The notes beneath the pieces were generated by a model, which was not told the DNA's origin, made no database searches, and was given only the letters and a program-made list of their open reading frames with translations. Made by a program: the position numbers and the translations under genes. A stretch of 64,000 bases of DNA from NCBI GenBank assembly GCA_944322585.1, contig CALUPB010000006.1:62001-126000 (forward strand), written 5' to 3'. Positions 1 to 64,000 of the stretch are shown here, in pieces. Position 1 is the first letter of the stretch. Every line of letters starts with the position of its first letter. This DNA comes from an uncultured Bacteroidales bacterium. Its GTDB lineage: Bacteria > Bacteroidota > Bacteroidia > Bacteroidales > UBA932.

Positions 1-1
1 C

Positions 2-1135
2 TGCGCCCTTCCGTTCACCAGGTACATGCATATCCCGACGGAAATTCTCCTGATACCTTTGAGAAACGCCGGCGTCAGGATAAGGCATCCGCGCAAAGGT
101 TATGCAGAAGCGGAAGTCTACGCCTGTCCGAGCTGCGGCGTATGCATCGACGCATGCCCTATGGGCGTAATGAAAACCCATATCAAGGATACCACCGTAT
201 ATCTTAACAGGCAGCTGAGAAGACACAACGAAACACGGATAGAAGAAATCAGCGACAAGTGTCTCTTATGCGGGAAATGCACCGCAGTATGCCCGGTCGG
301 CGTCGAGGGAGACAGACTCAGGATAGCCCAGAGATCGGCCCGCAAATACAATATCAGCCCCGACTACTCATGCATCGACACGGATATACTGAAGAAAGAG
401 GCTTCATTCAGGGCTCCGGCATCCGGCAAGGTCCTGTATTTTGCCGGATGCATGACTGCCCTGACACCACAGATCAGGAAATCGGTAGAATCCGTACTGA
501 CCCGATGCGGGACCGATTACGAGTTCATGGACCGGGACGGAGGGATCTGCTGCGGAAGGCCAATGCTGATGGCAGGAAGATTCGATGCTGCGGAAGAAAT
601 GATTGCGAAGAATACCGACATAATCCTCGGCAGCGGGGCGGATACTCTTCTCCTGAGCTGTCCTATATGCTACAGGATATTCAGGGAAAACTACAACCTC
701 GGGAAAATGCGTATCGTACATCATACCGAATATTTTGCGGAACTCATCGGATCCGGGACTATCGGTATGCTGCACGGTTCAGACAGGTACGTATTCCACG
801 ACCCGTGCGAGCTCGGACGTGGCTGTGGCATCTATGATGAGCCGAGAGCAGTCCTTTCAGCCGCAGGAGAACTCGTGGAAGCCGAGAAGCATCACAGGGA
901 AAGTATCTGCTGCGGGGGAAGCCTCGGCAGTCTGACCCTCGGGTTCGGGAAACGGCAGGCGATGACGGAAAATGCACTGCATAACCTGACAGCGGCGTCG
1001 CCGGATTCCATAGTGACGGCATGTCCGCTCTGTCTGAGCACTTTCCACCGCTATGCAGACAGACCTGTCATGGACATAGCCGAAGTGGTGGACAGGAATA
1101 TGATACCTGCTGACAGCAATGATATTGATGACTAA
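2..1135 (+). CDS. Fe-S oxidoreductase with two 4Fe-4S and two CCG domains (5' partial)
   Basis: The frame is open to the left edge, so the N-terminus lies outside the window; the first ATG inside is at 26. Counting from it, two ferredoxin-type clusters are visible (CPSCGVCIDACP near residue 34, CLLCGKCTAVCP near 79). Two cysteine-rich CCG modules follow (GICCGRP near 172 with CPICYR near 213; HDPCELG near 258 with CCGGSLG near 297 and CPLCL near 334). This is the architecture of HdrD/GlpC/LutA-type electron-transfer subunits. The substrate cannot be read from sequence. It ends 12 nt before the cysteate synthase gene, so the two are probably co-transcribed. A role in supplying or reducing a sulfur compound for that enzyme is conceivable but is only an inference from position. 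Confidence 0.85.
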   Translation, partial: CALPFTRYMHIPTEILLIPLRNAGVRIRHPRKGYAEAEVYACPSCGVCIDACPMGVMKTHIKDTTVYLNRQLRRHNETRIEEISDKCLLCGKCTAVCPVGVEGDRLRIAQRSARKYNISPDYSCIDTDILKKEASFRAPASGKVLYFAGCMTALTPQIRKSVESVLTRCGTDYEFMDRDGGICCGRPMLMAGRFDAAEEMIAKNTDIILGSGADTLLLSCPICYRIFRENYNLGKMRIVHHTEYFAELIGSGTIGMLHGSDRYVFHDPCELGRGCGIYDEPRAVLSAAGELVEAEKHHRESICCGGSLGSLTLGFGKRQAMTENALHNLTAASPDSIVTACPLCLSTFHRYADRPVMDIAEVVDRNMIPADSNDIDD

Positions 1136-1147
1136 AACCTGATAATT

Positions 1148-2434
1148 ATGAAATTTACACCGACTAAGTACACGCTGGTCAACTATGCTGACGGGAGAAG
1201 ATTCGAGGATACCGGCTGGATGCTGGCCGACCCGCAGGCTGCTGAACCTTCTTTGATCAGAGCCGATTACGAAATAAGACGGTTCAATCCGAGGGAGGAT
1301 CTTGACGGTTTCTACAGATATGCGGACTGGCTGCCGATAAGAAGGACACTCGAGCATTCCCATGCCCCGGTAACATACAGAAGCGAGGGGCTGGCATCCT
1401 GCCTCGGTCTGGAAAATCTCTATATTACATTCTCGGGATATTTCCCTAAGATAGGTGCCCGGATGGAGACATGTTCCTTCAAGGAGACTGAGGCATATTC
1501 GGTCTGCGCCAGAATACCTGAAAACAGCGGGCGCATATTGGTGCTGGCCTCCGCAGGAAACACGGCACGTGCCTTTGCCAAGGTATGTTCCGACAACAAT
1601 ATTCCCGTGGTAATATCTGTGCCTGAAGACAATATCGGGGCACTGTGGTTCCACAAGCCGCTCAACAGCTGCGTGAAGATAATAGCCGCCCCTGCCGGAA
1701 GCGACTATTTCGATGCCATCGCCTTGGCCGACAAGCTCAACGAATCCCCGAGGTATATGGCTGAAGGCGGAGCCAAGAACATTGCCAGGAGGGACGGTAT
1801 GGGCACTACCCTGCTCTCTGCAGTGGAGGTCATCGGAAGAATCCCTGATGCCTATTTCCAGGCAATCGGCAGCGGTACGGGAACGATTGCGGTCTGGGAG
1901 AACAATCTGAGGCTCATCAGGGACGGACGTTTCGGTTCCCACAAGATGAGGCTGTATCCTTCACAGAACGCCCCGTTCACCATCATGTATGATTCCTGGA
2001 AAGCACACAGCAGGAAACTCGTGCCCCTTAGTGCGGCCGAGGCAAGGGAACAGGCTTCTGAAATCAAAGCGAAGGTCCTGTCCAACAGGAAACCGCCGTA
2101 TTCAATCGCCGGAGGCCTGTACGATGCACTGAAAGATGCCGGCGGAGACATCTACAAAGTCTCCAACGACGAACTGGAAATCTGGAAAGCCAAATTCCTT
2201 GAACTTGAAGGCATCGACATCTATTCAGCTGCGGCTGTGGCCGTATGCAGCCTTGCCAAGGCAGTAGAAGAAGGCGCAGTCAGGAAAGAAGAGACTATTA
2301 TGCTGAACATAACCGGCGGGGGCGAAGCGCTGACCAAGGAACATCATGACGTGACATATGCAAAGCCGGACGCAGTCATAGATTCTTTCCTCCCTCCGGA
2401 AGAGGTGATAAACATTGTAGACGGTTTATTCTGA
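1148..2434 (+). CDS. Cysteate synthase (PLP-dependent, threonine-synthase fold)
   Basis: 428 residues. The sequence reads as the cysteate synthase branch of the threonine synthase family. The predicted PLP Schiff-base lysine is Lys112 in CSFKETEAYS, followed by an SAGNTARAF phosphate-binding loop near residue 138 and an ITGGGEAL glycine-rich motif near 394. Family members convert O-phospho-L-serine plus sulfite to L-cysteate. In methanogens this feeds coenzyme M. In Bacteroidota it is the first committed step towards capnine and other sulfonolipids, where an acyl-ACP:cysteate acyltransferase acts next. No such alpha-oxoamine-synthase-type partner is in the window. Ordinary threonine synthase is less likely because the whole sequence matches the cysteate type, but this rests on recognition, not a search. 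Confidence 0.85.
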   Translation: MKFTPTKYTLVNYADGRRFEDTGWMLADPQAAEPSLIRADYEIRRFNPREDLDGFYRYADWLPIRRTLEHSHAPVTYRSEGLASCLGLENLYITFSGYFPKIGARMETCSFKETEAYSVCARIPENSGRILVLASAGNTARAFAKVCSDNNIPVVISVPEDNIGALWFHKPLNSCVKIIAAPAGSDYFDAIALADKLNESPRYMAEGGAKNIARRDGMGTTLLSAVEVIGRIPDAYFQAIGSGTGTIAVWENNLRLIRDGRFGSHKMRLYPSQNAPFTIMYDSWKAHSRKLVPLSAAEAREQASEIKAKVLSNRKPPYSIAGGLYDALKDAGGDIYKVSNDELEIWKAKFLELEGIDIYSAAAVAVCSLAKAVEEGAVRKEETIMLNITGGGEALTKEHHDVTYAKPDAVIDSFLPPEEVINIVDGLF

Positions 2435-2510
2435 AAATCAATTGACAAAACAAACAAGTTATGTTTAATAACATAAATGTTATACCATAAACCGCATATC
2501 AGAGACAGCC

Positions 2511-3449
2511 ATGATACACTTTCCTTTACAGATTACGGTCTCACCGGAAGACACAGCCGCCGTCAGCAAAATCGAACAGTCGGCCAGACAGACAATTGAG
2601 CACATTGCTTCCACCCCTATAGAGGAATTGCTTCCGGAACTCATGCGTGAGGCAATAAGTTTCGGCATCAAGGTTCTCATTGCCCTCCTCATATATTTTG
2701 TCGGGGCGTGGCTGATAAAGAAAATCAGGAAAATGCTCCACAGGGTTTTCGAGAGACGCAAGACCGAAAAGGCGATAGCCTCCTTTGTGGAAAGTCTGAC
2801 AAGCATATCTCTGACAATTATTCTGATAATAATCACTGTCGGCACTCTCGGAATAAATACGACATCTCTTGCAGCCCTGCTTGCCGCGGGAGGTATGGCA
2901 ATCGGTATGGCCCTCAGCGGAACAGTACAGAATTTCGCGGGAGGAATAATGATACTGGTGTTCAAGCCGTTCAAGGCGGGAGACTTTATCGAGACCGACA
3001 ACGGATATTCAGGCACGGTCACCGATGTCAATATCTTCAACACAAAACTGACTACAACGGACAACAGGCTGATAATCATTCCTAACAACAGCCTCTCCAA
3101 CGGGACGATCAACAATTTCTCGCAAAACACCATGCGTCGTGTGGAATGGCTTGTCGGAGTGGAATACGGCACGGATGCATCAGATGTGAAGGCTGCCCTC
3201 CAGGAAATAGTCGATGCGGAGAAACGTGTGCTTTTCATTGCCACAGGGGCGCCGGCTGATCCGCTTATCGCTGTGAACGCCTTGAAAGACAGCGCTGTGG
3301 AATATATTGTGAGAGTATGGGTCAAATCCGAAGACTACTGGAATGTCTATTATGCTCTGAATGAAAAGATATACACGGCTCTCCCTCAGAAAGGCATCGG
3401 CTTCCCGTTCCCTCAGATGGATGTCCATATCACCCGACAGGATTCATAA
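2511..3449 (+). CDS. Small-conductance mechanosensitive channel, MscS family
   Basis: 312 residues. It has an amphipathic N-terminus and then hydrophobic segments at about 48-68 and 90-110. The Gly/Ala-rich pore helix at about 118-140 (LLAAGGMAIGMALSG) continues into QNFAGGIMILVFKPF, the hallmark of the MscS TM3 and the start of the beta domain. The soluble C-terminal alpha/beta vestibule follows. Such channels open under membrane tension and release solutes during hypo-osmotic shock; it acts in the inner membrane. It stands alone, with 76 nt before it and the promoter-bearing repeat array beginning 31 nt after its stop. Confidence 0.93.
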   Translation: MIHFPLQITVSPEDTAAVSKIEQSARQTIEHIASTPIEELLPELMREAISFGIKVLIALLIYFVGAWLIKKIRKMLHRVFERRKTEKAIASFVESLTSISLTIILIIITVGTLGINTTSLAALLAAGGMAIGMALSGTVQNFAGGIMILVFKPFKAGDFIETDNGYSGTVTDVNIFNTKLTTTDNRLIIIPNNSLSNGTINNFSQNTMRRVEWLVGVEYGTDASDVKAALQEIVDAEKRVLFIATGAPADPLIAVNALKDSAVEYIVRVWVKSEDYWNVYYALNEKIYTALPQKGIGFPFPQMDVHITRQDS

Positions 3450-3480
3450 CCTGCCTGAATGGTGAAATGGGTCGGCAGAG

Positions 3481-3670
3481 CAAATAAATTTGCTCTGCTC
3501 TCGGCTTCTGCGATATTTGGCTGACGCCATATAATACGGTTGCGCCTCGGCATAGCAAATAAATTTGCTCTGCTCTCGGCTTCTGCGATATTTGGCTGAC
3601 GCCATATAATACGGTTGCGCCTCGGCATAGCAAATAAATTTGCTCTGCTCTCGGCTTCTGCGTATATTTG
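3481..3670 (+). repeat. Tandem 75-bp repeat, three copies, carrying a Bacteroidetes promoter
   Basis: Units begin with CAAATAAATTTGCTCTGC at 3481, 3556 and 3631, an exact 75-bp period. Each holds the palindrome GCAAAT-AA-ATTTGC, then a CTCTCGGCTTCTGCG stretch. The first two units continue with a linker containing CCTCGGCATAG. The last unit ends in TATATTTG (3663-3670). The first two read GATATTTG instead, one T short, so only the trpS-proximal copy keeps a perfect -7 box. Related copies occur at 36841-37001 and, inverted, at 60162-60204. Reverse-strand translations of this array form repetitive peptides that are not real genes. Confidence 0.95.
3639..3670 (+). promoter_or_regulatory. Repeat-borne promoter for trpS
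   Basis: TTTG at 3639-3642 and TATATTTG at 3663-3670 are separated by 20 nt, matching the Bacteroidetes sigma-factor consensus (-33 TTTG, -7 TAnnTTTG, about 19-21 nt apart). Transcription would begin near 3677, giving a leader of roughly 24 nt before the trpS ATG at 3701. Confidence 0.75.
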
Positions 3671-3700
3671 TAACCGTTTGGAAAATTGATAAGGGAAATA

Positions 3701-4792
3701 ATGAAGAAGATAATACTTACGGGAGACAGGCCGACGGGCCGTCTGCATCTCGGGCACTATGTGGGATCGCTGAAAAGGAGGGTCGAACTCCAGAATTCAG
3801 GAGAATTCGAGAAAATATTCATAATGATAGCCGATGCTCAGGCCCTTACCGACAATGCCGACAATCCGGACAAGATCCGCGACAATATCATAGAGGTGGC
3901 GCTGGACTATCTGTCCTGCGGACTGGATCCGTCCAAAAGCACGATTTTCATCCAGTCCCAGATAGCAGAACTCTGCGAACTGACCTTCTATTACATGAAT
4001 CTCGTGACGGTATCGAGACTCCAGAGGAATCCGACCGTCAAGGCCGAAATACAGATGCGCAATTTCGAGACAAGCATACCGGTTGGCTTCTTTACATATC
4101 CTATCAGCCAGGCATCCGATATCACGGCGTTCAAGGCCACGACAGTCCCCGTCGGAGAAGACCAGGAGCCTATGATAGAGCAGACCCGCGAAATCGTCAG
4201 GAAGTTCAATTCCGTCTACGGGGAAACACTGGTCGAGCCGGATATCCTCCTTCCGGACAATGCTGCATGTCTGCGGCTTCCCGGAACTGACGGAAAGGCC
4301 AAGATGAGCAAATCGCTCGGCAACTGTATATATCTTTCGGATACAGCAGAGGATGTAAGGAAGAAAATCATGAGCATGTTCACTGATCCGGGACATATCA
4401 AAGTGGAAGATCCGGGCAAGATCGAGGGAAACACTGTCTTCACATACCTCGACGCATTCTGCAGACCGGAACATTTTGCAGAGTTCTGGCCTGAATACTC
4501 CGGACTGGATGAACTGAAGGGCCATTATCAGCGCGGAGGCCTCGGTGACGTCAAGGTGAAGAAGTTCCTTAATTCCATCCTTCAAGCGGAACTTGAGCCT
4601 ATCCGTCAGAGGCGCAAGGAATTCGAGAAAGATATTCCCGGAGTGTACAGGATGCTGAAGGAAGGCACGGAGGCAGCGCGTGAAGTGGCTGCAGCAACAC
4701 TTGCCGATGTACGCAAGGCCATGCGGATAAATTATTTCGACGATGCGGAACTGATTGCCTCCCAGGCAGAAAAATTCGGCAACCAAGCATAA
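3701..4792 (+). CDS. trpS: Tryptophanyl-tRNA synthetase
   Basis: Charges tRNA-Trp with tryptophan in the cytoplasm. Class I synthetase signatures are present: HLGH at residues 16-19 (HIGH motif) and KMSKS at about 201-205, with the usual [10 protein letters not shown] and VPVGEDQ segments between. I start at the ATG at 3701, giving 363 residues. An in-frame TTG at 3686 would add five residues but lies only about 10 nt after the predicted transcription start. The promoter comes from the tandem repeat immediately upstream. No T-box or other attenuator is visible in the short leader. Confidence 0.95.
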
Positions 4793-4968
<176 letters not shown>

Positions 4969-5499
4969 ATGGAAAACGATGTTATAGAATGTCTGAAGAC
5001 CAGACGCAGCACAAAGGCATACAATCCCGACAGGATGCCGTCTCAGGAACAGATAGGTACAATCCTTGAGGCCGGTATGAATGCCCCGACAGGACGCGGA
5101 GCTCAGTCACCTGTAATCGTGGCAATTACGGACAAGGCAACCCGCGACAGACTTTCAGAGTTGAATGCGGCAGTTCTCGGAGCAAAGGCAGACCCGTTCT
5201 ACGGAGCTCCTGTCGTGCTTGCCGTTCTTGCAGACAGGACAGTGCCGACCCATGTATATGACGGTTCGCTCGTGATGGGAAACCTGATGAACGCAGCCCA
5301 TGCCCTCGGTATCGGCAGCTGCTGGATCCACAGGGCTAAGGAAATCTTCGATTCACCGGAAGGCAAGGCTCTTCTGGACAAATGGGGAATCAAAGGAGAC
5401 TACGAGGGTATAGGTTTCTGTATCCTCGGGTTCGCCAAAGACGGGTATTCTCCGGTCTCCAAACCCCGTAAGCCAGGCTATGTCATCCATATAGATTGA
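4969..5499 (+). CDS. Nitroreductase-family FMN oxidoreductase
   Basis: 176 residues, the compact single-domain nitroreductase fold that dimerises around FMN. The N-terminal KTRRSTKAYN segment (residues 10-19) is the family's FMN phosphate-binding start. NAPTGRGAQSP near residue 40 and HALGIGSCWIHRA near 112 are also typical. Members reduce nitro compounds, quinones or flavins with NAD(P)H; the natural substrate is not predictable. The ATG at 4969 lies immediately behind the GATA microsatellite, so expression could vary with repeat number. A CTTTCGC/GCGAAAG hairpin follows the stop codon. Confidence 0.9.
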   Translation: MENDVIECLKTRRSTKAYNPDRMPSQEQIGTILEAGMNAPTGRGAQSPVIVAITDKATRDRLSELNAAVLGAKADPFYGAPVVLAVLADRTVPTHVYDGSLVMGNLMNAAHALGIGSCWIHRAKEIFDSPEGKALLDKWGIKGDYEGIGFCILGFAKDGYSPVSKPRKPGYVIHID

Positions 5500-5505
5500 C
5501 ACTTA

Positions 5506-5523
5506 CTTTCGCATTCGCGAAAG
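5506..5523. repeat. Hairpin repeat CTTTCGC-ATTC-GCGAAAG, copy 1
   Basis: A perfect 7-bp inverted repeat starting 7 nt after the nitroreductase stop, followed by ACCTT. The same sequence with loop AAAT occurs after surE at 43784-43801. It may act as a transcription end or RNA-stabilising hairpin; no run of T follows immediately. Confidence 0.6.
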
Positions 5524-5555
5524 ACCTTTCTTCACAAGCCTTGAAAACGGAATAA

Positions 5556-6728
5556 TTACCTGTTCCAGGCCGGAAGATCCTGCTTTGAATAGAGCATCTC
5601 CTTGGAGACCACAGGGTTGGCATAGATATGCAGGAAAATGTCATTGAGCTGCTCCCTGTCGAGTTCCGGCTCTACGGTATCGAGCTGATGCTCCTTGTAG
5701 TCAATGAACCACTGAACATCCTCAGGGGAATAATGTTCCCTGTATTTGTCGCCAGGATTCAGGATATCGTATGCAATGTAATTCGTCTTCCACAGCCTGT
5801 AGCCGTCAATTACCCTGAGATCGACAGCATGACGGATCAACTGGTATCGGTCATTCTTGTCGCAGAGCGAAGCTTCGGCAATCTCCTCGTCGGTAAGCTG
5901 TTCTCCTATATGGAGATGGATATTCCCTTTCTGCTGCTTTATTCCGGTAATTATGCTGTGGAGATCCTCGCCGTCAGCCTTGACATATTTCTGCGTCCTT
6001 GAAATAAGAAGCTCCCTTGCTTTCAGGACATCACACGGCTCTATCTCATACGAGATGCTCATCGGAATGATATTAAGAGCCTTGAAATTATGGAGAAAAT
6101 CCTCTTTCCCGCTCATGTCCAGCATCTTGAGAAGCCCCTGCTCTGTTATGTCAGCTCCGTCTTTCGTCCTTCCCTGCCTCTGCGCAAGCCATATGGAACT
6201 CTTTTCCGTAGTGATGTTCAGCCTGATATATTCCGAAAGAAGCTGTGAAGACAGATACAGTTCCCTGGCGGAAATTCCTCTCACTACCTTTATCATCCTG
6301 TTGGAGCGTATAAGATATTCAATGAAAGGATTCGTAAGGAGATTGTCTCCGACAGCGATTTCCGTCATAGGAATATTGTTCCTGTACAGAACCAGTTGGG
6401 TAATGGCCGGATCAAGGATGATATCCCTGTGGTTGGACATGGCGAGAAACTTCTTCGAAGGATCTATATGCTTGATGCCGTCGTAGGAAAAATTATGGGC
6501 CGTATGCGCAAGCACCCATTCGACTACTTTGGACATCACCAGTATCTGGAACTCATCCACGCTCCTTACATTTTTCAGAAGACCGGTCAGAAATCCAGGC
6601 TCCTTGTCAGGGAAAAAGTACCGTGAAACCTGGGAGACAAGAGGATTGTCAGCCACTTTCGACAATGCTTCTACCGCCTCGGCATCAGTATAGGGACTGA
6701 TGCTCTCGAATTTAGAGAAATCAACCAT
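5556..6728 (-). CDS. PlsC-like glycerolipid acyltransferase
   Basis: 390 residues. It has a 1-acyl-glycerol-3-phosphate acyltransferase core with the catalytic histidine block SNHRDIILDPA (about residues 127-137) and a later substrate block IWLAQRQGRTKDGAD near 209-223. Such enzymes transfer acyl chains to glycerol-phosphate or related acceptors at the inner membrane. The His-to-Asp spacing reads as HX5D rather than the textbook HX4D. The N-terminal 100 residues and C-terminal 130 residues lie outside the minimal domain. No strongly hydrophobic signal or transmembrane helix is obvious. It is probably transcribed alone. Confidence 0.8.
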   Translation of the reverse strand: MVDFSKFESISPYTDAEAVEALSKVADNPLVSQVSRYFFPDKEPGFLTGLLKNVRSVDEFQILVMSKVVEWVLAHTAHNFSYDGIKHIDPSKKFLAMSNHRDIILDPAITQLVLYRNNIPMTEIAVGDNLLTNPFIEYLIRSNRMIKVVRGISARELYLSSQLLSEYIRLNITTEKSSIWLAQRQGRTKDGADITEQGLLKMLDMSGKEDFLHNFKALNIIPMSISYEIEPCDVLKARELLISRTQKYVKADGEDLHSIITGIKQQKGNIHLHIGEQLTDEEIAEASLCDKNDRYQLIRHAVDLRVIDGYRLWKTNYIAYDILNPGDKYREHYSPEDVQWFIDYKEHQLDTVEPELDREQLNDIFLHIYANPVVSKEMLYSKQDLPAWNR

Positions 6729-6809
6729 ATCCGTTCAGCGTTACTCCGCAGGACAAAATCCACGGAATTCACATTAAATAATGTCTCCGACAATGGAACG
6801 ACATTTATA

Positions 6810-6817
6810 CAAAGGTA
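6810..6817 (-). promoter_or_regulatory. -7 box for the acyltransferase gene
   Basis: TACCTTTG on the minus strand, about 82 nt before the start codon at 6728, fits the TAnnTTTG consensus. Confidence 0.5.
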
Positions 6818-6866
6818 ACATAAAATTCAGGATTGACAAAATGTACCGGCTTTCTTAGAAGCGGTT

Positions 6867-8078
6867 TTAATTGCTCCTGAACAGCAGTGAGCTGTCACCG
6901 TAGCTCAGAAATCTGAAGTCATGGCTGAGGGCATAGTCATAAACAGGCTTCCATTGTCCGCCGATAAAGGCAGAAACAAGCAGCAGGAGCGTACTCTGCG
7001 GCTGATGGAAATTCGTCACGAGTGCATCCACTGCCCGGAACCTGTATCCGGGAACGATTATTATCCTGGTGCCTGTTACAAATGTATCCATTCCGTTTGC
7101 TTCCATATATCCGAGCAGGGCATCCATTGTTTCAGCAAATGTGTAGCCATATTCCCTGTCATAAGGTTCCCACTGGCTTATCTCATCCGGATGTCCGCGC
7201 TCCAGACATCCGGCACCGGCAAAATACATGGATTCAAGTGTCCTGACAGATGTCGTGCCTACAGCTACGACAGGCCGTCCTCCATCCTTGAGTTTCCGGA
7301 CAAGGTCGCGGCTGACGGCGAACGGTTCCCTGTGCATTGTATGCTCAGCGACATCGGAACTCTTGACAGGAAGGAAGGTCCCGGCCCCGACATGCAGACA
7401 GACCGTTTCCATGTCAATGCCTTTCGCCCGGATTTCATCCAGCACTTCCTGCGTAAAATGCAGCCCTGCTGTCGGAGCTGCCACAGAACCTCGGTAATGC
7501 GCATAAAGAGTCTGGTATCTTTCCCTGTCTATGTCTTCCGTTTCCCTGTTGAGATACGGAGGGATTGGCACCGAACCGCATATTTCCAGTACTCTTGAAA
7601 AAGGTTCTCCTCCGCTCCAGACAAACTCCACCGTAGCGGTTCCCCCGTCACGTCCGACAAGAGCAGCCTTCAGATCAAGATCCGCCACATCGGCCGCATT
7701 TTCGGGATTGTACAATGTGAGCACATCCGATTTCCACCGTTTGACGTTTCCCACAATGCATTTCCACCGGCAGCAGTCCGTTGCACTGAAAGCCTGGCTG
7801 TACTCCGACGGACGGACCGGTTCAAGACAGAAAATCTCTATATGCGCTCCGGTAGGTCGGCAGAAATGGAGCCTTGCCGGAACTACCTTGGTATCATTGA
7901 AGACCATCAGCGCATTTTCCGGCAACAGTAGCGGTATGTCACGGAAATGGTGTTCCGTTATTTTCCCGTCCCTGAACTCAAGGAGTTTCGATGCATCCCT
8001 CCGTGCAAGCGGGTATTTCGCTATCCTTCCGTCCGGAAGAGGGTAGTCATATTCTTCTATTCTGATATGCGGTATCAT
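6867..8078 (-). CDS. queA: S-adenosylmethionine:tRNA ribosyltransferase-isomerase
   Basis: 403 residues. It performs the penultimate queuosine step, moving the ribosyl part of SAM onto preQ1 in tRNA to make epoxyqueuosine. Family blocks are clear: YPLARRDASKLL near 22, MVFNDTKVVPARL near 58, APTAGLHFT near 203, HVGAGTFLPV near 228 and TNFHQPQSTLL near 361. It is slightly longer than the roughly 350 residues usual in the family because of insertions between about 90 and 150. No other queuosine gene is nearby. Confidence 0.95.
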   Translation of the reverse strand: MIPHIRIEEYDYPLPDGRIAKYPLARRDASKLLEFRDGKITEHHFRDIPLLLPENALMVFNDTKVVPARLHFCRPTGAHIEIFCLEPVRPSEYSQAFSATDCCRWKCIVGNVKRWKSDVLTLYNPENAADVADLDLKAALVGRDGGTATVEFVWSGGEPFSRVLEICGSVPIPPYLNRETEDIDRERYQTLYAHYRGSVAAPTAGLHFTQEVLDEIRAKGIDMETVCLHVGAGTFLPVKSSDVAEHTMHREPFAVSRDLVRKLKDGGRPVVAVGTTSVRTLESMYFAGAGCLERGHPDEISQWEPYDREYGYTFAETMDALLGYMEANGMDTFVTGTRIIIVPGYRFRAVDALVTNFHQPQSTLLLLVSAFIGGQWKPVYDYALSHDFRFLSYGDSSLLFRSN

Positions 8079-8568
8079 AACTGAAATTTTGACAGTCCGG
8101 GATCAAGCCGTATTCCGCCTGATTCCGGCGACGAATTTACAAATATCTCCCGATTATTGCAATTTACTTTTGTTAATTACAAAAGCACACACTTAAATAC
8201 ACAAATGTTAACACAAGTGCCACAAAACAGACAATACCATAAGGTTTAGACCATAAGATAGATTTGTTTCATAAGATTTGCTTATCGAATAATTATTATA
8301 TGATTTAAATATAATATTATCAGATAATTATTATGATTTAACTGTAGTATAACATCAGTTGTATAAAGTAAATATCGCATCATATTCCAAATATGGTGGT
8401 TTAAACGCATGGTATCTGTAATTTAACTATAATATAACCAATTAAATAAAATATGTTATATTCATTAATTCTACAGATATTTACATTTGCCGTATCCCGG
8501 TCATTTACATTTGTCAATCGAAACATTTTACATATGTTAAAAATATTTTAACTACATTTGTAAACCAA
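8079..8568. other. AT-rich intergenic region with three direct repeats
   Basis: About 490 nt, markedly richer in A and T than its surroundings. It contains three imperfect copies of ATTTAACTATAATATAAC: 8303-8320 (diverged), 8336-8353 and 8421-8438. Near its right end are three TACATTTG boxes (8482-8489, 8506-8513, 8553-8560). No gene is seen. The repeats are reasonable operator candidates for the adjacent HTH regulator. Confidence 0.7.
8553..8560 (+). promoter_or_regulatory. -7 box for the HTH regulator gene
   Basis: TACATTTG, the nearest of three such boxes. It ends 8 nt before an ATG at 8569 and 20 nt before the ATG at 8581. Use of the first ATG would make the transcript essentially leaderless. 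Confidence 0.55.
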
Positions 8569-8580
8569 ATGTCTACAAAT

Positions 8581-9114
8581 ATGAACACTCGTCTCCAGCA
8601 GTTTCTCTCGGCAGAAAACCTTACACAGGCACAGTTTGCAGATTCGATAAGCGTAGCGCGGGCCAGTATCTCCCACATCATTGCGGGAAGGAACAACCCT
8701 GGCTATGATTTTATCATAAACACAATGAAACGCTACCCTGAACTTAATATAGAATGGCTGCTGACAGGCAAGGGAAAAATGTACAGAAACTCTGCGCATG
8801 AAACGGTTCCTATGCCACGGAACGGGACCATCGGCACAAACGGGCAAAGCGAAGACATTCCTGAATTCGACTTCGGACTTTTTTCGGGCAAACCTGAAGA
8901 AGACGGAAAAAGTGAAGAGAACGCCGCTGCCTCTCCCGCGCAGGATATGGCGCAGGAATACAATAAAGCCGTACCGGACATGGCAACGCATGGAAATAAC
9001 GCACCCATGTCTGAAATGAATACTTCAGATAATCATTTGCAAACAACTGTAAAACAACGGAAAGCCGTTAAAATTATCGTGTTTTACGATGACGGGACCT
9101 TCCAGGAATTCTGA
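8581..9114 (+). CDS. XRE-type helix-turn-helix regulator
   Basis: 177 residues. The N-terminal 60 residues form an HTH domain (LQQFLSAENLTQAQFADSI, then VARASISHIIAGRNNPGYDF) followed by EWLLTGKGKMY, a layout common in small Bacteroidetes regulators. The middle, about 65-150, is acidic and low in complexity. The last dozen residues (KIIVFYDDGTFQEF) form a hydrophobic strand-like tail of unknown use. I start at 8581 because the promoter box lies so close; an in-frame ATG at 8569 would add MSTN. The AT-rich region with three direct repeats upstream suggests autoregulation. Confidence 0.8.
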   Translation: MNTRLQQFLSAENLTQAQFADSISVARASISHIIAGRNNPGYDFIINTMKRYPELNIEWLLTGKGKMYRNSAHETVPMPRNGTIGTNGQSEDIPEFDFGLFSGKPEEDGKSEENAAASPAQDMAQEYNKAVPDMATHGNNAPMSEMNTSDNHLQTTVKQRKAVKIIVFYDDGTFQEF

Positions 9115-9164
9115 TTGCCGGCGTTTTTTAGCGCGATAACTGCTCCAAATCGGAGTATTTTCAT

Positions 9165-9172
9165 TATGTTTG
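9165..9172 (+). promoter_or_regulatory. -7 box for pyrD operon
   Basis: TATGTTTG, 22 nt before the pyrD ATG at 9195, fits TAnnTTTG. Confidence 0.6.
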
Positions 9173-9194
9173 CATCCGGTTTGAACAGAAGACT

Positions 9195-10268
9195 ATGTAC
9201 AAATTCCTATTGCGTCCACTCTTTTTCAGATTCAATGCCGAGACTGCGCACAATATGATAATGTCTGCGCTGTCCGTGCTGAAACGCATCCCTTTTGCCC
9301 GTGCCGTAATCAGGCTCATATACTGCCGGGACACTCCGGAGCTGGAGAAGGAAGTCTTCGGCATCCGTTTCAGGAATCCCGTAGGACTTGCCGGAGGGCT
9401 CGACAAGAACGGGGAATACTATAACGATCTGGCTAACTTCGGGTTTTCCTTTGTCGAGATAGGTTCTCTGACTCCGGAACCTCAGGACGGCAACCCTAAA
9501 CCGAGACTGTTCAGGGTGGTGGAGGACAGAGCCATCATCAACAGAATGGGTATCAATAACAAAGGCGTAAGGAATGCCGTAGAGCATCTGAAAAGGGAAC
9601 GCCCCGGAGTGATTGTCGCAGCCAACATATCCAAGAATACTTCAAGTATCAATGATGATGCCTCCAAGGATTACGAATCCGCCTTCGCTCTCCTGTACGA
9701 CTTCGTGGACATGTTCGTCATCAATATTTCATGTCCCAATGTAGTCGGACTGTCAGAACTGCAGGATATCTCTTTCCTGTCGGACATAATGGACAAGCTG
9801 ATCAGCCTGAGGATGTATTTCGACGAGTACAGGCCGATCCTCGTGAAACTCTCCCCGGATATACACAGGACGCAGCTTGACGAAATAATCGACTATTGCA
9901 TGATGTCGGGAATAGACGGAGTCGTGGCCTGCAACACTACAAGAAGCCGGGACGGATTGAGCATAGGACAGGACAGGATAGATGAAATCGGGGCAGGAGG
10001 CATGTCCGGCGCTCCTCTTTTCAGCAAAAGTCTCGAAATGGTCAGATATATACATGAGAAGAGCGGCGGCAATCTGCCGATTGTAGGCGTCGGAGGTATA
10101 ATGTCTCCGGAACAGGCAGGCATGATGCTCGATGCCGGAGCTTCCCTTATAGAAGTCTATTCCGGATTCATCTATGAAGGACCTGCAATCGTAAGACGTA
10201 TTCTCAAATACCTCCAGAAACGCAAGAAGACGAATATCGCAGAAACGCTTCCGAAGGCCTCTGAATAG
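9195..10268 (+). CDS. pyrD: Dihydroorotate dehydrogenase, class 2 length
   Basis: 357 residues. It oxidises dihydroorotate to orotate in pyrimidine synthesis, coupled to the quinone pool. The N-terminal amphipathic extension (residues 1-45) before FGIRFRNPVGLAGGLDKNG is the class 2 membrane-associating feature. FMN and substrate blocks EIGSLTPEPQDGNPKPRLF, RMGINNKGV and VACNTT are present. The active-site segment is VINISCPNV: the catalytic base position (Cys180) is Cys, as in class 1 enzymes, instead of the Ser of E. coli-type class 2 enzymes. It leads a pyrD-cinA-eamA gene string. Confidence 0.93.
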   Translation: MYKFLLRPLFFRFNAETAHNMIMSALSVLKRIPFARAVIRLIYCRDTPELEKEVFGIRFRNPVGLAGGLDKNGEYYNDLANFGFSFVEIGSLTPEPQDGNPKPRLFRVVEDRAIINRMGINNKGVRNAVEHLKRERPGVIVAANISKNTSSINDDASKDYESAFALLYDFVDMFVINISCPNVVGLSELQDISFLSDIMDKLISLRMYFDEYRPILVKLSPDIHRTQLDEIIDYCMMSGIDGVVACNTTRSRDGLSIGQDRIDEIGAGGMSGAPLFSKSLEMVRYIHEKSGGNLPIVGVGGIMSPEQAGMMLDAGASLIEVYSGFIYEGPAIVRRILKYLQKRKKTNIAETLPKASE

Positions 10269-10294
10269 GATAAGGATTATAAACTGAATTTGAC

Positions 10295-11575
10295 ATGATA
10301 CAGGCATCTATCTGTACAATCGGAGACGAGATACTCATCGGACAGATTGTCGATACGAATTCATCCCGCATCGCTTCCGCTCTTGAAGGCATCGGAGTCC
10401 GGGTGACAAGAATGGTCTCATTCGGGGATGACCGGAAAGAAATTCTCGAATGCCTTGAAGAAGAACTGCGGAGAAATGATATTGTCGTAGTCACAGGAGG
10501 TCTCGGCCCCACAAAAGATGACATTACAAAGTCCGCTTTGGCCGAACTTTCCGGAAGCAGGATGTATGTGGAAAATTCCGGACAGCTCGGGATTATAGAA
10601 AACATACTCAAATCCAGAGGCCTCGACATGCTCGACATCAACAGGGCCCAGGCATATGTCCCTGATACATGCAGTGTAATACCCAACAGGTTAGGCACAG
10701 CGCCGGTAATGGTATTCCGTTTCGGGGAAGAACAATACGGACATCAGTGTTCGCTGTATTCCCTGCCGGGTGTCCCTTTCGAAGCGGAAGGGGCCATCCC
10801 GGATGTGCTTGATGACATTAAAGGGCATTTCAGACTGGAGGACATATATCACAGGAGCATAATGACTTTCGGAATAGCCGAGTCCGCACTCTCGAAAAAG
10901 ATTGCAGACTGGGAAGACAGTCTTCCCCGTGACATGCATCTGGCGTATCTGCCCAATCCGCTGACCGGAGTAAGGTTGAGACTTTCCGTCTACGGAGGAA
11001 CGAGAGAAGAGGAATCCGCAAGGATCGACAGGAAATTCGCAGAACTCCGACAGATTCTCGGTGAGGCTGTCTATGCCGGCTATGACACCACATTGCAGGA
11101 GGTCATCGGCAGAATGCTGAAGGAAAAAGGCCGTACGGTCAGTGCAGCGGAATCCTGTACAGGAGGAATGATTTCACAGTTGCTTGCATCCGTACCGGGA
11201 GCCTCGGAATATTACCTCGGTTCCGTTACATCATACGCCAACAGCGTCAAGGAGAATGTCCTTGGCGTACCGGCAGAAACAATAGAGAAAAACGGAGCCG
11301 TCAGCAGCGAATGCGTTGCACGGATGGCCGAAGGGGTAAGAAAGCTTACGGGGAGCGACTATTCCATAGCCACGTCAGGTATTGCCGGACCTGGAGGCGG
11401 CAGCGAAGACAAGCCTGTGGGTCTGGTTTGGGTCGGTGTTTCTTCGGCATCCGGCACCAGGACATGTAAATTCATGTTCAAGGGTGACAGGATCCGGAAC
11501 ATGGAAAGGTTCGCGTCCTCGGCTCTCAATGTCCTGAGGGAAAAAATCATGTCTGACAGCAATGAAGAACTCTGA
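10295..11575 (+). CDS. cinA: CinA-family NMN amidohydrolase / ADP-ribose pyrophosphatase-like protein
   Basis: 426 residues, full two-domain CinA. The N-terminal MoaB/MogA-like domain (SICTIGDEILIGQIVDTNSS, VVTGGLGPTKDD near 69) is linked to ADP-ribose pyrophosphatase activity in studied homologues. The C-terminal PncC domain (SAAESCTGGMISQLLASVPG near 285, SGIAGPGGGSEDKPVG near 363) deamidates nicotinamide mononucleotide for pyridine nucleotide recycling. It begins 26 nt after pyrD and overlaps the next gene by 14 nt, indicating translational coupling. Confidence 0.93.
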   Translation: MIQASICTIGDEILIGQIVDTNSSRIASALEGIGVRVTRMVSFGDDRKEILECLEEELRRNDIVVVTGGLGPTKDDITKSALAELSGSRMYVENSGQLGIIENILKSRGLDMLDINRAQAYVPDTCSVIPNRLGTAPVMVFRFGEEQYGHQCSLYSLPGVPFEAEGAIPDVLDDIKGHFRLEDIYHRSIMTFGIAESALSKKIADWEDSLPRDMHLAYLPNPLTGVRLRLSVYGGTREEESARIDRKFAELRQILGEAVYAGYDTTLQEVIGRMLKEKGRTVSAAESCTGGMISQLLASVPGASEYYLGSVTSYANSVKENVLGVPAETIEKNGAVSSECVARMAEGVRKLTGSDYSIATSGIAGPGGGSEDKPVGLVWVGVSSASGTRTCKFMFKGDRIRNMERFASSALNVLREKIMSDSNEEL

Positions 11576-12476
11576 CGGGGTGAAAAGACAGACCAGGGGG
11601 ATAATAGATGCCATAATATCATCTTCGACATTCGGTTTCTCCCCTTTTTTCAGTGTTTCCCTGCTGGCTCTCGGCCTCGGAGCCCTGGATATCCTGTCCT
11701 ACAGATGGGGAGTCGCCTCTCTGTTTCTTATCCTGATTGCATCGGTCAGGAAAATTCCGCTGCGCATAACATGGAAAGAATTCAGTAGAATATTTATCCT
11801 CAGCATATTCAGGGCACTCACTTCATTATTCCTGCTGATTGGCTATGCCAACATTGCAAGCGGGGTCGCTTCAACCATACATTTCATGTATCCCGTTGCC
11901 GTAGCTTTCTGCATGATGTTCCTTTTCGGAGAGAAAAAATCTCCGGTGATTATATTTGCCATTGTCCTTTCTGCTGCGGGGGCATACTGTCTTGCAGCCG
12001 GAGATACGGCCGAAGTGCCTGATGGAGACAAGTTCAAGGGAATTGTCGCATCAGCCGCATCCGTCCTCTGCTATGCGGCATACGTAATTCTTCTCCGGAA
12101 GACAGGCGCAGACAGGATTGAATCCACAAAGCTGACGGTATATGTCATGGGACTGAGTGCCATCTATTTTATAGTCGGAGCCACACTGGCTGGAGGCATA
12201 ATGCCCGTCAGAGAACCGATCGGCTGGGTATACATCCTTGGTATCGGCATAATATGCACAATGGTCTCGAATTTCTTCCTTGTAAATGCCGTCAGGAATG
12301 CAGGCCCTACACTTGCGTCCGTATTCGGTGCGCTTGAACCGCTGACAGCCGTACTGACCGGTGTCATATTCCTCGGAGAGAGGCTTTCTTTCATAAATGT
12401 TGCAGGAATAGTCCTGATACTTGCCACGGTCACCATCGTGGTGGTATACCGGAAAAACGGCTCCTACGACGTATAG
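11562..12476 (+). CDS. EamA-type permease (drug/metabolite transporter superfamily)
   Basis: 304 residues with about ten hydrophobic segments in two EamA repeats (roughly 15-145 and 160-298), the DMT layout. Typical second-repeat sequence includes VSNFFLVNAVRNAGPTLAS near 230 and FLGERLSF near 268. Substrate unknown; family members export amino acids, nucleosides or metabolites. Its start lies inside the end of cinA, and only 12 nt separate it from the convergent dipeptidase gene. Confidence 0.88.
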   Translation: MKNSDGVKRQTRGIIDAIISSSTFGFSPFFSVSLLALGLGALDILSYRWGVASLFLILIASVRKIPLRITWKEFSRIFILSIFRALTSLFLLIGYANIASGVASTIHFMYPVAVAFCMMFLFGEKKSPVIIFAIVLSAAGAYCLAAGDTAEVPDGDKFKGIVASAASVLCYAAYVILLRKTGADRIESTKLTVYVMGLSAIYFIVGATLAGGIMPVREPIGWVYILGIGIICTMVSNFFLVNAVRNAGPTLASVFGALEPLTAVLTGVIFLGERLSFINVAGIVLILATVTIVVVYRKNGSYDV

Positions 12477-12488
12477 CGCACGGACGAC

Positions 12489-13580
12489 TCAAATACGGGC
12501 GGCTGCGGAGGCCAGGCAGCTGTCCCAGACACGCAGGAAATTGCCTCCCGCTATCTTCTCCACATCCTCCTGACTGTAACCTCTCGAATACAGTTCATCG
12601 AAAATGCGGCTGAAACAGCCCGCATCCTCCATGCCTTCAGGTGTGACGGCTATCCCGTCGAAGTCCGAACCAAGACCGACATGGTCAATTCCCGCCACAT
12701 TGACAGCATGGTCTATATGATCCGCTATCCTCTTGAAAGAAGGGCGCTTCAGGGCTGCCAGTTCATCCAGAACCATATACCACGCCTGTCTTTTCCGCGG
12801 ATCGGACGGATCGGAGATGAATTCTTCCTCCACCAGGTCCCCCCTTTCCATAATACCGCTTGTCCGGAGTATTTCCGCAAATCCGTCATCAAGGAACACC
12901 GGATAGAAATTGATCTGTATCACTCCCCCTCCGGCAGCCAGGGCTCTGAGCATATCATCGGTCATATTTCTCGGATGACGCGCCAATGCCCTGCAGCATG
13001 AATGCGTGGCCACTACAGGCTGGACGGAATACCTTATGACGTCATAGAATGATTCATCCGAAATGTGTGAGACATCTATCATCATCCCGAGCCTGTTCAT
13101 CTCCCGGACCACCTCCAACCCGAACGGACTGAGTCCGTGCCATGTATTCCCCTGAGCACAGGAGTCGCAGATCATATTGTCACGTGAATGGCATAACGTC
13201 ATGTACCTGACACCGCATCTGTAGAACTGTCGCAGAAGAGGGAGAGAATCCTGAACAGGGGACCCGTTTTCCATTCCTATGCACACGGCAAATCTGCCGG
13301 CTTTCCTGCATGAAAGGGCCTCTGCAGGCGAATGTACGACAGAAGCGGCGCCATTGCTTGCACATACAGCTTCATTCACTTCCGCCAGAAGTCTGAATGC
13401 ATATCCCGTAGCTGCATCGGAAGACATCCCGGCAGGAGTATACAGGGCAAAGAAAGCCGCGTCCACTCCCCCTCGCGCAAGTTTCGGGAAATCCACCTGC
13501 GAGTGGTCGTTGTCTATAGCAAGATTACACAGACGGTGTATCTGTGACGGAGTATCGCAATGTGAATCGAGCACGAACAT
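12489..13580 (-). CDS. Membrane-dipeptidase-type metallopeptidase (family M19)
   Basis: 363 residues. It cleaves dipeptides with a binuclear zinc site. The first metal ligands are in FVLDSHCDTP (residues 2-11) and the bridging Glu in GMENGSP near 101. Later ligands sit in THSCCRALARHPRN (around 196) and the Asp-containing VGLGSDFDG near 304. There is no signal peptide, so it is probably cytoplasmic. Last gene of the valS-led minus-strand string, 7 nt after the GIN-domain gene. Confidence 0.92.
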   Translation of the reverse strand: MFVLDSHCDTPSQIHRLCNLAIDNDHSQVDFPKLARGGVDAAFFALYTPAGMSSDAATGYAFRLLAEVNEAVCASNGAASVVHSPAEALSCRKAGRFAVCIGMENGSPVQDSLPLLRQFYRCGVRYMTLCHSRDNMICDSCAQGNTWHGLSPFGLEVVREMNRLGMMIDVSHISDESFYDVIRYSVQPVVATHSCCRALARHPRNMTDDMLRALAAGGGVIQINFYPVFLDDGFAEILRTSGIMERGDLVEEEFISDPSDPRKRQAWYMVLDELAALKRPSFKRIADHIDHAVNVAGIDHVGLGSDFDGIAVTPEGMEDAGCFSRIFDELYSRGYSQEDVEKIAGGNFLRVWDSCLASAAARI

Positions 13581-13587
13581 ATTGTCT

Positions 13588-14274
13588 CTATCTGCCTGCA
13601 GGTACGAGGCTTACCTTGGAATTGCCTTCAGTGGACATTAATACCGTGGCGGCCTTGCCGAAAAGTTCCACCGTACTGAAACTGTCTGCATAAACATCCA
13701 ACGCGCCTACATTGATTTTAAGTTCAGCCCTCGCATTATGACTGCACTGCACATTAAGGGATTCCGCTTCTGCAGAGAGGTATGCCTGTGCCTTGTTGGA
13801 CAATTCCAGAAGGACAGCTTCCGCCTTGATGTCCATTCTCCTGATCGCGGCAGTCCTGGACAGACTCACCGTCAGCTTTCCGGGAACAGCAAGAGTGTCA
13901 TTGCAGTCTATGACTGAATTCCCGGACACCGCAATGCGTTCCAATGACGGAGAGAATATTTCAACCCGAGGAGTGGCAAGTACACGGTTCCTGGACTGAA
14001 AGGCGCGTCTTGTCTCCGAAGGCATGGCCTTGACATCTATATCAAGATACAACACACCGTCCTTGGCATAGGCAAGGATATAATCCTCGACGACAGCGTC
14101 TGTCGTTATCCTGACCTTATATTCGTCTGAAGCCGTTAAGGATATGTCGAAACAATCACCGGCCTCCACAGCCGAAAAACCTGAATAGCCGTGTTCCACG
14201 ACAACCTGCTTCTGGGCGGACATCTGAACCGTCATGCCTAAAGCACACAACAATATGAGCAACACCCTTTTCAT
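13588..14274 (-). CDS. GIN-domain (DUF2807) exported protein
   Basis: 228 residues with a signal peptide (MKRVLLILLCALGMTVQMSAQ) and then a beta-rich head GIN domain: FSAVEAGDCFDISLT, an LERIAVSGNS turn, and repeated short strand motifs characteristic of this Bacteroidetes family. The family is described as a putative adhesin/periplasmic beta-helix; the actual role is unknown. Nine nt separate it from rlmB upstream. Confidence 0.85.
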   Translation of the reverse strand: MKRVLLILLCALGMTVQMSAQKQVVVEHGYSGFSAVEAGDCFDISLTASDEYKVRITTDAVVEDYILAYAKDGVLYLDIDVKAMPSETRRAFQSRNRVLATPRVEIFSPSLERIAVSGNSVIDCNDTLAVPGKLTVSLSRTAAIRRMDIKAEAVLLELSNKAQAYLSAEAESLNVQCSHNARAELKINVGALDVYADSFSTVELFGKAATVLMSTEGNSKVSLVPAGR

Positions 14275-14283
14275 GGCAGTATA

Positions 14284-15045
14284 CTATTTATTGCCTTTAG
14301 ATGAAAGTCTTTGTCTGACTGCCTCGAACACTACGACAGATGTCGCAGCCGAGACATTCAGGGAGGATATTTCCCCTTCCATAGGAATGGAAACCTTCGA
14401 ATCCGCAAGAGAAAGCATCGACTGCGATATTCCCTTGCCTTCAGAGCCCATGACTATGGCGCACGGACCGGTCATGTCGGCATCGTATATCCGTTCCGCT
14501 GACTTCTCCGTAGCGGCTATAATCCGGAAACCGCTCTGTTTAAGATAATATGCTGCAAGCTTGAGATTCGGCACCTTGCATGTGTCTATTCTCATCAGGG
14601 CTCCGGCAGATGCCTTGACGGCTTCCGCATTGACGGCCGCACCACCTTTTGCCGGAACTATGATGCCGCTGCCGCCTGCACATTCCAGGGTCCTGGCAAT
14701 CGCACCGAGATTACGCACGTCACTGACCCCGTCGAGTATCACAAAGAGCGGATTGTCCTTGAGCGCGAGCGCATTGTTTACAAGTTCCTCAATGGATACA
14801 TAATCGATGGCAGGAATGAATGCAACGACACCCTGATGGACTCCGCGCACCGTTCTGTCAAGCTTTTCCGCCGGGACGAACTGATACGGTATCCGCTTTT
14901 CCTGTAGCTGCTGCAGGAGCATGCGGAACTGCGGACTCTCAAGCCCCTTCTTAAGAAGCACTTTCTCTATTTTCCTGCCGGAACGCAGAGCCTCCATTAC
15001 CGGATGCATTCCGAACAGGTACTGAACCTTAACGTTATCTTGCAT
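14284..15045 (-). CDS. rlmB: 23S rRNA 2'-O-ribose methyltransferase, RlmB/TrmH type
   Basis: 253 residues. The SpoU substrate-binding N-domain (YLFGMHPVMEALRSGRKIEK) is followed by the SPOUT catalytic domain. SAM-knot motifs are visible: ILDGVSDVRNLGAIARTLE near 98, VMGSEGKGIS near 202 and IPMEGEISSLNVSAATSV near 220. It probably methylates G2251 or an equivalent 23S rRNA ribose. Lies 12 nt after the ABC-F gene. Confidence 0.92.
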   Translation of the reverse strand: MQDNVKVQYLFGMHPVMEALRSGRKIEKVLLKKGLESPQFRMLLQQLQEKRIPYQFVPAEKLDRTVRGVHQGVVAFIPAIDYVSIEELVNNALALKDNPLFVILDGVSDVRNLGAIARTLECAGGSGIIVPAKGGAAVNAEAVKASAGALMRIDTCKVPNLKLAAYYLKQSGFRIIAATEKSAERIYDADMTGPCAIVMGSEGKGISQSMLSLADSKVSIPMEGEISSLNVSAATSVVVFEAVRQRLSSKGNK

Positions 15046-15057
15046 AAATACAGCCGT

Positions 15058-16992
15058 TTATTCTTCAATACTTTCAACCAATGATGCCCATTCCTCCGTT
15101 TTTGCGTCAAGATCCCTCTTGTCTTCGAGGTAGGTTCTGGTAAGCTCCATTATGTCATCCTGAGCCCCCGGGGCTGCCAGAATGCCTTCGATCTCCTTCA
15201 TTTTCCGTTCCAGCTCCTCTATTTTCCTTTCCAGGAAACTTATCCTGTTCCTGACCTTCTTTTCCTCGCGGGAAACGAATTTCCTTGTCTGATACTCGTC
15301 CCTTGCAGCCGTCTTCCTCTCAATTCGGTCCGGTTCCGGTTTCTCTTCCTGACGGATATGCCTTTCCAGTTCATTGAGGTTCTCGATCCTTCTGCTGTCG
15401 AGAAATTCCTGAATGCCTCCGAGATGCTCCTTCACATGTCCGTCACGGAACTCATACAGCTTGTCCACAAGCCCGTCAAGGAAATCCCTGTCATGCGATA
15501 CCACTATGAGGGTCCCGTCATAAGACTTGAGCGCCTGCTTGAGAATATCCTTCGACCTGATGTCCATATGGTTGGTAGGCTCATCAAGGGCAAGAAGGTT
15601 ATACGGCTTGAGTATCAGTTTGGCCATGGCAAGCCGGGCTCTTTCACCCCCGCTCAGTACGGCCACTTTCTTGTCTATGTCCTCGCCCCTGAAAAGGAAG
15701 GCAGCCAGAATATCACGTAGTTTCGTCCTTATGTCCCCTACCGCAATCCTGTCCAGGGTTCCGAACACAGTGTCATCCTTGTCCAGAATATCTTCCTGAT
15801 TCTGCGCGTAGTATCCTATATTCACGTTATGTCCGATCCTGGCCTCTCCTGCCATCGGGGCAAGTTCTCCCGTTATGACCCTCATCAGAGTGGTCTTTCC
15901 TTCGCCGTTTCTCCCGACCAGAGCGACTTTCTCTCCCCGTCGCACCTCAATGTCAGCATCCGAGAACACCACCTTGCTTCCATAGCCTACAGTAAGTCCG
16001 GAAGCCTTGAATGCCATGTCACCGGAACGTGGAGCCGGAGGGAACTTCACCGCAAGAACAGACCTGTCCTCCTCATCCACTTCGATCCTTTCCAGTTTTT
16101 CAAGAGCCTTTACCCTTGACTGCACCTGATTCGACTTGGTCGGCTTGTAGCGGAACTTCTCGATGAACTCCTCCGTCTTCTCTATCATCCGCTGCTGGTT
16201 TTCATAGGCGGCCTTCTGCTGGGCTATTCTCTCTTTCCTGAGTTCCATGTACTTGCTGTACGGCACCTTATAGTCATGGATATGACCCAACATTATCTCC
16301 ACAGTCCTCGTTGTGGTGTTGTCGAGGAATTTCCTGTCATGGGAAATCAGCACTATCGCACCTCTGTACTCTTTCAGATAACCTTCGAGCCACTCTATGG
16401 ATTCTATGTCAAGATGGTTGGTAGGCTCGTCAAGCAGAAGCACGTCAGGATCCGAAAGGAGGATCTTCGCAAGTTCTATACGCATGTTCCATCCCTGACT
16501 GAATGTCTCCGTCGCCCTGGACAATTCTTCATATTTGAACCCGAGTCCCATCAGTGTCCTCTCCGCCCTGACTTCCGGAGACTCCGACCGCTGCATCGAA
16601 AGGGAATCGGTCAGATCATTCATTCTGATGATAAGTTCCTGATATTCCTTGGATTCATAATCATCTCTCTCAGCGAGAGCCTCTGTTATCCTCCCGATTT
16701 CCGCCTCCTTCTCGAACATGTCGGAAAATGCCGTCATGGCCTCGTCAATCACGCTCTTTCCCTTGTGATGCTCCATTATCTGCGGCAGATAACCTATCCG
16801 CATTCCGGCGGGCATGGCTATCTTTCCTGAAGTCGGTGTCTGCAGCCCGCAGATCAGCTTCAGTATCGTGGACTTCCCGGCCCCGTTCTTTCCCACGAGG
16901 CCTATCCTGTCATTGTCGCTGATATGGAAATTGATGTCGTCCAGAAGGGTAAAGCCTCCGTAGGCGACCGTCAATGAATTGATTGATATCAC
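15058..16992 (-). CDS. ABC-F family ATP-binding protein
   Basis: 644 residues with two ABC ATPase domains and no membrane segment. Walker A GKNGAGKST near 36 and GRNGEGKTT near 350; the first-half signature is FSQGW..., the second LSGGERARLAMA. LLLDEPTNHLDIES and LALDEPTNHMDIRS are the Walker B/D-loops. An inter-domain linker (about 240-320) and a charged C-terminal coiled coil (about 530-644) resemble Uup/YdiF-type ribosome-acting ABC-F proteins. The GTG start at 16992 overlaps the TAG of tatA by one base. Confidence 0.92.
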   Translation of the reverse strand: MISINSLTVAYGGFTLLDDINFHISDNDRIGLVGKNGAGKSTILKLICGLQTPTSGKIAMPAGMRIGYLPQIMEHHKGKSVIDEAMTAFSDMFEKEAEIGRITEALAERDDYESKEYQELIIRMNDLTDSLSMQRSESPEVRAERTLMGLGFKYEELSRATETFSQGWNMRIELAKILLSDPDVLLLDEPTNHLDIESIEWLEGYLKEYRGAIVLISHDRKFLDNTTTRTVEIMLGHIHDYKVPYSKYMELRKERIAQQKAAYENQQRMIEKTEEFIEKFRYKPTKSNQVQSRVKALEKLERIEVDEEDRSVLAVKFPPAPRSGDMAFKASGLTVGYGSKVVFSDADIEVRRGEKVALVGRNGEGKTTLMRVITGELAPMAGEARIGHNVNIGYYAQNQEDILDKDDTVFGTLDRIAVGDIRTKLRDILAAFLFRGEDIDKKVAVLSGGERARLAMAKLILKPYNLLALDEPTNHMDIRSKDILKQALKSYDGTLIVVSHDRDFLDGLVDKLYEFRDGHVKEHLGGIQEFLDSRRIENLNELERHIRQEEKPEPDRIERKTAARDEYQTRKFVSREEKKVRNRISFLERKIEELERKMKEIEGILAAPGAQDDIMELTRTYLEDKRDLDAKTEEWASLVESIEE

Positions 16993-17207
16993 TATTTCTC
17001 TTCCTCTTTAGCCTTTATCTGCTTCTGGAGGTCGTCCTCCGGCTTCTCCGCATCAGACTCCTTTATCCCTTCCTTGAAATTCTTGATTCCTTTTCCAAGC
17101 CCCCTCATAAGCTCCGGTATCTTCCGTCCTCCGAAAATAAGAAGAATCACAAGGGCAATGATGGCAATCTCCCAGCCTCCGAGGCCGGCAAACAATGGAT
17201 ATGACAT
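16992..17207 (-). CDS. tatA: Sec-independent translocase subunit TatA
   Basis: 71 residues from the ATG at 17207; an in-frame ATG at 17231 would add eight residues. There is a short N-terminal hydrophobic helix (GWEIAIIALVILLIFGGRKIP), then the FGGRKIPELMRGLGKGIKNFKE hinge-amphipathic helix of TatA, and a charged tail. It forms the pore of the twin-arginine export system; tatC is not in the window. It ends by one-base overlap with the ABC-F gene. Confidence 0.92.
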   Translation of the reverse strand: MSYPLFAGLGGWEIAIIALVILLIFGGRKIPELMRGLGKGIKNFKEGIKESDAEKPEDDLQKQIKAKEEEK

Positions 17208-17252
17208 AACTATTCCGTTTATTAAAATCAATTCATAAAATCAGGTTCCGTA

Positions 17253-17654
17253 TTACAGATTGGCGGCAATGATCTCCGCCAGATTTTCCGGACATCTTAC
17301 CGGATGTCTGGTCTTCGCATCGATGAACCCGAGAGTGACTGCCCCGTATGCGAGCAGAACATTCTCCTGATTGTATACCTCGCTCTTGACGACGAGTTTG
17401 GCAAGAGGCACCTTTTCGATGGAAGACACGATTCTCAGGGTGTCGCCCATCACGGCAGAAGCCTTATAATGACATTCCACCGCCACTACGGGAAGCATGA
17501 CACCTTCCTCCTCGATCTTCTCTATGGGAAGACCGTGCTTCGCCATCATGTCAGATCTTCCACACTCGAAATATCTGATATAGTTCGAATGATGGACTAT
17601 CCCCATCTGGTCAGTCTCATAGTAGCGTACTGCAAGTTCAAGTTCAGATCGCAT
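17253..17654 (-). CDS. YbgC/FadM-type acyl-CoA thioesterase
   Basis: 133 residues, a single hot-dog fold domain. The 4-hydroxybenzoyl-CoA-thioesterase-like motif YYETDQMGIVHHSNYIRYFE (residues 12-31) contains the catalytic Asp and the HHSNY turn. It hydrolyses acyl-CoA or acyl-ACP thioesters; substrate not predictable. It lies 57 nt downstream of valS and 21 nt before the longer tatA start. Confidence 0.9.
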   Translation of the reverse strand: MRSELELAVRYYETDQMGIVHHSNYIRYFECGRSDMMAKHGLPIEKIEEEGVMLPVVAVECHYKASAVMGDTLRIVSSIEKVPLAKLVVKSEVYNQENVLLAYGAVTLGFIDAKTRHPVRCPENLAEIIAANL

Positions 17655-17711
17655 TATATAATCGTTTAATTTTCAGTTTCCTGCTCAGAAGATGTCCATA
17701 TCATTGAATTT

Positions 17712-20360
17712 CTATTTCAATGCTGCGATGGAAGCCTTGAGACTTTCAATCTTGGAAACGGCATCGGCTTCCTTCTTCCTCTCCACGGCAACGACCTTCT
17801 CCGGCGCCCCGTTTACGAATTTCTCATTGGACAACTTCCTGCGTACAATGGCAAGGAATTCCTCCTGATATTTCAGGTCTGCCTCGAGTTTTTCAAGTTC
17901 CTTCCCGGCATCCACCAGACCTTCCGCCGGCACCGACATCTTAACCGTCCTTACCATGAACGGAAGCTCCGCTCCGGAATCGGCATCGGACTTTGCCGTT
18001 TCTACGGAAGCTATATTCGCCAGTTTTATCACAGCCGGCATCACTTCCTCCGGGAAATCGCCGTATACACGGAGTTTCAGAGGCTCTTTCGGGGAAATGT
18101 TCTTCTGTTGTCTGATGGCCCTGAGTGCCACGACCGCCTCCTCCGCCATGGCAAAATCCTCTATGAATGCCGCATCATAGTTTCCGGCGACAGGCATCCT
18201 CTGGAACATGATGGTCTCCTTTCCGCCGCGCGGTGCCAGATCATGCCAGAGCTCTTCCGTTATGAACGGCATGAAAGGATGTATCATCTTCAGCAGGGCA
18301 TCGAAGAAACCGAGTGTCGCATCATACGTTGCCTTATCGATACATGCACCGTAAGCCGGCTTGACGAGTTCGAGATACCATGCGCAGAAATCATCCCAGA
18401 ACAGTCTGTATATGCCCATCAGAGCATCCGAAAGACGGAATTTTCCGTAATGGTCTTCCATTTCGGCTATGGCTTCATTGAGCCGGTGGCCGAACCATTT
18501 CACAGCCACGGTAGCCGCAGACGGCTGTCCGGCCTGTCCGTCCACCTTCCATCCCGAAACAAGGCGGAAGGCATTCCATATCTTGTTGCAGAAATTCCTT
18601 CCCTGCTCCACCTGGGATTCGTCGAAAAGTATGTCATTCCCGGCAGACGTACACAGCAGCATCCCGAGACGTACCCCGTCAGCACCGTATTTGGCGATAA
18701 GGTCAAGAGGATCAGGGGAATTGCCGAGAGTCTTGGACATCTTCCTCCCGAGCTTGTCCCTGACTATTCCAGTCAGATATACATTATGGAAAGGTACGTC
18801 TTTCATGAACTCGTTTCCTGCCATGATCATCCTTGCCACCCAGAAAAACAGTATATCCGGTCCCGTCACAAGGTCGTTGGTAGGGTAATAATACGAGAGA
18901 TCCCTGTTCGGAGTATGCTCCGGATGCCCCGGCATTTCCGGATCGAAGACGGATATCGGCCAGAGCCATGAAGAGAACCATGTGTCGAGCACATCCTCAT
19001 CCTGTCTGAGATCTTCGAAAGCAATCTCAGGCATTAGGGCTTTTGCCATCTCAAGTGCTTCTTCAGCAGTAGAGGATACAACATACCTTCCATCAGGAAG
19101 ATACCATGCAGGGATCCGCTGTCCCCACCACAACTGGCGCGAAATGCACCAGTCATGGACATTCTCCATCCAGTGACGGTAGGTATTGCGGTATTTGTCC
19201 GGTATCAGCTTCACCTTCCCGCTTTCCACCGACTCGAGCGCATCCCCGGCCAGGGCATCCATCCTGAGGAACCACTGCATGGACAGACGCGGCTCGATGA
19301 CGGCATTCGTCCTCTCTGAATATCCTACAGGCGATGTATAATCCTCCACCTTCACAAGATTGCCCGCCTCTTCGAGCATCTTCTCTATCTTGCGGCGTGC
19401 CTCGAACCTGTCCTCCCCGACAAGTATCCGCGCCTTTTCGTTCAGCCTTCCATGGTCATCGATGATGTCGATGACAGGCAGGTTGTGTCTCAGACCTATC
19501 TCATAGTCATTCACATCATGGGCCGGAGTCACTTTAAGGCATCCGGTACCGAAATCCATCTCCACATAACTGTCCTCTATCACAGGGATCTCCTTGTTGA
19601 TAAGAGGTATGAGCACCTTCTTGCCACGCAGCCAATGATACCGTTCATCGGCAGGATTCACGCATATGGCGGCATCGGCCATTATCGTCTCCGGACGTGT
19701 CGTGGCTATTGTCAGGAACTCCTGCGTGGGATTGCCGTGACCGTCGGAAATGAAATATCTCAGATGGTAGAACTTGCTGGTCGTATCCCTGTGGATTACC
19801 TCCTCGTCGCTCACGGCGGTAAGCCCCACAGGATCCCAGTTCACCATCCTGACGCCCCGGTAAATGTAGCCTTTGTTGTAGAAATATACGAAAGTGTCCG
19901 TAACCGCCCTGCTCAGATCCGGATCCATGGTAAATTTCGTCCTGTCCCAGTCGCATGAGGCACCGAGCTTGCGGAGCTGGCTGAGAATGATGCCTCCGTG
20001 CTTTTCCTTCCATTCCCATGCATGACGGAGGAATTCCTCTCTGGTGATATCTTCCTTGTTTATGCCCTGGGCCTTCAGCTTCGCCACTACCTTGCTCTCG
20101 GTCGCAATCGATGCATGATCCGTTCCCGGCACCCAGCAGGCATTCTTCCCGTCCATCCTCGCCTTCCGCACCAGCACGTCATTCAGGGTGTTGTTCAGGA
20201 CATGGCCCATATGCAGTATACCCGTCACATTAGGAGGCGGAATGACTATCGTATACGGTTCACGTCCGTCCGGTTCCGAATGGAAAAATTTGTTTTCCAA
20301 CCACCATGCATACCATTTGTCTTCCGTCTCCGCCGGATTGTATTTAGCTGAAAGTTCCAT
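17712..20360 (-). CDS. valS: Valyl-tRNA synthetase
   Basis: 882 residues. Class I synthetase with HMGH at 50-53 in PPPNVTGILHMGH and KMSKT near residue 540. A CP1 editing domain lies between them, followed by the anticodon-binding domain and a C-terminal coiled coil (about 820-882, rich in Glu and Lys). Charges tRNA-Val. It heads a minus-strand run of seven genes with gaps of 57 nt or less, so its promoter may drive all of them. Confidence 0.97.
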   Translation of the reverse strand: MELSAKYNPAETEDKWYAWWLENKFFHSEPDGREPYTIVIPPPNVTGILHMGHVLNNTLNDVLVRKARMDGKNACWVPGTDHASIATESKVVAKLKAQGINKEDITREEFLRHAWEWKEKHGGIILSQLRKLGASCDWDRTKFTMDPDLSRAVTDTFVYFYNKGYIYRGVRMVNWDPVGLTAVSDEEVIHRDTTSKFYHLRYFISDGHGNPTQEFLTIATTRPETIMADAAICVNPADERYHWLRGKKVLIPLINKEIPVIEDSYVEMDFGTGCLKVTPAHDVNDYEIGLRHNLPVIDIIDDHGRLNEKARILVGEDRFEARRKIEKMLEEAGNLVKVEDYTSPVGYSERTNAVIEPRLSMQWFLRMDALAGDALESVESGKVKLIPDKYRNTYRHWMENVHDWCISRQLWWGQRIPAWYLPDGRYVVSSTAEEALEMAKALMPEIAFEDLRQDEDVLDTWFSSWLWPISVFDPEMPGHPEHTPNRDLSYYYPTNDLVTGPDILFFWVARMIMAGNEFMKDVPFHNVYLTGIVRDKLGRKMSKTLGNSPDPLDLIAKYGADGVRLGMLLCTSAGNDILFDESQVEQGRNFCNKIWNAFRLVSGWKVDGQAGQPSAATVAVKWFGHRLNEAIAEMEDHYGKFRLSDALMGIYRLFWDDFCAWYLELVKPAYGACIDKATYDATLGFFDALLKMIHPFMPFITEELWHDLAPRGGKETIMFQRMPVAGNYDAAFIEDFAMAEEAVVALRAIRQQKNISPKEPLKLRVYGDFPEEVMPAVIKLANIASVETAKSDADSGAELPFMVRTVKMSVPAEGLVDAGKELEKLEADLKYQEEFLAIVRRKLSNEKFVNGAPEKVVAVERKKEADAVSKIESLKASIAALK

Positions 20361-20442
20361 GATATTTCACGTAAATTGTTCATAACACAGCCGATCGGAG
20401 CCCGGTCACGGGAAATACCTCCGATTTCGGCACAATATCGTG

Positions 20443-20450
20443 CAAATATA
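20443..20450 (-). promoter_or_regulatory. -7 box for valS
   Basis: TATATTTG on the minus strand, 82 nt before the valS start. It lies nearly back to back with the divergent box at 20463. Confidence 0.6.
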
Positions 20451-20462
20451 AGGTTTTTTGGC

Positions 20463-20470
20463 TAAATTTG
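20463..20470 (+). promoter_or_regulatory. -7 box for DUF3467-kdsC-maf
   Basis: TAAATTTG, 46 nt before the ATG at 20517. Confidence 0.6.
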
Positions 20471-20516
20471 CACAGCCGCAGAGGCAGAACAGGAAAAATA
20501 TATAATCTGCATAATT

Positions 20517-20828
20517 ATGGACAATGAAAAAGGTTTCAGCATAGAACTGAAACAGGATGTAGCCAAGGGGACATATTCCAACCTGGCAATTATCACCCAT
20601 TCGAAGAACGAGTTTATAATCGATTTCGTATCAAGACTTCCGGGCATGCCGAAAGCACAGGTTACCGACAGGATAATAATGACTCCCGAAAGTACGAAGA
20701 GACTTCTCCTTGCCCTTCAGGACAATGTAGGCAAATACGAAACCGCCAACGGCCAGATAGACCTCGGTGAACCGAAGGCCACTTTCCATCTGTCCGATTT
20801 CGGAAACGGAAACGGTGCAAAGTCATGA
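20517..20828 (+). CDS. DUF3467 protein
   Basis: 103 residues matching the small DUF3467 family: a YSNLAIITHSKNEFIIDFV strand pair near 20-38 and a KRLLLALQDNVGKYE helix near 66-80. Function unknown; homologues are widespread in Bacteroidota. The stop overlaps the start of kdsC by 4 nt (ATGA), so the two are translationally coupled. Confidence 0.85.
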   Translation: MDNEKGFSIELKQDVAKGTYSNLAIITHSKNEFIIDFVSRLPGMPKAQVTDRIIMTPESTKRLLLALQDNVGKYETANGQIDLGEPKATFHLSDFGNGNGAKS

Positions 20829-21448
20829 CTGACAGTATGCTGAACGGGAACGCAGACAACTGCCGCACCGGAGGAATGCCTGCAGAAACGGAATCCCGTA
20901 TGCCTGCCGGCCGGGGATACGATGAGAAAGCATGGAAAAAGATCAGGGCATTCGCCTTCGATGTCGACGGAGTGCTGACGGACGGGGGCATTTTCGCCCA
21001 TTCTTCCGGCGAACTGTTCAGGACATTCGATTCCAAGGACGGTTTCGCTTTCCGTATGGCAGCGATGCACGGCTATCATCTGGCGATAATTACCGGAGGA
21101 CGTGCGGAAAGCATCCGCAAGCGCTTCCTTACCTGCGGAGTAGCTCCTGAAGACGTCTACCTCGGTTCCAGGGACAAGATAAAGGATTTCAATGATTTCT
21201 GCTCACGTCACGGACTCGCGTCCGATGAAGTGATGTATTTCGGGGACGATATTCCGGACATCCCGGTGATGAAAGCCTGCGGTGTCGGTGTCTGCCCGTC
21301 CGATGCGGTTGAAGAAGTACTTGAAGCAGCCGACTATATCTCCCCTTGTGCCGGAGGGAAACGGCTTGCACGCAATACCATCGAAAAGGTCATGAAACTG
21401 CATGGCACATGGCAGCTCGACATCGCCCTGTATGAACAGCGGTTCTAA
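20825..21448 (+). CDS. kdsC: 3-deoxy-manno-octulosonate-8-phosphate phosphatase (KdsC-type HAD)
   Basis: 207 residues. HAD phosphatase of the C0 type: nucleophile motif AFDVDGVLTDGGI near 44-56, ITGG motif II near 88, a motif III Lys in GSRDKIKDF near 114, and motif IV FGDDIPDIPVM near 138. It removes phosphate from KDO-8-P, giving KDO for lipopolysaccharide. The first 40 residues precede the usual start of the family and look unstructured. I keep this start because of the ATGA overlap with DUF3467, but a later ATG (for example residue 19) is possible. Confidence 0.87.
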   Translation: MTDSMLNGNADNCRTGGMPAETESRMPAGRGYDEKAWKKIRAFAFDVDGVLTDGGIFAHSSGELFRTFDSKDGFAFRMAAMHGYHLAIITGGRAESIRKRFLTCGVAPEDVYLGSRDKIKDFNDFCSRHGLASDEVMYFGDDIPDIPVMKACGVGVCPSDAVEEVLEAADYISPCAGGKRLARNTIEKVMKLHGTWQLDIALYEQRF

Positions 21449-21459
21449 GAAGCTGAACA

Positions 21460-22056
21460 ATGGACATCGGAAACAAAAAAATAATCCTGGCAAGCGGCTC
21501 CCCCAGACGACGGGAGCTTCTTGCCGGTCTTGATATTGAATTCGAAATAGATACCCGCAACAGCTTCGAGGAAAGCTATAGCTCCAATACGCCGCACAGG
21601 AAGATACCTGTCCTGATGGCGGAAGGCAAGTCGTCCGGATTCCACAGACCGATTCTCAAGGACGAGATACTCATCACGGCAGACACAATGGTGCTCTGCG
21701 GGAACAGGATTCTCGGCAAGCCAAAAGGCACGGATGACAGGGAAAAAGCGGAAGATGCCGCCGGAATGCTGCGGATACTGTCAGGAAAGACGCATGAAGT
21801 CATCACGGCAGTGACAATACGCGACACTTACCGTCATGAGACATTCACGGATTCCGCCTACGTGCAGTTCAAGGAACTCACTGAGGGGGAAATATCGTAT
21901 TATATCAGGAAATACCGCCCTTTCGACAAGGCTGGGTCGTACGGTGTCCAGGAATGGATAGGCTACACAGGCATCACAGCCATCCGTGGCTCATTCTACA
22001 CTGTCATGGGACTGCCTGTCCATCTGGTCTACAGCCATCTCGAAAGTTTTCTGTAG
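21460..22056 (+). CDS. maf: Maf-type nucleotide pyrophosphatase
   Basis: 198 residues. LASGSPRRRELLAGL near 10-24 is the Maf substrate-binding start. ADTMV near 74, GKPKG near 85 and FDKAGSYGVQEW near 156 are the other family motifs. Maf proteins hydrolyse dTTP, UTP or modified nucleoside triphosphates and limit septum formation when overproduced. Third gene of the DUF3467 operon, 11 nt after kdsC. Confidence 0.93.
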   Translation: MDIGNKKIILASGSPRRRELLAGLDIEFEIDTRNSFEESYSSNTPHRKIPVLMAEGKSSGFHRPILKDEILITADTMVLCGNRILGKPKGTDDREKAEDAAGMLRILSGKTHEVITAVTIRDTYRHETFTDSAYVQFKELTEGEISYYIRKYRPFDKAGSYGVQEWIGYTGITAIRGSFYTVMGLPVHLVYSHLESFL

Positions 22057-22088
22057 GCCGTTGACGCGTAATTCATGAGGGTATGTAT

Positions 22089-22130
22089 ATAAAAACAAAT
22101 GAGACGCGCCTCTCACGAGGGGCACCTCAT
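22089..22130 (-). terminator. Rho-independent terminator behind tRNA-Cys
   Basis: On the minus strand ATGAGGTGCCCCTC, loop GTGA, GAGGCGCGTCTCAT gives a 14-step stem (one mismatch, two G-U pairs) followed by TTTGTTTTT. It lies 47 nt beyond the 3' end of the tRNA. Confidence 0.75.
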
Positions 22131-22176
22131 ACTAACCACATAATTAATAACACTAAAACTAATAACCAATAAGTCG

Positions 22177-22247
22177 AGGTGCCAAGCAGAATCGAACTGC
22201 TGTAGCAGGTTTTGCAGACCTGTGCCTAACCGCTCGGCCATAGCACC
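22177..22247 (-). tRNA. tRNA-Cys (anticodon GCA)
   Basis: 71 nt on the minus strand. Acceptor GGTGCTA pairs with TGGCACC, D arm GCCGAGCGGTTAGGC, anticodon arm CAGGTCTGCAAAACCTG with GCA, T arm AGCAG-TTCGATT-CTGCT and discriminator T. CCA is not encoded. The variable loop is four bases. Every stem closes, and the gene is followed by a strong terminator. Confidence 0.95.
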
Positions 22248-22417
22248 TTGCTAACGGGGTGCAAAGATAGACATTTTTTATTAAACAGCAAACTTTTTCA
22301 TGAAAATTTGCAGAATGTTTATCTTCCGGTATCACCCGCCAACTCCAACACACTACTAATTAACACTTTTCCAATTCTCAATGAACCGAACATCAATATA
22401 GCATAAAGTGTGCCAAA
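22248..22417. other. Non-coding gap between tRNA-Cys and the RlmI-like gene
   Basis: About 170 nt without a supportable gene. It would hold the tRNA promoter on the minus strand and the 3' flank of the RlmI-like gene. It contains CACTACTAATTAA, similar to a stretch in the candidate sRNA near 57420. Confidence 0.4.
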
Positions 22418-23707
22418 CTATTCTACATAGAGAAGAAGCCCTTTCAGATACTCCCCTTCCGGATGATAGATATTGACTGCATGGTCGGCAGGCTGGTTGA
22501 GACGGTCCAGGATACGGACGCTTCTCCGGCATTGCGCCGCTGCAGAAAATACCGCAAGAGCGAAAGCCTCCTTGTCTACGACCTGCGAACAGCTGAACGT
22601 AAAGACCAATCCTCCCGGAGCCACCTTGGATATTGCCGCTGCATTCAGTCTCTGATAGGCCCGCAATGCATTGTTCAATGCACCCCGATGTTTTGCAAAT
22701 GCCGGAGGATCGACAACCATAAGGTCGTATTTCCCTTCCGGAACGGCTTTGAGATAATCCATGGCATCACAGCATAGAGACGTGTGCTGCCCGTCGGAAA
22801 ACCCGTTTAGCGCCACATTCCTGTCTACAAGCGCCATAGCCTTCCTCGAACTGTCCACCGAATCCACATGTACTGCTCCTCCTGCTAAAGCATAGATTGA
22901 GAAACCACCCGTATAACAGAATAAATTCAGCACATTACGACCTTGTGCATACTTTTGGACAAGAGCCCTGTTCTCACGCTGGTCAAGAAAGAAACCGGTT
23001 TTCTGCCCCTCTGTCCAGTCGACCAGGAATTTGTGGCCGTTCTCCATGACGGTATATCCGTTCCCGTCGAAACCGTCCCTGCGATAAACATAACCGTCGA
23101 CAGGATTCAGACCGGCCTTGAACGGAACAGTAGCAGAACTTTTGTCATATACGGCTTTGAGCGCGGGTCCATACACATGCTGCAAGGCCTCGCAGATCAG
23201 CTTCCTTGACCGGAACATGCCTGCGGAATGGGCCTGCATGACACACACTCCGTCATAGTAGTCTATAATCAGACCGGGCAGGTTGTCCCCTTCCCCATGC
23301 ACGAGACGGTAACAGTCCGTCCCTCTCAGGCTGCCTGTCCCTGACTCTGCGCAGGCTTTTTGTCCAGGATCAAGCCCGGATTCGGCGCAGACGGCTTGTC
23401 CTGGCTCATACCCGGCTTCCGGACGACTGGCAAGACCTGCTGCAACGCGTACCTGCAGGGCGCGGGCCACCATGACTTTCCAGTAATCCCTGTCATTCAC
23501 ATTCCCGTCAAAGCTCAATATCCTGACAGCTATGGAACCTATCTGATAATGTCCGGCAGCCAGGAAGGTCCCGTCACTGGAATAGACACCGACTACGTCC
23601 CCTTCCGCCGGATTTCCCTGAATTTCGGCCACGGCTCCGGAAAACACCCATGGATGAAAACGTTTCAGAGACTCTTCCCTGCCCTTGCGCAATATTACCT
23701 TTATCAT
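22418..23707 (-). CDS. RlmI/RlmK-like 23S rRNA cytosine-5 methyltransferase
   Basis: 429 residues. An N-terminal PUA domain (about 1-75, with HPWVFSGAV) precedes a Rossmann methyltransferase. SAM-binding NLFCYTGGFSIYAL lies near 262, and the catalytic-type motifs are VVDPPAFAKH near 331 and TFSCSQ near 370. An insert at about 96-128 between the domains contains two 12-residue tandem units (PGQAVCAESGLD / PGQKACAESGTG). I do not expect this insert in typical homologues. The start codon lies 9 nt after the structured repeat at 23711-23809, which forms its leader. Confidence 0.88.
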   Translation of the reverse strand: MIKVILRKGREESLKRFHPWVFSGAVAEIQGNPAEGDVVGVYSSDGTFLAAGHYQIGSIAVRILSFDGNVNDRDYWKVMVARALQVRVAAGLASRPEAGYEPGQAVCAESGLDPGQKACAESGTGSLRGTDCYRLVHGEGDNLPGLIIDYYDGVCVMQAHSAGMFRSRKLICEALQHVYGPALKAVYDKSSATVPFKAGLNPVDGYVYRRDGFDGNGYTVMENGHKFLVDWTEGQKTGFFLDQRENRALVQKYAQGRNVLNLFCYTGGFSIYALAGGAVHVDSVDSSRKAMALVDRNVALNGFSDGQHTSLCCDAMDYLKAVPEGKYDLMVVDPPAFAKHRGALNNALRAYQRLNAAAISKVAPGGLVFTFSCSQVVDKEAFALAVFSAAAQCRRSVRILDRLNQPADHAVNIYHPEGEYLKGLLLYVE

Positions 23708-23710
23708 ACA

Positions 23711-23809
23711 TTACTCAAGTTTCGCAAGTTCATAATTATACTGATATCCGTGGATTTGCGCGGGTTGCGAAACTTTTTCCCACCGCACGGTCACTGTCCA
23801 CGTTACCTC
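23711..23809 (-). promoter_or_regulatory. Structured leader repeat, copy B (before the RlmI-like gene)
   Basis: Read on the minus strand it runs from GAGGTAACGTGG to CTTGCGAAACTTGAG and closely matches copy A at 43866-43960. Possible pairings are CGTGG with CCACG, GTGCGG with CCGCGC, and the loop sequence AAGTTTCGCAA with TTGCGAAACTT just before the start codon, a pseudoknot arrangement. In copy A the second stem is GTGCGGC/GCCGCAC, so the T-A pair there is T-G here. Candidate cis-acting RNA element; it is not one I recognise. Confidence 0.55.
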
Positions 23810-23855
23810 ATACGGAATGTCTTCCCACGTCGGGTCGGAAACAGTCCGTCCTCCG

Positions 23856-24461
23856 TCATTCGTCCGCCGGAACGGAGCAACGCTCCGACACCATCAGCTT
23901 GAGGTACATCTCCCTGCATACCCATGCATCTGTGGCTGCATATCTGATCTGCGCTTCCGAAAGCTCGTCAGCCTCCCAGTTCGACAGCTGCTGTGTCTTG
24001 GAAATCCTGAACCCCAAGATGATGGCAGACATTTTCTTTACGCTCTTGTCGCGTATGCCCCACTCGCCTACTATCTTCTGAAGATCAACGAAAGCGGCCG
24101 GACTGAATGCGGCATATTTCTGAAGACCTTTTATATCATCATGCACAGCAGCTCCTACCTTGATTATCTTGGGATTTGAGAGAATGGAACACAGCCTGGA
24201 ATGCATACCGAGAGTCTTTATCCTGAACAGGAAAGCCTTGCCGGCCCCCGACAGCTGCAGCAGCGACACGCCATATCTCGGCTGGGATGCGGAAAAACAC
24301 GGTCTCGTTTCCGTATCAAAACCTATTATCCGCTGGCGGCCGAGATACGATATCGCTTTCGAAAATTCGGGACCGTCAGCATCTATGACATGGCACTCGC
24401 CTGGGAAAGCAGCCACTTCCATCTCCGACAGCTGCTCCTGGGTAATGGAACTAATGAACAT
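23856..24461 (-). CDS. DEDDy 3'-5' exonuclease domain protein (RNase D-like)
   Basis: 201 residues, exonuclease domain only, without the HRDC domains of RNase D. Catalytic acids are in GFDTETRP near 47-54 (DXE motif), VHDDIKGL near 105 and AATDAWVCREMY near 174 (the Tyr-free/Asp Exo III region). It degrades RNA or DNA ends; the substrate is unknown. Its start overlaps the end of the lipoprotein gene by 11 nt. Downstream lies the structured repeat and then the RlmI-like gene. Confidence 0.88.
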   Translation of the reverse strand: MFISSITQEQLSEMEVAAFPGECHVIDADGPEFSKAISYLGRQRIIGFDTETRPCFSASQPRYGVSLLQLSGAGKAFLFRIKTLGMHSRLCSILSNPKIIKVGAAVHDDIKGLQKYAAFSPAAFVDLQKIVGEWGIRDKSVKKMSAIILGFRISKTQQLSNWEADELSEAQIRYAATDAWVCREMYLKLMVSERCSVPADE

Positions 24462-25557
24462 ATATATGGTTGTACTCTACATATTTTACTCCCGTATCCC
24501 CGTCAGATGCAGGAAGTATCATGTATTCCTCCATCCGGGGATACAGGATGCGGTGCGAAAACAGGTTATGCTCCCTCATCATACGGTAACATGATGCCGC
24601 CAAGGACGATACAGCATCGAATACTGCGAAATCATCGGCCAGAACCGCCCTGTACACGGCATATTCGTCTTCGGAGGATGATTTCACCCTCCGGGCGACG
24701 ACACTGATGTATCCGGCATAGGATGACAGGGAAAGGTCATCTATCACGACAGCGGAGAGAGGTGTAATCTCTCCGGTGGCAATATACATGTCCAGATACC
24801 TGAAGAAACCTTCTTCCGCAGTCGCATACCCGTCCGGGCTGAAGCCCACATAATCGACAGCACAGTTCAGGTCCCGGAACACCTTTGCATATACACCGGA
24901 AGCAAGGACGTCACTGTCGGCCCAAATGCCTACCCTGGATGCCGGACGGGCCTCGAGCAGGCTCTCCGCAACCGCCCTGACAGGAGATACGATACGGATC
25001 TCCTTTCCCATATACGAGAAAAGAGAGTCTGCATCCTCCCTTCCCGCCTCGGCATACGGAGAAGAAAAGACAATTATCTTCGAAGGGACCTTAGGCACGG
25101 ACGGACTATGGCTGAACGTATTCTGATAACATTCCGCAGCAGCTGCAATCACTGCATTCCTTGCAGTCACCTCCCGCATCATGTCGTCGTTCCCTTCCTC
25201 GAAGAAAGCCGCGTAGGAAGTATCGGCGATATCATACCAGGCATGGAAGACTTCCCCGGCAAAATCCGGAAGGCTGTCCTTCAAATGCTTGCCGTCCACA
25301 TTGTCGAACATGTCGCACTCCATGAGGAATTCCGTCAGCCGTCTCGTATCCTCCTCCGGCCCCATCACGGCAATGGTACCGTTTCTGTCATACGGGTCAT
25401 AGTGCCTGACAACAGAATTGGCCATGGATGAGGTATCCGATACAGTTTCACTGACATACGGCAGGATATCAGCATCCGTCACCGTCGTCCGTCCGCATGA
25501 GAGGACGACGGCAGCGGAAAATACCAATGCAAGTATACCCGATATACGTTCCATCAT
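24451..25557 (-). CDS. Lipoprotein of unknown function
   Basis: 368 residues from the ATG at 25557 (MMERISGILALVFSAAVVLSCG), a lipoprotein signal with lipobox VVLSC. No domain recognised with confidence. The remainder looks like a soluble alpha/beta protein, with segments such as TIAVMGPEEDT, KIIVFSSPYAEAGRED and SRVGIWADSD that alternate strands and loops. This raises the possibility of a periplasmic-binding-protein-like fold (inference). It sits between glnN (10 nt after the glnN stop) and the exonuclease gene. Probably anchored to the inner or outer membrane facing the periplasm. Confidence 0.75.
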   Translation of the reverse strand: MMERISGILALVFSAAVVLSCGRTTVTDADILPYVSETVSDTSSMANSVVRHYDPYDRNGTIAVMGPEEDTRRLTEFLMECDMFDNVDGKHLKDSLPDFAGEVFHAWYDIADTSYAAFFEEGNDDMMREVTARNAVIAAAAECYQNTFSHSPSVPKVPSKIIVFSSPYAEAGREDADSLFSYMGKEIRIVSPVRAVAESLLEARPASRVGIWADSDVLASGVYAKVFRDLNCAVDYVGFSPDGYATAEEGFFRYLDMYIATGEITPLSAVVIDDLSLSSYAGYISVVARRVKSSSEDEYAVYRAVLADDFAVFDAVSSLAASCYRMMREHNLFSHRILYPRMEEYMILPASDGDTGVKYVEYNHIYVH

Positions 25558-25567
25558 GTCCGGCCTG

Positions 25568-27742
25568 CTACATGAACAGCAACTCCCGGTATTTCGGCAG
25601 CGGCCACATCTCGTCATCCACAAGCATTTCGAGGTTGTCGGCGCTGAGCCTTACCCTGTCCATGCATGACTTCACTTCCCGTGAATAGACCTTTGCCCTT
25701 TCGGCGATATCGGCTATCCTGTTGGCCTTCTTCCTGGCCTCTACAAGAGCCTCCACGTCACGGGTGATACTGTTGATGAGCGATGATATTTTCTTGAGTG
25801 TAGAGAACTCGGACTGGCAGAGTTCCTTGTATTCTTCGCCGAAAATCTCCTTTACGCCCTTCACGTTCTCGATAAGGATATTCTGGTATTTTACGGCAGC
25901 AGGGAGCACATGGTTGAGACAGATGTCCCCGATGACCCGGGCCTCTATCTGAAGTTTCTTGACATACGTCTCATTAAGCACTTCATACCTTGCCTCCACT
26001 TCCTCCCTGTTCAGGACCCCTGTTCCGGAGAACAGACCGAGGGTCTTTTCCTCATGGTAGACGTCATATGCATCCGGCACATTCAGGACGGCCCTCAATC
26101 CCCTTCTGCGGGATTCCTCTTCCCATTCCTTGCTGTATCCGTTGCCCTCGAACATTATGTCCTTTGATTCCACTGTGAACTGGCGTATCACATCCATGAT
26201 CGCCTTGGACTTCTCCACCCCCTTGTCGGTCAGGGCATCCACTTCACTGCGGAAACGGCGAAGGCTCTCTGCAACCGCACAGTTCAGGATATAGATGGCG
26301 GAAGCCACATTGATGGATGAACCGACTGCGCGGAACTCGAACCTGTTGCCGGTGAATGCAAACGGCGAAGTCCTGTTACGGTCCGTATTGTCCGGGAATA
26401 TTTCGGGTATGGAATTCACTATCTTGATGGATTCCAGTCCGGCTTCCTCCACCGGAAGATCCTGCATGTTCTCTATAGCCTTGAAGATATTCGAAAGGGT
26501 CGAGCCGGCAAATACAGACATTACTGCAGGCGGAGCCTCGTTGCCTCCGAGCCTGTAGGAATTGCTCAGGTTGGATATTCCGGCCATCAGCAGATAATGG
26601 TGCTGATATACGGCATCAATGACGGCCGAGAAGAAGGAAAGGAACTGGAGATTTTTTGTCGGAGTCTTCCCCGGGGAAAGGAGATTGACCCCTGTATCGG
26701 TACAAATGGACCAGTTGCAGTGCTTTCCGGAACCGTTTACCCCGTCGAAAGGCTTCTCGTGGAAAATCACTTTGAGATGATGCCTCTCCGCCACTTTCTG
26801 CATGAGTATCATCAGCATCATGTTCTGGTCGATGGCGGTCGTGGCGTCACAGAACACCGGAGCGCACTCGAACTGGTTAGGGGCCACTTCGTTGTGCCGC
26901 GTCTGGAGCTGGATGCCGAGCTTGTACGCCTCGGTTTCGAAATCTTTCATGAACGCGCTGACCCTCAGCGGTATCGCTCCGAAATAATGGTCTTCGAGCT
27001 GCTGATCCTTGGCTGATGTATGTCCGATTACTGTCCTGTTGCACAGCACAAGGTCAGGACGTGCATTGAAAAGAGCTTCATCCACAAGGAAATACTCCTG
27101 CTCGATACCGAGATTGACCTTCACCGACTTCACGTTTCCGTCGAAAAGATTCGCTACTGCAGTCGCCGCCTCGCTCAGAGCCTGCATCGATTTCAGATTC
27201 GGCACCTTCGTATCCAGTGCCTCTCCAGTGTACGACACGAACACTGAAGGTATACAGAGGGTTCCGTCAAGGATGAACACCGGGGATGACGGATCCCATG
27301 CGGAATAACCGCGTGCCTCGAATGTGTTCCTGAGGCCTCCGTTAGGGAAACTCGAAGCATCAGGCTCCTGCTGGACGAGGGCGCTGCCGTTGAACTTCTC
27401 GAATGCCCTGCCGTTCTTAACGGACACGAATGCTTCATGCTTTTCCGCTGTCGAATCGGTAAGAGGCTGGAAGAGATGCGTGTAGTGAGTGGCTCCCATC
27501 TCCATTGCCCAGGCTTTCATGCCCGAAGCAATCTCATTGGCGACACTCCTGTCAAGTTGCGCTCCGTACTTCACGGCAGACAACACCGCTTCATAAGCCT
27601 GCTGGGACACATATCCCCTCATTTTTTCAAGGTCAAGGACATTCTGCCCGAAAAATGCGGATACAGGCCCCTTCTCGACGAAGAAACGCCCAGGCTTGTG
27701 AGTCGCTGCCTCATTCAAAGCCATTTGTCTAAATGTTGCCAT
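25568..27742 (-). CDS. glnN: Glutamine synthetase type III
   Basis: 724 residues, the length of the GSIII class found in Bacteroidota and some cyanobacteria. It makes glutamine from glutamate, ammonia and ATP. GSIII-specific blocks include THYTHLFQPLTDSTAEKHE near 83, NLGIEQEYFLVD near 203, TRHNEVAPNQFECAPVF near 288 and GSGKHCNWS near 345. The C-terminal third is helical (about 560-724). First gene of the operon glnN-lipoprotein-exonuclease-RlmI-like. Confidence 0.95.
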   Translation of the reverse strand: MATFRQMALNEAATHKPGRFFVEKGPVSAFFGQNVLDLEKMRGYVSQQAYEAVLSAVKYGAQLDRSVANEIASGMKAWAMEMGATHYTHLFQPLTDSTAEKHEAFVSVKNGRAFEKFNGSALVQQEPDASSFPNGGLRNTFEARGYSAWDPSSPVFILDGTLCIPSVFVSYTGEALDTKVPNLKSMQALSEAATAVANLFDGNVKSVKVNLGIEQEYFLVDEALFNARPDLVLCNRTVIGHTSAKDQQLEDHYFGAIPLRVSAFMKDFETEAYKLGIQLQTRHNEVAPNQFECAPVFCDATTAIDQNMMLMILMQKVAERHHLKVIFHEKPFDGVNGSGKHCNWSICTDTGVNLLSPGKTPTKNLQFLSFFSAVIDAVYQHHYLLMAGISNLSNSYRLGGNEAPPAVMSVFAGSTLSNIFKAIENMQDLPVEEAGLESIKIVNSIPEIFPDNTDRNRTSPFAFTGNRFEFRAVGSSINVASAIYILNCAVAESLRRFRSEVDALTDKGVEKSKAIMDVIRQFTVESKDIMFEGNGYSKEWEEESRRRGLRAVLNVPDAYDVYHEEKTLGLFSGTGVLNREEVEARYEVLNETYVKKLQIEARVIGDICLNHVLPAAVKYQNILIENVKGVKEIFGEEYKELCQSEFSTLKKISSLINSITRDVEALVEARKKANRIADIAERAKVYSREVKSCMDRVRLSADNLEMLVDDEMWPLPKYRELLFM

Positions 27743-27774
27743 AAAATAAAAATTAGATTTGTCAAGAACGTCCG

Positions 27775-27782
27775 CAAAGGTA
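27775..27782 (-). promoter_or_regulatory. -7 box for glnN
   Basis: TACCTTTG on the minus strand, 32 nt before the glnN start and 12 nt from the divergent box of the aminotransferase gene. Confidence 0.6.
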
Positions 27783-27794
27783 AAAAAATTATAG

Positions 27795-27802
27795 TATCTT
27801 TG
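27795..27802 (+). promoter_or_regulatory. -7 box for the aminotransferase gene
   Basis: TATCTTTG, 42 nt before the ATG at 27845. Confidence 0.6.
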
Positions 27803-27844
27803 TGTCCGATATGCTAAAATTAATGTAAATAAAAGGACTTGACA

Positions 27845-29047
27845 ATGGCAAACATCTCTCTAAAAGCACAGCAGATGCCCGCTTCAGCCATCAGGAAACT
27901 GGTTCCTCTCTCTGACGCGGCAAAGAAACAGGGAACAAAGGTCTACCATCTCAATATGGGACAGCCTGACATCAAATCTCCCGAATGTGCCCTCAAGGCA
28001 GTGAGAGAAAACAGATTGACGCATGTATCCTATTCCAACTCGGCAGGACTGGAAGAACTGCGCAGAGGACTCATCGAAAAATATTACAGTAAAATAGGAA
28101 TAGACATCGAACTCCCGGAAATCATTGTCACGATTGCCGGAAGCGAAAGTGTCAATCTCGCCCTGCAGATAGCCTGCGATGCCGGAGACGAAGTGATTGT
28201 CCTGGAGCCGTTCTACACCAACTATAACACGTTTGCTTTCATGAACGGCCTTACCCTCAAGGCTATACCGACCGACATCAGGACCGGGTTCCAGGTGCCG
28301 CCGATCGAAGAGTTCGAAAAAGCCATCACACCGAAGACAAAGGCCATTCTGATCTGCAATCCGGGCAATCCGACAGGTACCCTTTACTCGAAGGAAAGCA
28401 TGCTTGCCATCGGAGAAGTGGCGAGACGGCATGACCTTTTCCTCATTTCCGATGAGGTATACCGGGAATTCTGCTATACCGACGAACCGCATTTCTCAGC
28501 GATGCATATCCCTGATCTGGAGCAGAATGTCATTCTTGTGGATTCCGTGTCCAAAAGGTACAACCTCTGCGGAGCCCGCGTCGGCTGCATAGTGTCCCAC
28601 AACAGGGAAGTGATGGCCGCAGCCCTGAAATATGCCCAGGCAAGGCTCTGCCCTCCTGTCCTCGGACAGATAGCGGCGATAGGCGCCCTCGACACTCCGG
28701 ATGACTATATCCAGGCTGTCAGGAAGGAATATATAAAGAGAAGAAACTATATGATAGAGACACTCAACAGGATGGAGGGCGTATACTCCCCTATGCCGAT
28801 GGGTGCCTTCTACACGGTTGCCAGGCTTCCGGTGGACAGTACGGAGGACTTTGCAAGATGGATGCTCGAGACATTCAGGCTCGACAATTCCACTACGATG
28901 GTCACTCCGGCAGCGTCATTCTACAAGACGCCGGGAAAAGGAGCCGACCATGCACGTCTGGCATATGTACTGGAAATTCCGGAACTGGAAAAGGCTCTTC
29001 ACGTACTTGAAGAGGGCCTCAAGGCATATCCGGGCAGAAAGCTCTGA
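27845..29047 (+). CDS. Class I/II PLP-dependent aminotransferase (aspartate aminotransferase-like)
   Basis: 400 residues. Fold type I aminotransferase: LNMGQPDIKSP near 36, ICNPGNPTGTLYS near 170, ISDEVYREFCY near 200 and the PLP lysine in DSVSKRYNLCGARVG near 236. Probably uses aspartate or another amino acid with 2-oxoglutarate; exact specificity cannot be read. Divergent from glnN, sharing a 96-nt intergenic region, so the two nitrogen genes may be co-regulated. The ATG at 27845 is preferred over an in-frame TTG at 27839. Confidence 0.9.
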   Translation: MANISLKAQQMPASAIRKLVPLSDAAKKQGTKVYHLNMGQPDIKSPECALKAVRENRLTHVSYSNSAGLEELRRGLIEKYYSKIGIDIELPEIIVTIAGSESVNLALQIACDAGDEVIVLEPFYTNYNTFAFMNGLTLKAIPTDIRTGFQVPPIEEFEKAITPKTKAILICNPGNPTGTLYSKESMLAIGEVARRHDLFLISDEVYREFCYTDEPHFSAMHIPDLEQNVILVDSVSKRYNLCGARVGCIVSHNREVMAAALKYAQARLCPPVLGQIAAIGALDTPDDYIQAVRKEYIKRRNYMIETLNRMEGVYSPMPMGAFYTVARLPVDSTEDFARWMLETFRLDNSTTMVTPAASFYKTPGKGADHARLAYVLEIPELEKALHVLEEGLKAYPGRKL

Positions 29048-29102
29048 TCTTCTGAATGATACCCGCTGCTGCGAGGGACACTGCCGTAGGGAGGGAAACC
29101 TG

Positions 29103-30221
29103 TCAGCGGGATTTAAGGGTGATCAGGGTTATTTCCGGAGGTACGCCGATGCGGGCTGGAAACCCGGTCTCGCCGAGTCCGGTATTCACATAAAGATACT
29201 GTGTCCCCGACACACTTTCATAAGGGTACTCTTTACGGAGTGCCTCTGTGCTTCTGTCCGCTTCGGTACGCGGTACGGCCCCTGATACGGATCTTTCATA
29301 AAGACCGCTGTACTCTTTGTAAAGGAACGATATGGGGGACCATCCGAACAAGGCCAGCTGCATGGCATGCGTGTGACCGGAAAGCATCAGATCTATGTCA
29401 TCGCGGTACACCACCTCTGTCCTCCAGTGCGACGGGTCATGGCTCATCAGGACCGTAAAACTGTCACCTGCACCTTCCAAGGCCCGGTCCAGGTCTCCGT
29501 CCGAAATAAAATGGGAAGAAGCGGAGATATTCCTGACACCTGCAATATAGAGAGTGTCCCGCCCGTCATCCGCTCCAGCCTGACCATGCACCTGCGTACC
29601 GGTATCGTCGGGGCTTTCTCTGACTATGGCCGTATTACAGTCAAGGAGCACCTTCCATCCCATGCTCTCCTCTTTTGCAATCAGGCTGTCGACTGCCCTG
29701 ACCCGTCCGGCCTCATCGGAATATCCTGCATAGGTGCAGTAGTCATGGTTCCCGAGGACAGCATAGATCCCGTCGGGAGCCTCGAGTCCGGACAGGACCT
29801 TCATGAGTCTTTCATTGAGTTCATCCGGACTGAAGGTAATCATGTCACCGGTAAAGAGGATGACATCGGGAGCAAGTCCGTTTACTTTCTCCACCGCCCT
29901 TTCCAAAGAGCCTGCCCTTTTACGGAACGAACTGAGATGGATATCCGAAAGCTGGACTATCCTGTAGCCGTCGAATGCTTCAGGAATTCTTTCGCTGACA
30001 ATATACGTTTCCTTGACTTCGTATATGTTACGTTCAATGATAAATCCATACGCAAACAGAAAAGGAGGGAGCAGCAGCGTCCACATCCCCCGACGGAAGA
30101 ATTTTCTGAACGGCACCCTGAACAGGGCCGCCGCACCTCCGGCAACAGCTACCAGAAAAACGAGCACAGCCTCCGCAAAAAGCAGAAGCATTACAGTTAT
30201 GAATATTATTGTCATAAACAA
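29103..30221 (-). CDS. Membrane-anchored metallophosphoesterase (YkuE/YaeI-like)
   Basis: 372 residues with hydrophobic segments at about 4-34 and 46-62, then a calcineurin-like phosphoesterase domain. Metal ligands are in VQLSDIHLSS near 89, FTGDMI near 123, LGNHDYC near 156, LMSHDP near 257 and LSGHTHAMQL near 282. An insert at about 205-225 is Asp/Gly-rich. Homologues act on lipid A precursors (LpxG/LpxH-like) or other phosphodiesters; the substrate here is unknown. Last gene of the surface-protein operon, 18 nt after it. Confidence 0.87.
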   Translation of the reverse strand: MFMTIIFITVMLLLFAEAVLVFLVAVAGGAAALFRVPFRKFFRRGMWTLLLPPFLFAYGFIIERNIYEVKETYIVSERIPEAFDGYRIVQLSDIHLSSFRKRAGSLERAVEKVNGLAPDVILFTGDMITFSPDELNERLMKVLSGLEAPDGIYAVLGNHDYCTYAGYSDEAGRVRAVDSLIAKEESMGWKVLLDCNTAIVRESPDDTGTQVHGQAGADDGRDTLYIAGVRNISASSHFISDGDLDRALEGAGDSFTVLMSHDPSHWRTEVVYRDDIDLMLSGHTHAMQLALFGWSPISFLYKEYSGLYERSVSGAVPRTEADRSTEALRKEYPYESVSGTQYLYVNTGLGETGFPARIGVPPEITLITLKSR

Positions 30222-30239
30222 TCGGAAACCGCGGCGAAT

Positions 30240-32555
30240 TTAATAAATATATTCGACATCGGATTTCCTGAAACGGAGGATTCTCGTATCCTTCGGGCCT
30301 GCTCCGTTCTTAGTCATGTACAGTCCCGCCATGGAACCGCCCATATACCAGCCTTCCCCCGCCGGAGAATATACCCCGAACAGCATATTGTTGTGATGTC
30401 CGTAGTGTCCGATACCCTCTGACGTATTCCACTGTGTACCCGGTCCATACCATACGACAGGCTCGTTTCCGGGAAAATCGGGGGATGACATTGCAATATA
30501 GATAAGGTCATCGATGACAAGGTTGCCTACTTCCACCCCGTTCTTCCGCTTCTGTACCCTGTCCAGCTTCGTATGACCTTCCCATGGTGTCTTCAATGTA
30601 TGCGACCCGTTCCACATCATCCATATATAGTCGGTAGCATCGAATATACGGTTGAATTCTTCCATGGACGGAAGTTCGTACCCGTCCGGAGAGAGGGCAT
30701 CGGCAGCAAGCATGTTGATATGGACTGAATTGTCCGGATTGAAGGCATCCATCACTGGTACGCCGTCAGATTCCACGACTCTCATCCCTTTTCCGCTGTC
30801 TCCCTGGTATGCCCATCCCCACAGACCGGCATACTCCTCCGGAGAACAGTCCGTAAGATATTCGAAAAGTGTCTTTCCGGCTGCGGCCGCCGGATCTTCG
30901 GACGAAAGTATCTGGTCTTCGAACGAGCGGGAATTTCCCATCGCATTGTATTTGCACCACCATACGCCATGAAGGTTCACGACCGGCAGCCCGTAATTGC
31001 GTCTCGCCACTGTATATTCTTCTCTATCAGAACCGTCCGTATTCCTGATAACTATCGTGGCAGACTGTTTCCTGCCGTCCGCAGACGGGTCATTCGGTCT
31101 CCAGCCGCCAGTCACCCTGAATGACCTGCTGCCGTCCGCCAGAGGGCTGACCCTGATCCATGGGTCTTCAGCGTCAGGAAATTCCGCAAATATCTCCTTA
31201 CCCTCCGGAAGCGTAAACACCCCGAGTTCATTGTCTACATATTTTCCGAAATCATGAGTGTAGCTGTCGGAACTGAAATCCATTCCGCCTTCAATGGAGG
31301 TCGGGTTCGGAGAAAGCCTGACGGCGATCCTGTCTTCAGGGTATATGTGCTGCAGTCCCTTCCTGCGGAACTGCAGCACCGTCTCCTCTCCCGGCACACC
31401 GGGAGCATACAGGCCTTTCGTAATCCTGAATATATTGTCATAATGCGGATTTCCATCAGAGTCGCCTGCATGTTCGACACTGAACATGTGTCCTTCCACC
31501 GGAAGCAGCTCCAGTTCGTCAGGACTGTCAATTGCAAGTACGAACTCTGTATGCAGATGCGGAAGCAGAAGGGTCCCGTCCTCGCTGACCGATACATTGT
31601 CCGGGAGCAGCGACCTGCCTGTATCTACAGACAGTCTGCTGTCCAGTCCCGGAACCATGTCGAAATCCCCTCCCGGCTGCCATTCCTCAAACGATATCTC
31701 AAGGGAAACATCTATGACATCCTTACGTACAGTAATAGTATAGATAGTATTCCGTTCTATATTATCATCCAATGTCTTGGCAAGAGTTACAGGACGTCCG
31801 TCAATTACAGCTTCCACAGTGATTTCCAGTCCGTCGGCATCCTGCTCGTAGACATAGAGCACGCCCGGGATATCCGTTTCCGCCGGCACATCGAAATCGA
31901 CTGTGACATCCTCTCTGGAAACATCCGCGGGCGAATTCTCTTCCGGGACAGGGAAAAGGAATGCCGAACCGGCCGAATTCTTCAGTGTGATGCTGTTCAC
32001 CGAAGCGTCTCCCGCTGTCCTGATCTGCAGATCGAACCTTGCCACACCCCGCGTAAGCGTTACCGGATGGACATTGGCCCTGTCATCCAGAACGACCTTG
32101 CCGGTATAGAAATGTGCAGGCGTTCCTGTTCCGGAACCGACCGTATGTCTCAACCATTCATCCTCTGAAATGTTCCCTGACTGGAGAGCCCCGAGATCCA
32201 CAAGCCCCGAGGTGTTCGCAAGAAGATACAGATTGCCCGAATGCCTGTCAATCTGTATGTCGAATGAACTTCCGGACCCGGAAATATCGTCGTATATCCT
32301 TGTCATTCTTCCTCCCTCGAAAATACATGCCTGAAGGCTTCTGACAGAAGTTTCGCCTTCAAGAATCTGTCCGTCCCCGGAATATCCGGCAATCCGTGCC
32401 CGTACTACAGTTGTCTGGGAATCCGGCACCGGCACCTTTACCTCTTCCTTGGAGCAGGATACCGCCAATGTCCCCGCAAAGAAAACCGCAGCGACGGCAT
32501 ACAGCAGGGCTGTTCCGGAATGTCGTGATGTCTTTGTCGTAATTCTCATAATCAA
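30240..32555 (-). CDS. Fimbrillin-like lipoprotein with FISUMP-like C-terminal module (paralogue 1)
   Basis: 771 residues with a lipoprotein signal (AVFFAGTLAVSC). The N-terminal half reads as tandem beta-sandwich modules of the Mfa2/FimB type: NLYLLANTSG near 109, a long strand-rich region, and ERNTIYTITVRKD near 270. The C-terminal 260 residues hold a module like the FISUMP/DUF4906-type tip domains (GVWWCKYNAMGN, DGYELPSMEEFNRIF, ILRFRKSDVEYIY). It is a clear paralogue of the preceding gene, sharing GWRPNDP.ADGR and YGLPVV blocks. Likely a surface-exposed adhesin or fimbrial tip protein; ligand unknown. Confidence 0.78.
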   Translation of the reverse strand: MIMRITTKTSRHSGTALLYAVAAVFFAGTLAVSCSKEEVKVPVPDSQTTVVRARIAGYSGDGQILEGETSVRSLQACIFEGGRMTRIYDDISGSGSSFDIQIDRHSGNLYLLANTSGLVDLGALQSGNISEDEWLRHTVGSGTGTPAHFYTGKVVLDDRANVHPVTLTRGVARFDLQIRTAGDASVNSITLKNSAGSAFLFPVPEENSPADVSREDVTVDFDVPAETDIPGVLYVYEQDADGLEITVEAVIDGRPVTLAKTLDDNIERNTIYTITVRKDVIDVSLEISFEEWQPGGDFDMVPGLDSRLSVDTGRSLLPDNVSVSEDGTLLLPHLHTEFVLAIDSPDELELLPVEGHMFSVEHAGDSDGNPHYDNIFRITKGLYAPGVPGEETVLQFRRKGLQHIYPEDRIAVRLSPNPTSIEGGMDFSSDSYTHDFGKYVDNELGVFTLPEGKEIFAEFPDAEDPWIRVSPLADGSRSFRVTGGWRPNDPSADGRKQSATIVIRNTDGSDREEYTVARRNYGLPVVNLHGVWWCKYNAMGNSRSFEDQILSSEDPAAAAGKTLFEYLTDCSPEEYAGLWGWAYQGDSGKGMRVVESDGVPVMDAFNPDNSVHINMLAADALSPDGYELPSMEEFNRIFDATDYIWMMWNGSHTLKTPWEGHTKLDRVQKRKNGVEVGNLVIDDLIYIAMSSPDFPGNEPVVWYGPGTQWNTSEGIGHYGHHNNMLFGVYSPAGEGWYMGGSMAGLYMTKNGAGPKDTRILRFRKSDVEYIY

Positions 32556-32612
32556 ATACTTTAGATGTTAAACATTAATTTTTTATACGATAATTTATTA
32601 CATAAATGATTT

Positions 32613-34880
32613 TTATTCATAAATATACTCCACAGGTGTCTTTGTGCATCTGATGGTTCTTGTCTTGGTGGCGTTATGCGCCGCATATTTCAGCCAGTTC
32701 TGCCCCGGACGGGAGTCTTTCGAATATCCCTCCATATTCCATGTCATGATGCCTTCTCCGGTACCGGCAAAAAGCTGGTTCATTACCGCTATATTCCCGG
32801 CTGAAGTGTTCCACTGATGTCCAAGACCGTACAGGACCCAATGGTTTCCGTCATGTTCGAAATCATAGAATGCCACCGTACCGTAATGCTGCCCCAGAAA
32901 TGCCACTTCCCTTTCCGCAATCCGGACGGTCACAGTCTCTCCGTCCCTGTTGGTATACGACCTCGTTCCCTCCCCTCCGAGATTGTAGTCATCGTTCGGC
33001 ACCAGGAATGCGAAATCGCTGTAGTCCGGTATCCGGTATCCGTCGGGAGCCATTGCCCCGGGATCCATCTGCCCGAAATTCTGCGGATATGTCACCATAC
33101 CCTCATGATAAAAGGCGGAACCGTCGTGCATGAGAGGCAGTCCGTCAGGATTCCCTCCCTGATACTGATTGCCCATCAGTTCAAGAAGCGTATCTTCAGC
33201 AAGCCCCAGCATATAGTCAGCCTGGCCATCATGACGGACCGGATCATTCCCCATGGTAATCTGGTCGCTGAATTCCTTTACATTGCCTCTCAGGTTATAC
33301 CGGGTCCACCATGTATTGCCGATCCTGACCACAGGAAGCCCCCAGTTCACCCTCCTTACAGTATAGGATTCCCGGCCTGTGCCATCTCCATAAACGATTA
33401 CCAGTCTTCCCTCCTGCACCCTGCCGTCAGCTTCCGGATCGTTCGGTTTCCACCCTGCAAGCAGTCTGAACACCTTCCGTTTTCCTGCACCGACGGCTTC
33501 GGACTGCACGGAATCCTCATCAAGTTTCATCCAGTGAGACCCGCCGTCATCAAACTCAAGCGTCACTTCCACGTTTTCAGGGACAGTCAATGTTCCGATC
33601 TGTCCGTCTATATATCTTCCGAAATCACATATACCATTCTCATCCAGGACAAGCATACCGTCAAACCGCACCGGATTGGCCTCGAACACCAGGACAACCC
33701 TTCCGGAATACACGTTTCCGTCATGGACATCGAGATGAATCCTCTCATCCCTGGTGCCTGGCATTCTGAGCGATGCGGACACATCGACCGCAGCGACCCG
33801 TTCCATGGATGCAGGCACCGCATCACGTATGGAAATCTCCACACCTCCTACCTTTCCGTCCACCGTCACATCCGAGCCAGGAGCTGCCGTCAGCGCAAGA
33901 GAAAAGGATGTACCGAGATGCGTTACATACACTGTATCACGGCCGGCATTCACCCTTACTCCGGAAGGAAGGACAGACGCCTCCGTATCCACCAGACCTC
34001 CCGCAACAGGCACTGTCACGGAAACATCTCCCTCAGTCCAGCTTCCTTCAGTCACGGAAACTGATGCGGATGCCCCGGTTCCCCTGATTCGCAACGTATA
34101 TACTGTATTACGCCTGATTACAGGTGGCAGCGATGCCGCAAGGGTATGCATTCCCTGACCGGAAGAAACAGTCACGACAGCATCCATCGGCTCTCCTGCA
34201 TACTCCGGTACGTAAGTGACAGTTTTTCTTTCATTCTCAAGAGGGACTTCAGACAAATCATCGTAAAAATCTGTCATCAAAGCTCCTGCAATCGGTTTAA
34301 CATCTCCCTGCGGGAATATTCTGCCTCTATCCGGGATTCCGGCAATCCTGATGTCCAGCACCTTTACCCCGCGTTCGGGAGAAACTATATCTATCCTCGC
34401 AGCAGACCTCGTCATCCTGACTTTCAGGGGAGTTCCCGAAAAATCCTGAAGTCCGGTAGAGCCTGTCATGAGAACCGCATCCGAAACCATTTCGTCTGCA
34501 GCAGCGACAGAAGCGAGGAAATCTTCCTCCTGTCCGCCGTTCTGAATTCCGTCCAGGACAGCCTCCACCGAAGAGGCATTTGCAAGTATATACAGCCGTC
34601 CTTCCCTGACCTCCGGGTTGAATACGAACAGACTCCCTTCGGAGGACACCGGCAGCAGCTTCTCCCGGAACTCCCCTTCCGAAAACCGGTATGCAAGCAC
34701 ATCCCTTATCGCGGACCCATCCGCCTGAATGTCACCGCTCCGCATGTCCATCCCGCTGACATTCAGATCGACAGCCACTGTACCGGACATGTGTTCCGGT
34801 AATGTCTCCTTTCCGGGACATCCGGTCAGAAGCACAGCCGAAAAAGCAGCCGCAGCATATTTTAAAACATTCTTCTTCAT
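32613..34880 (-). CDS. Fimbrillin-like lipoprotein with FISUMP-like C-terminal module (paralogue 2)
   Basis: 755 residues with lipobox LLTGC near 17-21. It has the same plan as the neighbouring 771-residue protein: a YRFSEGEF / LYILANASS fimbrillin-type first module, RRNTVYTLRIRG near 265, and GWKPNDPEADGR near 490. The C-terminal module (NTWWTRYNLRGN, DGYRIPDYSDFAF, CTKTPVEYIYE) matches as well. The two differ enough overall to suggest different ligands. Shine-Dalgarno absent, as is usual here. It starts 46 nt after the metzincin gene. Confidence 0.78.
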   Translation of the reverse strand: MKKNVLKYAAAAFSAVLLTGCPGKETLPEHMSGTVAVDLNVSGMDMRSGDIQADGSAIRDVLAYRFSEGEFREKLLPVSSEGSLFVFNPEVREGRLYILANASSVEAVLDGIQNGGQEEDFLASVAAADEMVSDAVLMTGSTGLQDFSGTPLKVRMTRSAARIDIVSPERGVKVLDIRIAGIPDRGRIFPQGDVKPIAGALMTDFYDDLSEVPLENERKTVTYVPEYAGEPMDAVVTVSSGQGMHTLAASLPPVIRRNTVYTLRIRGTGASASVSVTEGSWTEGDVSVTVPVAGGLVDTEASVLPSGVRVNAGRDTVYVTHLGTSFSLALTAAPGSDVTVDGKVGGVEISIRDAVPASMERVAAVDVSASLRMPGTRDERIHLDVHDGNVYSGRVVLVFEANPVRFDGMLVLDENGICDFGRYIDGQIGTLTVPENVEVTLEFDDGGSHWMKLDEDSVQSEAVGAGKRKVFRLLAGWKPNDPEADGRVQEGRLVIVYGDGTGRESYTVRRVNWGLPVVRIGNTWWTRYNLRGNVKEFSDQITMGNDPVRHDGQADYMLGLAEDTLLELMGNQYQGGNPDGLPLMHDGSAFYHEGMVTYPQNFGQMDPGAMAPDGYRIPDYSDFAFLVPNDDYNLGGEGTRSYTNRDGETVTVRIAEREVAFLGQHYGTVAFYDFEHDGNHWVLYGLGHQWNTSAGNIAVMNQLFAGTGEGIMTWNMEGYSKDSRPGQNWLKYAAHNATKTRTIRCTKTPVEYIYE

Positions 34881-34926
34881 ACCATTACAATTTTCATGAA
34901 TTATATGTGACAGCAGTCCATGTCCC

Positions 34927-36831
34927 TTATTTGTACAGATTCGGATTGCCGGCGGAATCGAGATATTCCGGAGAATCTACAGGCATCATGTACAGATGAC
35001 TGATATAGAAATTGTTCATAAGTTCCTGGGCCCACGGTCCGTATGTAAACGAACTGCTGTGGTTGTACCCCATTACATGGCCGAGTTCATGGAACATCAC
35101 TTCACATGCATACAGTGACGTGTAATGGTTGACCCAGCCTCCCTGCCATGCTCCGAAAGTGCTTCCGCCTCCAAGCCCCATCACAGAATTTCCCGTGTAC
35201 ACAAGCCCCACATTGACGGTCCTCTGCTGCCTCATCTGGCCCAGCACGGTCTCGACCGTCACTTTGTCGTCCACACCGCCGTTGCCATACAGCCTGTCCT
35301 GATTTTCCCGGAGAATCCGTTCATGTTCAGGCATGTCTATCATGTATGTGAAATTCAGGAAAAAAGCCACAGCCTCCCTGCAATGTACCGGTCTTATTCC
35401 CATCCAGTTGCCTTTCGGGCCTCCGTCAGGCAAGGTCGGATCCCCGCCGAACAGGTCGAACCTGATGTTCCATCCATGCCTGATATCCTTGAGTCTTGCC
35501 CAATACGGATCCCCGGACTCTATCCTGAATTCGATTTCCGAAAGCTGTGACGGTTCCAGAACAGGTATTTCAAGCAGTCTTCCGCTCTCGGTCCTGTAAT
35601 ATCCTCCCGATACGACGAGCGGCAGCTTTTCCTGGAAATCTGCAAACGCCGGTATCCTGTCGAAATAGGCGAGGTCGAAGAATTCGTCCCCCACAGACGG
35701 GATTCTTGCCTTCACAAGCACTCCTCCAACACTTCTCGGAGAATAGAACCTGACATTCAGCATACCGGTTCCATTCACAGAACACTGGAGAGGGGCAGCC
35801 GTATTGAAATTGCGTAAAGTCTTGTCGGTATATATGCTGTGATGCTCGTCATCCTGCAATATTGCCGGATGCCCTCCTTCGGCATAGGCCCTTTCCGTTA
35901 TGAACATCGTTCCCGTCTCATCTTCAGGATGGACCGCATCCGTTTCCACATACGATACGGTATTCGGCGAAAGGCTGCCGGAATCGAAGGAATATGACCT
36001 TCCGATACGGTTCCCCCGATAATCCCTTGTCATGATGTTTATGTTTCCTGAAACACCGGTTCCCGGCACGGTAGGCATGAACAGCATGGACATATGGTCA
36101 TCGATGTGCGCAGGAGTGTCAGGAGCCCTGCCCTCGCCGGAATAAAGTCCGTCCGCGCTGAAATCCGTATAGAACCGGATATCGTCAAGCTCTACTTCGG
36201 AATTCAGTACAGCCGTACGGACATACCTGTTCCGGTATTCTATGGAAATGTCCAGACGTCCCACAATCCTCTTCTGCATCACGACGTCAGGGATATCCGA
36301 GACAGGCACGAGCCCGGAAGGAGTCTCTTCGTAATACACCTTGAAAGGAGTGGACGAATAGAAATATTCACACTGCAGCGGCCCGACTGGATCGTCGGGG
36401 AAAGAAAGCCACACATCCGACACGTGACTGACAGGTCGGATTTCCGCACGGTCTTCTGTACTGTCGCCTCTTATTCCCAGTACCAGCAGAATGTATTCAC
36501 CTTCCTGAAGGCCTTCCATGTTGACCGCGGATGTTTTCCTGTCATAGACGGCTTTCCATCCTGAAGAGGCATTGCCGTCCTTATCGACCACCGCAAATTC
36601 CACTCTGTCATAATCTGCCGCACAACCGTTGTCCGAGACCGCCGCCGGATACCGGTGCACCCGCTTTCTTCCAGGATGAGAGGACGTTTCCTGAAAACCG
36701 CCGCATCTCAATCCGAATGATACGCCTCTCGGCAGCAACGGTTCAGGTCCGGCAGGAACCTCTTCCTTGACACAGGCGGCAAAAACAGCCATTGCTGTCA
36801 GCAGCACTATTACATTCTTTCTGATTCTCAT
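34927..36831 (-). CDS. Metzincin-type metalloprotease lipoprotein
   Basis: 634 residues, lipobox MAVFAAC. The first 300 residues are beta-rich with a Mfa2-like strand pattern (EGEYILLVLGIRG near 111). The C-terminal 200 residues contain MFHELGHVMGYNHSS near 593, the full HEXXHXXGXXH zinc motif of metzincins, with a possible Met-turn at LYMMPVD. Probably a surface or periplasmic protease. It is the first gene of the operon with the two fimbrillin-like lipoproteins and the phosphoesterase. Its start is preceded by AGGAGG five bases upstream, an unusually strong ribosome-binding site for this genome. Confidence 0.82.
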   Translation of the reverse strand: MRIRKNVIVLLTAMAVFAACVKEEVPAGPEPLLPRGVSFGLRCGGFQETSSHPGRKRVHRYPAAVSDNGCAADYDRVEFAVVDKDGNASSGWKAVYDRKTSAVNMEGLQEGEYILLVLGIRGDSTEDRAEIRPVSHVSDVWLSFPDDPVGPLQCEYFYSSTPFKVYYEETPSGLVPVSDIPDVVMQKRIVGRLDISIEYRNRYVRTAVLNSEVELDDIRFYTDFSADGLYSGEGRAPDTPAHIDDHMSMLFMPTVPGTGVSGNINIMTRDYRGNRIGRSYSFDSGSLSPNTVSYVETDAVHPEDETGTMFITERAYAEGGHPAILQDDEHHSIYTDKTLRNFNTAAPLQCSVNGTGMLNVRFYSPRSVGGVLVKARIPSVGDEFFDLAYFDRIPAFADFQEKLPLVVSGGYYRTESGRLLEIPVLEPSQLSEIEFRIESGDPYWARLKDIRHGWNIRFDLFGGDPTLPDGGPKGNWMGIRPVHCREAVAFFLNFTYMIDMPEHERILRENQDRLYGNGGVDDKVTVETVLGQMRQQRTVNVGLVYTGNSVMGLGGGSTFGAWQGGWVNHYTSLYACEVMFHELGHVMGYNHSSSFTYGPWAQELMNNFYISHLYMMPVDSPEYLDSAGNPNLYK

Positions 36832-36840
36832 ATTTACCTC

Positions 36841-37001
36841 CTATATTTGGCTGATGCCATATATACTGTTCACGCCTCGGCATAACAAATAAATTTGTTC
36901 TGCTCTCGGCTTCTGCGTATATTTGGCTGATGCCATATATACTGTTCACGCCTCGGCATAACAAATAAATTTGTTCTGCTCTCGGCTTCTGCGTATATTT
37001 G
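36841..37001 (+). repeat. Promoter-bearing repeat, two full units plus a partial one
   Basis: Units with CAAATAAATTTGTTCTGC start at 36886 and 36962, a 76-bp period, preceded by a left-truncated unit beginning TATATTTG at 36842. All three keep TATATTTG. The palindrome here is ACAAAT-AA-ATTTGT, versus GCAAAT-AA-ATTTGC in the 3481 array: both arms changed together. The orientation points towards the Crp-like gene. Confidence 0.95.
36970..37001 (+). promoter_or_regulatory. Repeat-borne promoter for the Crp-like gene
   Basis: TTTG 36970-36973, 20-nt spacer, TATATTTG 36994-37001. A second identical pair lies at 36894-36897 and 36918-36925. Confidence 0.72.
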
Positions 37002-37068
37002 TCCGGGCATTCATGCCGACGCTTTTCATTTACGGCCGCAAAATTACAGCGGCGGCAGACGTTAAACG

Positions 37069-37082
37069 GTAACATATGTTAC
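37069..37082. promoter_or_regulatory. Candidate operator palindrome GTAACATATGTTAC
   Basis: A perfect 14-bp palindrome in the leader of the Crp-like gene, flanked by CGG and CCG. It is about 60-75 nt after the predicted transcription start and 54 nt before the preferred start codon. Crp/Fnr proteins bind such dyads, so autorepression is a reasonable inference. Confidence 0.5.
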
Positions 37083-37135
37083 ACCGGCTGACAATTTTCA
37101 GAAAAACAGCTTTACAGACATATACAGACGGAAAT

Positions 37136-37747
37136 ATGCAGTGCGAAATTTTTGACATTCCGCTGTTCCGCGGAGGGAATGGCGGACTGATAGAAAAGGT
37201 TCTGGAGAATTCCCCGAGCCGCTATTCCACTTATGAAAAAGGCGATATCATCGCCATGCAGGGAACTCCATGCCGCTCTCTTTACGTCCTTTGCGAAGGA
37301 AGCGTATATGCAAGGATGATCAGCGAGGAAGGAAAGGAATTCACCCTTGACACACTTTCCGCACCTGAAGTACTCGCTTCCGCATTTGTCTTCAGCACGC
37401 AGGGTATATTTCCTGTGACCATTATCGCCAACAGCAGCTGCGGAATATGGATTCTTAACAGGGAAAGCATATTCAGGATAATACAGGAAGACAGCACTGT
37501 TCTGAGGAACTATCTTACCATCATATCGGATCACAGTATGTTCCTCAGCACAAGGCTCAACGAATTCGCTTTACAGACCCTTTCATCCCGGGTTACGAGC
37601 TATATCGAAAAAAACGGAGCCCTCCAGAATCTCCAGGAGGCAGCCTTCATTCTCGGGGTCGCAAGACCATCCCTCTCAAGGACAGTCGCACAGCTCGTCG
37701 GTCAGGGCATACTGAAAAAAGACGTGACAGGATACACAATCGCCTAA
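37136..37747 (+). CDS. Crp/Fnr-family transcription regulator
   Basis: 203 residues from the ATG at 37136. An upstream in-frame ATG at 37076 falls inside the 14-bp palindrome, so I prefer the later one. The cyclic-nucleotide-binding-like beta-barrel is visible (YEKGDIIAMQGTPCRSLYVL, near 33-52) and a C-terminal HTH (LQEAAFILGVARPSLSRTVAQL near 165-186). No Fnr-type cysteine cluster is seen. Ligand and targets unknown. Its last 4 nt overlap the tail of the convergent hydrolase gene. Confidence 0.88.
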   Translation: MQCEIFDIPLFRGGNGGLIEKVLENSPSRYSTYEKGDIIAMQGTPCRSLYVLCEGSVYARMISEEGKEFTLDTLSAPEVLASAFVFSTQGIFPVTIIANSSCGIWILNRESIFRIIQEDSTVLRNYLTIISDHSMFLSTRLNEFALQTLSSRVTSYIEKNGALQNLQEAAFILGVARPSLSRTVAQLVGQGILKKDVTGYTIA

Positions 37748-38490
37748 AAGACCGGTCTGTCTTTCCGGAGTACTGCAAGCAGAACGGAAACGATTTCCGG
37801 CACAAGCATTGACATGACATATTCCTCTTCCATGAAATGCGTTCCGGGATAGGTCGTCCAGGTCCCTTCCCCGAAATGACGCTTCCAGGTCCTGATACTC
37901 ACCACACCGCTTCTGCGGTAATGGTCGTGCTCTCCGAAAAATGCGAAACAGTAATCGCATGCGGATTCCGGAACGGAGCCGCTCTGCCGGCAGGTGTCCC
38001 CGACCCGGCCGGCAACGGACCGTCCTGCCACGGAAAGCCGCTGACCGCTTAAAGCGGCCTTACGGTGGGCAATATACGGATACAGGTTCCTGAAAGTAAA
38101 ATGAAGAGGCTGCCTGTCCCCTGGTCTCGGTCTGTAGATCCAGTCCAACAGCCATGTGACTCCGGGAACAAGTGTCAGAAAAGACAGGTACCCGAGATAT
38201 ATCGGGGCATTAAGGGACGGAGAGACAAAAAGACGGGGTACTCCCCTGATCCTTAAAGCCTGCAGGGAGCCGAGCGACTCTCCGATGACAAGGGCGGGAC
38301 GCAGTTCCTCCACCCAGGCCATAATCTGCATGTGTCCTGTTTCCGGCTCGAAATCATATGTACGCACCACCACATTCACTTCCTCTGCGGGGAAACTTTC
38401 CGGAAGCGCGGCTCCGATGCGCTCCTTCAATATTGAAGGTATCCGGCTGTCCCCGCCTCCGCCCATACCATGTATATATAGAATATTCAC
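37744..38490 (-). CDS. Alpha/beta hydrolase-like protein
   Basis: About 248 residues from a GTG at 38490, giving (M)NILYIHGMGGGG. Earlier in-frame positions have no ATG, and the predicted promoter box at 38584-38591 rules out the upstream TTG. IHGMGGGG is an oxyanion-loop motif and VIGESLGSLQAL near 95 is the GXSXG nucleophile elbow. A late Asp/His pair is plausible in FGEHDHYRRSG and YPGTHFMEEE. Substrate unknown; it resembles YqiA-like esterases. Confidence 0.72.
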   Translation of the reverse strand: MNILYIHGMGGGGDSRIPSILKERIGAALPESFPAEEVNVVVRTYDFEPETGHMQIMAWVEELRPALVIGESLGSLQALRIRGVPRLFVSPSLNAPIYLGYLSFLTLVPGVTWLLDWIYRPRPGDRQPLHFTFRNLYPYIAHRKAALSGQRLSVAGRSVAGRVGDTCRQSGSVPESACDYCFAFFGEHDHYRRSGVVSIRTWKRHFGEGTWTTYPGTHFMEEEYVMSMLVPEIVSVLLAVLRKDRPVF

Positions 38491-38583
38491 GACTTCTGAC
38501 ACAACTGCTGGATTTATAGGTTCGTAATTGACTCCGGCCGCTACCGTTCCTGCGAACGCATCATTGCCGGTTCTGCACGACGG

Positions 38584-38591
38584 CAAATTTA
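38584..38591 (-). promoter_or_regulatory. -7 box for the alpha/beta hydrolase gene
   Basis: TAAATTTG on the minus strand; divergent from the box at 38636. Confidence 0.5.
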
Positions 38592-38635
38592 GAAAGTGTT
38601 TTTATAAACCGGAACGCTTTCTGACAAAATTTTTC

Positions 38636-38643
38636 TATCTTTG
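38636..38643 (+). promoter_or_regulatory. -7 box for the C1 peptidase-pssA pair
   Basis: TATCTTTG, 58 nt before the ATG at 38702. Confidence 0.6.
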
Positions 38644-38701
38644 CATGTTTGTGCATCCCTGACAAGGGACGAATGTATTTTGAATAATTAATCAAGGTAT
38701 A

Positions 38702-39889
38702 ATGAAAAAAATCTTTTTGGCAGCAGTCCTCGCCATGACAGCGACCTGCATCTTTGCCCAGGAAAATTCCGAGGCTCCGAAGAAACCCACTGACTATGAA
38801 TTCACTGTAATCAAGGAAGCTCCGATCACAAGCATCAAGGACCAGTACCGTTCCGGAACATGCTGGTGTTTTTCTGCACTGTCTTTCGTGGAATCGGAAA
38901 TCCTCCGGACCAAGGGAGATACTCTTGACCTTTCCGAAATGTTCGTCGTAGGCAAGTCATATCATGACAGGGCCGTAAAATATGTAAGGGTAGACGGGGC
39001 ACTCGGTTTCAGCGCTGGCAGTTCTTTCGGCGATGTCTTCCACGTGATATCCGACTATGGCATTGTGCCTCAATCGGCAATGCACGGAATGAACTATGGC
39101 ACCGAGAAACCCGAGCAGTCCGAACTCGATGCCGTGCTTCTCGCATATGTAGAGGCAATAGCGAAAAATCCGAACAGGAAACTTACTCCGGCCTGGATCA
39201 AGGGATACGACGGTATCATCTCCGCTTATCTCGGTGAATACCCGGAGACATTCGAATACAACGGAACGGAATACACACCGGAATCATTCAGGGACTATCT
39301 CGGCATCGACACAGCCGACTATATCAACCTCACTTCATTCACCCACCATCCTTTCTACACGTCCTTCCCTATTGAAGTCCGTGACAACTGGCGCTGGGAC
39401 AGTGCATACAACCTTCCGCTCGATGAACTTATGGAAGTAATGTACAATGCAATAGACAAAGGTTACACGATAGCATGGGGCTCGGATGTCAGTGAAAGAG
39501 GCTTTACCGGCAGCGGCATCGCAACCGTGCCGGATGTGGACATCAAGCCGGGTGCCGGTTCCGATCAGGAGCGCTGGGTAGGCAAGGATGCATCAGATGA
39601 AGAAAATACCGGAGAAAGCGCTGAAGAGAAAAAGATCACACAGGAACTGCGCCAGACCGAGTTCGACAACAAGCTTACCACAGACGACCACGGAATGCAT
39701 ATCTACGGGCTCGCTCAGGACCAGAACGGCAACAAATTCTTCATGGTGAAGAATTCCTGGGGAGATGCAGGAAAGTATCAGGGCATATGGTATGTATCGG
39801 ATGCCTTCGTAAGATACAAGACTCTCAATATCGTAGTACACAAGGACGCTCTTCCTAAGGACATAAAGAAAAAACTCGGGATAAAGTAG
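38702..39889 (+). CDS. Exported C1-family cysteine peptidase (bleomycin hydrolase-like)
   Basis: 395 residues with a signal peptide (KKIFLAAVLAMTATCIFAQ). The papain-fold catalytic Cys54 lies in QYRSGTCWCFSAL with Gln48 as oxyanion residue. The His is in TDDHGMHIYG near 335 and the Asn in MVKNSWGDAG near 355. This is the PepC/bleomycin hydrolase branch used in Bacteroidetes as periplasmic aminopeptidases. An acidic insert (DEENTGESAEEKK) precedes the His. Its TAG overlaps the GTG of the longer pssA start by one base. Confidence 0.92.
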   Translation: MKKIFLAAVLAMTATCIFAQENSEAPKKPTDYEFTVIKEAPITSIKDQYRSGTCWCFSALSFVESEILRTKGDTLDLSEMFVVGKSYHDRAVKYVRVDGALGFSAGSSFGDVFHVISDYGIVPQSAMHGMNYGTEKPEQSELDAVLLAYVEAIAKNPNRKLTPAWIKGYDGIISAYLGEYPETFEYNGTEYTPESFRDYLGIDTADYINLTSFTHHPFYTSFPIEVRDNWRWDSAYNLPLDELMEVMYNAIDKGYTIAWGSDVSERGFTGSGIATVPDVDIKPGAGSDQERWVGKDASDEENTGESAEEKKITQELRQTEFDNKLTTDDHGMHIYGLAQDQNGNKFFMVKNSWGDAGKYQGIWYVSDAFVRYKTLNIVVHKDALPKDIKKKLGIK

Positions 39890-39903
39890 TGCCGGAGAAT
39901 GTC

Positions 39904-40647
39904 ATGAAAGGTATTACCGGACATATTCCCAATACAATCACATCCATGAACCTCCTTTGCGGAGCCATGGGTGTGATTTGTGCTTTTGACGGGCGGCTGG
40001 AAGCTTCTTTCTGCTTCATGATAGCGGCAGCCGTTTTCGATTTCTGCGACGGTCTTGCAGCAAGGGCGCTCAACGCCTATTCAGACATAGGCAAAGAGTT
40101 GGATTCGCTGTCGGACATGGTCAGTTTCGGTCTTCTGCCGGCAATTATGCTCAACAGGCTGATGATAGCCGGGGGAAATGAAAGCGCATGGTGCTATATT
40201 CCTCTTGTCATTGCGGTATTTTCCGCGTTGAGACTTGCCAGATTCAATATCGATGAGGAACAGAAGGACAATTTTATCGGCCTTGCGACCCCTGCCTGTG
40301 CAATGCTCTGCGGAGCGCTCGCCCACTACGTATCCTGTACTCCGGACAGTTTCCTTGCCCCCTGGACAGGGACAAGACTTTTCATACCGGTGATGTCGCT
40401 CCTGCTTTCTATTCTGATGGTCAGCAGGATACCGATGTTCTCTCTCAAATTCAAGCCAGGCCAGAAAGACAGTCCTGTCTATAAGATGCGTGTCGGTTTC
40501 ATAGGTTTCTGCGTTGCAGTCACCATTGCCATATTCCTATTAAGGCTCCGGTTCTCGATGATTTTCATAGTCGCCGTTATCGGCTATATCGTCATGAACC
40601 TTTCCGCTTTCCTGACCTCCCATAAAAAGACTTCCCGTCCATCATAA
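39904..40647 (+). CDS. pssA: CDP-diacylglycerol-serine O-phosphatidyltransferase
   Basis: 247 residues from the ATG at 39904 (a GTG at 39889 would add five). CDP-alcohol phosphatidyltransferase motif DG-X2-AR-X8-G-X3-D-X3-D is complete in FCDGLAARALN...SDIGKELDSLSD. About seven membrane segments. It makes phosphatidylserine, precursor of phosphatidylethanolamine, in the inner membrane. Co-transcribed with the C1 peptidase; a strong terminator lies 60 nt downstream. Confidence 0.93.
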   Translation: MKGITGHIPNTITSMNLLCGAMGVICAFDGRLEASFCFMIAAAVFDFCDGLAARALNAYSDIGKELDSLSDMVSFGLLPAIMLNRLMIAGGNESAWCYIPLVIAVFSALRLARFNIDEEQKDNFIGLATPACAMLCGALAHYVSCTPDSFLAPWTGTRLFIPVMSLLLSILMVSRIPMFSLKFKPGQKDSPVYKMRVGFIGFCVAVTIAIFLLRLRFSMIFIVAVIGYIVMNLSAFLTSHKKTSRPS

Positions 40648-40896
40648 TCCCGTTCAAAGGAAAAGAGGTTGACCCGGGGGGGGATTTCAAAGCTTGCAAA
40701 GATGAGAAAAGGGGGTGACTCAAAAGTGAAAGTCATCCCCTTTTTCCTTGTTTTTCCGTGAAGTCAACCTCAGTTCCTCTTTTGAATATTCGATTCTCAG
40801 AGAGTTATCAACCCTTTTGGCTTCTTTTTCGAAGCAAGGGTAACGAAGAAAGTACCCTTTCGGGTCGGTCTCTAACCGATAAGATATTGCAGGGAA
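40648..40896. other. Intergenic region with nested inverted repeats between pssA and rubrerythrin
   Basis: No gene seen. GAGGTTGAC (40665-40673) and GTCAACCTC (40763-40771) form an outer inverted repeat around a G8 run and a strong terminator. Towards the minus-strand rubrerythrin gene there are further small hairpins (AAGGGTA/TACCCTT, GCTTC/GAAGC). It may be the remnant of a small mobile palindromic element, or simply stacked terminators. Confidence 0.5.
40707..40745 (+). terminator. Rho-independent terminator of pssA
   Basis: GGGGGTGACT (40711-40720) pairs with AGTCATCCCC (40731-40740), extended by AAAA/TTTT, 14 pairs in all, followed by a T run. Confidence 0.8.
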
Positions 40897-41439
40897 TCAA
40901 TAGTTTGTTGCATGTATCTTGAAGTATGCCTTAGGATGCTTGCATACCGGGCACATTTCCGGAGCTTTCTTTCCGATGACGATATGTCCGCAGTTGCTGC
41001 ACTCCCAGATGACATCATTGTCCTTTGAGAACACAAGGTCACCCTCCACGTTTGCAAGAAGCTTGCGGTAACGCTCTTCATGCATCTTTTCAATGGCAGC
41101 CACCTTCTCGAAAAGCACTGCTATGCTTTCGAAACCTTCCTCACGCGCTGTTTTGGCAAAACCGGCATACATGTCAGTCCACTCATAATTCTCGCCCTGG
41201 GCGGCATCAAGAAGATTCTCCGCCGTAGAAGGGATTTCGCCGCCTTTCAGCAGTTTGAACCATATCTTTGCATGCTCCTTCTCGTTGTTCGCAGTCTCCT
41301 CGAAAAGCTGGGCAATCTGCACATATCCGTCTTTCTTGGCTTTTGAAGCATAATAGGTGTATTTGTTTCTGGCCTGTGATTCTCCGGCGAACGCTGTCCA
41401 CAGGTTCGCTTCGGTCTGTGATCCTTTCAATTCTTTCAT
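40897..41439 (-). CDS. rbr: Rubrerythrin
   Basis: 180 residues. The N-terminal ferritin-like diiron domain ([11 protein letters not shown] near 17, [13 protein letters not shown] near 48, [14 protein letters not shown] near 110) is followed by a C-terminal rubredoxin domain with CSNCGH near 147 and [11 protein letters not shown] near 163. It reduces hydrogen peroxide in anaerobes using reduced rubredoxin or NADH-linked donors. Transcribed alone from a box at 41482-41489. Confidence 0.96.
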
Positions 41440-41481
41440 TGTCTCTTAATTTAGAATTATTAAAATTTAAAATCCCTTCTG

Positions 41482-41489
41482 CAAAGGTA
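41482..41489 (-). promoter_or_regulatory. -7 box for rubrerythrin
   Basis: TACCTTTG on the minus strand, 42 nt before the start, with an ATTG about 19 nt upstream as a weak -33. Confidence 0.6.
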
Positions 41490-41534
41490 GGCAAATTAAT
41501 TCTAATTACAATCTTTACACAGGGATTTTTTTAC

Positions 41535-41561
41535 AAAAAAAGAGCTGCCAGCAGGCAGCTC
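41535..41561 (-). terminator. Terminator of gapA
   Basis: On the minus strand GAGCTGCC and GGCAGCTC form an 8-bp stem with a 4-nt loop, followed by seven T. Confidence 0.85.
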
Positions 41562-41585
41562 CATATTCAGTCCGGATCTCCGGAA

Positions 41586-42614
<1,029 letters not shown>

Positions 42615-42653
42615 TCATTTTCAAATCCGCGCCCCTCCCATGCAAAAACGGTG

Positions 42654-42661
42654 CAAAAATA
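42654..42661 (-). promoter_or_regulatory. -7 box for gapA
   Basis: TATTTTTG on the minus strand, 69 nt before the start codon. Confidence 0.55.
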
Positions 42662-42775
42662 AGAAAAATAATGAAATTTCATATCTTTTGTCATAATTTT
42701 ACTGACACATTGGCACAAGCCAGGCTTCACGATGCCATTTTGACCGGATACCGGAGCGAGGCGCGATTTTTTATG

Positions 42776-42783
42776 TAATTTTG
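42776..42783 (+). promoter_or_regulatory. -7 box for surE
   Basis: TAATTTTG ending 18 nt before the ATG at 42802. A possible earlier start at 42781 lies inside this box and can be excluded. Confidence 0.6.
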
Positions 42784-42801
42784 CGGACAAATTGTATTAT
42801 C

Positions 42802-43767
42802 ATGAATATTCTTGTGACTAACGATGACGGATATCAGGCTAAAGGTATCCGTGTCCTTGCGGAAATGATGAGGCGGTACGGCGACGTATATGTAGTGGCC
42901 CCAAAGACGCACCAGTCGGGGATGTCAATGGCTGTCTCACTGGGGTTCAAGGCTATAAGGTATAAAGAGATCATGTCCGAGCCGGGCATTTGCATTCATG
43001 AAGGAGAGAAGGACACCTTCCGTCAGGAAGGGAAGGTGCAGGACAGGGAATCGGACGGCTGCACCGCAAAAGGGAGCCTGACCGTAGCCTATCTCGACGC
43101 CACACCTGCAAGCTGTGTGAAATATGCACTCGACAGCGACGTCTCCGGATGGCCGGTCCCCGATGTCGTAGTATCAGGCATCAACCACGGTTCCAATGCC
43201 GCTTCCGCATCATGCTATTCAGGGACACTCGGAGCGGCACAGGAGGCTGCCCTGTGCGGGATACCAGCAATAGGAGTATCTCTTGACACCCTCAATCCTG
43301 AAGCCGATTTCTCCGCTGTGGAAAAATATTTTCCCGGAATATTCAGGAAACTGACAGACAACATCCGGCCGGACTCCTCCGGCGGAAAAGGAACGGGTGC
43401 GGGTTATGGCATATATTATAATGTGAATTTCCCCGACATGCCTGTAGAGAAAATACGCGGCATACGGATCGGACATCAGGGGAAAGGGCACTGGATAAAG
43501 GAATTCACAGACTGGAATCCGTCATTCTACAGCAGGCACGGCATCACTCCGGAAATGCTCGGACAGGAATCCTCTCCCGTGTGCGGGGAAGGTGAAAAAC
43601 TTTACATGATGGTAGGGACATTCGTGGATGATCCCCGCAATGATTCCCGGGCCGACCACCATCTGATGCAGGACGGCTACATATCAATTGTAGCGCACAA
43701 TATCGACACTACAGACTACACCGAAACGGCAAGGCTCGGCAGCCTCGGTTTCGACACCGACTTCTGA
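42802..43767 (+). CDS. surE: 5'/3'-nucleotidase SurE
   Basis: 321 residues starting MNILVTNDDGY, with the metal-binding Asp pair at 8-9. VVAPKTHQSGMSMAVS near 38 and VVSGINHGSNAA near 122 are the other active-site loops. It dephosphorylates nucleoside monophosphates. Two hydrophilic inserts stand out: about residues 66-90 (EGEKDTFRQEG...) and a Gly/Ser-rich stretch near 200. The usual family length is about 250. It is followed by the CTTTCGC hairpin repeat, then the leader of lpxB. Confidence 0.92.
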   Translation: MNILVTNDDGYQAKGIRVLAEMMRRYGDVYVVAPKTHQSGMSMAVSLGFKAIRYKEIMSEPGICIHEGEKDTFRQEGKVQDRESDGCTAKGSLTVAYLDATPASCVKYALDSDVSGWPVPDVVVSGINHGSNAASASCYSGTLGAAQEAALCGIPAIGVSLDTLNPEADFSAVEKYFPGIFRKLTDNIRPDSSGGKGTGAGYGIYYNVNFPDMPVEKIRGIRIGHQGKGHWIKEFTDWNPSFYSRHGITPEMLGQESSPVCGEGEKLYMMVGTFVDDPRNDSRADHHLMQDGYISIVAHNIDTTDYTETARLGSLGFDTDF

Positions 43768-43783
43768 CATCAATATGACTTGA

Positions 43784-43801
43784 CTTTCGCAAATGCGAAA
43801 G
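43784..43801. repeat. Hairpin repeat CTTTCGC-AAAT-GCGAAAG, copy 2
   Basis: Begins 16 nt after the surE stop, followed by ACCTT as in the copy after the nitroreductase gene. The stem extends to 8 bp here (CTTTCGCA/TGCGAAAG). Confidence 0.6.
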
Positions 43802-43865
43802 ACCTTATATTGGAGACCGACAGGTCGACAGCAAGTCCCCTCTCCGAGAGAGGGGGTTTGGGGGA

Positions 43866-43960
43866 GAGGTAACGTGGACAGAGACTGTGCGGCGGGAAAA
43901 AGTTTCGCAAGCCGCACAAAGCCACGGATACCAATACAATTACGGACTTGCGAAACTTGA
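43866..43960 (+). promoter_or_regulatory. Structured leader repeat, copy A (before lpxB)
   Basis: About 95 nt ending 4 nt before the lpxB ATG. Possible pairings: CGTGG (43873-43877) with CCACG (43922-43926); GTGCGGC (43887-43893) with GCCGCAC (43911-43917); and AAGTTTCGCAAG (43900-43911) with CTTGCGAAACTT (43947-43958). The third pair links the hairpin loop to the sequence beside the start codon. A C-rich hairpin (CCCCTCTC-CGA-GAGAGGGG) lies just upstream near 43837. Copy B precedes the RlmI-like gene. Confidence 0.6.
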
Positions 43961-43964
43961 GAAT

Positions 43965-45272
43965 ATGAAATATTATATCATAGCGGGAGAAGCGTCGGGA
44001 GACCTGCACGGGTCTAACCTGATGCGCGGGCTATATGCCAGGGACACCGAGGCCGAAATCCGTTTCTGGGGAGGCGACCTGATGAATTCCGTATATCTGG
44101 ACAATGAAAAACCTGCGGAGAATGCAGCCATGACAGTAAATGCCTCTGCATCGCATGACATCCCGGCAGAGGAAGAAGGCAATCGCAATGGATACAATCC
44201 GTCCGGAACATGCAGCAGGGACAGGTTCGGCGGGTTGGTACAGCATTACAGGGAAGGGGCGGTAATGGGTTTCTGGGAAGTGGTGCGCAAAGGAGGCAGG
44301 CTTCTCGGGAATGTCGGCAGATGCAAACGGGACATACTCGGACATCGTCCGGATGCCGTCATTCTCATAGACTATCCCGGCTTCAATTTCAGGATTGCCG
44401 AATTTGCACACAGACACGGTCTGAAGGTGTTCTATTACATAGCTCCGAAAGTGTGGGCATCCCGCGAAGGAAGGATAAGGAAACTCAAAGCGTATGTAGA
44501 CAAGCTGTTCATCGTATTCCCTTTCGAAATACCTTATTTCCGGGAAAAGGGAGTCGATTTCATATACAGGGGCAATCCGCTCGTAGATGCCGTGGACAAT
44601 TCCGCGGCGATGAAAGAAAGCAGGGGGGATTTTCTCAAACGGAATTCATTGGAAGACAAGCCTGTCATAGCCATGCTGGCCGGCTCGCGCAAACCGGAAA
44701 TCTCCGGTATGATGCCGGTGCTGACAGAATTCGCGCGGAAAATGCATGCCCTGCCGCAATATTCGGACTGGCAGTTTCTTATTGCCGGAGCGCCTGCCCG
44801 TTCGATGGAAGACTACGAGCCATGGCTCAATCCGTCGGAGGATTATATAAAGGTGCTTTTCGGAGAGACACAGTCCATTATCCGGCATTCGGAAGCGGCA
44901 GTGGTCAATTCAGGGACCGCTTCACTCGAAACCGTACTGTTCAACGTGCCACAGGTGGTAGGCTACAGGATGAACAGGCTCACCTATATCATCGGGAAGC
45001 ATATCATCAGGGTAAAATACATCAGTCTCGGGAATCTGTGCATAGACCGCCTTGCATTCAGGGAACTCATCCAGGATGACTGCAATGCCGGCGCGATTCT
45101 CAAGGAAGTCCGTGCACTGCTTGAAGACAGGCAGTACAGAAAACGCATGCTTGAGGACTATGCCGGAATACGCCGTCTTCTCGGAGGTACAGGAGCCTCG
45201 TATGCCGTCGCTGAGGCCATGGTGTCACTTCTCTCGGATAAAGAAGATGGCCTCATCGGAAGACTTCGCTGA
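43965..45272 (+). CDS. lpxB: Lipid-A-disaccharide synthase
   Basis: 435 residues from the ATG at 43965 (MKYYIIAGEASGDLHG). Condenses UDP-2,3-diacylglucosamine with lipid X in lipid A synthesis at the inner membrane face. Motifs: AGEASGDLHGSNL at the N-terminus, VMGFWEVVR, YYIAPKVWASREGR and VNSGTASLETVLFNVP. A hydrophilic insert at about 42-90 separates the first strand pair from GLVQHYREGAVMGFWEV and is not part of typical LpxB. Its last 20 nt overlap the end of the convergent lpdA gene. Confidence 0.93.
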   Translation: MKYYIIAGEASGDLHGSNLMRGLYARDTEAEIRFWGGDLMNSVYLDNEKPAENAAMTVNASASHDIPAEEEGNRNGYNPSGTCSRDRFGGLVQHYREGAVMGFWEVVRKGGRLLGNVGRCKRDILGHRPDAVILIDYPGFNFRIAEFAHRHGLKVFYYIAPKVWASREGRIRKLKAYVDKLFIVFPFEIPYFREKGVDFIYRGNPLVDAVDNSAAMKESRGDFLKRNSLEDKPVIAMLAGSRKPEISGMMPVLTEFARKMHALPQYSDWQFLIAGAPARSMEDYEPWLNPSEDYIKVLFGETQSIIRHSEAAVVNSGTASLETVLFNVPQVVGYRMNRLTYIIGKHIIRVKYISLGNLCIDRLAFRELIQDDCNAGAILKEVRALLEDRQYRKRMLEDYAGIRRLLGGTGASYAVAEAMVSLLSDKEDGLIGRLR

Positions 45273-46827
45273 GGGTAGGATGTGCATGGATAATGCCGCG
45301 GAGATCCTCCAGCGTGGCATGGCGGCTGATAAGGGCAGTCATTTCCGATATGAGGTCGGACGCATGGGGTCCGAAAAGATGGCATCCGAGTATCTGCCCG
45401 TCGCGGAAACGGGGTCCGTCTGTCCTTTCTGTCCTTGGACTGCCATCGCTTTCGGTCACAACTGTCTTATCCGGAACATCCGCAGGACAGACCGCCACAA
45501 CGGTTTTGACAAATCCGTCCGTCTGCCCCATTGCTACCGCCTTGCCGTTTGCCCGGAAGAATGACTTCACAGCCTTGCAGGCAATCCCCCTTTCACGGCA
45601 TTCATCCTCTGTAAGCCCTACTGAAGCTGCTTCAGGCATGGTAAATACGGCCGACGGCACCAATGACAGGTCGATACGGTCGCTTTGTCCGCAGATATGG
45701 TTCAATGCCCTGAGTCCCTGAGAGACAGCAGCATGGGCAAGCATAACCTTCCCTGTCACGTCCCCGATGGCATAGACTGTCGGACAGGAAGTCTGCATGT
45801 TGTCATCGACGGATATGCCTTTGGCGCTGTACTTCACTCCGGCATTGTCCAGACCAAGACCTTCCACGTTCGGACAGCGGCCTACCGCTACAAGCACCTT
45901 CTCAGCCGTAACTGCAAGTATTTTCCCCTTGCATTCATACTCTACCCTGTATCCAGGCTCCCCTCCGTCCCTTCCGGATACTCCTGCATTTGCATCTGTA
46001 TCCTCTGCGACTGTGCCCCGTACATGTGATATGGACTTGACAGCCGCTGAAACAATGATTTCGATTCCACGTTTCGACAGACTCTGTTTCAGACGCTTTG
46101 CAAGGTCGCTGTCGGATCTCGGCAGTATCTGTCCGCAATATTCAATGACTGTCACCCTGCTGCCGAAACTGTTGAATACGGAGGCAAACTCCAGCCCTAT
46201 GACCCCGGCTCCTATTATACACAGAGTTCCAGGGACATGGTCTGTTTCCAGCATTTCCCGTGAAGTCATCAGTCCCGGCAAATCGCCCCCGGGTATCCGT
46301 AGAGGCGAGGCATGGGAACCCGAAGCCACTATGATGCGGTCTGCCGTATATTCCATTGCAGGAGAATACACCGTTACGGAATGTGCATCCTTCAGGACGG
46401 CCCTGCCGTGTATCAAGGTTATCAGCCTGTTGTCCAGCAAGGTCATCACTCCGGAACGCAGCTGTTCCACCACCTGCGATTTCCGCTGTCTCACCTTTCC
46501 GAAATCTATCGGAATCCTCCGGACGGAAGCGCCGGAGCCTTCCCGGGCCGCACTCTCCGCATTGTCGCATGCGCATTCCTTGTCCACTGCCATGTCCGCA
46601 TGTCCTGCCAAAGGATCCGTGAAACATATCCCGAAATCCTCTGCCGCTCTGACCTCTTCCAGGACCTCCGCGCTGCGGCACAATACCTTGGTCGGGATAC
46701 AGCCTTCGTTAAGGCATGTTCCCCCGACATTGCCTGCTTCTATCAGAATGACCTCGATGCCACGTCTTGCAGCCTCTATGGCAGTCTCATAACCGCCCGG
46801 TCCCGCACCGATTATAATTATCTTCAT
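45253..46827 (-). CDS. lpdA: Dihydrolipoyl dehydrogenase (E3/L-protein)
   Basis: 524 residues. FAD-binding [14 protein letters not shown], redox disulfide Cys38/Cys43 in [16 protein letters not shown]-binding [14 protein letters not shown] and the C-terminal HAHPTLSE active-site His-Glu. It reoxidises the dihydrolipoyl arm of GcvH. Three hydrophilic inserts (about 68-102, 268-292 and 440-472) lengthen it beyond the usual 450-470. Last gene of the glycine cleavage operon; its start lies 41 nt inside gcvPB. Confidence 0.95.
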
Positions 46828-48259
46828 TAAAACGATTGTCTGTAAATTTCAATACAGGATGCCGCGCAGCCTCGGTCTCGTCAGGGCGGCGCACCGGAGT
46901 ATTGTGAGGGGCGGATTTGACCATGTCAGGATCCTCCACAGCCTCCCGGGCTATTTTCCTCATTACGCCGATGAATGCATCCAAAGTCTCCAAGCTCTCC
47001 GTTTCCGTCGGTTCGATCATTATCGACTGGTGGAAAAGCAGAGGGAAATAGACGGTAGGCGCATGGAAACCGTAATCCAGAAGCCTTTTTGCGACATCAA
47101 GAGTGGTCACTCCGGTACTCCGGTCTTCAAGGCCGTCGAATACGAACTCATGCTTGCATACCCTGTCGACAGGCAGCCTGTAGCAGTCTTTCAGGCTCTC
47201 CTTGATATAGTTGGCATTCAGTGCGGCAAGCGGCCCGGCCATCCTGATATTCTGTCTGCCAAGCATCAGGATATAGGCATATGCCTTCATTAGCACCCCG
47301 AAATTTCCCGCAAAACCGGAAATCCTGCCCGCATTCTCCTCAGGCTCCTCACCGTCGGTCCGCGGCAGAGGCAGATACGGCTTCAGCCTTTCCGCAACTC
47401 CCACCGGACCTGCTCCCGGACCCCCGCCTCCATGTGGAGTGGAGAATGTCTTGTGCAGGTTGAGATGCATTATATCGAATCCCATGTCTCCGGGACGCGC
47501 CACCCCGAGCAGAGGGTTCATATTGGCTCCGTCATAATAGAGCAGCCCTCCGCAGCCGTGCACAAGTCCGGCAATTTCCTCTATCCGGGTCTCGAACAGG
47601 CCGAGAGTATTGGGATTCGTCATCATTATTCCGGCTACGGTATCATCGAGAAGAGTCTTCAGATGTCCGACATCTATCGTCCCGTCCGGAAGGGATTTCA
47701 CCTGCACCGTTTCCAGCCCGCATACGGCAGCGCTTGCAGGATTGGTCCCGTGGGCACTGTCCGGAACGATGACCCTTGTCCTCCCGAGGTCTCCCCTGCA
47801 GATATGGTAACGCCTCATTATCATGAGTCCCGTAAGCTCTCCGTGTGCTCCTGCAAAAGGATTGAGGGTGAATGCCGCCATTCCTGTGATGGCCGAAAGT
47901 GCGGATGAAAGATCCCGGTACAGTTTTATCACACCCGGGACGGTGGAACGCGGCTGAAGAGGATGGATATCCTGGAATCCGGCCATACCCGCAATCTCCT
48001 CGTTTATCTTGGGATTGTATTTCATCGTACAGCTGCCGAGAGGATAGAACCCGGTATCGACCCCGAAGTTCATGTCGGACAGATTGGTATAATGACGCAC
48101 CGTATCCGGTTCGCTGACCTCCGGCAAAGCCGGCATCGACGCCCTTTTCAACCCGTCCGGTATGGAAACCGTACTTTCCGCCCAGTCCGTATCCGGGAGG
48201 GAGTACCCCTGCCGTCCTTTCCGGGACAGTTCGAAAATCAGTTTATCGTAATATTTCAT
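46787..48259 (-). CDS. gcvPB: Glycine dehydrogenase (decarboxylating) subunit 2
   Basis: 490 residues, the PLP-bearing half of split P-protein. The PLP lysine lies in [23 protein letters not shown] near 270, and [10 protein letters not shown] near 76 is a subunit-2 hallmark. It decarboxylates glycine and transfers the aminomethyl group to lipoyl-GcvH. The last roughly 20 residues run past the usual end ([18 protein letters not shown]) and overlap lpdA by 41 nt, which suggests a lost original stop. Confidence 0.95.
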
Positions 48260-48260
48260 T

Positions 48261-49586
48261 TCATCCGATTTTATCTATGACATCCACCATGGCATCGATT
48301 TCCGCTTTTGTCCTTCGCTCCGTGACACAGAAGGAAACATATCCTTCTTCCGTCCGCAAGGCTCCGAAAAATCCGGCATCGAGCAGAGACTGCTGCAGCA
48401 CGTCCGTATCAAGGGTCGTCCCAAGTACGAATTCCTTGAGAAAAGATCTGTCGAAGACATCCGAGAATTTGCCTGTAGCGAGCAGTCTGTCATGCAGATA
48501 ATGAGCGCCTCCGTATGACAGGTCATTGACCTTCTTCAACCCGTCAGGCCCCATGAGAGACAGATATACAGTGACGAAAAGAGCCATCAGGGACTGGTTG
48601 GAGCAGATGTTGCTTGTGGCTTTCTCCCTGCGGATATGCTGCTCACGCGCCTGAAGCGTCAACACGAAAGAACGTCTGCCGTCCATATCCGTGGTGGCTC
48701 CGACGATCCTTCCCGGAAGTTTGCGCATCAGGTTCTGCCGGCAGGCAAGAAAGCCTGCGTAAGGACCTCCGAAACAGAGCGGGATCCCGAGTGTCTGTCC
48801 GTCTCCGCAGGCGATGTCGGCCCCCCACTCACCCGGTGTCTTCAGAACGGCAAGGGAAGACGGATCGCTGTAGACGGCAAGCAGGGCACCTGATGAATGC
48901 ACAGCATCGGCAAAACCGGTCAGATCTTCTATGATTCCGTATCTGTTGATGCCTGGAACAAGCACTCCGGCAACATCCCCTTCCGCCAGCAATGCATCGA
49001 GAGACGACAGGGATGTATTTCCGCCGGCCTGACCGACCACATCGAGCCGTATCCCGTGATACGAAGCGTAAGTCTTCACGACATCGAGCACCTGCGGCAG
49101 CAGAGTAGAAGAAACGAGTATCCGCCTGCGTTTCTTCGATGAAGCCACGCTCATCAGCATGGCCTCCGCGGCAGAAGTCGGTCCGTCATACATTGATGCA
49201 TTGGCACAGTCCATGCCGGTCAGTTCACAGATCATGCTCTGGAACTCGAAGATATAACGCAGGGTTCCCTGGGATATTTCAGCCTGATAAGGCGTATATG
49301 CCGTCAGGAACTCTGATCGGGATACGATATACTTCACTGCAGACGGAGTATAATGGTCATATGCCCCCGCACCGCAGAATACCGTAAGTTTCGTATTCGA
49401 TCTGTCCAATGCCTCGAAATAGCGCCGTACTTCCATCTCGGACATGGCGTCCGGGAGGTCATACTCTCCCTTGAACCGGAGGCTGTCCGGAATATCGGAA
49501 TACAGCTCCTCCAGGGAAGAGACTCCGGCACGTTCAAGCATCACGGCAATATCGTCCGGAGTATGGGGAAAATATGCAAAAGACAT
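48261..49586 (-). CDS. gcvPA: Glycine dehydrogenase (decarboxylating) subunit 1
   Basis: 441 residues, the non-PLP-binding half of split P-protein: [12 protein letters not shown] at the start, [14 protein letters not shown] near 91, [13 protein letters not shown] near 115, [14 protein letters not shown] near 150 and [18 protein letters not shown] near 330. It forms an alpha2beta2 complex with GcvPB. It is separated by 1 nt from gcvPB and 2 nt from gcvH. Confidence 0.95.
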
Positions 49587-49588
49587 GG

Positions 49589-49972
49589 CTATTCCTTTTC
49601 ACAGAACGCAATATACGCAGCCTCGTCCATAAGTCCGTCTATTTCGGAAGGATCGGACATCTCCACCTTTATTATCCAGTTGGCATAAGGGTCTACATTG
49701 AGCCTTTCAGGGGCATCTTCGAGTTCAGAATTGATTTCCAGCACCTTGCCGGTCACCGGAGAATAAAGGTCGTTTGCCGCCTTCACGCTCTCCACTGCAC
49801 CGAATTCCTCGCCCGCCGTGACTTCGTCATCGACTTCAGGCATATCTACATACGACAGATTGCCGAGCGCATGCTGTGCAAAATCCGTTATACCGATTAT
49901 GGCAATATTGCCTTCTGTCCGTACCCATTCATGCGACTCGCTGTAATGGAGTCCCGCTAATGTCCTGTTCAT
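49589..49972 (-). CDS. gcvH: Glycine cleavage system H protein
   Basis: 127 residues. Lipoyl-domain carrier with the lipoylation lysine Lys64 in VESVKAANDLYSPVTG; SESHEWVR near 11 is the family start. It shuttles the aminomethyl group between P, T and L proteins and is probably lipoylated by the ligase encoded at the head of the operon. 73 nt separate it from gcvT. Confidence 0.97.
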   Translation of the reverse strand: MNRTLAGLHYSESHEWVRTEGNIAIIGITDFAQHALGNLSYVDMPEVDDEVTAGEEFGAVESVKAANDLYSPVTGKVLEINSELEDAPERLNVDPYANWIIKVEMSDPSEIDGLMDEAAYIAFCEKE

Positions 49973-50045
49973 CGTGTTATCAGTTTTAATGGTTGGTCAT
50001 CTGCAAATACCGTATGCATCAGACGGGAACCCGTCATTTGCCGCA

Positions 50046-51173
50046 TCAGGAGAAAGACGTCTGTTTTCTGTAGCGGGGCTGATAGAACCTTTTCCCGCAG
50101 ACCGTTCCCGGAAATACCTTTTTCCTTATATGGATGCCGACTCTCGTGCCCTGCACGGCAAAAGGTGTTTCCAGCAAGGCCATACAGATACTTTTATCCA
50201 AAGTGATCGAATGATATCCGGTGGTCACTATGCCCGCAGCCCCGCCGTCAGCCTCGACCTGATATCCGGCCCTTGCCACCGCCCTGTCATCAAGCTCTAT
50301 CCCGACAAGTCTACGGGACAGCCCTGCCGCCTTCTGTGCCATAAGGGCAGACCTGCCGATGAAATCAGGCTTGTCCATCCGGACAAACATTCCCAGTCCT
50401 GCTTCGAGCGGGGTGATATCTTCGGCCAGTTCGTGCCCATAGAGAGGCAGTCCCGCTTCAAAACGTAGGGTATCCCTGCTTCCGAGCCCGCATGGTACAA
50501 CTCCTGCCTCATACAGGGTATCCCACATGTCCGCCGTATCATCCTCACTGGAATATAGTTCGAACCCGTCTTCGCCTGTATATCCTGTCCGGCTGACTAT
50601 CAACCGTCTGCCATTCCATTTCATTTCACAATAATTATAGAACGGAAGGGAGGCCGCCGCATCGAGGCGGAGAATGTCAGTCACTGCTTTTACGGCAGAA
50701 GGCCCCTGAATGGCAATCTGCCCCCATTTATGCGATTCATTTCTTGTTTCAACCTGAAAGCCTCTCTCTTCGGACAGGAGCCACCCGAAATCCTTGGCGA
50801 TATTGGCAGCATTGACTACCAGCAGGTAACGGTTCGGGCTGAATTCCTTGTATACAAGAAGGTCATCCACCACTCCTCCCTGCGGATTCAGCAGCATTCC
50901 GTAAAGGATCTTTCCGTCCGGCATCTCGGACACATCATTGCTGAAGACATGATTGATGAACTTTTCCGCATCAGGACCGCTGACGGATATCTCCCCCATA
51001 TGCGACACATCGAACATGCCGGCCGCCGTCCGCACGGCGTTATGCTCGTCTGTTATGGATGTATACCTGATGGGCATGTCATACCCTGCAAAAGGCTCCA
51101 TCTGTGCCCCATGGGCAATATGCCACTCATGAAGGCATGTTTTCAAGAGATTGTCTTCCATGTTATCGATCAT
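50046..51173 (-). CDS. gcvT: Glycine cleavage system T protein (aminomethyltransferase)
   Basis: 375 residues. It transfers the methylene group from GcvH to tetrahydrofolate, releasing ammonia. The folate-domain blocks include [10 protein letters not shown] near 28, FDVSHMGEI near 54, [13 protein letters not shown] near 193 and [16 protein letters not shown] near 230. The start at 51173 gives MIDNMEDN; the ATG at 51161 is an equal alternative. No glycine riboswitch is visible upstream. Confidence 0.95.
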
Positions 51174-51188
51174 GTGGTCTGTCAGTCT

Positions 51189-51971
51189 TCAAATCCTGCT
51201 GTCCGGCCGCTGTCCGGACGGTCGGGAGGAATGCCTCCCGTTCTCTATAAAATCCCTGTCAAGGTATCTCCCGGAGATAATCCCGATACGTGACATCGCC
51301 TGCTCAGGAAGCGGCAGAACGGTATCGCACAGATATCCGGCAAGCCATGACATCAGAGAGGACATGTCTGCAACACCCTCCCGTGCAGCCTTTTCACCGA
51401 GCATCGGTCTGATATTCGCCACCCTCTGCCGTACAGACGCCACCCCATGCTTCTCGAGTTTCTCCGCTGATGGCGTTATCGCCGACAGCATGGCGTCAAG
51501 ATCGGAATCATAGAGCAGTGTGCCATGTACTATGCTTTTCCCTGCCACCGTATAGAAGGCATTGCCGGAAATCTTCCTGCCGTATGCGACAATATCGTTA
51601 TTTCCGGACGGTTCCGCCTCCACTCCAAGCCTGCGCAACGCCCCGGTCATCATGGACAGATACTTTGCAAATGCACTCCGTACATCCACACCGGGAGAAA
51701 TATAAGACACCATCAGATTGCCGGAATCGGCATAGACACATCCTCCACCGCTTCTGCGCCTGAACACCTGCACCCCATGCTCCATGCACCACGACAGGTT
51801 GACCTCCGCCGACATCTGCTGGTTGCGTCCGAATATGACAGCAGGCCGTACTTTCCAGAAGAACACGGCTTCATCCGCACTGTCCGTTCCGGCCACATAT
51901 TCTTCTGCAGCCAGATAGAAGCCGGGAGTCCGTTCGGATTCCGTTCCGGTGGGAAATACAATCTGCGTCAT
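51189..51971 (-). CDS. lplA: Lipoate-protein ligase A family protein
   Basis: 260 residues of the BPL/LplA/LipB fold. RRRSGGGCVYADSGNLMVSY near 70-90 is the lipoyl-AMP-binding RRxSGGGxV motif, and GRKISGNAFY near 130 carries the catalytic-site lysine. It attaches scavenged lipoate (or octanoate) to GcvH. As first gene of the glycine cleavage operon it provides the cofactor step for the whole set. The C-terminal domain is short, as in bipartite or small ligases. Confidence 0.92.
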   Translation of the reverse strand: MTQIVFPTGTESERTPGFYLAAEEYVAGTDSADEAVFFWKVRPAVIFGRNQQMSAEVNLSWCMEHGVQVFRRRSGGGCVYADSGNLMVSYISPGVDVRSAFAKYLSMMTGALRRLGVEAEPSGNNDIVAYGRKISGNAFYTVAGKSIVHGTLLYDSDLDAMLSAITPSAEKLEKHGVASVRQRVANIRPMLGEKAAREGVADMSSLMSWLAGYLCDTVLPLPEQAMSRIGIISGRYLDRDFIENGRHSSRPSGQRPDSRI

Positions 51972-51986
51972 CTTTCAAAATTCTTT

Positions 51987-51994
51987 CAAATTTA
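51987..51994 (-). promoter_or_regulatory. -7 box for the lplA-gcv operon
   Basis: TAAATTTG on the minus strand, 15 nt before the lplA start, within the 84-nt gap after yggS. It supports an independent operon start. Confidence 0.5.
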
Positions 51995-52055
51995 AGAAAC
52001 TGTTTTGAATTTAAAAGATGAAATCAAGATTTTTTATGAAATCGGAAGATTGACG

Positions 52056-52739
52056 TCAATAGACTCTCGGGCCGAAAATCATGGTTCCTATCCGCACCAT
52101 CGTGGAGCCGTATTCCAGGGCAATCCTGTAATCCTCCGACATTCCGACCGACAGTTCCGTAAAATCCTTCAATCTGCCGGCCACGGCCAGGAACAAATCC
52201 CGGATCCTGCCGAAATCCCCTCTGACGACAGCTTCATCATCCGTAAAGGTTGCCATTCCCATCAGCCCCCTGAACTTCACATTGGGAAAAGACCTTTCTC
52301 CGGATAGAATCCGCTTCACCTCATCCCCGGAAAAGCCCTGTTTCGTCTGCTCCGCAGCGATATGACACTCAAGCAGGACATCCGTGACCCGTCCGTTCTC
52401 CCTTCCCCACCTGTCGATTGCCTCAAGCAGATGCAGGGAATCCACAGACTGCACCATGGCGACATAAGGGAGCACCAACTTCAGTTTGTTCGTCTGGAGA
52501 TGACCGATAAAATGCCATATGATATCAGAATATGCCGGTGTCCCGTCGGCACCTGTCACAGCAGCGAGTTCCTTCACCTTGGCATACAATTCCTGGGGCC
52601 TGCTTTCAGCGAAGATCCTTTGTCCGGCTGCATAGGCCTCCCTGACAGCGTCGGCAGGATGGAATTTGGAAACTGCCACCAGTTCAACACCTGATGGCAG
52701 CTCTTCCTTCAATTTCAATATGGTCTCTCTGATAGACAT
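52056..52739 (-). CDS. yggS: YggS-family PLP homeostasis protein
   Basis: 227 residues. Alanine-racemase-like TIM barrel of the YggS/PROSC family: PLP lysine in LVAVSKFHPADAV near 25, WHFIGHLQTNK near 75, SVGMSEDYRIALEYGSTMVRIG near 197. It binds PLP and balances vitamin B6 and amino-acid pools. It lies 31 nt after yidC. Its placement just ahead of PLP-dependent glycine cleavage may be coincidental. Confidence 0.94.
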   Translation of the reverse strand: MSIRETILKLKEELPSGVELVAVSKFHPADAVREAYAAGQRIFAESRPQELYAKVKELAAVTGADGTPAYSDIIWHFIGHLQTNKLKLVLPYVAMVQSVDSLHLLEAIDRWGRENGRVTDVLLECHIAAEQTKQGFSGDEVKRILSGERSFPNVKFRGLMGMATFTDDEAVVRGDFGRIRDLFLAVAGRLKDFTELSVGMSEDYRIALEYGSTMVRIGTMIFGPRVY

Positions 52740-52770
52740 AATCGGTACATTTCTCCGCTTCCGGCATACT

Positions 52771-54660
52771 CTACCGCCTGCGTCGCTGCTGCTCCTTCAA
52801 TGCCTTCTCTTGCATCTTCTGGGCCTCTTCAAGCCGCTGCTGCCATTTGCTCTTCGGCAGAGGTTTGCCCTCGGTTGCAGCCAGCTGGGCATGTATCTTC
52901 TTCTCGTCCACTACAAACCTCCTTATGAACCATGTCTGGAACATGGTGATCAGATTGGACAGCAGATAGTAGTAGCTCAGTCCGCTGGAAAGGTTGTTAC
53001 AGATGAAAAGCATCATCACAGGCATCAGCCATACGCTCATGAACTTCATTCCCGCCATATTCGGGTCATTGGACATCTGGCTTGACGTCATCTTGGAATA
53101 AACGAACATCGATATGGCCATCAGCAGTGCGAACAGGGACACATGATCCCCGTAAAGAGGTATCCTGAACGGCAGGTCGAGAATGGAATCGTACGCACTG
53201 AGATCATCGGCCCAAAGGAAACTCTGCTGGCGGAGTTCTATCGATGCCGGGAAGAAACGGAACATGGCGAAGAGTATCGGGAACTGCAGCAACATCGGAA
53301 GACATCCTCCCATCGGGTTGATACCGGCTCTCTTGTACAGGTTCATCATCGCCTGGGATTTCTTCATGGCATCCTCCTGTCTCGGATATTTCTCGTTGAG
53401 CTTGTCTATCTCGGGACGGATGACATTCATCTTCGCCGATGACATGTAGGACTTGATCGTCAGAGGTGAAACCACTAATTTTATCAGAAGTGTCATCAGA
53501 AGGATGATGATACCGTAGTTGCCGATGAAACGGCCGAAGAAATCGAAGCACGGGATTATTGCAATCCTGCTGATCCATCCGACAAGCCATCCTCCCAAAG
53601 GAATGATCTTCTCGTATTTCTGGTCATAGCTCTTGAGCGTCTTGAAGTCATTCGGGCCGAAATAGAACTCGAACGGCACTGTCACTCTTGAAGAATTGAT
53701 ATCCAGTTCACTGCGCATCCTTGCCGAACATGCCATAAGATCCCTCTGCGGATCGTCTTCCTCGAAGAACTTCACCCGAAGGTCGGTGGATGCGAAATCC
53801 TCCTTTGCCCTCATTATGGCCGAAAAGAACTGCTGCTGGAAGGCGAACCAGCTCACCCTTGCATCAAGCCTCTTGTCTCCGTCCCTGCCTCTTCCGATAT
53901 CGTGTACCTTCTTGTCGTCCGGGAAGCGGTAATCCACTTTCGAATACTGGACCTCGTTGTTGTATCCCTTCTCAAGCCGCGGGATGACGACATTCCAGTC
54001 GATATCGAACATGGATACATTTCTCGGGATGACTGCTTCCATATCCACGAAAGACAGTTCGTTCTGTACCATGTAGCTTCCGGGAGCAAGCGAATATTTC
54101 TGTTCTATGTATCCGCCTCCGGCAAACGGGAGCCGCATGACAAGGGTCGAATCGGTACTTTCCGCAACATCGAAGACGAAATTTTTCGTATTGATGCTTT
54201 CTCCCGCATAGACAGTGATCCCGTATTCACTCATCTCCGGACGTATAAGATACAGGGCCGTACTGTCATAGGTCATATAATCCCGTATCATGACCGAATA
54301 CGGCTGTGCACCCTTTGTGGAATACGTCACTTCTATCCTGTCGTTCGAAAGGGTGTGGAGGGTCTCCTCGGCACTGCTGGCGACATTCAGTGATGAATCC
54401 TTATATATCGGACGTTGCCGGACGGCATGTCCGGGGGCAACGGCACTGACGGCTCCCGCGGAATCCTTTGCATAAAGTTCCGGATGCTCCGCCCTGTATA
54501 TGGAATCAGCCCGCATCTGCTCCTTCATCTGAACCATCGCCAGCGAATCCGCCCGGGCCCGTATCTCTGTCTGTTTTCTGTACTGTCTTGACTGATACCA
54601 GGAAAATCCGAAAAGGATAACCCCTATCAGTATGAAACCGATTACCGTGTTCTTATTCAT
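52771..54660 (-). CDS. yidC: Membrane protein insertase YidC
   Basis: 629 residues. N-terminal transmembrane anchor (about 5-22), a large periplasmic beta-supersandwich domain (about 60-350), then the five-helix insertase core (about 370-590: YGIIILLMTLLIKLVVSPLT, NPMGGCLPMLLQFPILFAMF, GLSYYYLLSNLITMFQ). A basic C-terminal tail ends in poly-Arg. It inserts and folds inner-membrane proteins with or without Sec. It follows the DUF349 gene by 13 nt. Confidence 0.96.
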   Translation of the reverse strand: MNKNTVIGFILIGVILFGFSWYQSRQYRKQTEIRARADSLAMVQMKEQMRADSIYRAEHPELYAKDSAGAVSAVAPGHAVRQRPIYKDSSLNVASSAEETLHTLSNDRIEVTYSTKGAQPYSVMIRDYMTYDSTALYLIRPEMSEYGITVYAGESINTKNFVFDVAESTDSTLVMRLPFAGGGYIEQKYSLAPGSYMVQNELSFVDMEAVIPRNVSMFDIDWNVVIPRLEKGYNNEVQYSKVDYRFPDDKKVHDIGRGRDGDKRLDARVSWFAFQQQFFSAIMRAKEDFASTDLRVKFFEEDDPQRDLMACSARMRSELDINSSRVTVPFEFYFGPNDFKTLKSYDQKYEKIIPLGGWLVGWISRIAIIPCFDFFGRFIGNYGIIILLMTLLIKLVVSPLTIKSYMSSAKMNVIRPEIDKLNEKYPRQEDAMKKSQAMMNLYKRAGINPMGGCLPMLLQFPILFAMFRFFPASIELRQQSFLWADDLSAYDSILDLPFRIPLYGDHVSLFALLMAISMFVYSKMTSSQMSNDPNMAGMKFMSVWLMPVMMLFICNNLSSGLSYYYLLSNLITMFQTWFIRRFVVDEKKIHAQLAATEGKPLPKSKWQQRLEEAQKMQEKALKEQQRRRR

Positions 54661-54673
54661 CTCTTACCTTCTG

Positions 54674-56509
54674 TTATTCCTCATCACCGATTGCCCTGAT
54701 ACGGGTTTCAAGCTCCTTCAGCTCGGCCTTGGATTTTTCTATCCTGTCCTGCATCTGACGTATCAGAGGCTCTGAATTCTTGGACATGGCAAAGAACCCT
54801 ATGTTGTTTTCATAAGTCACTATATCCTGCTCAAGCTGGTTGTATTTCTGGATAAGCCTCTCCTTTTCAGTTTTCGGAGCCTTGGCATGATGGCTTCTCC
54901 TGACCTTGGCCGCATCAGGGAATTTCCTGTCTACAGCCTCCTTGTAAGCCTGGGAAATATTGTCCTTCTCCTTGAACGGCACGAAACCTATCTCCTGCCA
55001 TCTCTGCATGAATGTTTCAAGAGCCTTGTCGTCCGTCTCCTGATCCCCGGTAATCTGATATGCCTCTATTTCCGAGACAAGCTTCTGCTTTGCCTTCAGA
55101 TTGCCGTAAAAATTGTTCTCCGGTTTCGCATTCCTGTCCCTCTCATTGAAGAACTCGTCACACGCAGCACGGAAACGCTTCCAGAGCTGTTCGGATTTTT
55201 TCCTCGGGACTGCCCCTATCTCCTTCCACTGTCTCTGGAGATTTATGAACTGGTCCGTAGCCTTCTTCCATTCAGTGCTGCTCTTGAGGGCTTCCGCAGC
55301 CTCGCAAAGGGATATTTTCTTCTCGAGGTTGGCATTCATGCTGTCCTTATATTCATTATAGAATTCCCTCTTGCGTGCAAAGAACTTGTCGCATGCAGCA
55401 CGGAACCTGTCATATATCTTCTGGTTCTCCTTCCTTGTGGCAAATCCGATTGACCTCCACTGCTTCTGGATATCCTCTATCTCCTTTGAGCAGGTATTCC
55501 AGTCCGCAGAAGAGACGATCTCCCTTCCGGCAATCTCTTCCACCTTTTCACAGAGCGCAGTCTTGGCGGCAAGATTTTCCACCTGCTGCTCCTTGAGACC
55601 TTCGAAGTATGCCTGATATTTCTTGTTGATTACAGCCGTGGCAGCCTTGAAACGGTTCCAGATATCCTCCCTGTATTCCTTGGCGACCGGACCGTATTCC
55701 TTCCACTGCTCATGAAGTTTCTGAAGTTCCCTGAAAGCCTCCACCACCCTGTCGCTCTCAGCCAGCTTCTCCGCCATCTCGCAGAACTTTTCCTTCACCT
55801 CAAGGTTTTTCCTGAAATCCAGGTCGCGCAGTTCACGGTTGATCTTGACCATGTCATAGAACTGCTCCACATACAGCTGGTACGTATCATTGATGTTCCT
55901 GTAGCTCTGAACCGGGACAGGGCCTATGGCCCTCCAGCGGTTCTGTATCTCCCTGAATTCCGGGAATGTCGCATTCACATCCTCCTGCTTTTCCAGAAGA
56001 GCCTTCAGATCGGCGATCACGGCCTCCTTCCTGGCCAGATTGTCCTCCCTCTCCTTCTCCATCCTGGCGTTGTAGTCCGCCCTCTCCTTGCGGTACGTAT
56101 TATAATATACCTTGAAACCATTCTCTATCTCAGTAAAGATGTCCTCAGAGACAGTATCCCCCGCCTCTGCCTTCTCCTTGGAAAGCCTTTTGTAGAAAGC
56201 AGTCTTGATCGCTTCGGCCTCCTTGTTCATCTTCATCCTTTCGCTGTTCCTGCCCAATTCCTCGAAAAGGGAAACGAGCTCGGCAAGCGTCTTGTCCGAA
56301 TAGTTCACCTCCTGATCTTCCGGAGTCGCATCCTCCTCCGCTTCATGCGGTTCCGCCTCCACGGCATCCGCCTCTTCATTTTTCACAGGTTCACCGGCAG
56401 TCACGGTCCCTGCCTGCACTTCTTCCGTAGCAGGTGCAGCCTCCTCCATGACCTCTGGCTCATTCACAGCGTCGCGGTTAATCTCGTCACTCATAATTGT
56501 CATGTTCAT
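54674..56509 (-). CDS. DUF349-repeat coiled-coil protein
   Basis: 611 residues. An acidic N-terminus (about 1-75, Glu-rich) is followed by several DUF349 repeats recognisable by recurring W-R-x-I-G / W-K-x-I-G motifs (RWRAIGPVP, QWRSIGFAT, QWKEIGAVP, RWQEIGFVP). A C-terminal coiled coil follows. Family function is not established; homologues are cytoplasmic and conserved in Bacteroidota. First gene of the DUF349-yidC-yggS run. Confidence 0.9.
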   Translation of the reverse strand: MNMTIMSDEINRDAVNEPEVMEEAAPATEEVQAGTVTAGEPVKNEEADAVEAEPHEAEEDATPEDQEVNYSDKTLAELVSLFEELGRNSERMKMNKEAEAIKTAFYKRLSKEKAEAGDTVSEDIFTEIENGFKVYYNTYRKERADYNARMEKEREDNLARKEAVIADLKALLEKQEDVNATFPEFREIQNRWRAIGPVPVQSYRNINDTYQLYVEQFYDMVKINRELRDLDFRKNLEVKEKFCEMAEKLAESDRVVEAFRELQKLHEQWKEYGPVAKEYREDIWNRFKAATAVINKKYQAYFEGLKEQQVENLAAKTALCEKVEEIAGREIVSSADWNTCSKEIEDIQKQWRSIGFATRKENQKIYDRFRAACDKFFARKREFYNEYKDSMNANLEKKISLCEAAEALKSSTEWKKATDQFINLQRQWKEIGAVPRKKSEQLWKRFRAACDEFFNERDRNAKPENNFYGNLKAKQKLVSEIEAYQITGDQETDDKALETFMQRWQEIGFVPFKEKDNISQAYKEAVDRKFPDAAKVRRSHHAKAPKTEKERLIQKYNQLEQDIVTYENNIGFFAMSKNSEPLIRQMQDRIEKSKAELKELETRIRAIGDEE

Positions 56510-56526
56510 ATAAATATTCCAGCCTG

Positions 56527-56534
56527 CAAATATA
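56527..56534 (-). promoter_or_regulatory. -7 box for DUF349-yidC-yggS
   Basis: TATATTTG on the minus strand, 17 nt before the start codon. Confidence 0.6.
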
Positions 56535-56588
56535 TGACTTTTTAATTATAATTCATGAGAAGCTGTTTTAATTTTTGCCGATATGAAC

Positions 56589-56596
56589 TATTTTTG
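56589..56596 (+). promoter_or_regulatory. -7 box for trmD
   Basis: TATTTTTG with a TTTT about 20 nt upstream, 21 nt before the trmD ATG at 56618. Confidence 0.55.
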
Positions 56597-56617
56597 CATA
56601 CCTTAAACAATCTGGAA

Positions 56618-57295
56618 ATGAGAATCGACATCATAACTGTTGTCCCGGAACTTCTTGAAAGTCCGTTGGGGCACTCCATTGTAGGCAGGGCCATAAAAAA
56701 AGGAATAGCTGACATACGGGTTCACAACCTGAGGGAATTCGGGAAAGGGCCGAGGCTGCAGGTGGACGATTACAGCTATGGAGGGGATGCGGGAATGGTG
56801 ATGATGGTCGAGCCCATCTGGAGAATGATAGAAAAGCTCAGGCAAGAAAGGGAATATGATGAAATAATCTATATGACCCCCGACGGGGAGACCTTCACCC
56901 AGGGCATGGCAAATGAACTTTCGCTCAAGGAAAATATCATCATTCTGTGCGGCCATTACAAAGGGGTGGACCAGAGGGTGAGGGACCATCTGATAACGAG
57001 GGAGATTACCGTTGGAGACTACGTGCTCAGCGGCGGGGAGATCCCGGCCGCCATCGTTGCCGACGCCATAGTGCGGCTCCTGCCCGGAGCGATAACCGAC
57101 GAGACATCTGCACTGAGCGACTGTTACCAGGACGGGCTCCTTTCCCCTCCAATATATACGCGTCCGGCCGAATTCAACGGCTGGAAAGTCCCTGAAGTGC
57201 TCCTGAGCGGCAATCCAAGGCTGATACGGGAATGGCAGGATGAACAGGCAATCGAGCGGACAAAAAAATTAAGGCCGAAACTTTTGTCGGAATGA
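56618..57295 (+). CDS. trmD: tRNA (guanine-37-N1)-methyltransferase
   Basis: 225 residues from the ATG at 56618 ([21 protein letters not shown]). An earlier in-frame ATG at 56555 lies upstream of the promoter box. The trefoil-knot SAM site is in YMTPDG near 85, [13 protein letters not shown] near 107 and [12 protein letters not shown] near 134. It methylates G37 of tRNAs reading CUN, CCN and CGG and prevents frameshifting. Confidence 0.96.
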
Positions 57296-57318
57296 TTTGT
57301 TTTTATAAAAAAGTTGAT

Positions 57319-57326
57319 TATATTTG
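57319..57326 (+). promoter_or_regulatory. -7 box for the candidate small RNA
   Basis: TATATTTG just after the trmD stop, with no protein-coding gene downstream on this strand. Confidence 0.55.
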
Positions 57327-57332
57327 CAGAGT

Positions 57333-57503
57333 GTTAGAACGGAAGCAAGATTTGCTTAATATTTATAATCGATATTTAAAGTTTAAGTTAAACAATAGAA
57401 GATTACGTCTAATATCTAACCACTACTAATTAATTATCCAAATCGGGATACACACACTACTAACTAACCAGAAACGCCCCGCAGTGATGCAGGGCGTTTT
57501 CCA
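57333..57503 (+). ncRNA. Candidate small RNA between trmD and the TonB receptor gene
   Basis: A 170-nt AT-rich stretch bounded by a consensus promoter box (57319-57326) and a strong terminator (57472-57500), without an open frame of useful size. Local hairpins are AAGCAA/TTGCTT, GTTTAA/TTAAAC and AGATTA/TAATATCT. The length fits bacterial 6S RNA or another Bacteroidetes sRNA, but I cannot assign a family. Confidence 0.45.
57472..57500. terminator. Bidirectional terminator
   Basis: AAACGCCC and GGGCGTTT (8 bp) plus an inner GCA/TGC around loop GTGA, followed by a T run on both strands. It serves the candidate sRNA on plus and the TonB receptor gene on minus. Confidence 0.8.
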
Positions 57504-57518
57504 TTGTGGGCAAGCATG

Positions 57519-59951
57519 TCAGAAGCGGTAACTGAGCTTCAGCATGAAATTGATCGGAGCCTGAGGATAAATCCATACGTATGTAGTGATATCATCGCTG
57601 CCATCGTACATCTCCCTTGAAGCTCCTCCATCGGCATAATACATATTGTTGAAAAGGTTATTTATGTATCCTCCGAGCCCGAGAACGCCTTTCTTCAGGT
57701 TGAATTCATGCGTCAGGCTCAGGTTGGAGACAAAATATGCCGGAATACTGCGCTCTTCATTGGAGGTATTGTCAAGATACTGTCTGCCGACATATTTGCC
57801 GTTGATTGACAAAGTCGTGGTCTTCAAGGAATTGTGCGCGACGTTACGGAACGGTGTGAAACTCAGCTGCACCATTCCCACAACGGACGGAGACATGAGC
57901 ATGTCAGTCCTGCCGCAGTCCTGCCTGAAATTCCGGAGAAAGACATAGTCTGCATCATATACGGGAATATAGGCGATATAGTCCTGTATCTTATTGAGAC
58001 TCAACGTCAGGTTGGCATCCGCACGCAGCCAGGGAAGTGCCTCCCATGCTGCGGACAGTTCAATTCCTCTCCTGTATCCCCTTCCGGCATTTTCCTTGAT
58101 GGCATATCCGGAGTCGCTCAGACGTCCCGTCTCGAGCAGCATGTCGAAATATTCCATAAAATACAGGTTGGCGGATGCACTCACCTTCGGCGACGTATAG
58201 GTATAGCCAATCTCGACATCCACCATTTTCTCCGGCTTCAGTTCTTCCCTCCTGCCGTCACCGCCATTGGCATCGATCAGGTTATTGGTTATAATGACTT
58301 CCTTTATATCGCTTCTGCCCGGTTCCCTGTTCCCGAGAGCAGCGGAGACATAGGCTTTATGCCTGTCGAAACTGAAGGTCAGTCCCGCCCTCGGATTGAA
58401 GAAATTCCATGCCGTACTGTAGTCGAGAGGGCTTCCGTCATCATCCGGGCCGGCCATTTTCAGGGAAATGCCCCTGTACTGCAGGTCGGCGTAGGCAGTG
58501 AGCCATTCCACCGGTGCATATTCCGCCCTCGCGAACACATTCACCTCGTCTTTAAGTCCGTTGTTCAGATACCATGTGCCGGCCGCATTGTAGGCATCAT
58601 AGTCGAAACCGGACGGAAGCCTGTTACCCCAGAGGAGCTTGCCGATATGATCCCCGTCATAGCGTGAAAGATTGATGCCTCCGGTGACGTTCACTCTTTC
58701 GCCGGTGTAGCGGACCTCGGAATTGAGGACAAGATAGTAATTGTCCATCGCCTCCCGCTCAATGAAATCTCCCCCGTCAGTCATCAAAGGCTGGCCGTCG
58801 TCTCCGGTAACAGCCTGCCCTGTCATCGGGTCGATAAGCTCCGGCACTTCAGGAAAGGCGGCGATCCCGAGCATTTCCTGCAGATTGTAATCGGCTACAG
58901 TCTTCCCTGTCTCGTACTCTTCATAATAGCCGTCGCCCTTGGTAAAATTGAACGTGGTGCTCCAGGTCACATTTTTCGGGAACTGGTGGGTATAGTTGAG
59001 CTGGAGGTGGTGCTGGGTGTAGTTGTCCGTCTGGTTGTCATAATACAGGGTATTTCCGAAAATGTCGGTATACTCCCCAGCGCTGTTGTACCGGCGGTCG
59101 GACGCATATGTCTCCGGATCTATGCCGTTCCATGTAATTCCCGTATGCTGGTCTCCCATAAGCCAGGTGAACTTCAGGGAATTGTTTCCTTTCATCCATC
59201 CTAATGCGGCATATGCCGACTGCACCTTTGCCTTGGCATTGCGTATATACCCGTCCGTATAGCCGCGGGAATAGGCTAAATCCAGATACAGTCCGGATCG
59301 GGTCAGGCCTGTGCCGGCGGCTACAGTCGCAGTGAATGTATCATATGACCCGTATGATAGGTCCAGACTGGCATACGGCTCCATTCCTACGGACGCCGTG
59401 CTCATGTTCACGCTTGCCCCGAATGCCCCGGCACCGTTGGCGGAAGTTCCGAGTCCCCTCTGGAGCTGCACCGAACTCAGGATGTTGGTGAGGGCCGGAA
59501 TATTCACCCAGAAGACCTCCTGAGACTCAGCGTCATTGAGGGTTATTCCGTTGAGAGTCACATTTATCTGGGAGCCTTTCGTGCCCCTGACCGTCATCTT
59601 GGAATAGCCGAGACCGGTACCTCCCTCGTTCACGGCCACAACCGACGGCTGCAGGTTCAGGGTCATAGGCAGGGAATTGATGGGATTCGTCCTCCTCATC
59701 TGCTCCTTCCCTACCATCGTGTAGGTCACAGGCGTATTCTTCCCGGCCCGGGAAGCGGAAACGACTACACTGTCCAGCCTGTCCGTCCTGTCTCCATAGA
59801 TATCCGCATCTCCGTTTTCAGAATTCACCGTGCTTCCCGCACGGGATACTCCGGCCTTTCCGGCCGCTTCATTCCCCGCAGCTGCTGCGGAGAACGGAAT
59901 GAGCGCGACAAGCGCTGCTGAAATAAAAAAACCTCGCATAAAGAATTTCAT
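57519..59951 (-). CDS. TonB-dependent outer-membrane receptor, probably for thiamine
   Basis: 810 residues from the ATG at 59951 (MKFFMRGFFISAALVALIPFSAAAA signal peptide). An in-frame ATG at 59969 is possible. The plug domain (VVVSASRAGKNTPVTYTMVGKEQM, MTVRGTKGSQINVTLNGI) lies at about 65-180, followed by a 22-strand barrel ending in LKLSYRF. There is no N-terminal carboxypeptidase-like domain. A TPP riboswitch directly upstream indicates import of thiamine or a thiamine compound, as for OMP-thi receptors of Bacteroides. No inner-membrane transporter is adjacent. Confidence 0.9.
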   Translation of the reverse strand: MKFFMRGFFISAALVALIPFSAAAAGNEAAGKAGVSRAGSTVNSENGDADIYGDRTDRLDSVVVSASRAGKNTPVTYTMVGKEQMRRTNPINSLPMTLNLQPSVVAVNEGGTGLGYSKMTVRGTKGSQINVTLNGITLNDAESQEVFWVNIPALTNILSSVQLQRGLGTSANGAGAFGASVNMSTASVGMEPYASLDLSYGSYDTFTATVAAGTGLTRSGLYLDLAYSRGYTDGYIRNAKAKVQSAYAALGWMKGNNSLKFTWLMGDQHTGITWNGIDPETYASDRRYNSAGEYTDIFGNTLYYDNQTDNYTQHHLQLNYTHQFPKNVTWSTTFNFTKGDGYYEEYETGKTVADYNLQEMLGIAAFPEVPELIDPMTGQAVTGDDGQPLMTDGGDFIEREAMDNYYLVLNSEVRYTGERVNVTGGINLSRYDGDHIGKLLWGNRLPSGFDYDAYNAAGTWYLNNGLKDEVNVFARAEYAPVEWLTAYADLQYRGISLKMAGPDDDGSPLDYSTAWNFFNPRAGLTFSFDRHKAYVSAALGNREPGRSDIKEVIITNNLIDANGGDGRREELKPEKMVDVEIGYTYTSPKVSASANLYFMEYFDMLLETGRLSDSGYAIKENAGRGYRRGIELSAAWEALPWLRADANLTLSLNKIQDYIAYIPVYDADYVFLRNFRQDCGRTDMLMSPSVVGMVQLSFTPFRNVAHNSLKTTTLSINGKYVGRQYLDNTSNEERSIPAYFVSNLSLTHEFNLKKGVLGLGGYINNLFNNMYYADGGASREMYDGSDDITTYVWIYPQAPINFMLKLSYRF

Positions 59952-59987
59952 TATGCAAGGGGTGCGCACAGTATGCGCATGAGAAAT

Positions 59988-60121
59988 CTGCTTCCCTACG
60001 CCGGTATTGGCCGGATCAGGTTCAATGGGACTCTCTCAACTCCGTCCTGAAATCCATGCCGCCGGATTTTTCCCGATAACCGGAACCGCCATGCATGTCT
60101 TTCCACGGAGTACCCCCGCAA
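59988..60121 (-). promoter_or_regulatory. TPP riboswitch (THI element)
   Basis: On the minus strand: GGGGGTACTCC at the 5' side, an extended P3 arm, GGAGTTGAGAGAGTCCC, TTGAACCTGATC, then CCGGCCAATACCGGCGTAGGGAAGC. The CUGAUC and GGGAAGC signatures and the UUGAGA core match the thiamine pyrophosphate aptamer. It ends about 36 nt before the receptor start, so translational control is likely; a separate terminator hairpin is not obvious. Confidence 0.95.
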
Positions 60122-60161
60122 TATTTTATTCAAACGATCCGCTCCCTTCCGGAAGCGCGTG

Positions 60162-60193
60162 CAAATATACGCAAAAGCCGAGAGCAGAGCAAA
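60162..60193 (-). promoter_or_regulatory. Repeat-borne promoter for the TPP riboswitch and TonB receptor
   Basis: TTTG (60190-60193) and TATATTTG (60162-60169) on the minus strand with a 20-nt spacer, about 40 nt upstream of the aptamer. Confidence 0.72.
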
Positions 60194-60204
60194 TTTATTT
60201 TTCG
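60162..60204 (-). repeat. Single inverted copy of the promoter-bearing repeat
   Basis: The minus strand reads AAATAAATTTGCTCTGC, then CTCTCGGCTTTTGCG and TATATTTG. Only the -33/-7 half is kept. The left palindrome arm is lost, and the TAA stop of the glutaminyl cyclase gene (60195-60197) is formed by the repeat itself. Confidence 0.9.
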
Positions 60205-60983
60205 ACAAGACGGATCTCATACAGACGGGGCCAGTTCTTGCCTGTGAGATATATCCTGCCGTCATCCGGATTCCAGGCAATGCCATTGAGCACATCCGTA
60301 TCCGGAGTCCTCAACCGGGCCGGCAACAGCCCCGAAACATCTACGGTAGCCTCCACATTCCCCGTATCGGGGTCAATGATCAGAATAAGGTCCGAAGTAT
60401 AGACGTTTGCCCATATCTTCCCGTCTATGTATTCCAGTTCATTGAGGAACCGCATCGGCCGTCCGTTCATTCTTGCAGTCACCCTCCTGCGGACGCCGAA
60501 AGCAGTATCCATGAAATAGAGCGTAGCGGAACCGTCGCTTGCGATCAAAGACTTCCCGTCAGTCGTAAGTCCCCATCCCTCACGCGGATACGAATATGTC
60601 GCCTGATATTCCAGCGAAGCTGCATCATAAATGAAAGCCACCCTGCCCGTCCATGTCAGGATATAGAGCTTTCCGTCAAGTACCGAAGAGCCCTCGATGA
60701 AGTATTTGTCCGAAAAGTCAATCTTTTCCAACGGCTTTCCCGTAGCGATGTCGACCCGTCTGAAAGACGAGCCGCCGTAAGTGCCGGTACTCTCGTACAT
60801 ACTGCCGTCATGAAAGAACAGTCCCTGCGTATACGCCTTTGTATCATGCGGGTATTCATTCACCACTTCCACCCTGTATTCACGTACCCGTGACGATGCA
60901 CAGGCAACAGACAGTGTCCCGACACTCCCGGACAACAGTATCAGGGCAAGAGAGAGATGACATATGCCAGACCATGGTCTCAT
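60195..60983 (-). CDS. Glutaminyl-peptide cyclotransferase (bacterial five-bladed type)
   Basis: 262 residues with a signal sequence (about 1-30; VACAS could be a lipobox). The beta-propeller glutamine cyclotransferase family is recognised from PHDTKAYTQGLFF near 45, YESTGTYGGSS near 63, FIEGSSVLDGKLYILTW near 95, LNELEYIDGKIWANVY near 179 and VLNGIAWN near 231. It converts N-terminal glutamine of exported peptides to pyroglutamate in the periplasm. It lies 30 nt downstream of pyrG. Confidence 0.92.
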   Translation of the reverse strand: MRPWSGICHLSLALILLSGSVGTLSVACASSRVREYRVEVVNEYPHDTKAYTQGLFFHDGSMYESTGTYGGSSFRRVDIATGKPLEKIDFSDKYFIEGSSVLDGKLYILTWTGRVAFIYDAASLEYQATYSYPREGWGLTTDGKSLIASDGSATLYFMDTAFGVRRRVTARMNGRPMRFLNELEYIDGKIWANVYTSDLILIIDPDTGNVEATVDVSGLLPARLRTPDTDVLNGIAWNPDDGRIYLTGKNWPRLYEIRLVEK

Positions 60984-61013
60984 GTCTGCAGGATCCGTTT
61001 ATTATGAAAGTCT

Positions 61014-62651
61014 TTATTTCTCATCGGCCTTTTCGCAGCGATGTTCCTTGCGGTACTGCATGGCCGCTTTCACGAATGCGACGAATATCGGCTGGGGGTG
61101 TTCCGGCGTACTCTTGAGTTCAGGATGGAACTGTACTCCTATGAAGAACGGATGGGACGGGATCTCGACAATCTCCACAAGGCCTGTCTCCGGATTGCGT
61201 CCGGAAGCCTTCATCCCGGCCTGCTCGACTACGGGCAGGTAATCGTTGTTGAACTCGTATCTGTGTCTGTGTCTTTCGGAAATCAGTTCCTTGCCGTATA
61301 TCCTGTATGCGAGCGAACCTTTCTCTATCTTGCAGTCGTATGCTCCAAGACGCATCGTGCCCCCTTTGATAGTAGTGCTCTTCTGGTCTTCCATCAGGTC
61401 TATTATAGGGGTGGTTGTAGCCGGATTCACCTCTGTGGAAACGGCATCCTTGAGTCCGAGGACATCGCGGGCGAACTCCACGACGCACATCTGCATCCCC
61501 AGACATATGCCGAAGAAAGGCACATTGTGCTCCCTTGCATACCTGACGGCAACGATCTTGCCTTCGAGACCTCTCTCTCCGAATCCCGGAGCCACGAGTA
61601 CTGCATCCATATTGCCTAATTTCTCCTCCGCATTCTGTTCATTGAGGAACTCGCTGTGGACAGTATGCACATTCACCTTGCATTCGTTGGCAGCTCCTGC
61701 ATGCACGAACGATTCCAGGATGGATTTGTATGCATCCTGAAGCTCGACATACTTGCCGACAAGGGCTATGTCAGTCTCGTATTTCGGGTTGAACAGCTTG
61801 TTCAGGAAAGCTTTCCATTTGGTGAGATCCGGCTCCGGAAGATCGGTCATACCGAAATGCTGGAGCACCAGCTGGTCGAGCTTCTCCTCCTTCATGTTCA
61901 GAGGGACCATATAAATGGACGGCGCATCTATGGACTGGATCACATGTCCGGGCTTGACATTGCAGAAAAGGGCCACCTTCTTGCGTATTTCCGGAGTCAG
62001 TGGCTGTTCGGTACGGCATACGATGATGTCCGGCTGTACTCCGTTCTGCTGGAGCATCTGGACAGAATGCTGAGTAGGCTTCGTCTTGAGCTCCTTGGCA
62101 GCCTTGAGATACGGCACGAGCGTCAGATGGATCGTTACGCAGTCCTCTTCCGGAAGTTCCCACTGCAACTGGCGCACAGCCTCGATGAACGGCTGGGACT
62201 CCATGTCTCCGACTGTCCCCCCTATTTCAGTTATGACCACATCATACTTCCCGCTCTTCCCGAGGAGCAGCATCCTGCGCTTGATCTCATCGGTGATATG
62301 CGGTACTATCTGGACAGTCTTGCCGAGATAGGCGCCTTCCCTCTCACGACTGATGACGGTATGGTAAATCTTGCCTGTCGTCACATTGTTCGCCTTGGAG
62401 GTATGCACGCCGAGAAAACGCTCATAATGCCCGAGGTCGAGATCCGTTTCGGCTCCGTCATCCGTCACATAACACTCACCGTGCTCATACGGATTGAGTG
62501 TTCCCGGGTCGATATTGATATACGGATCGAATTTCTGGATTGTCACCCTGAGACCCCTGGCCTGCAGAAGTTTTGCGAGAGATGCGGAAATGATGCCTTT
62601 CCCGAGGGAAGAAGCCACGCCCCCTGAAACGAATACATACTTAGTGCTCAT
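61014..62651 (-). CDS. pyrG: CTP synthase
   Basis: 545 residues. N-terminal synthase domain with KYVFVSGGVASSLGKGI (P-loop) and EIGGTVGDMES near 145. C-terminal class I glutamine amidotransferase domain with nucleophile in FFGICLGMQMCVVEFAR near 380 and the His-Glu pair in IGVQFHPE near 515. It converts UTP to CTP using glutamine. The gene forms a pair with the glutaminyl cyclase gene downstream. Confidence 0.97.
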   Translation of the reverse strand: MSTKYVFVSGGVASSLGKGIISASLAKLLQARGLRVTIQKFDPYINIDPGTLNPYEHGECYVTDDGAETDLDLGHYERFLGVHTSKANNVTTGKIYHTVISREREGAYLGKTVQIVPHITDEIKRRMLLLGKSGKYDVVITEIGGTVGDMESQPFIEAVRQLQWELPEEDCVTIHLTLVPYLKAAKELKTKPTQHSVQMLQQNGVQPDIIVCRTEQPLTPEIRKKVALFCNVKPGHVIQSIDAPSIYMVPLNMKEEKLDQLVLQHFGMTDLPEPDLTKWKAFLNKLFNPKYETDIALVGKYVELQDAYKSILESFVHAGAANECKVNVHTVHSEFLNEQNAEEKLGNMDAVLVAPGFGERGLEGKIVAVRYAREHNVPFFGICLGMQMCVVEFARDVLGLKDAVSTEVNPATTTPIIDLMEDQKSTTIKGGTMRLGAYDCKIEKGSLAYRIYGKELISERHRHRYEFNNDYLPVVEQAGMKASGRNPETGLVEIVEIPSHPFFIGVQFHPELKSTPEHPQPIFVAFVKAAMQYRKEHRCEKADEK

Positions 62652-62678
62652 ACAAAGAATTTACCGTTAACAGAGGTA

Positions 62679-62686
62679 CAAAAATA
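62679..62686 (-). promoter_or_regulatory. -7 box for pyrG
   Basis: TATTTTTG on the minus strand, 27 nt before the pyrG start. Confidence 0.55.
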
Positions 62687-62716
62687 GTGAAAAAAAATGA
62701 TATGAAAAATATTTAT

Positions 62717-62724
62717 TACCTTTG
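62717..62724 (+). promoter_or_regulatory. -7 box for the 5-alpha-reductase gene
   Basis: TACCTTTG, 31 nt before the ATG at 62756. Confidence 0.6.
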
Positions 62725-62755
62725 CGGGTGATTTGACGAAAATACCTGAACCGAA

Positions 62756-63535
62756 ATGCATACCTATATTATAATGATGACGGCAATGGCCCTTCTTGCA
62801 GTGGTCGTCTATATCGCACTGTTCCATTTCAAGGCAGGGTACGGCTATCTTTCGACAGCCAACTGGGGACCGAAGATAAACAACAGGGCGGCATGGGTCA
62901 TCATGGAAGCTCCGGCATTCTGTTTCCTGCTGTTCTATTCAGTAAGGTTCGGATTGTCGGGAATCGACACCGGGAATGACAAGACGGTCCTGTATACGAT
63001 GGCGGGCCTGTTCCTCATCCATTATTTCCAGAGGGCGTTCATTTTCCCGCTGCTTATGAGAGGCAACGGGAAGATGCCTATAGCCATCATGTCGATGGGA
63101 ATGATATTCAATACATTGAATTCCTACTTTATCGGAGCCTGGCTGTACAGGTTCGCTCCGTCAGGAATGTACACGACCGACTGGTTCACATCCATACAGT
63201 TCATTATCGGGACACTCATATTCCTCACGGGAATGCTTATAAACATGGATTCCGACTCGGTCATCAGGCATCTGCGCAAGCCAGGGGATACGAAACACTA
63301 TATCCCGCGCAGGCATCTGTACAAATACGTGACATCGGCCAACTATTTCGGGGAAGTGACGGAATGGACAGGATATGCCATTCTCACCTGGTCTCCGGCC
63401 GGACTGCTGTTTGCCATATGGACATTCGCAAATCTCGCCCCGAGAGCCAAAGCCCTGACCGAAAAATACGAAGAGGAATTCGGGGATGAATACAGGGAAC
63501 TGCACAAGAAGCATCTTATACCATTCATCTGGTAA
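62756..63535 (+). CDS. 3-oxo-5-alpha-steroid 4-dehydrogenase family membrane protein
   Basis: 259 residues with about six hydrophobic segments. The length and pattern match eukaryotic SRD5A1-type steroid 5-alpha-reductases. Family features include FLIHYFQRAFIFPLLMRG near 90, the NMDSDSVIRHLR and HYIPRRHLYKYVTSANYFGEVTEW stretch (about 162-201, NADPH/substrate region), and the C-terminal APRAKALTEKYEEEF..LIPFIW. The enzyme would reduce the delta-4 double bond of 3-oxo steroids or bile acids with NADPH. It lies 41 nt before a flavin oxidoreductase gene on the same strand, which matches gut bile-acid loci. Confidence 0.85.
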   Translation: MHTYIIMMTAMALLAVVVYIALFHFKAGYGYLSTANWGPKINNRAAWVIMEAPAFCFLLFYSVRFGLSGIDTGNDKTVLYTMAGLFLIHYFQRAFIFPLLMRGNGKMPIAIMSMGMIFNTLNSYFIGAWLYRFAPSGMYTTDWFTSIQFIIGTLIFLTGMLINMDSDSVIRHLRKPGDTKHYIPRRHLYKYVTSANYFGEVTEWTGYAILTWSPAGLLFAIWTFANLAPRAKALTEKYEEEFGDEYRELHKKHLIPFIW

Positions 63536-63576
63536 GGCCGCTCCCCGAACGGACAAGACGAATAAAAGGATTCCAA

Positions 63577-64000
63577 ATGAGCGACTTATTCACACCTTAC
63601 AGGATCGGCCCTATAGAAATCAGGAACAGGACCATACGTTCAGCCGCATTCGAAGGAATGTGCGAACACAATTCACCGTCACAGGAACTTTTCGACTACC
63701 ACACGGCAGTAGCCCGCGGAGGCATAGGAATGACGACAGTGGCATATGCCGCAGTGTGCAGAAGCGGTCTTTCATTCGAAAGACAGCTTTGGATGCGTCC
63801 TGAAATCGTTCCTGACCTGAAGAAACTCACTGACGCCATCCATGCCGAAGGGGCAAAAGCGTCCATCCAGCTCGGACATTGCGGAAACATGTCGCACAGA
63901 AGAATATGCGGATGCCGTCCATACGGAGCGAGCCGCGGGTTCAACCTGTATTCCCCTACGTTCGTCCACAAAATGAACCTCAGGGAAATCGATGAAGTGG
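63577..64000 (+). CDS. Old Yellow Enzyme-type NADH:flavin oxidoreductase (3' partial)
   Basis: The first 141 codons are in the window and the frame runs off the right edge. SDLFTPYRIGPIEIRNR is the standard OYE start, and IQLGHCGNMSH near 110 contains the QLXHXG motif (active-site/FMN region). Homologues include BaiCD/BaiH and the 5-beta-reductases acting on 3-oxo-delta-4 bile acids or steroids, as well as 2,4-dienoyl-CoA reductases. Its position after a 5-alpha-reductase homologue favours a steroid role, but the family is broad and the C-terminus is not visible. Confidence 0.85.
   Translation, partial: MSDLFTPYRIGPIEIRNRTIRSAAFEGMCEHNSPSQELFDYHTAVARGGIGMTTVAYAAVCRSGLSFERQLWMRPEIVPDLKKLTDAIHAEGAKASIQLGHCGNMSHRRICGCRPYGASRGFNLYSPTFVHKMNLREIDEV

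Follow-up and report, generated by a model that had tools for sequence, protein, structure and literature searches.

Why do two near-identical stretches of DNA stand directly in front of two unlike genes of the same genome? The window analysed here, 64,000 nucleotides from an uncultured Bacteroidales bacterium, had been noted in a preliminary description to carry a leader of about 95 nt twice, on opposite strands and ending near start codons; it was put forward as an undescribed cis-regulatory RNA whose loop could pair with bases beside the start codon, with a mobile palindromic DNA element as the alternative. Both leaders are present. They are 89% identical over their matched part (blastn, E = 1.5e-29), so the resemblance is not due to chance, and copy 1 ends 6 nt before the start codon of an rlmI-like gene (23707-23705), copy 2 ends 3 nt before that of lpxB (43965). 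The unit of about 95 nt is real in both, but in copy 2 it is only the right half of a full element (43779-43961), with the following features.

22418..23707, minus strand: rlmI-like methyltransferase gene downstream of copy 1 (Pfam PF10672 and PF17785; PUA and Methyltrans_SAM)
23714..23808, minus strand: copy 1, the right module, 5'-truncated, upstream of the rlmI-like gene
23714..23727, minus strand: right terminal inverted repeat TTGCGAAACTTGAG of copy 1
43772..43778, plus strand: left target-site duplication AATATGA of copy 2
43779..43961, plus strand: copy 2, full-length element, between surE and lpxB
43784..43801, plus strand: P1, left terminal hairpin CTTTCGCAAATGCGAAAG of copy 2
43815..43826, plus strand: P2, putative hairpin GACC/GGTC of copy 2, from the alignment; by eye, it has different letters in further species
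43836..43845, plus strand: pyrimidine strand Y of P3 (TCCCCTCTCC), copy 2
43848..43856, plus strand: purine strand R1 of P3 (GAGAGGGGG), copy 2
43860..43869, plus strand: strand R2 (GGGGGAGAGG), a mirror copy of R1 and putative third strand, copy 2
43873..43926, plus strand: P4 of copy 2, CGTGG/CCACG and GTGCGG/CCGCAC, with loop AAGTTTCGCAA (43900-43910)
43948..43961, plus strand: right terminal inverted repeat TTGCGAAACTTGAG of copy 2
43962..43968, plus strand: right target-site duplication AATATGA of copy 2, containing the lpxB start codon (43965-43967)
43965..45272, plus strand: lpxB, downstream gene of copy 2 (Pfam PF02684)

Copy 2 matches positions 1-180 of a full-length model (R2) with E = 5.2e-34, being itself one of the 33 copies, from nine genomes, that make up the model; P1-P3 were not seen in the flank of copy 1 beyond 23808.

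Both copies belong to a dispersed family. Within the own genome, blastn returned 23 matches, 12 of which cover at least 69 of the 111 query bases, and a sequence-only core model (R1) built from 18 own-genome copies gave 51 matches at E<=10, 36 of them at E<1e-3. A blastn search of 40 relatives (24 of the same genus) gave no match, and core model R1 found the family in 18 of the 200 genus genomes searched, the own genome included, five of the others having 9 to 25 matches each among the matches listed. The families in those other genomes have a sequence of their own and are near-uniform within a species. The nearest named lpxB loci are from Candidatus Cryptobacteroides and uncultured Bacteroidales, and full-length model R2 matched 112 of 400 genomes of Ca. 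Cryptobacteroides (own included); in 295 genomes of the order, covering 183 genera, it matched the own genome and none of the 294 others, a sample that includes one genome of the same genus. In the samples searched, the element family is thus restricted to one genus. Since several draft-genome contigs end in or near a copy (L143, L257, L263, L265 and other loci), the true copy numbers are probably higher than those counted. Rfam returned no family over the two copies at the gathering score and, in seven loci searched up to E = 1, only tRNAs and sub-threshold matches; elsewhere in the window (59975-60127, minus strand) a TPP riboswitch aptamer scores 56.1 bits, just above its gathering score of 54.3. 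Plasmid and phage records held nothing matching a full copy, and no description of the family turned up among the open PMC papers listed.

Full copies are mostly about 182 nt long, or about 241 nt where P3 carries an extra domain, and have terminal inverted repeats at both ends (end sequences TTTAAGTTTCGCA / TGCGAAACTTGAG), the left end reading TTAAG/TTGAC-TTTCGCA and also CTTGAC/TTTAAG-TTTCGCA. The extra domain of the longer variants is branched (L152, L154, L157, L140, L120, L414, L426), and similar stretches such as AGTCCAGCGGACTTTTGCAGCGAGCAGC recur in it in several species. Perfect 7/7 target duplications flank 30 of 53 distinct full copies, and a further 11 have 6/7, where mispaired flanks give 0.5% and 5.5% respectively; in a second set, 23 of 59 copies have 6 or 7 of 7 bases duplicated (null 3%). 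Judged by eye, the duplication is 7 bp in some copies and 8 in others. Empty sites were found at both loci by comparison between species: among the 41 of 80 lpxB loci inspected for element-free junctions, the surE-lpxB gap without the element measures 45, 40 and 14 nt (L171, L172 and L173), and core model R1 gave one weak 23-nt match in the 60 of these 80 loci to which it was applied, while five rlmI-like orthologues lack the element, an exonuclease-like coding sequence reaching, by eye, near the start. Two shorter derivatives, a 63-nt form that corresponds to the right module and a 28-nt hairpin joining both terminal repeats via a short loop (L290-L331), would fit deletion between internal repeats of the element; in 11 of 14 rows the 28-nt forms lie between duplications that match at 7 or 8 of 8 bases, and if mobile themselves these forms would be very small units. 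Together, the target duplications, the element-free sites in relatives and the species-own families make MITE-like mobile DNA, and not a mere palindrome, a well-supported description of the element, so that what had been raised as the alternative is borne out.

The same observations bear on a riboswitch-like cis-regulatory RNA that spread by descent and in which loop-arm pairing hides or shows the start codon. Location before start codons, sense orientation and covarying helices are what such a class would have, and matches are not scattered without stem covariation, being mostly sense-oriented before start codons, with two helices that covary across species. Against this stand the target duplications, which contradict spread by descent, the absence of the element at the orthologous loci read in relatives, the restriction to one genus, and downstream genes (lpxB, rlmI-like and others) that are unlike each other and have no evident common function. 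The proposed pairing exists, AAGTTTCGCAA in the loop (43900-43910) being complementary to TTGCGAAACTT (43948-43958), but the arm is the element's terminal inverted repeat, and the complementarity is therefore no evidence of start-codon masking: loop and arm are both copies of terminal repeats that hardly vary, and 6 of the 11 pairs never do. The masking geometry thus lacks support and a riboswitch of this kind is very improbable, whereas the idea of an undescribed RNA acting in cis keeps real support.

This support comes in part from placement. Gene strands were called with a codon model trained on the window, which was right in 135 of 146 windows of that training region; longest-ORF calls were spoilt by shadow ORFs and were set aside. 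For 124 copies from 14 genomes, a set mixing full and partial copies, the downstream side gave 88 sense, 11 antisense and 25 unclear, and both neighbours together 47 sense and 1 antisense, the single antisense case being a short tail-only copy. The 54 full-length copies gave 34 sense, 3 antisense and 17 unclear downstream (both neighbours: 17 sense, 0 antisense), and a second set of 59 distinct copies found with full-length model R2, 52 of them from genomes not previously used, gave 44, 6 and 9 (both neighbours: 21 sense, 2 antisense). The 28-nt forms, counted by distinct flanks in three genomes, differ from the full copies with 4 sense and 8 antisense (Fisher p 1.4e-4); since they lack the sense bias, the bias seems to belong to the interior of the element, with only 12 copies in the 28-nt class.

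The most upstream in-frame ATG lies a median of 9 nt past the element (within 30 nt in 78 of 88 cases). On the other side, where 27 cases could be measured, the stop codon of the upstream gene ends 5 nt short of TTAAG in 10 of them. TAnnTTTG is the −7 promoter motif of Bacteroidetes. Of the 26 copies that lack a clear codirectional gene on the left, 13 have it within 80 nt upstream, and of the 28 copies that have such a gene none does; the 40 nt following the element contain it in 1 of 54 copies, as does a mostly coding control stretch (1/54). The distances to ATG and stop codons and the position of the motif thus place the long copies in what should be a transcribed leader. A promoter inside the element is not favoured: the sigma-70-like match of copy 2 overlaps the coding start, and TAnnTTTG occurs within 3 of 54 copies.

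A pure selfish MITE, with structure and repeats that serve transposition only and antisense copies lost through polarity or a terminator effect, would account for the terminal repeats and target duplications, for families that are near-uniform within a species and for copies upstream of many unlike genes. It would also predict that copies upstream of the promoter are the most harmless, yet the motif precedes the element in 13 cases and follows it in one (80- and 40-nt windows respectively). Nor does copy 2 show the expected terminator: no terminator-like site was found on its antisense strand, and on the sense strand only one, at the left terminal hairpin with its T-rich tail. We consider pure selfishness unlikely, also in view of the conservation described below.

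The stems reported for the two leaders are real, with CGTGG (43873-43877) facing CCACG (43922-43926) and GTGCGG (43887-43892) facing CCGCAC (43912-43917) in copy 2, and so is the change from T-A to T-G, copy 1 having GTGCGG/CCGCGC. Covariation differs by helix. Among 12 own-genome copies, the P4 stems have 2 double-change pairs against 1.4 in shuffles, and their covariation score is reached by 139 of 500 shuffles; inspection by eye of 33 constrained folds nevertheless shows P4, in differing letters, in all but one of them. Across species, two other helices covary. In the 33 copies, 99.2% of P1 and P3 cells are paired (shuffles 92.2%), 60 cells are double changes (shuffles 18.6) and the covariation score is 0.272 (shuffles 0.138), values reached in 0 of 500 shuffles each, and two of the five measures are weak, with 7 double-change pairs against 5.1 (16/500 shuffles) and 15 further pair types against 15.8 (487/500). 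Wobble cells number 37 G-T against 3 A-C in P3, 31 of the 37 coming from one conserved wobble, and 4 against 0 in P1, and this excess of G-T means that the sense strand fits the fold better. RNA folding of copy 2 is strong on both strands (z −5.9 sense, −5.3 antisense), so that folding energy alone does not pick the strand. The core, consisting of P2, P3 with strand R2, GTAACG and P4, appears to fold on the sense strand and to be under selection.

The order of strands in and behind P3 is Y, R1, a short T spacer and strand R2, the mirror image of R1, as in genome G281 (TCCTCTCTCC ... GAGAGAGGA TTT AGGAGAGAGG). In 21 hand-listed types, at positions 4-9, G stands opposite 64 of the 69 C of strand Y, and A or T opposite 54 of its 57 T; T of strand R2 never stands opposite C at these positions, and does so five times over all ten. 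The code also fits 180 of 198 positions in 33 types that come from 17 species outside the discovery set (shuffle mean 133, max 155; 0/10000), and 95 of 102 when each species contributes a single type (shuffle mean 71), where the shuffles take no account of relatedness between species. Class II purine-motif intrastrand triplexes consist of a pyrimidine, a purine and a reverse-Hoogsteen strand, with triplets GGC and A(T)AT, as outlined in the cited part of PMC4666352. Both the strand order and these triplets are found here, and P3 with strand R2 is probably a triple helix, judging from the letters of the three strands. A G-quadruplex in its place would not explain why A and T of strand R2 follow T of Y, and antiparallel pairing of Y with R2 is no better than shuffles and poor in register controls. 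Two points count against the triplex. In the long variants R1 is short and strand R2 still tracks Y, for which a triplex would need gene conversion or another partner. RNA strands are, to our knowledge, not accommodated in triplexes of the purine motif, and it may thus be exposed sense DNA, instead of RNA, that is under the constraint. At one lpxB locus (L207), a different long leader within 230 nt before the gene, with a duplicated stretch, contains the same kind of Y-R1-TTT-R2 module (AAGTCCCTTCCCTGGGGGAAGGGATTTAGGGATGGGTC), and such triplex-like modules may occur in more than one element.

Exposed DNA also features in another account of the orientation bias, in which insertion is directed to transcribed DNA, for instance to an exposed non-template strand, and the bias reflects targeting instead of selection. 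Copies between promoter motif and start, a fold and wobbles that fit mainly the sense strand, and a triplex layout that is the sense strand's are all in keeping with it, but the 28-nt forms, with the same ends and their own duplications, lack the bias (they may be later deletion products), and we regard targeting as a rather improbable source of it.

No transposase or autonomous copy was found in partial searches. Exact 10-mer end positions in two genomes (G075, G125) showed no autonomous partner with the same ends, and 19 loose inverted end pairs turned up in the loci examined. REP/REPIN elements are linked to RAYT transposases. Three of six family-carrying genomes have nine Y1 transposase genes between them and the other three showed none; a motif scan of all nine loci (flanks of six read) gave no paired element ends, and a RAYT/Y1 enzyme was set aside as the partner. 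A lone left-end-like TTGACTTTCGCAA lies at L162:407 (G000:C2), near a Y1-transposase-like gene at a contig end. A reverse transcriptase, present in one of the six genomes with no paired element ends beside it, was likewise rejected.

Shared loci are rare among the copies compared across species, which is what a mobile element would show and a regulatory class would not: nine pairs from different genomes have similar downstream sequence. One is identical throughout. In three, the elements are 97-99% identical (172/174, 171/173, 177/182) and the flanks 80-86%, and in two of these three each genome has a single full-length model R2 match at E<=1e-4, which makes copying between family members unlikely. 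Single orthologous copies that are 99% identical are more conserved than expected of the relic that a purely selfish element would leave. On the left side, conservation stops abruptly in L425/L427 and less so in the other two; in L123/L254 and, less, in L423/L424 high identity extends into the flanks, so recombination could explain these. A fourth pair has 87% in the element against 85% and 81%, and in the four most distant pairs the element (0.40-0.63) exceeds the downstream flank (0.54-0.73) in one.

Taken together, we favour, at a probability of roughly 0.7, a mobile leader that is retained in sense orientation and acts in cis on the transcript, benign or useful to its host. A transposase acting in trans would insert the non-autonomous element into AT-rich targets of 7-8 bp (roughly T-W-A-N-T-N-A), which are seen duplicated around the copies. 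The copies lie at stop-start junctions in operons, or downstream of a promoter motif and ahead of the first gene, and are retained mostly in sense orientation. They would presumably be transcribed as intercistronic or 5' leaders and could serve as structured spacers, shielding the expression of the following gene or setting its level; badly placed copies would be lost, or collapse to the 28-nt hairpin through deletion between internal repeats. We tentatively suggest a bolder version, which we hold to be possible and clearly the less likely: a genus-wide jumping cis-regulatory module, whose natural triple-helix core is selected on all three strands, works only with the sense strand exposed by transcription, and has been fixed in front of individual genes and become useful there.

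Short repeats in bacteria are commonly regarded as inert, or as a mild disturbance. Here, mobility goes together with a placement before genes that strongly favours the sense orientation and, at a few loci, with an element better conserved than its flanks, a combination that makes the spread of a regulatory leader by transposition directly testable. Natural intrastrand triple helices would gain evolutionary support from the three-strand covariation seen in species not used for discovery; in the account given in PMC4666352, they are supported by counts of motifs, spectroscopy in vitro, footprinting and the comparison of genomes.

Among known systems, ERIC, Correia/NEMIS, BOX/RUP and YPAL are short non-coding MITEs, most with terminal repeats and target duplications, and they are intergenic, some lying also in coding regions, with co-transcription possible (PMC2229807, PMC3049150, in the sections drawn on here). 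The Cryptobacteroides element resembles them in being short, non-coding and intergenic, with terminal repeats and target duplications. How ERIC affects transcripts and how boxB affects expression depends on orientation according to these sections; near-exclusive sense orientation sets the present element apart from the MITEs as described there, as does its three-strand structure, which the sections do not mention. Pneumococcal BOX, RUP and SPRITE are over-represented between convergent genes and the present element is not (PMC2229807, PMC3049150). MITEs are also reported from P. gingivalis, another Bacteroidales genome (PMC4596501). Short palindromic repeats dispersed outside genes are shared with REP/REPIN (as portrayed in parts of PMC3733652 and PMC3116915), from which the element differs in having target duplications, in the three of six carrier genomes without a Y1 gene and in the lack of paired ends by the nine Y1 genes of the others. 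The closest parallel to P3 and strand R2 is offered by the TM/TMECO and PIT elements, with their class II layout and triplets GGC and A(T)AT (Holder 2015, PMC4666352). As far as the cited portion of that paper goes, TMECO has one highly conserved sequence, is always intergenic without strand bias and is not found with high-mobility elements, whereas here the three strands change together, the strand bias is strong and the triplex module lies inside a mobile element.
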